DNA of 41,265 nucleotides, taken from Actinomycetota bacterium (lineage in GTDB: Bacteria > Actinomycetota > Thermoleophilia > Gaiellales > Gaiellaceae). The position numbers and the translations under genes are program-made. The notes under the pieces are model-generated. The model saw nothing but the letters and a program-made list of their open reading frames with translations, did not search any database and had not been told where the DNA came from. The stretch lies in assembly GCA_005883995.1 (NCBI GenBank), contig VAXB01000019.1:1-41265 (forward strand), in the 5' to 3' direction. Below, one piece after another: positions 1 to 41,265 of this stretch (its first letter is position 1; each line of letters opens with the position of its first letter).

Positions 1-1
1 G

Positions 2-1036
2 GGACGGATCGCCGCCGCGGACAGGCTGCGTGCGGAACCCGCCGGCATCGACGTCCGCGTTCGCAGCGTGCAGGTGCACGACGAACCGGTCGACGCAGCC
101 GTCGCCGGTCAGCGGGTGGCGTTGTCGCTGCCGGGGATCGACCGCGACGAGCTCCGACGAGGTGACGCGCTGATCGAGCCGGGGTCGTATGCACCGAGTT
201 ACCGGCTCGACGTCGAGCTTCGCGAGCTGGCGCCGATTCCGGAGCGCGCGCTCGTCCACCACGGCACGTCCGCAACGCTCGCGCGTGTGGTGCGCAACGG
301 CAGGTTCGCGCAGTTGCGGCTCGCCGCCCCCGCCATCGCTGCGCGCGGCGACCGTGTCGTTCTCCGCGCAGGAACGACGCTCGGCGGGGGAACCGTGATC
401 GACGCGTCACCACCCCGGCACGCCAATGCGGACCGGTTCGAACGGGCGGAGCGGGGCGAGCAGGTCGTCCACGGTCCCGTGCGCGCCGCCGACGGCGACT
501 GGGTTTTCTCCGACGAATGGCTCGACGAGCTCCGCGACAGGTTGCTCGCCGCGATCGACAACGCCGATCCGCTCGACCCGGGGATCCCAGCGCCAGCCGA
601 CCCTTGGGCCGCTGTGGTGATCCCACGCCTCGGCCTCGAACGACGCGGATCGAAGCTCTATCGGCCGGGGACGGCACCCACGCTCGGGGAGCGCGAGCGC
701 GACGCCGAGGCACTCGAAGCGCAGCTGGGAGCCGAGCCGGTCAAGGTGCCGGACCCCTCGCTCGCGCGCGTCCTCGAGGACCAGGGCCGACTCGTTCGCG
801 TCGGCGACGGCTACGCCGTTTCTCCGGCGGCATACGAAGACGCACGCCGGACGTTGCTCGCCGAGCTCGAGCAGCACGGCCGGATCACGCTCGCCCGCTA
901 CCGCGACCTGCTGGCCTCGTCGAGGAAGACGGCGCAGATGCTGCTGGAGCGCTTCGACGCAGACGGGCTGACGCGCAGAATCGGAGACGAGCGCGTCGCG
1001 CGACGCAGCGCTTTAGGATCGACGCGTGGCCGATGA
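2..1036 (+). CDS. selB: Selenocysteine-specific translation elongation factor SelB, C-terminal part (5' end outside window)
   Basis: Open from window edge; 'VRVRSVQVHDEPVDAAVAGQRVALSL..RGDAL' resembles translation-factor beta-barrel domains followed by C-terminal winged-helix sequence (GRITLARYRDLLASSRKTAQMLLERFDADGLTRR); tRNA-Sec gene in same window. Confidence 0.85.
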   Translation, partial: GRIAAADRLRAEPAGIDVRVRSVQVHDEPVDAAVAGQRVALSLPGIDRDELRRGDALIEPGSYAPSYRLDVELRELAPIPERALVHHGTSATLARVVRNGRFAQLRLAAPAIAARGDRVVLRAGTTLGGGTVIDASPPRHANADRFERAERGEQVVHGPVRAADGDWVFSDEWLDELRDRLLAAIDNADPLDPGIPAPADPWAAVVIPRLGLERRGSKLYRPGTAPTLGERERDAEALEAQLGAEPVKVPDPSLARVLEDQGRLVRVGDGYAVSPAAYEDARRTLLAELEQHGRITLARYRDLLASSRKTAQMLLERFDADGLTRRIGDERVARRSALGSTRGR

Positions 1037-1430
1037 TGCCGCGACGCTCCGCGAGCTGATCGAGCGCTACAACGACGCCTGGAATCGACAGGACGTCGAC
1101 GCGATCGTCGCGCTACATGCTCCCGACTTCGTGTTCCACAACTGGACCGCGAACGAACGGGTCGAGGGCGCAGCGGCGCGCGACCACATTGCCGGCATCT
1201 TCGCCAACACGCCCTCGCTTCGGTTCACCGGCCGCCGCCTCTATGCACGAGAGGGGCTCGTCGTCAGCGAGTGGACGGCGACCGCGGAGCGTGACGGCAC
1301 GATCAGCGAGTGGGACGGCGTGGACATCTTCCCGATCGAGAACGGACTGATCAAGCGAAAGGACGTCTATTCGTCGTCGCACGCGGCCCGAACGGGGGAT
1401 CGCGCGGCCGGCGCCGCCGGACGAAGCTAA
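1026..1430 (+). CDS. SnoaL/NTF2-like nuclear transport factor 2 family protein
   Basis: GTG start overlapping selB stop by 11 nt; 'LIERYNDAWNRQDVDAIVALHAPDFVFHN' typical of SnoaL-like fold. Confidence 0.8.
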   Translation: MADDAATLRELIERYNDAWNRQDVDAIVALHAPDFVFHNWTANERVEGAAARDHIAGIFANTPSLRFTGRRLYAREGLVVSEWTATAERDGTISEWDGVDIFPIENGLIKRKDVYSSSHAARTGDRAAGAAGRS

Positions 1431-1475
1431 GGACTGCGGTAGTTGTCCTCAATCTGCGGAAAGGCGGCACAACCA

Positions 1476-1553
1476 ATGTCTGCGGCTACGCTCAAGCGAA
1501 AGCTTCGCGGCTTCCCCGTTGCGAACCTCTCGGTCAAGCTGACCGGGAATTAG
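1476..1553 (+). CDS. Possible 25-aa small ORF MSAATLKRKLRGFPVANLSVKLTGN
   Basis: ATG preceded by purine-rich ggaaagg; stop lies 12 nt before a strong hairpin; no homology checked. Confidence 0.25.
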   Translation: MSAATLKRKLRGFPVANLSVKLTGN

Positions 1554-1565
1554 TCGGGTCCCGTT

Positions 1566-1593
1566 CGGTCCGGCCGGTCAGCCGGCCGGACCG
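1566..1593. terminator. Perfect 12-bp hairpin between convergent genes
   Basis: CGGTCCGGCCGG-TCAG-CCGGCCGGACCG; no clear T-tract. Confidence 0.6.
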
Positions 1594-1630
1594 GGAACCG
1601 CCCCTCCCCTCCCGCCACGCAACCCCGTGC

Positions 1631-2785
1631 TCACGGATTTGCGACGACGACCGAAATCGTCTTCGTCGCCGCCGGCTTGCCCGTCGGCCCGATCGCGCGC
1701 ACCGACAGCACATGCGGCCCATTCGTTTCCTGGGTCGTGTCCCACGTGCCGGTCGCGCCGCCGAAGACGTATGGCGGCGCAGCTTGGACGTCACGAACGA
1801 CGCCGTCGAGGAGGAACTCGACCCTGATCGGGGTCCCGCGGACCGTCGCCTCCACGCGAACCTGCCCCGTCAACGTCTGGCCCGTCGTGACCGAGACGGC
1901 CCTGATCCCGATCGGCGGATTCGCGACCACGACGATCGTCGCGCTCGTCGCGTGGCTGCCGTCGCGCGCGAATGCACGCACGGTCAGGACGTGGGAACCG
2001 TTGGTCTCACGCGTCGTGTCCCACGATCCGCCTGCGTACGCATACGGCGCCGTGCGCTCGGTGTCGCGCAGCTTTCCGTCGACGAGGAAATCGATGTGGT
2101 CTACGTCCCCGCCCGTCGGAACGGCCGCCCACGGAACGGTGCCGCGGACGGTTCCCTCGAACGGCACGCCGTCCGTCGTCACGTCGAACGGAAGCGGCGG
2201 AGGTGTCGCGCCTCGTGCGTAGCTCCGGACGTACGCCATGTAGCGCTTCCAGTCCCAGAAGTGACCCGGGTCGGTGTGGTGCGACGAGCCGCCGAACAGG
2301 CCCGGATGGATCGGGTCGGGAACCTCGGAATGCCCGATCACGTGCCGGCGGTCGATCGGGAGGACGTAGTGACGCAGGAGTGACGCGACGAGCGCGGCCG
2401 AAGCGCGGTACTGCACATCCGTGAACGTCGTGTCGATCGCGGTGAACCCTTCGTGCTCGATCCCGATCGAGTGCAGGTTCACGTATGCGTTGCCGGCGTG
2501 CCACGCGGCGTGGGACAGCGGCACCATCTGCGCGATCGATCCGTCGCGGCCGACGACGTAATGCGCGGACACGCGTGCGCGCGGATTCTGGAACCAGGCG
2601 ACCGTCGAGGCGAACGTCGACTCCGTGGCGTGAAGGACGACGAGCCGGATCGCCGACGCCGATCGGACGGCGTGCGAATAGTTGCCGGGGCTCGCCGGGC
2701 GGAACGGGACGTGAAGCGCCGCGACGGCGGGCCCTGCCGGAACCGCGGCGAACGCGAGCGCGATGAGAAACGTCAGGCGGCGCAT
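1631..2785 (-). CDS. Exported N-acetylmuramoyl-L-alanine amidase (Amidase_2/PGRP fold) with C-terminal Ig-like domains
   Basis: Signal peptide; LVVLHATES, SAHYVVGRDG, SIGIEHEG, VIGHSEVPDP motifs; two Ig-like repeats with 'SVTTGQTLTGQVRVEATV..VEFLLDGVVRD'. Confidence 0.85.
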   Translation of the reverse strand: MRRLTFLIALAFAAVPAGPAVAALHVPFRPASPGNYSHAVRSASAIRLVVLHATESTFASTVAWFQNPRARVSAHYVVGRDGSIAQMVPLSHAAWHAGNAYVNLHSIGIEHEGFTAIDTTFTDVQYRASAALVASLLRHYVLPIDRRHVIGHSEVPDPIHPGLFGGSSHHTDPGHFWDWKRYMAYVRSYARGATPPPLPFDVTTDGVPFEGTVRGTVPWAAVPTGGDVDHIDFLVDGKLRDTERTAPYAYAGGSWDTTRETNGSHVLTVRAFARDGSHATSATIVVVANPPIGIRAVSVTTGQTLTGQVRVEATVRGTPIRVEFLLDGVVRDVQAAPPYVFGGATGTWDTTQETNGPHVLSVRAIGPTGKPAATKTISVVVANP

Positions 2786-2834
2786 GACGGACGGCCCCGT
2801 CACGATCACGCGGTTGACCGCTCGTGTCAACCGC

Positions 2835-4325
2835 CTACGACGCCCCGTGCCCGCCGCCGCCGGGCGTCTCGATCGTGATCACGTCACCCGCCGCGAGCTC
2901 GGCCGTCACCTTCCCGGGGACGACCTGTCCGTTGTTCGCGTTGCGGCCGACCGTTCCCGCCGCTCCGCCCGCCGTCCCTGCCGGCGCTTGGCGCCGCCGC
3001 TCCGATATGAGCGACACGCGGCAAGGCGCGAGGACGCGGAGCTCGCGGACGACGCCGTCGCCGCCGCGGTGCGCGCCGTTTCCACCCGAGCCGCGGCGGA
3101 GCGCGTAGCGCTCGACGCGCAGCGGATACTGCAGCTCGAGCGCCTCGACCGGCGTCGACAGCGTGTTCGACATCGCGACGTGGACGCCGTCGGGCCCGTC
3201 GCCGTCCGGACACGCGCCCTGGCCGCCGCCGATCGTCTCGTAGTACGTGAACTGCTCGTTCCCGATCGTGACGTTGTTCATGGTCCCCTGCCCCTGGGCA
3301 GGCGTCGGGATCGCGCCCGAGAACGCGCGCATCACGACGTCGACGATCCGCGACGACGTCTCTACGTTTCCCGCGGCGACGGCGGCCGGCGATGTCGCGT
3401 TGACGAGGCATCCGAGCGGAGCGCGGACGTCGACGGGCGCGAACGCTCCGCCCGAGGCCGGCAGATCGGGATCGACGAGTGCGCGGACGACGAAGTAACA
3501 AGCCGACCGCGCAACCGCGAGCGGACAGTTGAGGTTGCCGGAATCCTGGGGCGCGGTGCCCGCGAAATCGACGGTGATCGACTCGCCTGCGATCGTGACG
3601 GCGGCTCGGAGCTCGAGGTCTCCGCTCTGCGCCTCGAGGACGTCGCACGCCTCGTACCGGCCGTCGGGGAGAGCGGCGATTCCTGCGCGGATGCGCCGCT
3701 CCGAGTACGCGTACAGCTCGTCCATCGCTTCGACGACGACGTCGCGGCCGCGTCGCCGGCAGATCTCGGCGACGCGCCTGTCGGCGAGATGGTGCGCTGC
3801 GAGCTGGGCGCGGAGATCGCCGCGCCGCTCGTCCGGATTGCGCATCTGCGCGATCAGCCGCGTGAGCACCATGTCGTCGAGACGTGTCGGCGGGATCACG
3901 ACCCCCTCCTCGTCGAGCGTGCGCGAGTCCGCCGGCATCGACCCGGGCTCGCGGCCGCCGACGTCGGCGTGATGCGCGCGCGTCACGGCGAAGCCGACGT
4001 CGGTGCGCGACACGAGCGTGATGTCCGGTAGATGCGTACCGCCGGTGTAGGGGTCGTTCACGATCCATACGTCGTCGCGAGCCGGCTCATGCCGCATCAC
4101 CGCGGCAACGGCATCGGGCATGGCGCCGAGATGCACCGGGATGTGCTCGGCCTGCGCGGTCATCCGCCCGCGTTCGTCGAACAGCGCCGTGGAGCAGTCA
4201 CGCCGCTCCTTGATGTTCGCGGAGAACGCCGATCGGACGAGCACGGCGCCCATCTCCTCGGCGACGGCGCGGAGGAGCGAGCCGAGAACTTGGCGCTGAA
4301 CGTTCACGTTCTCGTCACGATCCAC
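2835..4325 (-). CDS. hyuB: Hydantoinase B / oxoprolinase family protein (HyuB)
   Basis: [56 protein letters not shown]-terminus. Confidence 0.9.
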
Positions 4326-5277
4326 GTGGCACCATCCCTAACCCCCACCCACCCGGGCGGAACCCACAGCGTCGAGCCGTCGAGCTCGACGCGCGCTGCG
4401 CCCGCGGCCGTCCGCGGCTCGTAGCGCGGGAGCACGACCTCAGGCGCGGGCCGCACTTCCGCCGTCCGCACCGAGACGAGCTCGATCTCGCGCTCCCGGT
4501 CGGCGAATCCGTACTGCTCCTCATGCGCGCGGTGGAACGCCGCGGCGAGGTCGTCCTGCAGCGGAAGCGTCAGCTCGAATGACTGCCCGCGGTAACGCAG
4601 GTCGGCCTCGCCTTCGCGCGGCAACTCCCCCGCGGCCCGCAGCGGGACGACGTACGAGCGGACGTGGTCGCGCCGCTCGTCCGAAGCGACAAGGCCGAGC
4701 GCCGACAGGACGCCCGCGGTCTCGGGGACGATCACCGTCCGCATTCCCAGCTCATCTGCAAGCTCACACGCGTGAAGGGGCCCGGCGCCGCCGAACGCGA
4801 CGAGCGCAAACTCTTCGGGGTCGTGACCGCGCTCGACCGAAACGACGCGCAGCGCGCGCAGCATCTCCGCGTTGACGACGTCGACGACGGCCGCGGGATC
4901 GATTCCATCGAGCGCCCGCTCGGCAGCCGCGACGTCGAGCGTCACGCCGTCGGCGAGCACCTCGGGCAACCGGCCGAGCAGGAGGTTCGCATCGGTGACG
5001 GTCGCGTCGGTACCGCCCCGGCCGTAGCAAGCCGGCCCGGGAACGGCGCCCGCGCTCCGGGGGCCGACGCGCAGTGCGCCGCCGCGGTCCCGCCAGACGA
5101 TCGACCCGCCGCCCGCGCCGACGGTGTGGATGTCGACCGTCGGAAGCCGGATGGGGAAGCCGCCGACCACCCGTTCGGTCGAGCGCTCGGCGCGGCCGTC
5201 TGCGATCAGGCAGACGTCCGTCGAGGTCCCGCCCATGTCGAATGCGACGGCGTCGGGAAAGCCGGCGCTGCTCGCGA

Positions 5278-5525
5278 GCAAGGGAGCCCGGACGGCGTTC
5301 GTCGGCAACGAGGGCTTCGAGCATCTGCTGCACCTCCGGCGGCAGACACGCGCGCACCTCTACCGCCTGTGCGCCCGGCACCCCGAGCCGCTCGTCCCGC
5401 TCGAGCGGTGCCACGGCGTCCGAGGCCGCATGGCGCCCGATGGGGAGCTCGCGCCGCTCGACCTCGCCACGCTTCCGGAGATCGACGCAGAGGCGATCGC
5501 CGTCTGCATGCTGCACGCCGACCGC
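5278..5525 (+). repeat. Inverted repeat arm A (exact reverse complement of 5823-6070)
   Basis: Base-by-base comparison: 248/248 identical to reverse complement of arm B. Confidence 0.97.
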
Positions 5526-5822
5526 GCCGGCCGCCGGCCCCGAGACGAGGATCGTCGCGGGATGGGCAGCGGCCTCCTCCGGCGTCGCGACGCCTCCCGA
5601 CGAGCGCATCACGAGCGGTTCCGGCAGACCGGCGGCTGTCGATGCGGCGGTGAGCGAACGCAGGTAGCGGCCCGCTATCGGCGCGAGGTACGCATCGACA
5701 GCAGTCGTCGACGCGCGTTCGTACTCCCGGAACTCGGGCGCGAGCTCGTGCGACGCGACCACGTGCGCGTCGGGATAGCGCCGCCGCAGCTCCGCCGCAA
5801 CCACGCGCTCGTGCGCGTCGTG

Positions 5823-6070
5823 GCGGTCGGCGTGCAGCATGCAGACGGCGATCGCCTCTGCGTCGATCTCCGGAAGCGTGGCGAGGTCGAGCGGCGCGAG
5901 CTCCCCATCGGGCGCCATGCGGCCTCGGACGCCGTGGCACCGCTCGAGCGGGACGAGCGGCTCGGGGTGCCGGGCGCACAGGCGGTAGAGGTGCGCGCGT
6001 GTCTGCCGCCGGAGGTGCAGCAGATGCTCGAAGCCCTCGTTGCCGACGAACGCCGTCCGGGCTCCCTTGC
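5823..6070 (-). repeat. Inverted repeat arm B (native copy within hyuA 5' half)
   Basis: Base-by-base comparison with arm A; 297-bp spacer between arms. Confidence 0.97.
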
Positions 6071-6286
6071 GCTCGAGCAGCGCGTTCGTCGCGACGGTCG
6101 TCCCGTGCGCGAAGCGGTCGACGTCTCGTGCGCCGACGGCGCGCCCAGCAGCGACGACCGATTCTTCTTGGCGCGGCGCCGTCAGCACCTTCGCCGTGGT
6201 CACCGTGCCGTCGGCGAACAGCACGGCATCCGTGAACGTGCCGCCGACGTCGACGCCGAGGATCCTCATTCGGGAAGACTGACACC

Positions 6287-6946
6287 ATGACGATCCGCGG
6301 ACTCCTGTTCGACTTCGACGGGCTGCTCGTCGACACCGAGACGCCGTCGCGCGCCGCGTACGAGCATCTCTACCGCCGGCACGGCCACGAGCTGCCGCTC
6401 GACCGCTGGGCGACGCTCGTCGGGACGATCGGTGCGGAATTTGATCCGTACGTCCATCTCGAGGAGCTCGTTGGGACGCCGCTCGACCGCGAGGAGCTCG
6501 ACGAGTGGCGGCGTGCACGCGAATACGAGCTCGTCGATCTCGAGCAGCTTCGACCCGGCGTCGAGGCGCTGCTCGCCGAAGCCCGCGAGCGCGACCTTCG
6601 AACCGCAATCGTGAGCTCGAGCGACAATTGGTGGATCGAACGGCACCTCGGCCGCCTCGGCCGCAATACCGGCTGGGATGCGATCGTCGCCGCGAACGGC
6701 GACGTCGGCCGCGCGAAGCCGGCCCCAACGCTCTACCTGGACGCGCTTCGCCTGCTCGGGCTTTCGGCGTCGGAAGCGATCGCGTTCGAGGACTCGCCGA
6801 ACGGCGTCCGCGCAGCGAAAGCCGCGGGCCTCTACTGCGTCGCGGTTCCGAACCCGATCACGGAGACGCTCGCGCTCGACGAAGCCGACGTCGTCGTCGA
6901 ATCGCTCGAGGACGTGTCGCTCGCGGCGCTCGAAGCGGCGCGTTGA
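6287..6946 (+). CDS. HAD family hydrolase, beta-phosphoglucomutase-like
   Basis: LLFDFDGLLVDTE, IVSSSD, AKPAPTLYLDALRLLG, IAFEDSPNGVRAAKAAGL motifs. Confidence 0.93.
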   Translation: MTIRGLLFDFDGLLVDTETPSRAAYEHLYRRHGHELPLDRWATLVGTIGAEFDPYVHLEELVGTPLDREELDEWRRAREYELVDLEQLRPGVEALLAEARERDLRTAIVSSSDNWWIERHLGRLGRNTGWDAIVAANGDVGRAKPAPTLYLDALRLLGLSASEAIAFEDSPNGVRAAKAAGLYCVAVPNPITETLALDEADVVVESLEDVSLAALEAAR

Positions 6947-7854
6947 CCCTCGTCGCGGAGCTGCCGCTGCGCGGCGCGGGTGGCGAGCCCGTCGACTTCG
7001 CGCGCACGATTCTGTCCCACGGCGTCGCCGAGCTCCCGCCGAACCGCGTCGCACTCGAGAGCCGCTCGCTGGAGACGACGCTGCCGGTCGCGGGAGGCGC
7101 GCGGAGCGTCCGCGTGTCGGCGGCGGGAGCGATGTTGCGCGTCGAACTGATGCGCGGCCGCGTCGGCGCGCGCGCTGCACAGACGCTCGCGGCGACGACC
7201 GCGCACATGTTCCGCCTCGACGAGGACCTGTCGGCGTTCTACGCGCTCGCGCGGGACGACCGCGCGCTCGACTGGTGCGCCGGCGGCGCCGGTCGGATGC
7301 TGCGTGCCCCGACCGTCTTCGAAGACGTCGCGAAAACGATCTGCACAACCAATACGGCGTGGTCGGGAACGCGGAAGATGACGGCGGCGCTCGTCGACAA
7401 CCTCGGCGTCGCTGCCCCTGGCGGCCGCCGTGCTTTCCCCTCGCCGGAAGCGATGGCCGCGGCCGACGAGTCGTTCTACCGCGACATCGTTCGCGCGGGC
7501 TATCGCGGGCCGTACCTGAAGCAACTCGCCACGGCCGTCGCGGAAGGCACGCTCGACCTCGAGGAGCTCAACGACCCGGAGCTTCCCGACGACGAGGCCG
7601 CCGCACGGCTGCTCGCACTACCGGGCGTCGGACCGTACGCAGTGGCGCACGTGATGCTGACCTCGCTCGGCCGCTACTCCCGGCTCGTGCTCGATTCGTG
7701 GACGCGGCCGACGTACGGGAAGCTCGCCGGTGCGCGCGGGGCGCTGAAGGACGCGACGATCGAGCGCCGGTTCAGGCGCTACCGGGAGTACGCCGGCCTG
7801 GCCTTCTGGCTCTACCTGACGCGGAGCTGGGTGGACGAGGGGCTCCCCGTCTGA
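6943..7854 (+). CDS. HhH-GPD family DNA glycosylase-like protein
   Basis: TTG start overlapping preceding TGA; HhH motif LLALPGVGPYAVAHVML..YSRLVLDSW; FEDVAKTICTTNTAWSGT. Confidence 0.8.
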   Translation: MTLVAELPLRGAGGEPVDFARTILSHGVAELPPNRVALESRSLETTLPVAGGARSVRVSAAGAMLRVELMRGRVGARAAQTLAATTAHMFRLDEDLSAFYALARDDRALDWCAGGAGRMLRAPTVFEDVAKTICTTNTAWSGTRKMTAALVDNLGVAAPGGRRAFPSPEAMAAADESFYRDIVRAGYRGPYLKQLATAVAEGTLDLEELNDPELPDDEAAARLLALPGVGPYAVAHVMLTSLGRYSRLVLDSWTRPTYGKLAGARGALKDATIERRFRRYREYAGLAFWLYLTRSWVDEGLPV

Positions 7855-7870
7855 GCGCGTCGGCGCGGGA

Positions 7871-8731
7871 TCAGCCGCCGCCGGTCGATACGTCGCGGTA
7901 GCGCGCGTCGACGAGGCAGAAGATCCCGTAACAGACGAGCCCGGCCGCGGTGAGCCCCAGCAGGAACGGCCCATAGCCGGCGTGCGCGAGCTTCTGCAGC
8001 GCACCGTCGAGCCCGATCGCATCCTTCGGCTTGTAGTCGATCGCGGCCTTGACGACGAAGATCCCGATCAGTCCGAAGACGACCCCGCGCGCGACGTGGC
8101 CGAGGAGGCCGGCGCGGCCGCCCCACTTCCGTGCGCCGCCGCTCATGTCGCCGACGCGCCACCGGTCCTCGAACTTCTTGCTCAGGCCGCGGTACAGGTT
8201 CCAGAGGCCGGCCGCGATGATCGCCGCGCCGGCAGCGCCGACGACCCATTTGCCGTCCGGCCAGGACAGGAGCGTCGCTGTCGTCTGATGCGCTTTCTGG
8301 TTCTGCGACTGGCCGCCCGTCGAGCCCGTGACGATCTTGATCGCCGAGAAGGTCAGGCCGCCGTAGATCAGCCCGCGGCCGATGTAGCCCGCGCGCTTGC
8401 CCCATTTCTTCGCGCCACCCGAACGCTCGACGGCCGCCTGGACGAAGCGCCACAACGCGTAGGCCGCGAAGCCGATCGCGAGCAGGATCAAGACGATCTT
8501 CCCGAACGAATGGTGGGCGAGCGCCTGCAACGCGCCCTGGCGGCTGGTCGCCGTGCCGCCGTCCCCGAGCGCCAGCTTGACAGCGAGCACGCCGACGATC
8601 CCGAACGAGATGCCCTTCGCGACGAGCCCCGTCCGCGCGAGCCCCGCATACCAACCGGTGCCCGCGTCGGCCTTCGCCCGCGCGCGCGTCGCTGCGAGCG
8701 CACCTGCGTCTCCGGACCGCCCAATCGCCAC
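7871..8731 (-). CDS. DUF1206-like multi-pass membrane protein
   Basis: Three membrane repeats (GLVAKGISFGIVGVLAVKLAL / GYIGRGLIYGGLTFSAIKI / GHVARGVVFGLIGIFVVKAAI); GTG start preceded by GGGAGG. Confidence 0.8.
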   Translation of the reverse strand: MAIGRSGDAGALAATRARAKADAGTGWYAGLARTGLVAKGISFGIVGVLAVKLALGDGGTATSRQGALQALAHHSFGKIVLILLAIGFAAYALWRFVQAAVERSGGAKKWGKRAGYIGRGLIYGGLTFSAIKIVTGSTGGQSQNQKAHQTTATLLSWPDGKWVVGAAGAAIIAAGLWNLYRGLSKKFEDRWRVGDMSGGARKWGGRAGLLGHVARGVVFGLIGIFVVKAAIDYKPKDAIGLDGALQKLAHAGYGPFLLGLTAAGLVCYGIFCLVDARYRDVSTGGG

Positions 8732-8817
8732 AATCGCCTCCCGTCGGTTGTAGGCCTGCCGGGGTGACAACGGCCGAAGCGGCCAAGTCGTTGCGCGTGC
8801 GCGGGTAGATTCGCGGC

Positions 8818-8908
8818 GGAGCGGCCGGGCCTGGTGGCCCAACCGGTCTTCAAAACCGGTACGGCGTGGCAGCCCCACGTTAGGCAGGTTCGACTCCTGT
8901 GCCGCTCC
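8818..8908 (+). tRNA. selC: tRNA-Sec, anticodon TCA
   Basis: 8-bp acceptor GGAGCGGC/GCCGCTCC; D stem GGGCC/GGCCC; anticodon arm CCGGT-CTTCAAA-ACCGG; long variable arm CGTGG/CCACG; T arm GCAGG-TTCGACT-CCTGT. Confidence 0.96.
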
Positions 8909-8953
8909 GTCTAAGCCGACGAACCGGGCGCGCGGCGCCGTAACCGACCGTAG

Positions 8954-9250
8954 CTACGTCGACGAGGGCGCGATCAATTCGCGGCCAGCCGCGAGGTCGG
9001 ACTCGTGAACGAGGATTTCGCGCGGGCCGGCAGCCGTGAAGTCCTCGAGCGACGATTCGATTGCTTCGGTCTCGCGATACGCACAGTCGATGCCGTTACT
9101 CCGCAGCAGCCCGCAGACGATGTCCGCCTCCGCTCCGCTCGACACCACGGTCAACACGACAGCTTCGTCTGGGTCCACGCGTTGAGAGTACTTCAGGCCA
9201 AGCCGCCGTTGCCTCGGCAGAACCAACCGTTCGCGAGAATCGAGCATCAT
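8954..9250 (-). CDS. Small DUF2007-like protein (putative signal-transducing)
   Basis: VVLTVVSSGAEADIVCGLLRSNGIDCAYRE..AAGPREILVHESDLAAGRELI; start uncertain. Confidence 0.65.
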   Translation of the reverse strand: MMLDSRERLVLPRQRRLGLKYSQRVDPDEAVVLTVVSSGAEADIVCGLLRSNGIDCAYRETEAIESSLEDFTAAGPREILVHESDLAAGRELIAPSST

Positions 9251-9254
9251 CACC

Positions 9255-19400: not shown

Positions 19401-19977
19401 CGCGTTCGACACGAGCGCGTACGCCGGCCAGACGGTCGTGCTCTGGCTCAACACGCATGACGACAACTATCCGAGCGACCCGACGTACGCATTGTTCGAC
19501 GACGTCGCGGTCGTGAACTACGTGCCGGCGCCGAACGTCGTCCAGAACCCGGGCTTCGAGACGGGCACTCTGTCGCCCTGGACTGGAAGCGGCGCGTTCT
19601 TCCCGGTGATTGCCTCCGGCGGCCATACCGGGACCAACGCGGCGCGCATCGGCTCGACGAGCGCCGTGAACGGAAACAGTACGCTGACGCAAACCGTGAC
19701 CGTGCCGACCGGTAGTCCGAGTCTCACCTTCTGGTACCAGCCGCACTGCCCCGACACGATCACGTACGACCAGATCCAGATGCAGGTCCGCAGCACGACG
19801 GGCACGACGCTCGCAACGGTGCTCAACGTCTGCAACAACTCCGGTACCTGGACACAGGCGAGCTTCGGCATGGCGCCGTACGCGGGTCAGACCGTGGTCT
19901 TGTGGTTCAACGACCACGACGACGGCTATGCGAGCGACCCGACGTACTTCCTGCTCGACGACATCGCGCTCCGCTAG
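16489..19977 (+). CDS. Large exported protein (1162 aa): propeller-like N-terminal domain, three Ig-like repeats, two C-terminal jelly-roll/CBM-like repeats
   Basis: Signal peptide; DPNGAAGPNHYVQIVNSDFAIFNK; three DFSL.A.P..L...QG repeats; two NGGFETG/NPGFETG..LTFWYQPHCPDTITYDQIQMQ repeats. Confidence 0.8.
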   Translation: MPLPPCTRASRSARGSRPARRSAGIVVALATVAFVCASAASAGSGPKPTALARIAKHGDDPTGNVNHDVSPPLRTLAPAPDQSGKEKKEKEPKKGLPVPAQSAADPVVQSSPGTAAAPAPGPGFDGIGQGFTGPSGSFFVGSAPPDPNGAAGPNHYVQIVNSDFAIFNKAGTPVYGPVPTNTLWSGFGGGCQTNNDGDATVEYDRLADRWIISQFSVSTTPYLQCVAVSTSGDPTGSYFRYSFQYNNFPDYPKLGVWPDGYYTTFNLFNASGTQFLGPEICSYDRAKMLLGQAATQQCFTLGSSFGGLLPSDLDGPTPPPAGAPDDVVSFATNSLQLWRFHVDWSNPASSALTGPTTLPVAAFSPACSGGGTCIPQAGTTQKLDSLADRLMYRLAYRNFGDHQSLVVNDSVTAGASVGIRWYELRDPNGTPTVYQQGTYAPDSSYRWMGSVAMDHNGDMALGFSVSSSALHPGIHYTGRLAGDPLGTMTAGETSLVDGAGSQTATLSRWGDYSSMSIDPSDDCTFWYTTEYIPANGTFNWHTRIGSFKFPSCGAASSDFSLSATPSALSVAQGGNGTSTVSTAITSGSAQTVALSASGQPTGVSVTFSPASVAAGASSTMTVSAGGAATPGTYPVTVTGTGSSATHTTTVNVTVTAPPTDDFSLAASPSSLSLTQGSSGTTSVSTSLTAGSAQTVSLSASGLPSGTTAAFNPASVSTGGSSTLTLTTGSSTPLGNYPITITGTGTSTTHTTTVTLTVTAPPDFSIASSPATLTISQGGSATSTISTAVTTGSAQPVSLSASGQPSGTTVGFNPTSMNAGGSSTLTVNVGSATAAGSYTLTITGTGTSATHTTTLGLTVTPAPGVANGGFETGDFSNWSASGVLVPHVVTTSAHGGTYAAQLGASTAYNGNSTLTQTIAVPTGTSQLTFWYQPHCPDTITYDQIQMQIRSTSGTTLATVLNACTNTGAWTSVAFDTSAYAGQTVVLWLNTHDDNYPSDPTYALFDDVAVVNYVPAPNVVQNPGFETGTLSPWTGSGAFFPVIASGGHTGTNAARIGSTSAVNGNSTLTQTVTVPTGSPSLTFWYQPHCPDTITYDQIQMQVRSTTGTTLATVLNVCNNSGTWTQASFGMAPYAGQTVVLWFNDHDDGYASDPTYFLLDDIALR

Positions 19978-20005
19978 CGGCGCGCCGACGCGCGTCCGGG
20001 CCCGG

Positions 20006-21394
20006 TCAGGCGGCTCGGCCGATGAAGATCGCGACGTAGGAGCCGCGCGGGATGCTCCCGCTCGGAGGCTGCTCCTCGAGCACGTTGCCGACCTGCGTCT
20101 GGTCACTCGTCGCGCGGAAGAGGACGAGCGGCTTGAAACCCGCCTGCCGCAGGGCCTGCCCCGCCGCCGCCTGATCCTGTGTCGTCACGTCGGGCACGCT
20201 CTCAGGAGCGGCCGGGTTCGGGCCGTTCGACACACTCATGTGAACGGCCGAGCCGCGCTTCGCAGTTCCGGTCGCCGGGGATTGGGTCACGATCAGCCCA
20301 GCCCGCTGCGTCGAATCGACGTAGCGGATGATCGGCCGGAAGCCCGCCGTGTTCAGGCGGCGCGCGCCTGCGGTCACCGCGAGGCCGTTGACGGCGGGGA
20401 TGGTCGCGTGCGCGGCCGTCGTAACGGTTCCCGTCGTGGTGGTCTGCACGGTCGTGGTGGTGTTCCCGCCGGACCCCGTTCCCTTCGAGATGTTCAGCGT
20501 GACGGTCGCGCCCTTGTCGACCTTCGTGCTCGCCGGCGGCTTCTGCGCGACGACGACGCCGGCCGGCTGTTGTGAGGCGACGTTCTGGAGCTTTGGCTTG
20601 AGGCCCAGCTTCGTCAGCTGCGACACGGCCGCGCCCTGTGTCTGACCGACCACGCTCGGCACGACGACCGGCTTGACCCCGGTCGAGACGCTCAGGATCA
20701 CCGTTGCGCCCTTGACCGCCGTGACGCCGGCGACAGGTTGCTGCGCGAACACGACGCCCTTCGGCCGTGTCGACGCGTGCTGCTGCACCTGCGGGGTGAA
20801 CCCCGCGGCGGTCACCTGCGTCTGGGCCTGCGCGACCGGCAGATCGGTGACGTTCGGCACCGCCTTGTGGGCTGCGCCGGACGAGATCGAGATCGTCACC
20901 GACTGCCCCTTGTCGACCTGCGAGCCCGCGCCGGGCTGCTGCGCGAACACGACGTGGGGCGGCCGCGGGCTCGGCCCGGTGTTCGGGATGACCTTCAGAT
21001 GGTCCTGCTGCAGCCGCTGCGCCGCGGCTTGCTCGTTCAGGCCGACGACGTTCGGGACGGTCGTCTTGTCGTTCCCGCGCGAGAGGAAGTACCAGAGGAG
21101 CAACCCGGCGACGACGAGGAGGAGCAGCAGCAGGAGCCAGATCCACCAGTTCCGTTCCGGAGGCGGGCCGACGGGCTCGACCGCCTCGGTCTCCTCCGCG
21201 ACGGCAGTCGCCGGCAGCAAACGGCGGATCGCTTCGTCCACACGCGCAGCGCGCTGACGGCCGCGGGCGCGGTCGATCCAGTCGAGCCACTGCGCCTGGC
21301 GATCGGGCGGCATTGCTGCGAAGCGGTCACGCGCTTCGGGCACGCGGTCGAGCGCCGCGGCGAAATCCTCGGGTACGGGCCGTCCGGTCGCCAT
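20006..21394 (-). CDS. YdeI/OmdA-like domain + TM + five PASTA domains
   Basis: MATGRPVPEDFAAALDRVPEARDRFAAMPPDRQAQWLDWIDRARGRQRAARVDEAIRRLLP; WWIWLLLLLLLVVAGLLLWYF; five PASTA repeats (VPNVVGL.., VPNVTDL.., VPSVVGQ.., IPAVNGL.., VPDVTTQ..). Confidence 0.8.
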   Translation of the reverse strand: MATGRPVPEDFAAALDRVPEARDRFAAMPPDRQAQWLDWIDRARGRQRAARVDEAIRRLLPATAVAEETEAVEPVGPPPERNWWIWLLLLLLLVVAGLLLWYFLSRGNDKTTVPNVVGLNEQAAAQRLQQDHLKVIPNTGPSPRPPHVVFAQQPGAGSQVDKGQSVTISISSGAAHKAVPNVTDLPVAQAQTQVTAAGFTPQVQQHASTRPKGVVFAQQPVAGVTAVKGATVILSVSTGVKPVVVPSVVGQTQGAAVSQLTKLGLKPKLQNVASQQPAGVVVAQKPPASTKVDKGATVTLNISKGTGSGGNTTTTVQTTTTGTVTTAAHATIPAVNGLAVTAGARRLNTAGFRPIIRYVDSTQRAGLIVTQSPATGTAKRGSAVHMSVSNGPNPAAPESVPDVTTQDQAAAGQALRQAGFKPLVLFRATSDQTQVGNVLEEQPPSGSIPRGSYVAIFIGRAA

Positions 21395-21425
21395 CGGCTG
21401 CGTAGGTGCCCCGTCCCGCCGAACC

Positions 21426-22868
21426 TCAACCGTCGACGAGCAGCCCCTGCATCGGTCCGCGCAGCCGCCCCGTCCGCCGCGACACATGCGGAAGCTCCGA
21501 CAAGCGGTGCGTCTGCGGCTCGCCGGCGTCTCGCAACCGCCGCTGCTCGCGCGCGATCGGCCGCCAGAGCTCGTCGACGACCGCCGCGGCAGCTCGATCG
21601 ACCGCCTGCAGCGGCTGCTCGAGGTGCTCCGACCACAGGCGCAGCCGTGTCGCACGCGCGAGCGAAGGGTCGCAGCAGACGAGGTTCACCTCCGTGTCGT
21701 TGAACATCGAGTGCTCGTTCAGGTTCGCCGACCCCAGCGTCAGCCAGCGATCGTCGACGATGCCGATTTTCGCGTGGACGTACACCGGGCACGGTCCCTG
21801 GTCCCCGAGCGCCGTGAGCGTGCACGCGATGACCCGGCCCGCGCCGCCGTCGCAATCGATCAGGTCCGCGAGCTGCCCGCGCGTGTCGTCGCCCCCGTTG
21901 TTCGGGTTCGTCGGGAGCACGACTACGAGCCGGAAGTCGTCACTCGGCGGGTGCGCGAGCTTCTCCTGGAGGATCTCCGCCAGCTCGCTCGACCAGAAGA
22001 ACTGGTTCTCGAGATAGATCAACCGTTGCGCCGAGCGGAAGGCGCGCGTGTATGCCTCGACGATGCGGAACTCACCTCGCGGAAGCGCGTCATAGACGCG
22101 TTCTGGCACCGTCCGCACGAACTGCAGCGTCGCGTCGCCCGCCCGGCGCGACGCTTTCGGCTCCGGCAGCTCCTCTTCCGCAACGTCGTGCCAGCGCAGG
22201 CGGAAGTGCTCCGCCACGTCGCGCACGAGCGGGCCGCGGACGGCCGCCGCAGCGTCGTGCCAGCCGACCGTGCCGCGCGCGCGATGTGCGGACGTGTCGA
22301 ACCGGTCGCCGGCGAGCGTGGTCAGGTCGATCCCACCAACGAATGCGACGCGGTCGTCGACCACGACGATCTTCTCGTGGTGGCAGTGCATCGGGCGCTC
22401 CTTTGCGTCGAGCGCGACCTGGATCCGCGACCCGAAGGCGAGCGCGTGCCGGGCACCGTCCACGTCATCGCGGGCGGGACGGAAGAGCGGCAGCGGGGAG
22501 CCCGCCCAGAGTAGGAGGCGGACGTCGACGCGCTCTGCGAGCTCCTCCAGCAAGGTGCGCACCTCCGTGGTGCCGCCGTCGCGCTCGAGCTCGAACCACG
22601 GCGAGACGTGCCAGCCCGCGATGTGCACGTGCGATTTCGCGTTGCGCAGCTCTGCCGCCATTCGGGGCAAGGCCTCGGCGCCGTCGATCAGGATCTCCAC
22701 GGCGTTGCCGTCGCGCGGCGGCGGGTCGCCCGCTACCCAGAGCCCACCGTCATCCGGCTCGAGCGCATGCTCCCAGCCGAGCCCGCGGAGGCGGCGGTGG
22801 TGGTGCGAGCGCACGAGCCGCTCGACCGCGTTTCCGAGCGCCTTGTCGAATGCGAGGAGTGGGTCCAT
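21426..22868 (-). CDS. Phospholipase D-like / cardiolipin synthase-like protein
   Basis: Two HKD motifs: HCHHEKIVVVDDRVAFVGG and VHAKIGIVDDRWLTLGSANL. Confidence 0.9.
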   Translation of the reverse strand: MDPLLAFDKALGNAVERLVRSHHHRRLRGLGWEHALEPDDGGLWVAGDPPPRDGNAVEILIDGAEALPRMAAELRNAKSHVHIAGWHVSPWFELERDGGTTEVRTLLEELAERVDVRLLLWAGSPLPLFRPARDDVDGARHALAFGSRIQVALDAKERPMHCHHEKIVVVDDRVAFVGGIDLTTLAGDRFDTSAHRARGTVGWHDAAAAVRGPLVRDVAEHFRLRWHDVAEEELPEPKASRRAGDATLQFVRTVPERVYDALPRGEFRIVEAYTRAFRSAQRLIYLENQFFWSSELAEILQEKLAHPPSDDFRLVVVLPTNPNNGGDDTRGQLADLIDCDGGAGRVIACTLTALGDQGPCPVYVHAKIGIVDDRWLTLGSANLNEHSMFNDTEVNLVCCDPSLARATRLRLWSEHLEQPLQAVDRAAAAVVDELWRPIAREQRRLRDAGEPQTHRLSELPHVSRRTGRLRGPMQGLLVDG

Positions 22869-22907
22869 GGGGCGGGTCCGTTCCCGGACTCGCCCCATTG
22901 CTAATCC

Positions 22908-24413
22908 CTACGGCGCGACGACGGGGCGAATCTCGACGTCGCGCGCGTGCGCGACGCCCTCGCCTTCACCGAGGATCGTGCCGAACTCGCGGACCCGGTC
23001 CGGGCGAGTTACGCGCAGCCAGACGAGGACACCCACTCCGATCGCGAGCCAGATCAGCGCCACCCATGGTCCGTAGCGCATCGGTGACGGCGGGAGCGGA
23101 TGCACGGACTTGTAGATCGTGTAGCCGCAGATCGCGATCGCCGCAAGCGGCAGCACGATGTCGAGCAGCACGTTGTAGGAGACGTCCTCCGCCTTCGCCC
23201 GCCGGAAGAACACGATCCCCGAGAGGGCGACGAGGATGTAGGCGCCGAGAATGCCGAGGGTTGCCGTCAACGCCATGAACTGCACATACGTGAACGGCGA
23301 TGGCGCGGGGTGCGTCCAGTGCCGGCCGAGGGTCAGCCCCAGCACGAACGTGATCACGAGCGCGAGGCCGATTCCGACCCACGGCGTCCGGAAGCGCGGA
23401 TGCGTCCACGCGAGGACGCGCGGAAGGCCGCCCTCGCGACCCATCGCGAAGAACGTCCGCGCCGTGAGGTGGATCCCGGCGAGCGCTGCGATGAACGCGC
23501 TCGTGATCACGGCGAGATCGACGAGCACCGAGAGCCATGTCCCGGCGTAACGCGTGGCGAGTGTGTCGAGCGGCGCCACGTCCTGCGCCCATTTGGCGCT
23601 GTTGCCGACGCCGAACCCGACGGACATCGTCCAGGTGATGAACACGTACCAGACGACGGCGACGACGGCCGCGGTCAGGATCGCCCGTGGAATCGCACGC
23701 CGTGGCTCTGCCGCCTCCTCGCCGAGCACCGCCGCCGCCTCGAAGCCGATGAAGCCGGTGAAGGCAAAGACGACGGCGAGGAACAGCCCGTGCGTCGACG
23801 GAAGCTTGGCCGGGTTGAGCGGCTGGAGCGTCACGCCGGAGTCGCCGCCCTTCGCGAGCACGATGATGGCGAGCAGCAGCACCGCCGCCACGCCCGCCGC
23901 ACCGAGGACCAGCTGCGTGCGCGTCGAGAGGCGGATGTCGAAGAACGCAAACACGAGCAGCGCGGCGAGGAGGATCAGGAAGCACGTGAACCAGCCCGGA
24001 TGCCAACCCGTGTGCGAGGTCAGCAGGGTCGACATCGTGACGGCCCCGATTGCGAGGACGAACGAGATGCCGACGGCGAACGCGGTTCCGTACAGCCACC
24101 CGCCGATGAATCCGCCGCTCGGATTGAGCCCGCGCGCGATGTACGTGTAGACGCCGCCGGCGCTCGCCATCCGCGACGTGAACCGGACGATCACCGAAGC
24201 GAGGCACAGGCACCCGACGCCCGCGACGATGTACGCCCAGGGCGTGGCGGCACCGGCGCTGCCGGCGGCGGCGGAGGTCGCCGTCGCGACGCCCAGGGCC
24301 AGGGACAGGAGAGCGATCGACTGCGCGAGCGTGTCCGCCCACCCGAGGATCCCGTGCCGCAATTCGCCTGCCGACCGGTTCCGAGGCGATCCGGGCGTAA
24401 CGGGTTCGGTCAT
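22908..24413 (-). CDS. APC family amino acid permease
   Basis: About 12 hydrophobic segments; GGVYTYIARGLNPSGGFIGGWLYG, GFIGFEAAAVLGEEAAEPRRAIPRAI. Confidence 0.9.
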   Translation of the reverse strand: MTEPVTPGSPRNRSAGELRHGILGWADTLAQSIALLSLALGVATATSAAAGSAGAATPWAYIVAGVGCLCLASVIVRFTSRMASAGGVYTYIARGLNPSGGFIGGWLYGTAFAVGISFVLAIGAVTMSTLLTSHTGWHPGWFTCFLILLAALLVFAFFDIRLSTRTQLVLGAAGVAAVLLLAIIVLAKGGDSGVTLQPLNPAKLPSTHGLFLAVVFAFTGFIGFEAAAVLGEEAAEPRRAIPRAILTAAVVAVVWYVFITWTMSVGFGVGNSAKWAQDVAPLDTLATRYAGTWLSVLVDLAVITSAFIAALAGIHLTARTFFAMGREGGLPRVLAWTHPRFRTPWVGIGLALVITFVLGLTLGRHWTHPAPSPFTYVQFMALTATLGILGAYILVALSGIVFFRRAKAEDVSYNVLLDIVLPLAAIAICGYTIYKSVHPLPPSPMRYGPWVALIWLAIGVGVLVWLRVTRPDRVREFGTILGEGEGVAHARDVEIRPVVAP

Positions 24414-24429
24414 GTTCCGACTCCTTTCG

Positions 24430-25074
24430 TCAGTCGGGAAGCAACGCGAAAATGCGCGCCGGCGCGCCGTTGGCATCGCGCACCTTGAGCGGCGCGACGA
24501 CGACGCTCGAGCGCTCGGGCAACTGGTCGAGGTTCGTCGCGTTCTCGATGATCATCCGACCGGCGCCGAGCCAGACGCGGTGCAGGTCGTACGTCGTCGT
24601 GTCGACAGGGTCGGCCGAAGGGCCGTCGAAGCCGATCGCCGAGATCCCCCGCTCGATCAGCGCCTGCGCGGCCGCGGCATCCGGGTAGCTCCAGCCGGTC
24701 CAGTACGCCTCGCTCCCCCAGTTGCGGCCATTGTCCGAGTAGAGGAACACGATGTCGCCGGGACGGATCTTCGCGAGGTGGGGCTCCAACTCCTCCCGTG
24801 GGAGCGGCCCGGGGCGGCGGTCCGAGACGTCCAGCGTGACGGCCTCGGTGACGAGCCTGTCGAGCTGGATCTCGTCGAGCGTGTCGCCGCCCGCAATTTG
24901 ATGGGCCGGCGCGTCGACGTGCGTGCCGATGTGATTCACGAGGTGGTACTCCGACATCGCGTACCCGTCGTCCTCGACCTTGGCGATCGGCCTGAACGAC
25001 GGGTCCGGTAGGCCGGGGAAGATCGGCATGCCGTCCTCGTAGTGCTGGGAGAGGTCGACGATCCGCACGCGCAC
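24430..25074 (-). CDS. Cyclase family protein (kynurenine formamidase-like)
   Basis: VDLSQHYEDGMPIFPG; HIGTHVDAPAHQIAGGDTLDEI; GDIVFLYSDNG. Confidence 0.85.
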   Translation of the reverse strand: MRVRIVDLSQHYEDGMPIFPGLPDPSFRPIAKVEDDGYAMSEYHLVNHIGTHVDAPAHQIAGGDTLDEIQLDRLVTEAVTLDVSDRRPGPLPREELEPHLAKIRPGDIVFLYSDNGRNWGSEAYWTGWSYPDAAAAQALIERGISAIGFDGPSADPVDTTTYDLHRVWLGAGRMIIENATNLDQLPERSSVVVAPLKVRDANGAPARIFALLPD

Positions 25075-25109
25075 GATTCTCGCGCGGCGCAGGCAGGATG
25101 TGAAGCCTC

Positions 25110-25727
25110 GTGGTGCCGCTGATCTGCCTCGACCCCGGTCACGGGACGCCGCCCGCGATCGGCCGCCAGACGGAGCCGATCGGCCCGGGATCGAAGACGC
25201 GCAAGATCAAGGACGGCGGGGGCGCGCCCGGCGAGGCGCCGGTCGCGCTCGCGATCGCGCTGAAGACGCGCGCGCTGCTCCAGCAAGACGGGCTGCGCGT
25301 CGCGATGACGCGAACGGGACCGACGTACACCGGCGGCAACATCGCGCGGGCGACCTACTGCAACAACCGCGGCGCGGCGCTGATGATCCGCATCCACGCC
25401 GACGGCTCGACGGACCTGTCACGCCACGGCGTGCAGATGCTCTACCCGGCGTTTCACCGCGGCTGGACCGATGACATCTACTCCTCGTCGCGTCGCGCGG
25501 CGGCGATCGTCCAGCGCTCGGTCATCGCCGCGACGCGGGCGGCGAACCTCGGTCTGACGCCGCGTTCCGACCTCACCGGCTTCAACTGGGCGAACGTCCC
25601 GTCGATCCTGATCGAGACCGGGTTCATGTCGAACCCGCGCGAGCGCGGGTTGCTCCAGAGCGCGGCGTACCAGTTCAAGGTGGCGCGCGGTCTCGCCGCC
25701 GGCGCGAAGGCGTTCGTCGGCCGGTAG
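25110..25727 (+). CDS. N-acetylmuramoyl-L-alanine amidase (Amidase_3)
   Basis: ICLDPGHG; MIRIHADGS; PSILIETGFMSNPRE. Confidence 0.9.
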   Translation: MVPLICLDPGHGTPPAIGRQTEPIGPGSKTRKIKDGGGAPGEAPVALAIALKTRALLQQDGLRVAMTRTGPTYTGGNIARATYCNNRGAALMIRIHADGSTDLSRHGVQMLYPAFHRGWTDDIYSSSRRAAAIVQRSVIAATRAANLGLTPRSDLTGFNWANVPSILIETGFMSNPRERGLLQSAAYQFKVARGLAAGAKAFVGR

Positions 25728-25766
25728 CTCTTCGGGGGCGCTTCGACCACGTCCCCTTCTGACCCG

Positions 25767-26192
25767 TCAGAGGCAGTCGGAGCAGGCGCCCGTGAGCACG
25801 ACCTCGTGCTCCTCGACCGCGTAGCCGAGCCCGTCCGCCACGCGATCGATCGCCCGCTCGAGCCGCGGGTCGCTGAACGCTTCGACCTTCCCGCAGTCGC
25901 GGCAGACAAGGTGATGGTGGTGATCGCCGTCCGGGGGTGACGGCTCGTAGCGCGCGATTCCGTCGCCGGCGTCGATCCGCTTGACCAGCCTGAGGTCGGC
26001 GAGCGTGTCGAGCGTGCGATAGACGCTGGCGATCCCCACCGGCCGCCGCGCGCCGCGGAGGCGGTCGAAGATCTCCTGCGCGCTCAGGCAGCAGTTCTGG
26101 CGGCCGAGCAGCTCGACGACGGCGCGGCGTGCGCCGCCGCTCCGGTAGCCGGCGTCGTCGAGCACGTCGAGCGCGTGTGCGGTCCAGGGCAC
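25767..26192 (-). CDS. Fur family metalloregulator (Zur-like by context)
   Basis: RRAVVELLGRQNCCLSAQEIFDRL; VGIASVYRTLDTLADLRLV; DGDHHHHLVCRDCGKVEAF; GACSDCL. Confidence 0.9.
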   Translation of the reverse strand: MPWTAHALDVLDDAGYRSGGARRAVVELLGRQNCCLSAQEIFDRLRGARRPVGIASVYRTLDTLADLRLVKRIDAGDGIARYEPSPPDGDHHHHLVCRDCGKVEAFSDPRLERAIDRVADGLGYAVEEHEVVLTGACSDCL

Positions 26193-26222
26193 ATGGTCAG
26201 TGTATCGTCGTGACACGATGAC

Positions 26223-26235
26223 GAGAATCGTTCTC
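26223..26235. promoter_or_regulatory. Candidate Fur/Zur-type operator in divergent promoter
   Basis: Palindrome GAGAA-TCG-TTCTC just upstream of ZIP transporter and beside fur-family gene. Confidence 0.45.
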
Positions 26236-26243
26236 ATTCTCGC

Positions 26244-26978
26244 GTGATCACCGGCGTCGCCGCAGCGTGGGTCGCGATTCCGCTCGCGGGTGTGACCGTC
26301 CTGTCGACACTCGCCGGCGGCATCCTCGCGCTGCGCTTGCACCGGGAGCTCGCGACGCTGATTGCGTTCACCGGCGGGATCGTCGTCGCGGTCGCTCTCT
26401 TCGACGTCCTGCCGGAGGCGCTCGACTCACTCGACCAGCCCCGTGACGTGCTCGCGGTCGTCGGCGTCGGATTTCTGGCGTTCTTCCTCGCTGAGCGCGT
26501 ACTCGTCCTCCACCACCGCGACGAGCCCGAGCAGGCGCGCGCACATGCACACGTCGGGGCGCTCGGCGCCGCCGGCCTCTCGGTGCACAGCCTGATCGAC
26601 GGGCTCGGAATCGGCCTCGCCTTCCAGATCAGCACGGCGACGGGGTTGCTGGTCTTTCTTGCCGTCGTCAGCCATGACTTCGCCGACGGGATGAACACCG
26701 TCAGCTTCGTCCTCTTCCAGAGCGGCAACCGGAAGCAGGCATTGCGCTGGCTCTGTGCCGATTCCCTCGCACCCCTCGTCGGCGCCGTGATCGGCTCGGC
26801 CGTGTCGATCTCGCACCGCAGCCTCGGCTGGGTCCTCGCGCTCTACGGCGGCTTCTTCCTTTCGATGGGCGCGACCGACCTGTTGCCGGAGGCGCACAGC
26901 CACCCGTCGTGGAAACGCGTCGGCCTGACGGTCGCCGGCTTCGCCTTCACGTTCGCCGTCGCGCGCGTAGCCACGTAA
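26244..26978 (+). CDS. ZIP family metal transporter
   Basis: Multi-pass; LSVHSLIDGLGIGLAFQ, VSHDFADGMNTVSFVL; His-containing loop HHRDEPEQARAHAHV. Confidence 0.85.
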   Translation: MITGVAAAWVAIPLAGVTVLSTLAGGILALRLHRELATLIAFTGGIVVAVALFDVLPEALDSLDQPRDVLAVVGVGFLAFFLAERVLVLHHRDEPEQARAHAHVGALGAAGLSVHSLIDGLGIGLAFQISTATGLLVFLAVVSHDFADGMNTVSFVLFQSGNRKQALRWLCADSLAPLVGAVIGSAVSISHRSLGWVLALYGGFFLSMGATDLLPEAHSHPSWKRVGLTVAGFAFTFAVARVAT

Positions 26979-27002
26979 GGCGCCGCGTCCGGACGGGCGC
27001 CT
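26978..27002. terminator. Hairpin between convergent ZIP and hypothetical genes
   Basis: AGGCGCC...GGCGCCT with inner CGTCC/GGACG. Confidence 0.55.
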
Positions 27003-27008
27003 AAGCCG

Positions 27009-27257
27009 TCAGCGCTCGTCGCGCATGCGCGCGGCGATTTCCCGCCCCGCCGCGTGCACGTCCTGCCGCCGCTGCTCGGGGCCTGGCGGCGCGGGCTCGG
27101 CGCGATCGACGGGCGTCTCGGCCGCCTCGAACTCCTCCCGTTCCTCGACGATCGAACGCGCCTCGGCGAGCTTCTCGCGCAACTCGTCCGCGCGCGAATC
27201 CGGCGCCTCGGATGACTGCGGTTTCTCGGCCTTCCGTCGTTTCAGGAACTCGAACAT
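27009..27257 (-). CDS. Small charged hypothetical protein
   Basis: MFEFLKRRKAEKPQSS.. 82 aa. Confidence 0.55.
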   Translation of the reverse strand: MFEFLKRRKAEKPQSSEAPDSRADELREKLAEARSIVEEREEFEAAETPVDRAEPAPPGPEQRRQDVHAAGREIAARMRDER

Positions 27258-27409
27258 CCGACTCCTCCGAGCGCGGCGCGCGACCGGGCGGCGCGCCCGG
27301 CGGATGCTACAGTGGCGCGACTTCCTGCCTCGTCATCGCGCCGTCCGTTCCCGAGCGGCGCAAGCCGGCGAGGCCGATTCAGACCAGAGGAAGGAGGCTC
27401 GGGAACCTC

Positions 27410-27790
27410 GTGGAGTACGAAATCTTGCTCATGCTCGAACCTGACCTGGCCGAGGAGCGCCAGGAGGAGATCGTCGTGCGCGCGCGCGACCTCGTGGACC
27501 GCGGCGACGGCCGCTGGTTGCGCCATGACCTGTGGGGCCGGCGACGGCTCGCGTACGAGATCGACCACAAAAATGAGGGGACGTATCACCTGCTGCAGTT
27601 CGACGCCGACGCCGCGACGCTCGACGAGCTCTCGCGGATCCTCCGGATCACCGACGGCGTGATGCGGCACATGGCGACGCGCCGTCTGGCGGCGTCGCAC
27701 ACGGCCCCGCCGGCCGAGCCCGAGCCGCAACAGCAATCCGTCCCGTCGCCCGCGTACGCTGAGGCGAACACCAGTTCGGAGGAGGAGTAG
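27410..27790 (+). CDS. rpsF: 30S ribosomal protein S6
   Basis: VEYEILLMLEPDLAEE; AYEIDHKNEGTYHLLQF; GTG start with AAGGAGG RBS; rpsF-ssb-rpsR-rplI order. Confidence 0.95.
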   Translation: MEYEILLMLEPDLAEERQEEIVVRARDLVDRGDGRWLRHDLWGRRRLAYEIDHKNEGTYHLLQFDADAATLDELSRILRITDGVMRHMATRRLAASHTAPPAEPEPQQQSVPSPAYAEANTSSEEE

Positions 27791-27794
27791 AGAG

Positions 27795-28238
27795 ATGGCA
27801 AACATCAACCGGGTCGTCCTCGTCGGCAACTTGACGCGCGATCCCGAGCTCCGGCACACGCCGAGCGGGACCGCCGTCTGCAAGCTGCGCATCGCTGTGA
27901 ACACGCGCCAGAAGGACGCGCAGGGCAACTGGGGCGACAAGCCCAACTACTTCGACGTCACGGTCTGGGGCAACCAGGGCGAGAGCTGCGCGCAGTTCCT
28001 GTCCAAAGGCCGCCCCGTCGGCGTCGACGGTCGGCTCGACTGGCGTGAATGGGACGCGCAGGACGGGACGAAGCGGCAGGCGGTCGAGATCATCGCCGAC
28101 ACGGTCCAGTTCTTGGGCGGGCGCCCCGACGGCGAAGGCGGCGGCGGTGGCGAGCGCCAGTTCGTGCCTGCGGCGGCCACCGCGGCCTCGGCCGACGCCG
28201 ACTTCACGAGTGGCGCCGACGACGACATCCCGTTCTGA
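27795..28238 (+). CDS. ssb: Single-stranded DNA-binding protein
   Basis: [36 protein letters not shown]..; acidic DDDIPF C-terminus. Confidence 0.97.
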
Positions 28239-28519
28239 TGCCGCCGCGCGGAGGAGAGCGGGAGCGGCAGCAGTCGGGGCGCAAGCGCCCGTCGTCGACC
28301 GGTCCGATCCGGAAGAAGAGCTGTTACTTCTGCAAGGAGAAGGTCGAGGAGATCGACTACAAGAACGCCAACCAACTGCGGCGGTACGTGTCGGAGAAGG
28401 GCAAGATCCGGTCGCGCCGCATCACCGGCGCGTGCCGTCGGCACCAGCGGCAGGTCGCGGTCGCGGTGAAGCGCGCACGTGAAATGGCGCTCTTGCCGTA
28501 CGTGTCCGACTCGCGCTGA
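28238..28519 (+). CDS. rpsR: 30S ribosomal protein S18 (Cys-containing form)
   Basis: [63 protein letters not shown]. Confidence 0.97.
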
Positions 28520-28521
28520 GC

Positions 28522-29208
28522 ATGGAAGTCATCCTGCTGAAGGACGTCGAGAAGGTCGGCCTGCGCGGCGAGGTCGTGAACGTGGCGCGCGGCTACGCGC
28601 GGAACTTCCTCCTGCCGCGCCGGCTCGCCGAAGAGGCGACGGCCGCGCGCGTCGCGGAGGTCAGGAAGGTCGAGGAGCGGCGTGCGCGGCACGAGACGAA
28701 GACGTTCGACGAGGGGCAGCAGCTCGCCGAGCGCCTGCGCGCGATCGAGCTCCGCTTCGACGTGAACGCGGGGCCGACCGGGACGCTCTTCGGCTCGGTC
28801 ACGCCGACCGACGTCGCCGACCGGCTCTGGGAGGAGCACAGGGTGCGCGTCGACCGGCGCAAGATCGGCATTGACACGATCAAGCGGATCGGCCGCTACC
28901 AGGTGCCGATCGAGCTCTTCCAGGACGTGACCGCCGAGGTGCGGACGCTCGTGGTACCCGAGGGCGGGGAGTTGCCCCCCGAGGAGGAGCTCGAGGCGAT
29001 GGAAGCCGCGGAACAGCAGGAGGCGGAGCCGCCCGCGCCGACGCAGGAGCTCGACCTGGACGCGCTGGACGCCGCGGCGGCCGCGCAGGACCCAGAGATC
29101 AGCGACGCAGCCGCGGTGGATCCGACGTCCGGCGACGTCGCCGTAGAATTACCGGACGACGAGTTCGATCGCGTCGACCCGGATCCGTCGGCGCACGAGC
29201 AGAGCTAG
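28522..29208 (+). CDS. rplI: 50S ribosomal protein L9 with long acidic C-terminal extension
   Basis: [36 protein letters not shown]. Confidence 0.95.
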
Positions 29209-29419
29209 CGACCTCATCGCGAACTGCCGGCCTCGGCCGGCGCACCGCCTCCTTTCCACATCCTGAACGCGCCGGAGGCGTGTGGCGCGCCGCAATCCGC
29301 GCCGCCTGTGGACGGCGTGGGGACAGCGCTCAACAGGCTTTTCCCGAGCCTGTGAATTGCGCACGAAGTTTTCGCAATGAGCGGCCTGATCGCTCCACAG
29401 CGCCGTCCGATTCCTCTGG

Positions 29420-29431
29420 GAACATATGTTC
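29420..29431. promoter_or_regulatory. LexA/SOS-box-like perfect palindrome upstream of dnaB
   Basis: GAACATATGTTC; matches the GAAC-N4-GTTC core of Gram-positive/actinobacterial LexA sites. Confidence 0.5.
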
Positions 29432-29535
29432 TTTCGGCCTGCAAAACGACGGGAAAAGCCATGTCGATAACTCGCTCTTCCACAAGGGGCACGGCTGGTA
29501 GCGAAAGCGGCGAAGGGGTGGTTCACTCCGCGCGG

Positions 29536-30882
29536 ATGCTCGCGCAGGTTGCCGAAGCCGCACCGGTCGCCCCGCCTCAGAACCTCGAGGCGGAGGAATC
29601 CGTCCTCGGGGCGATGATGCTCTCCCCAGGCGCGATCGGAGCGGTGAGCGAGATCCTCGACGCGTCCGACTTCTACCGCGAGAGCCACGCGAAGATCTAT
29701 CGCGGGGCACTCGGCCTGTACGCGAAGGGCGAGCCGGTAGATGCGATCACGCTCGTCGATGAGCTGGAGGAGCGCGGTGAGCTCGAGGAGGCGGGTGGCC
29801 GCGTCCGCCTGCATGAGCTCGCCGCGCTCGTTCCAGCCACCGCGAACGCCGCGCACTACGCGCGGATCGTCCGCGAGATGGCGACGCTGCGCGGCCTGAT
29901 CGGCGCGGGTCAGCAGATCGCGACGCTCGGCTGGGAACGCCCCGGCGAGACGCCGGTGCTCGTCGACCGCGCCGAGCAGATCGTGTTCCAGCTGTCGCAG
30001 AGCCGCGTCACGACCGAGTTCAGCCACATCGAGGACCTGCTCAAGGACAGCTTCGAGCGCATCACCGCGCTCTACGAGGCCGGCGAGGACGTGACCGGCA
30101 CGCCGTCGGGGTTCAAGGAGCTCGACCGCCTCACCTCCGGCTTCCAGCCCGGCAACCTGATCATCGTCGCCGCCCGCCCGTCGATGGGCAAATCAGCGCT
30201 CGGCCTGTGCATCGCCGCGAACCTCGCGCTCCATCTGAAGGACGCCCGCCCGGTCGCGCTGTTCACGCTCGAGATGTCGAAGTCCGAGGTGACGCAGCGC
30301 CTGCTGTGCAGTGAGGCAAAGGTCGAGTCGCAGCGGCTGCGCACCGGGAAGCTGTCGCAGGACGACTGGCCCCGGCTCGTCGCGGCAGGCGACAAGCTGA
30401 TGAAGGCGCCGATCTACGTCGACGACACGGGCTCGATCAACATGATGGAGATCCGCTCGAAGGCGCGGCGGCTGAAGACGAAGGAGCCGAACCTCGGGCT
30501 GATCGTCGTCGACTACCTTCAGCTGATGACCTCGGGAACGACGGCGGAGAACCGCGTTCAGGAGGTCTCGCAGATCTCGCGGCAGCTCAAGGTGCTCGCA
30601 CGCGACCTCGACGTTCCGATTCTCGCGATGTCGCAGCTGTCACGCGCGGTCGAGCAGCGTCACGACAAGCGGCCAATCCTGTCCGACCTGCGGGAGTCGG
30701 GCTCGATCGAACAGGACGCCGACCTGGTGATGTTCGTCTACCGCGACGAGTACTACAACGAGGAGTCCGACCAGCAGGGGCTCGCCGAGATCATCCTCTC
30801 GAAGCACCGCAACGGGCCGACCGGCACGGAGAAGCTGGCGTTCCTTCGGCGCTACGCGAAGTTCACCGACCTGCAGGCGTAG
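29536..30882 (+). CDS. dnaB: Replicative DNA helicase DnaB (start uncertain; GTG 29518 possible)
   Basis: PPQNLEAEESVLGAMMLSP; ARPSMGKSALGLCIA; VVDYLQLM; DLRESGSIEQDADLVMFVYRDEYY. Confidence 0.95.
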   Translation: MLAQVAEAAPVAPPQNLEAEESVLGAMMLSPGAIGAVSEILDASDFYRESHAKIYRGALGLYAKGEPVDAITLVDELEERGELEEAGGRVRLHELAALVPATANAAHYARIVREMATLRGLIGAGQQIATLGWERPGETPVLVDRAEQIVFQLSQSRVTTEFSHIEDLLKDSFERITALYEAGEDVTGTPSGFKELDRLTSGFQPGNLIIVAARPSMGKSALGLCIAANLALHLKDARPVALFTLEMSKSEVTQRLLCSEAKVESQRLRTGKLSQDDWPRLVAAGDKLMKAPIYVDDTGSINMMEIRSKARRLKTKEPNLGLIVVDYLQLMTSGTTAENRVQEVSQISRQLKVLARDLDVPILAMSQLSRAVEQRHDKRPILSDLRESGSIEQDADLVMFVYRDEYYNEESDQQGLAEIILSKHRNGPTGTEKLAFLRRYAKFTDLQA

Positions 30883-30884
30883 CG

Positions 30885-31097
30885 ATGGCGTCCTGGACGG
30901 TTCTCGAAGAGCAGACGGTGTGGATCTCGCCGCGCGCGACGTCCTTCACGGTCGCGTGCGACGCGTGCGCGCGGTCGGTCGCGGGCGACGGCTACGGCGC
31001 CGCGGTCGTCGCCGGCACTCTCCCGCCGGACGCGGTGCGGGGGTGGCTGGTGTGCGCGCGCGGCCACCAGCTGCGCGTCGAGCGCGACGGCCGGTAG
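30885..31097 (+). CDS. Small hypothetical protein
   Basis: ATG immediately after dnaB; 70 aa with CDAC and C..GH. Confidence 0.5.
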   Translation: MASWTVLEEQTVWISPRATSFTVACDACARSVAGDGYGAAVVAGTLPPDAVRGWLVCARGHQLRVERDGR

Positions 31098-31102
31098 ACC
31101 GC

Positions 31103-32086
31103 TCACGCTGCGCTGACGACGACGGCGACGAACACTGCGTAGCACGCGATCACCAACAGCCCATCCGATCTGGTCAACGCGCCGCCGCGATACGCGAGGG
31201 CGCTCGCGAGCAACGTCATCCCGACCATCGCGGCAGCAGCGAACCGTTCGATCCCCGATGCGCTCCCGATTCCGAGAATCAGCGCCGGGACGCAGAGGCC
31301 GATCAGGATGTTCGCGTTGTTCGAGTTCAGCGACTCGCTGACGCATGCGGCGCCGCGACCGTGAAGCGCGAGACGGATCGCCGCCAGGACGTTCGGGATG
31401 CCGGTGAGCGCGGCAAGCACGATCGTGCCGATCACGACATCCGATAGATGCCACCGATCGCCGAGCGACTGCGCCGCGTAGACCATCGCCGTCGCACCGC
31501 CGACGACGGCAGCGAGGCTCGGCACCAGCAACACCGCGTCGACGCGCGTGGCCGGGGCGACGTGCTCGTCGCGTCGCGCGTCACTTTGCTCTTCGGCGAG
31601 CGCCCGTCGCACGCCGAGCGGCAGCCGCCGCAGCGTGTCGGAGCGAAGCGATGACAGAACGACGTAGGGCGCGAGAACGAGGATCGTGAGCGCAAACGCG
31701 ACTCCGGCAGGAATCCAACCCAGCGCGAGCAGCGCTCCGGCGACGGCCACGGCGACCGCGACGCCCGCGTTGAGGATCAGGCCATGCTTGTGGATTCGAA
31801 CCGATCCCGCGACGACCGCCGACAGGCCGAGCAGGGCCGCGATGTTGAAGACGTTCGAGCCGATCACGACACCGACGCCGGTGTCGGCGTGCCCCGCGAC
31901 GATCGCGACGACGGCGGACGAGATCTCCGGCGCATCGGCGCCGATCGCGGTGACGATTCCCAATAACGCCTCCGAGATCCCGAGGCGCACGCCGACCCGA
32001 TCGAGCGAACGCGCGAGCACGAGGCTCGCCGCGATCGTGAGGACGAGGCCGCCGACGAAGAGCAACGTTGCAGAGAGGGCGGACAC
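31103..32086 (-). CDS. Sodium/calcium exchanger (CaCA) family protein
   Basis: Duplicated alpha repeats: GIVTAIGADAPEISSAVVAI..GVVIGSNVFNIAALLGL and VIGTIVLAALTGIPNVLAAI..SLNSNNANILIGL. Confidence 0.85.
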   Translation of the reverse strand: MSALSATLLFVGGLVLTIAASLVLARSLDRVGVRLGISEALLGIVTAIGADAPEISSAVVAIVAGHADTGVGVVIGSNVFNIAALLGLSAVVAGSVRIHKHGLILNAGVAVAVAVAGALLALGWIPAGVAFALTILVLAPYVVLSSLRSDTLRRLPLGVRRALAEEQSDARRDEHVAPATRVDAVLLVPSLAAVVGGATAMVYAAQSLGDRWHLSDVVIGTIVLAALTGIPNVLAAIRLALHGRGAACVSESLNSNNANILIGLCVPALILGIGSASGIERFAAAAMVGMTLLASALAYRGGALTRSDGLLVIACYAVFVAVVVSAA

Positions 32087-32161
32087 GAGCGGCGGACACT
32101 AACGACGCCACTGCCGCGCCTCGCTTTCCAGGATCGGCGTGTCGGTCCGTAGCAGGAGCTA

Positions 32162-33430
32162 GTGTTCTTCGACGTGCCCGCGACAGTGATCGTCGGCGCG
32201 CAGTGGGGGGACGAAGGCAAGGGCAAGATCGTCGACCTGCTCGCGCAGGAGTCGGACGTGGTGTGCCGCTACCAGGGCGGCCCGAACGCCGGCCACACGA
32301 TCATCGTCGACGACGAGACGTTCAAGATCCGCCAGGTCCCGAGCGGTGTCGTCAGCGGCAAGCTGTCCGTCATCGGCGCGGGCTGCGTCGTCGACCCCGA
32401 GGTACTGCTCGGCGAGCTCGATCAGCTGACGGAGCGCGGGCTCGAACCGAACGTCGTCGTTTCCGGCAACGCGCACCTGATCATGCCGTGGCACCTCGCG
32501 ATCGACCAGGCGTCGGAACGGCGACTCGGGAAACTCAAGATCGGCACGACGCGTCGGGGCATCGGTCCCGCCTACGCGGACAAGGCGTCGCGCATCGGCA
32601 TCCGCATCCAGGACGTGCTCGACGCGAAGATCCTTCGCCAGAAGATCGAGGTCGCGCTCGCCGAGAAGAACATCTGGCTCGAGCGCGTCTACGACGTCGA
32701 ACCGTTCGACCTCGAGGCGGTCGCGAGCCGGTACGAGGGGTACGCGCAGCGCCTCCGCCCGTACGTCGGCGACGTGTCACTGCTCGTCGACCGCGCATTG
32801 CGAGCCGGGAAGGACGTCCTGTTCGAGGGCGGTCAGGGAACCTTGCTCGACCTCGACCACGGCACGTATCCGTTCGTGACGTCGTCGGCGACGGTCGCGG
32901 CGAACGCAGCAACCGGGATCGGAATCGGCCCGAACCGCATCGACCGGATCATCGGCGTCGCCAAGGCGTACGTGACGCGCGTCGGCGAAGGGCCGTTCCC
33001 GACCGAGATCGCAGGGCCGGACCAGGAGCGCGTTCGCGAGCTCGGCGGCGAATACGGCACGGTGACGGGGCGAGAGCGGCGCTGCGGCTGGCTCGACCTC
33101 GTCGCGTTGCGCTACGCCGTGCGCGTCAACGGGATCACGTCGCTCGCACTGACGAAGCTCGACGTGCTCTCGACGTTCGACCGCCTGCCGGTCTGCGTCC
33201 GCTATCGGCTACGGGACGGGACGGAGACGGAAGACTTCCCCGCACACCAGTCCGACTTTCACGCCGCGGAGCCCGTCTACGAGCACCTCGCCGGGTGGCG
33301 GCAGCCGCTCGACGGCGACCTCCCCGAGGCGGCTCGCGCGTACGTGGCGCGCGTCGAACGCGAGCTCGAGGTCGAGATCTCGCTCGTCGGCACCGGCGCG
33401 GACCGCAAGCGCGTCGTCGCGCTCCGCTAG
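32162..33430 (+). CDS. purA: Adenylosuccinate synthetase
   Basis: ATVIVGAQWGDEGKGKIVDLLA; GGPNAGHTI; GTTRRGIGPAYADKASR; FEGGQGTLLDLDHGTYPFVTSS. Confidence 0.97.
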   Translation: MFFDVPATVIVGAQWGDEGKGKIVDLLAQESDVVCRYQGGPNAGHTIIVDDETFKIRQVPSGVVSGKLSVIGAGCVVDPEVLLGELDQLTERGLEPNVVVSGNAHLIMPWHLAIDQASERRLGKLKIGTTRRGIGPAYADKASRIGIRIQDVLDAKILRQKIEVALAEKNIWLERVYDVEPFDLEAVASRYEGYAQRLRPYVGDVSLLVDRALRAGKDVLFEGGQGTLLDLDHGTYPFVTSSATVAANAATGIGIGPNRIDRIIGVAKAYVTRVGEGPFPTEIAGPDQERVRELGGEYGTVTGRERRCGWLDLVALRYAVRVNGITSLALTKLDVLSTFDRLPVCVRYRLRDGTETEDFPAHQSDFHAAEPVYEHLAGWRQPLDGDLPEAARAYVARVERELEVEISLVGTGADRKRVVALR

Positions 33431-34404
33431 AGACGAAGCTCGTACAGCAGGCGCCGCTGCCCCTGCCGGGGCAGGTCGCCCTCGATCCGGATGAATCCGT
33501 TGGCTTCGTAGAGGCGGCGTGCGTCCGCCATCGCCTCGGTCGTGTCGAGGCGGATCCGTTCGATCCGATGCTCGCGCGACCAGAGGAGCGCCATGCGCAG
33601 CAATCGGCGGCCGAGGCCGCGGCCGCGCAGCTCCGGACGAAGATACATGCGCTTCAGCTCCACCTCGCGCGGCCCGAGTCGTCGCAGCGCGACCGAACCG
33701 ACGACCCGGCCGCGGCTCAGGGCGACCCAGACGGCCTCGTAGACGGCGTCGGGGTCGTCGAGGTCGGGGTCGAGCGTTGGCTCGGCGCGGAACCCGAACT
33801 CGCCGAGCGTATCCGCGACGAGGGCGGCGAAGCCGGGGCCGTGTTCGGCCCGGAACGGAACGATCCGGATCTCGAGCGCTTCGAGGTCGGCCGGCGTGTT
33901 GACGTTGGCGAGTGTCTCGGGATCGATCTCAACCGTCCGCGTGTCGAGCTCGTCCCACGCTTCGTGGAGGGCGAACGCTCCGCGCTCGACTCGCCGCTCG
34001 AGCTGCTCGAGCACGGTCCGTCGCAATGCGACAGGGAGCGGTCCCGCCGCCGGAACGGCCGCGTCGGCACATGCATCCGCGAGACGCCGAAGATCGGATG
34101 CGCGGACGAGCGGCAGGTCGACCGGAACGACGAGCGCGAGCTCCGTGTCCGCCGCGCGAAGACCGGCGAGGATGCCGACGAGCGCGGCGCGTGTGTCCGA
34201 CGCGTCGTCGACCACCGTGAACGGTAGAGCGAACGCGTCTGCGCACTTGCCGACGGCGATGCGCTCGTCGCACGTGGCGCCGAGCGTGCGCCACGCGCGC
34301 TCAGCGAGCGTCTCGCCTTCGAACCGCGCCAGTGCTTTCGGCGAGCCGTACCGCCGGCTCGCGCCGCCCACGAGCAGGATTCCGGTCAGTCGGTCAGGCG
34401 CCAC
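33427..34404 (-). CDS. MobA-like molybdenum cofactor guanylyltransferase fused to GNAT acetyltransferase
   Basis: GILLVGGASRRYGSPKALARFEGETLAERA..VVPVDLPLV..NVNTPADLEAL then RPELRGRGLGRRLLRMALLWSREH..RLYEANGFI in one uninterrupted frame. Confidence 0.8.
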   Translation of the reverse strand: MAPDRLTGILLVGGASRRYGSPKALARFEGETLAERAWRTLGATCDERIAVGKCADAFALPFTVVDDASDTRAALVGILAGLRAADTELALVVPVDLPLVRASDLRRLADACADAAVPAAGPLPVALRRTVLEQLERRVERGAFALHEAWDELDTRTVEIDPETLANVNTPADLEALEIRIVPFRAEHGPGFAALVADTLGEFGFRAEPTLDPDLDDPDAVYEAVWVALSRGRVVGSVALRRLGPREVELKRMYLRPELRGRGLGRRLLRMALLWSREHRIERIRLDTTEAMADARRLYEANGFIRIEGDLPRQGQRRLLYELRL

Positions 34405-35186
34405 GGCTCGCTGTACACGTTGATCGCGCCGCGGCGCGCGAAACCGCACAACGTGATCCCACGGTCGCGCGCAAGGTCGATCGCGAGCGTCGACGGCGCG
34501 CCCACGCCGACGAGGATCGGGGCGCCGGCGACGGCAGCCTTCTGGGCGAGCTCGAACGACAGCCGGCCGCTCACGCACAGGAGCAGCTGTGCGAGCGGCA
34601 GCACGTCGTTCGACTGCGCCCAGCCGATCACCTTGTCCATCGCGTTGTGGCGGCCGACGTCCTCGCGCGCGCACACGAGCTCGCCCTCGCGGGTGAAAAG
34701 GCCGGTCGCGTGAAGGCCGCCGGTTTCCGCGAACGCAGGTTGCGACGCGCGTAGTCGGTCGGGCAACGAGGCGGCGAGCGTGCGCCGCACGCGCAGCTCG
34801 CTGGTGATGCGCGGCGCTTCAACCGCGACCGCGTCCAGTGCGCCCTTGCCGCAGACGCCGCACGAGGACGACGTATAGAAGTTGCGCTGGATCCGCGCCG
34901 GGTCGAAATCCTCGGCGTCGACCTCGACGGTGTTGGCGCGAAGATCGTGGGGCACCCGCGCGGCGCGCGGCGCGATCCCCTCGGTCACGCAAAAACCGAG
35001 CGCAAGCTCCTCGTCGTGACCGGGCGTGCGCATCGTCACGGCGATCGGCCGGCCGCCGATCCGAATCTCGAGCGGCTCCTCCACCGCGATCGCATCGCGA
35101 ACGGTCTCACCGGCGGGAAAGCGAACCACGTCCGCCCGCGCGACCGCGTACGGCGAAGCCCCACCAGCGCCGTCCTCGTTCGCCAT
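34386..35186 (-). CDS. fdhD: Formate dehydrogenase accessory sulfurtransferase FdhD
   Basis: EEPLEIRIGGRPIAVTMRTPGHDEELALGFCVTEGI; SSSCGVCGKGALDAV; REDVGRHNAMDKVIG. Confidence 0.95.
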   Translation of the reverse strand: MANEDGAGGASPYAVARADVVRFPAGETVRDAIAVEEPLEIRIGGRPIAVTMRTPGHDEELALGFCVTEGIAPRAARVPHDLRANTVEVDAEDFDPARIQRNFYTSSSCGVCGKGALDAVAVEAPRITSELRVRRTLAASLPDRLRASQPAFAETGGLHATGLFTREGELVCAREDVGRHNAMDKVIGWAQSNDVLPLAQLLLCVSGRLSFELAQKAAVAGAPILVGVGAPSTLAIDLARDRGITLCGFARRGAINVYSEPWRLTD

Positions 35187-35381
35187 GACACAACCAGCCT
35201 AGTCCGAACCCGCACCCCCACCCTCAATGGGTGGGGCTGAAACCCGCCACCCTCGCGATCGACGGTATCGGTTCAGAGCGCACGCGTCAGCGCCGGTTAT
35301 GTGCCGAATTCGTGCGCGCGTGGCGGGGGTCGCGGCGACGGGAAGCGGTGGGCGGCGGCCGAGGTTGGCCGCGGGCGCAGC

Positions 35382-35708
35382 CTACGGCGCCCGGTGGTCT
35401 GCGATCACGTACTCGTAGACAGCGCGATAGCCGTTGATGGCGGCAGCGATGTCTCCCGGCGAGATCCCGTCGGCGCCCGCCTCGACGAGTCTCATCGTTT
35501 CGCGGGCCGAGCGGAACTCGGCGATGATCTCCGGCTCGTCGCCCTCACTCGCGACCGGGTCGCCGATTGCAAAGCCGCGCGCCTCGAGCATCCTGCCGAC
35601 GAGGTTGTCGAGCTCCGGCAACGCCTCGGCAGGCGCGTCGGCGACCTGCTCCTCGAGCGCCTGCCATTCGCTCTCCCATTCGTGACGATCGAGCCCCGGC
35701 TCCAGCAT
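35382..35708 (-). CDS. Hypothetical protein (108 aa)
   Basis: ORF MLEPGLDRHEWESEWQALEEQVADAPAEALPELDNLVGRMLEARGF..; plausible acidic protein. Confidence 0.6.
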   Translation of the reverse strand: MLEPGLDRHEWESEWQALEEQVADAPAEALPELDNLVGRMLEARGFAIGDPVASEGDEPEIIAEFRSARETMRLVEAGADGISPGDIAAAINGYRAVYEYVIADHRAP

Positions 35709-35772
35709 CGTCCCCTTCCTGCGCGCGCCGCGTCGCTTTCAAACCCGCCGACGCGACTGGTTAGATCCGCCC

Positions 35773-36984
35773 GTGAGGGTCTTGCTGGTGGGTTCCGGCG
35801 GCCGTGAGCACGCGCTCGCGTGGAAGCTCGCGCAGTCCGACGGCCTGACGGAGCTGCACGCGGCGCCCGGCAATCCAGGTATCGCGAACGTCGGGGCATG
35901 CCACCCGGTGCGCGCGGAGGACGGGGAGGGCTTGCTCGCACTCGCGCGCGCGCTCGACGTCGACCTCGCTGTCATCGGCCCGGAGGTCCCGCTCGTCGCC
36001 GGCGTGGCCGACGAGCTCCGACACGCCGGAATCGCGACGTTCGGGCCGAGCGCGGCGGCGGCTCGGATCGAAGGCTCCAAGCGCTTCGCGAAGGAGGTGA
36101 TGCACGCCGCCGGTGTTCCCACTGCGGAGACGCTCGCAGTCGCACGGCCGCCATGCGTCCTCAAGGCGGACGGCCTCGCGGCCGGCAAAGGCGTCGTCGT
36201 CTGCAGAACCCAGGAAGAGCTCGACGCCGGCCTCCGCGCAATCGCAGCGTACGGCGACGACGTCGTGATCGAGGAACTCCTCGAGGGCGAGGAGGTCTCG
36301 GTCTTCGCGATTTGCGACGGGGCGCGCGCCGTTCCGCTTCCGGCCGCGCAGGACTTCAAGCGGATCGGCGATGGCGACACGGGCCCGAACACGGGCGGGA
36401 TGGGCTCGTACTCGCCGGTTGCGATCGACGTCGACGAGCTCGTCGACGTGATCCACCGGCCCGTGCTAGCGGAGCTCGCCGAGCGCGGTGCGCCGTTCGT
36501 GGGCGCGCTGTACGCCGGGCTGATGCTGACCGAGGAGGGACCGCGGGTGCTGGAATTCAACTGCCGGTTCGGCGACCCCGAGACGCAATCGCTGATGCCG
36601 CGCATCGAGGTCGACCTGCTCGAGGCGCTTGCAGCCGCCGCCGGCGGCGATCTCGCCGGCACGCAGCTCGGCGCCTCGGATGACGCGGCGGTCACCGTCG
36701 TGATCGCAGGCCGTGGCTATCCGGCTGAAAACGACACCGGCACGCCGATCACCGGCATCGAGGCCGCCGACGCAAGCGGTGCGCTCGTGTTCCACGCAGG
36801 AACCGCCCTGCAGGGTGAGCGGCTCGTGACGAACGGCGGTCGGATCCTGACCGTGACCGCGACGGGGCAGACGCTTGCCGACGCACGCACTGCCGCATAC
36901 AGGGCGTGCGAACTGATTTCGTTCGAAGGGATGCAATACCGCCGCGACATCGCGCTCGAGCGAGGGCTCCGTGCCGTCCGCTGA
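35773..36984 (+). CDS. purD: Phosphoribosylamine-glycine ligase
   Basis: VLLVGSGGREHALAWKLAQS; EGEEVSVFAICDG; NTGGMGSYSP; FNCRFGDPETQ. Confidence 0.97.
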   Translation: MRVLLVGSGGREHALAWKLAQSDGLTELHAAPGNPGIANVGACHPVRAEDGEGLLALARALDVDLAVIGPEVPLVAGVADELRHAGIATFGPSAAAARIEGSKRFAKEVMHAAGVPTAETLAVARPPCVLKADGLAAGKGVVVCRTQEELDAGLRAIAAYGDDVVIEELLEGEEVSVFAICDGARAVPLPAAQDFKRIGDGDTGPNTGGMGSYSPVAIDVDELVDVIHRPVLAELAERGAPFVGALYAGLMLTEEGPRVLEFNCRFGDPETQSLMPRIEVDLLEALAAAAGGDLAGTQLGASDDAAVTVVIAGRGYPAENDTGTPITGIEAADASGALVFHAGTALQGERLVTNGGRILTVTATGQTLADARTAAYRACELISFEGMQYRRDIALERGLRAVR

Positions 36985-37393
36985 CGCCCCGCTCGTCGGG
37001 ATCCTCGTCGGGTCCGAGTCGGACCGCGAGCGGATGCAGGCGGCGCTGGACGAGCTCGACGCGCGGGGGATTCCGCACGAGTTCGAGGTTCGCTCGGCGC
37101 ACCGCCAGCCGGACGCCGTCGCCGAGTACGCCAAGAGCGCGCGCGAGCGGGGCCTTCGCGTCCTGATCACCGGCGCGGGGCTCGCGGCGGCGCTGCCGGG
37201 CGTCGTCGCCGCGCACACCGACCTGCCGGTGATCGGGGTTCCCCTCCGATCGTCGAAGAGCGTCCTGGACGGGTTGGACGCGCTGCTCTCGATCGTCCAG
37301 ATGCCACCCGGCGTGCCGGTCGCCTGCGTCGGCGTCGACAACGCGAAGAATGCTGCTGTCCTCGCGGCGCGGATTCTCGGGCCGTCGGCCTGA
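36971..37393 (+). CDS. purE: N5-carboxyaminoimidazole ribonucleotide mutase
   Basis: GILVGSESDRERMQAALDELDARGIPHEFEVRSAHRQPD; GAGLAAALPGVVAAHTDLPVIGVPL. Confidence 0.96.
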   Translation: MPSADAPLVGILVGSESDRERMQAALDELDARGIPHEFEVRSAHRQPDAVAEYAKSARERGLRVLITGAGLAAALPGVVAAHTDLPVIGVPLRSSKSVLDGLDALLSIVQMPPGVPVACVGVDNAKNAAVLAARILGPSA

Positions 37394-37414
37394 ACGCTCT
37401 CTAGAATCGCGCCG

Positions 37415-38731
37415 GTGATTCCACGCTACTCCCGCCCGGCCATGGCCAGGATCTGGTCGGACGAGAGCAAGCTCGCCCGCTGGCTCGACGTCGAGCTCGC
37501 CGCGCTCGAGGCATGGTCGGAGGTCGGCGCGATCCCCGCCGAGGACGTCGCCGCAATCCGCGACCACGCCCACGTGCCAACGCCCGAGCGTGTGGCCGAG
37601 ATCGAGCGCGTGACCGATCACGACACGGCTGCCTTCGTCGACGCGGTCACCGAGCAACTGGGGCCCGAGGGACGGTGGGTTCATTTCGGCCTGACCTCTT
37701 CCGACGTCGTCGACACCGCGCTGTCACTGCAGATCCGTGACGCCGGCCGCGTCGTGGTCGCGGGGATCGACCGCGCGCTCGCGCTCGTCGCCGCACGCGC
37801 GGAGGAGCACCGGCAGACGATCTGCATCGGCCGCTCGCACGGGATCCACGCGGAGCCGACGACCTTCGGCTGGAAGCTCGCCGGCTGGGCGTTCGAGCTC
37901 GACCGCGCCCGCACGCGCGTGATCGCGGCACTCGAGGCGAATCGCGTCGGTCAGCTCTCCGGCACCGTCGGCACGTACGCGCAGGTCGAACCGGAGGTCG
38001 AGCGGCTCGCGTGCGAGCGGCTCGGGCTCGAGCCGGACCCGCTCTCGACGCAGGTCATCGCGCGCGACCGCCACGCGGAACTGCTGTCGGCGCTTGCCCT
38101 TTGCGCGACGTCGCTCGAGCGCTTCGCGACCGAGATCCGCCACCTCGCCCGCACCGAGGTGCGCGAGGTGGAAGAGCCGTTCGGCAAGGGAATGAAGGGT
38201 TCGTCGGCAATGCCGCACAAGCGGAACCCGAAGGTGGCGGAACGCATCTGCGGCCTCGCGCGCGTCGTGCGGGCTGCGGCGCTCGTCGGGCTCGAGAACG
38301 TCCCGCTTTGGCACGAGCGCGACATCTCGAACTCCTCGTCCGAGCGGATCATCGTTCCCGACGCGTTCCTCGCGCTCGACTACATGCTCGACCGCTTCGC
38401 CTGGATCGTCGAAGGACTCGTCGTCTATCCCGAGCGGATGCGCCGGAACCTCGACGCCAGCCACGGGCTCGTGTTCAGCCATCGGCTGCTGCTGGCGCTC
38501 GTCGAGGCGGGCGTCCCGCGCGACGAGGCATACCGGCTCGTGCAGCGACACGCGATGCGCGCGTGGGAGGAGGAGCGCGACTTCCGCACGCTCGTCGCAG
38601 CCGACAGCGACATCTCATCGCGCGTCGAGCTCGACGCAGTCTTCGATCTCGATGCCACCGTCCGTCATCTCGACACCGTGTTCGAGCGCCTCGGCGCGCT
38701 CGTCCGAAAGGAGGAGCCTGTTCATGTCTGA
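37415..38731 (+). CDS. purB: Adenylosuccinate lyase
   Basis: [70 protein letters not shown]. Confidence 0.97.
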
Positions 38732-39590
38732 AGCCCCTGCGATCCACGTCGGGAGCGGGAAGGTCCGCGAGTTGTTCGCGCTCGACGACGAACGCCTGCT
38801 GCTGGTTGCGAGCGATCGCATCTCGACGTTCGACGTCGTGCTGCCGACGGAGATCCCTGACAAGGGGCGCGTGCTGACGGGATTGTCCGGCTTCTGGTTC
38901 GCCCGGACGCGCGCGATCTGCCCGAACCACCTGCTTTCTTTGCGCAGCGACGGACGGTCGACCGAATGCCGCCGGCTGGAGATGCTCCCGATCGAGTGCG
39001 TCGTCCGCGGCTACCTCTCGGGCTCCGGCTGGAAGGACTACACCGCAACAGGTTCCGTCTGCGGCCATGCACTGCCGGCCGGGCTGGCGGAATCGGCGAA
39101 GCTACCGGAGCCGCTCTTCACGCCGGCGACGAAGGCGGCGACCGGCCACGACGAGAACATCGACCGGGCGCGTGCGGTGGAGCTGATGGACGCCGACCGC
39201 TTCGACGAGGCGGAGCGCCTCTCGCTCGAGCTCTACCGATTCGCTTCGGAGCACGCGCGCGCGCGGGGGATCATCATCGCGGACACGAAGTTCGAATTCG
39301 GCATCGACGGCGAGGGCCGCCTCGTCCTCGGCGACGAGGCGCTGACACCCGACTCCTCGCGCTTCTGGCCGGCCGACGACTATGCGGCGGGCGGTACCCA
39401 GCCGTCGTACGACAAGCAGTTCGTCCGCGACTACTGCGAGACGCTCGGGTGGGACAAGGCGGCACCTGGGCCCGAGCTCCCGGACGACGTCGTCGCGGGT
39501 ACACGCGCCCGCTACGTCGAGGCGTTCGAGCGGATCAGCGGGATTCGCTTCGACGATTACCTCGCCGATCCCGACGTGGTGCTGCGATGA
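38724..39590 (+). CDS. purC: SAICAR synthase
   Basis: [74 protein letters not shown]. Confidence 0.97.
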
Positions 39591-39835
39591 AAGCGACCGT
39601 CGTCGTCCGACCGAAGCAGGGGATCCTCGATCCGCAGGGCGAGGCGGTGCAGGGCTCGCTCCGCCACCTGGGCTTCGCAGTCGACGCGGCCCGGATCGGT
39701 CGTGTCGTCGACCTCGACGTCGAGGCCGCCGACGCGGCGGACGTGCGCGCCCAGGTCGAACGGATGTGCGAGCAGCTGCTCGCGAACCCGCTGATCGAGA
39801 GCTACGAGATCGACCTGCAGGAGAACGGCGCGTGA
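39587..39835 (+). CDS. purS: Phosphoribosylformylglycinamidine synthase subunit PurS
   Basis: [45 protein letters not shown]. Confidence 0.95.
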
Positions 39836-40527
39836 CCTCACCGCAGCCGCGGATCGGCGTCGTCACGTTCCCGGGGTCGCAGGACGATCGCGACGCGTTG
39901 TGGGCGCTCGCGGCACTCGACGCGGAGGCGGTCCCGGTGTGGCATGCCGACGACGAGCTGCCCGACCTCGACGCGATCGTCCTCCCGGGCGGGTTCTCGT
40001 ACGGCGACTACTTGCGCTGCGGGGCGATCGCGCGCTTCTCGCCGGCGATGGCCGCGGTCGCCGGCTTCGCCGCGGACGGCGGCCTCGTCCTCGGGATCTG
40101 CAACGGCTTCCAGATTCTGTGCGAGGCGGGGCTGCTCCCGGGCGTTCTGCGGCCGAACCAGTCACTCGCGTTCATTTGCCGCGACGTCCGCGTGCGCGTC
40201 GAGCGGAGCGACACGCCGTTCACCGCCCGCTGCGAGCCGGGGCAGGAGCTCGTGATTCCCGTGAAGCACGGCGAGGGCTCCTGGTTCTATCCCGAGCAGG
40301 CGCTCCCGGAGCTCGAAGCAAGCGGCGCCGTCGTGCTCCGCTACGCCGAGCCGTGCAACGGCTCGGTCGCGGATGTCGCCGGCGTCGTCAACGCCGCCGG
40401 CAACGTGATGGGCCTCATGCCCCACCCCGAGCACGCGGTCGATCCGCTGCTCGGGTCGGCCGACGGCGCGTTGCTGCTCGCGTCGCTCGTCGACGCTGCG
40501 CGCGATCGCGCGCTCGCCGTCGTCTAG
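39832..40527 (+). CDS. purQ: Phosphoribosylformylglycinamidine synthase subunit PurQ
   Basis: IGVVTFPGSQDDRDALWAL; LPGGFSYGDYLRCGAIARFSP; LGICNGFQILCEAGLLPG; GLMPHPEHAVDPLLG. Confidence 0.97.
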   Translation: MTSPQPRIGVVTFPGSQDDRDALWALAALDAEAVPVWHADDELPDLDAIVLPGGFSYGDYLRCGAIARFSPAMAAVAGFAADGGLVLGICNGFQILCEAGLLPGVLRPNQSLAFICRDVRVRVERSDTPFTARCEPGQELVIPVKHGEGSWFYPEQALPELEASGAVVLRYAEPCNGSVADVAGVVNAAGNVMGLMPHPEHAVDPLLGSADGALLLASLVDAARDRALAVV

Positions 40528-40693
40528 AAGGGTTTGGCGGAACGTCGCTCGTCGTCGGGGTGCGATGGCGTTCCGAGGCAAGGACGCAGGGAGCGTTCGT
40601 ATCCGCAGCGATACGGGCGTGACTGAGGACGCGGCCTCGGGGCGAGCGGCGCGGCCCGACGGCACAGCCGATGTTTTTGCCAAGCCCTCCTAC
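40526..40693 (+). ncRNA. Candidate structured RNA in purQ downstream region
   Basis: Closing stem AGAAGGGTTTGGC / GCCAAGCCCTCCT (one mismatch, one GU), hairpins at 40538-40575, 40593-40620 and 40623-40640, GU pairs consistent with + strand, T5 near 3' end; hand-folded only. Confidence 0.4.
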
Positions 40694-40974
40694 GAACGTC
40701 CTCCCAGCAGTGCCTGCTCGAGCTCCGGATGCTCGCGCAAGGCCGACCGGAGCCGCTCGAGGTCGCGCGCGCGAAGCGTGACCGGACCGCGGCGCGCGAC
40801 ACCGTCGGTCGTGTAGGCGAAGCGGACGAGGCGATCGCCGCGTTCGAGCTCCAGGAGCTGCACCACCGAGGCGAATCGACGCTCGCCGGAACGCTGCGGA
40901 AGGCTCACCTGCTCGACGAGCGCGGCCGCGCCCCACGCCGTCTCGATCTTTCGCTCCTTCGGTTTCGTTGCCAT
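40690..40974 (-). CDS. Hypothetical protein (95 aa)
   Basis: MATKPKERKIETAWGAAALVEQVSLPQRSGERRFASVVQLLELERGDRLVRFAYTTDG..; coherent ORF. Confidence 0.7.
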   Translation of the reverse strand: MATKPKERKIETAWGAAALVEQVSLPQRSGERRFASVVQLLELERGDRLVRFAYTTDGVARRGPVTLRARDLERLRSALREHPELEQALLGGRS

Positions 40975-41042
40975 GACGAGCAACGTAACGGCGGCGACGT
41001 CACGCGTGTGCGCCGGCATCGTGCCGGAATCGTCCGCGAGCG

Positions 41043-41265
41043 CTAGCGGCGACTCGACTCGATCAGCTCGATCCGATACTCGTCCGGGTCGCGGACGAAG
41101 CAGAGGCGCGAGCCGCCCTCGCGCACGCTGTAGGGCTCGCGCTCCGGCTCGATTCCCTGCTCCTTCAGCCGCGCAAGCGTCGAGTCGAGATCGTCGACCG
41201 CGAGTGCGATGTGGCCGTACGCCGTCCCCAGGTCGTAGGTGCGGCCGTCGTGATTGAACGTCAGT
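41043..41265 (-). CDS. gloA: Lactoylglutathione lyase/VOC family protein, C-terminal part (5' end outside window)
   Basis: Minus strand translates LTFNHDGRTYDLGTAYGHIALAVDDLDSTLARLKEQGIEPEREP..FVRDPDEYRIELIESSRR. Confidence 0.85.
   Translation of the reverse strand, partial: LTFNHDGRTYDLGTAYGHIALAVDDLDSTLARLKEQGIEPEREPYSVREGGSRLCFVRDPDEYRIELIESSRR

Follow-up and report, generated by a model that had tools for sequence, protein, structure and literature searches.

Introduction

Tandem inversion duplications (TIDs) of enteric bacteria consist of three copies in the order direct-inverted-direct and are usually kilobases long. Short-range template switching, as set out in the four-point description and for the quasipalindromes of Escherichia coli, leaves a reverse-complement copy beside its source with microhomology at the switch points, and the orders 3-2-1-4 and 1-4-3-2 of those points yield a single inverted repeat (PMC7954356, PMC7202029). 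The tracts copied in this way in great apes have a median length of 12 nt and a maximum of 128 nt (PMC7954356). The chimeras that MDA mainly yields are inverted, with segments less than 10 kb apart joined through 2-21 bp of homology (PMC1855051). For scaffolding assemblers such as IDBA-UD, runs of N inserted despite overlap have been described, as well as local assembly errors (PMC7111523).

Here we report on an inverted copy within a hyuA gene of an Actinomycetota bacterium, found in a stretch of 41,265 nucleotides (the window) that represents contig C35 of a draft genome. Like a TID, as that class is generally known, it is a local inverted duplication of the kind produced via fold-back or template switching, but it has only two copies, the third, direct copy being absent. 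It resembles short-range template switching in the position of the reverse-complement copy, in the microhomology at the switch points, and in their order; unlike the great-ape events, it has a tract of 248 nt and a spacer of 297 nt and is known here from an assembly alone. With MDA chimeras it shares the inverted joining of nearby segments through short complementarity. However, those chimeras are single joins accompanied by an intervening deletion, whereas the two junctions in hyuA restore collinearity, and amplification of the sample is a supposition on our part. The draft genome further resembles scaffolded metagenome assemblies in its variable N gaps, an unmerged 199-bp overlap, and gene-internal wrong copies, although a perfect 248-bp inverted insertion is not among the errors described for such assemblers in the portion of the source considered, IDBA-UD being an example only (PMC7111523).

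The original prediction saw this feature of the sequence correctly, but the organism itself probably lacks it. Most likely it is absent from the chromosome and represents a library or assembly chimera, a reading to which we assign a probability of roughly 0.57.

An exact inverted copy within hyuA

The split gene is a hyuA gene (hydantoinase A/5-oxoprolinase family), as indicated by the order of its domains and by the adjacent hyuB. Its N-terminal part (5526-6269, minus strand) is open for 248 aa and matches PF05378 (Hydant_A_N; E=1.1e-33) and positions 1-65 of PF01968 (Hydantoinase_A). The C-terminal part (4304-5278, minus strand), which is open for 324 aa plus a stop codon in another frame, matches positions 75-290 of PF01968 (E=1.7e-66). 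Downstream, hyuB (2835-4325, minus strand) overlaps the end of hyuA. The original prediction of a hyuA gene divided between frames and followed by an intact hyuB was therefore upheld, with both halves open and matching two parts of one protein and with hyuB supported by its match to PF02538 (E=7.7e-175).

By direct comparison, positions 5278-5525 are the exact reverse complement of positions 5823-6070 (248 of 248 bases), with no exact match extending beyond the 248 bp on either side of the arms. An independent repeat finder paired 5265-5525 with 5823-6083 at 99% identity over 261 nt, so that the length of the repeat and the 297-bp separation first reported for it are both borne out. Chance as the source of a 248-bp exact match is impossible. 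The donor arm, R (5823-6070, minus strand), is the native hyuA segment from which the inverted copy derives and is collinear with the hyuA genes of 20 relatives. The 297-bp spacer, S (5526-5822, minus strand), is native hyuA in its native orientation, likewise collinear with the relatives, and the N-terminal half is in one frame. The inverted copy, R' (5278-5525, plus strand), stands in place of 19 ancestral bases and is without a counterpart at this site in the relatives. Together, arm, spacer, and copy span 793 bp. A search of the organism's own draft genome found just these two copies of the 248-bp segment and no third, direct one.

It is very improbable that this arrangement is a functional or programmed element, such as a selectively maintained invertible segment or regulatory hairpin. 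Judging by the geometry, recombination between the two arms could invert the 297-bp spacer, but the spacer is plain hyuA coding sequence, and its inversion would not restore the gene. Furthermore, the repeat is absent from all 20 relatives, and the other copies in the assembly sit in unrelated genes. An invertible switch or regulatory element was rejected on the basis of the plain coding spacer and the lack of any relative carrying the repeat.

The uninterrupted site and the two junctions

The original prediction had proposed a comparison with hyuA in sister genomes. All 20 related loci (from the same genus, the same family, and neighbors) carry a hyuA that runs uninterrupted across the site, with 19 nt where the window holds the 248-bp copy. 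This comparison supports the view that the interruption of a normally continuous hyuA is derived, with microhomology at its junctions. The gene had been expected to be continuous apart from the copy, and the relatives agree with this; however, the insertion is inexact, since 19 nt were replaced. Nine of these ancestral bases, which for this genome are deduced from the relatives and the codons, constitute the homology at one junction, three are TGC, and approximately seven were lost. The net change is +229 bp, which places the two halves in different frames. With the HyuA protein of a genome of the same genus as the query, the nearest named relatives are an actinobacterial MAG (L196; 79% protein identity) and a Thermoleophilia MAG (L207; 74%).

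At the first junction, the 9 bp GCGGTCGGC (gene strand; 5517-5525, minus strand) are common to the donor and the inferred ancestral target. They encode A-V-G, and identical bases are found at the same place in one relative (L009). The donor segment has these same bases at its inner end, which gives the first junction its 9-bp homology. At the second junction, the 12-bp palindrome TGCTCGCGAGCA (5269-5280) straddles the boundary, as had been noted from the sequence, and the direct homology amounts to ~3 bp (TGC), these being the last three of the 19 ancestral bases as well as the end of the donor copy. Microhomology had been claimed for both junctions. That claim stands for the inner 9 bp, but the outer 10-bp match, GCGCTGCTCG, lies off the junction: it is in register with the repeat and 3 positions away, with mismatches at 2 of them, and the direct outer homology is just the ~3 bp.

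Along the gene, the four switch points would fall at ~5526 (point 1), 5823 (point 2), 6070 (point 3), and 5277 (point 4). In form, this is a textbook template-switch event, with an exact nearby reverse complement, an uninterrupted ancestor, and short homology at the switch points. A real and very recent mutation of this type, made during replication and inactivating hyuA through the +229 frameshift, is a serious candidate that we place somewhat short of even odds. The replicating strand would have stalled near the GC-rich palindrome, switched template via the ~9 bp, copied 248 bases backwards, and returned via the ~3 bp with the loss of ~7 ancestral bases. If synthesis ran from the N-terminal to the C-terminal end of the gene, the switch would be an intrastrand fold-back on the new strand; if it ran from C to N, it would be an interstrand switch. 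Several observations suit such a mutation. No other damage was found in either half of hyuA, which is a gene that cells can usually do without. The event is complete and two-sided: each end shows microhomology, a palindrome lies at the point of return, and the order 3-2-1-4 (1-4-3-2 when read from the other side) is one of the two majority orders for single inverted repeats (PMC7954356). Against it, none of the hyuA genes of the 20 relatives carries the inverted copy, and the tract is longer than the longest great-ape event (PMC7954356).

Near-identical local copies elsewhere in the assembly

The draft genome consists of 2,682,008 bases in 195 contigs, with N gaps, an estimated completeness of 85.7%, and contamination of 1.9%. 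A scan for near repeats covered 1.59 Mb of it (1.55 Mb without N) and revealed, beyond hyuA, three further inverted copies matching their sources at 98-100% identity, along with several direct copies that are nearly identical. Genes other than hyuA and hyuB were named by eye from their translations. An APC permease gene contains a perfect 199-bp inverted repeat (L156, G000:C124; 14185-14383 and 14808-15006). Relative to the corresponding locus of a relative (L185, G008), 255 bp are replaced by the inverted copy, and a 77-bp deletion coincides precisely with the other arm's inner edge. A perfect 75-bp inverted repeat is found in queA (L095, G000:C63; 5568-5642 and 5686-5760), where the 43-bp spacer is turned around and ~100 bp of conserved core are replaced with the frame still open. 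The third is a 92-bp inverted copy, at 97.8% identity, of a fragment of a leucyl-tRNA synthetase gene, leuS, with the arms ~1.3 kb apart (L063, G000:C30; 8550-8641 and 9915-10006). A second intact piece of hyuA, queA, or the permease gene was not found in the same genome.

Among the direct copies, one of 312 bp in pyrB (L119, G000:C87; 9614-10237) is in frame and has three clustered mismatches, and the match in relatives ends where the first copy ends. A 363-bp near-perfect direct copy, also in frame, is present in a UDP-galactopyranose-mutase-like gene (L147, G000:C115; 5783-6513), and further near-identical direct copies measure 315 bp (L087) and 118 bp (L123). At one locus (L080, G000:C48; 9139-9624), the same 199 bp abut both sides of an N gap, and this unmerged overlap is a scaffolding error. 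In a gapped self-comparison, the near-identical copies cluster at 97-100% identity, and an older tail is all but absent; the repeats in hyuA and queA rest on the repeat scan, since alignments crossing the spacer are discarded by the overlap filter of the gapped comparison.

As a control we used 80 loci (1.38 Mb without N) from other genome records, comprising isolates and MAGs; these loci were picked through a HyuA alignment search and are thus a nonrandom sample. The gapped scan of the 80 control loci found no copy of at least 100 bp at 97% identity or higher, and no exact inverted repeat longer than 33 bp was present within 5 kb in any of them. Their one exact direct repeat of at least 100 bp was a 189-bp repeat in Bradyrhizobium. 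Exact repeats of at least 100 bp occur at 8 loci of this genome, and the control has one such locus (P ~ 0.03). When only inverted repeats of at least 75 bp are counted, the numbers are 3 and 0 (P ~ 0.12), a difference that is not significant by itself.

Origin of the inverted copy

The surplus of near-identical local copies, direct as well as inverted, shifts the balance toward a chimera, without amounting to proof, and a sequencing or assembly error has a slight edge in likelihood over a very recent error of copying in the cell. A faulty library or assembly would be expected to produce such a surplus, which includes pyrB and queA and has hardly any older tail, and this favors an origin of the copies outside the cell, as we infer it. 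For a mutation made in the cell, three perfect in-gene inverted repeats in 1.55 Mb would imply an exceptionally high rate, and the bunching of the copies at high identity and the involvement of conserved genes such as pyrB also weigh against it. Several of the copies are 98-99% rather than 100% identical, which suggests joined strain variants.

Under the chimera reading, the hyuA copy would be one of several near-identical local duplications particular to this draft assembly. These would have arisen through chimeric template switching in library preparation or whole-genome amplification, through reads or strain variants being wrongly joined at the local level in a scaffolded short-read metagenome assembly, or through both. 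In hyuA, a 3' end may have come to a halt at the GC-rich palindrome and reannealed via ~9 bp to a nearby strand, after which 248 bases would have been copied in reverse and joined back via ~3 bp. The original prediction offered template switching within the gene or a fold-back or assembly chimera. Both classes are possible, and no third is indicated, but a fold-back with one junction is insufficient: a single one-junction fold-back chimera was rejected because two independent junctions are needed. Misjoining in a de Bruijn graph via shared k-mers was likewise rejected as the sole cause, since usual values of k are far larger than the homologies of 9 and ~3 bp. With homologies too short for any usual assembly k-mer, reads across the junctions would have to exist.

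Other observations tell against an artifact. A single junction is usual in amplification chimeras, whereas hyuA has both and is collinear again beyond them, and the 793-bp span exceeds a typical short insert. No fold-back repeat was found at any of 251 contig ends, and this absence of one-sided fold-backs also speaks for a real mutation. The assembly contains no contig with an uninterrupted hyuA allele. The lack of significance of the excess of inverted repeats taken alone, with its P value of ~0.12, belongs on this side as well. Whether artifact or real, the event is of a known kind. If it is an artifact, the hyuA, queA, pyrB, and permease genes called as broken in this draft genome should not be taken for lost genes, and assemblies of this sort can be flagged by simply scanning for near-identical local repeats.

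SbcCD in the genus

In E. coli, the hairpin nuclease SbcCD, of which SbcD is one partner, destabilizes long inverted repeats. SbcD (TIGR00619) was detected above the family cutoff in none of the 10 genomes of the genus, which is consistent with a real mutation: a genus apparently without SbcD could allow long inverted repeats to persist. It is unlikely, though conceivable on these grounds, that the copies throughout the assembly are real and that they mark a soil actinobacterial lineage without SbcCD, in which frequent template switching would lay down long, perfect, in-gene inverted duplications whose hairpins go uncut. If the hyuA copy is real, a lineage apparently lacking SbcCD provides a clean and long instance of an established class of mutation, and the copy would allow testing of how far SbcCD limits inverted duplications in nature. 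The matches to SbcC in the 10 genomes were weak and partial only, and the same search for SbcD gave a match in 13 of 14 control genomes.
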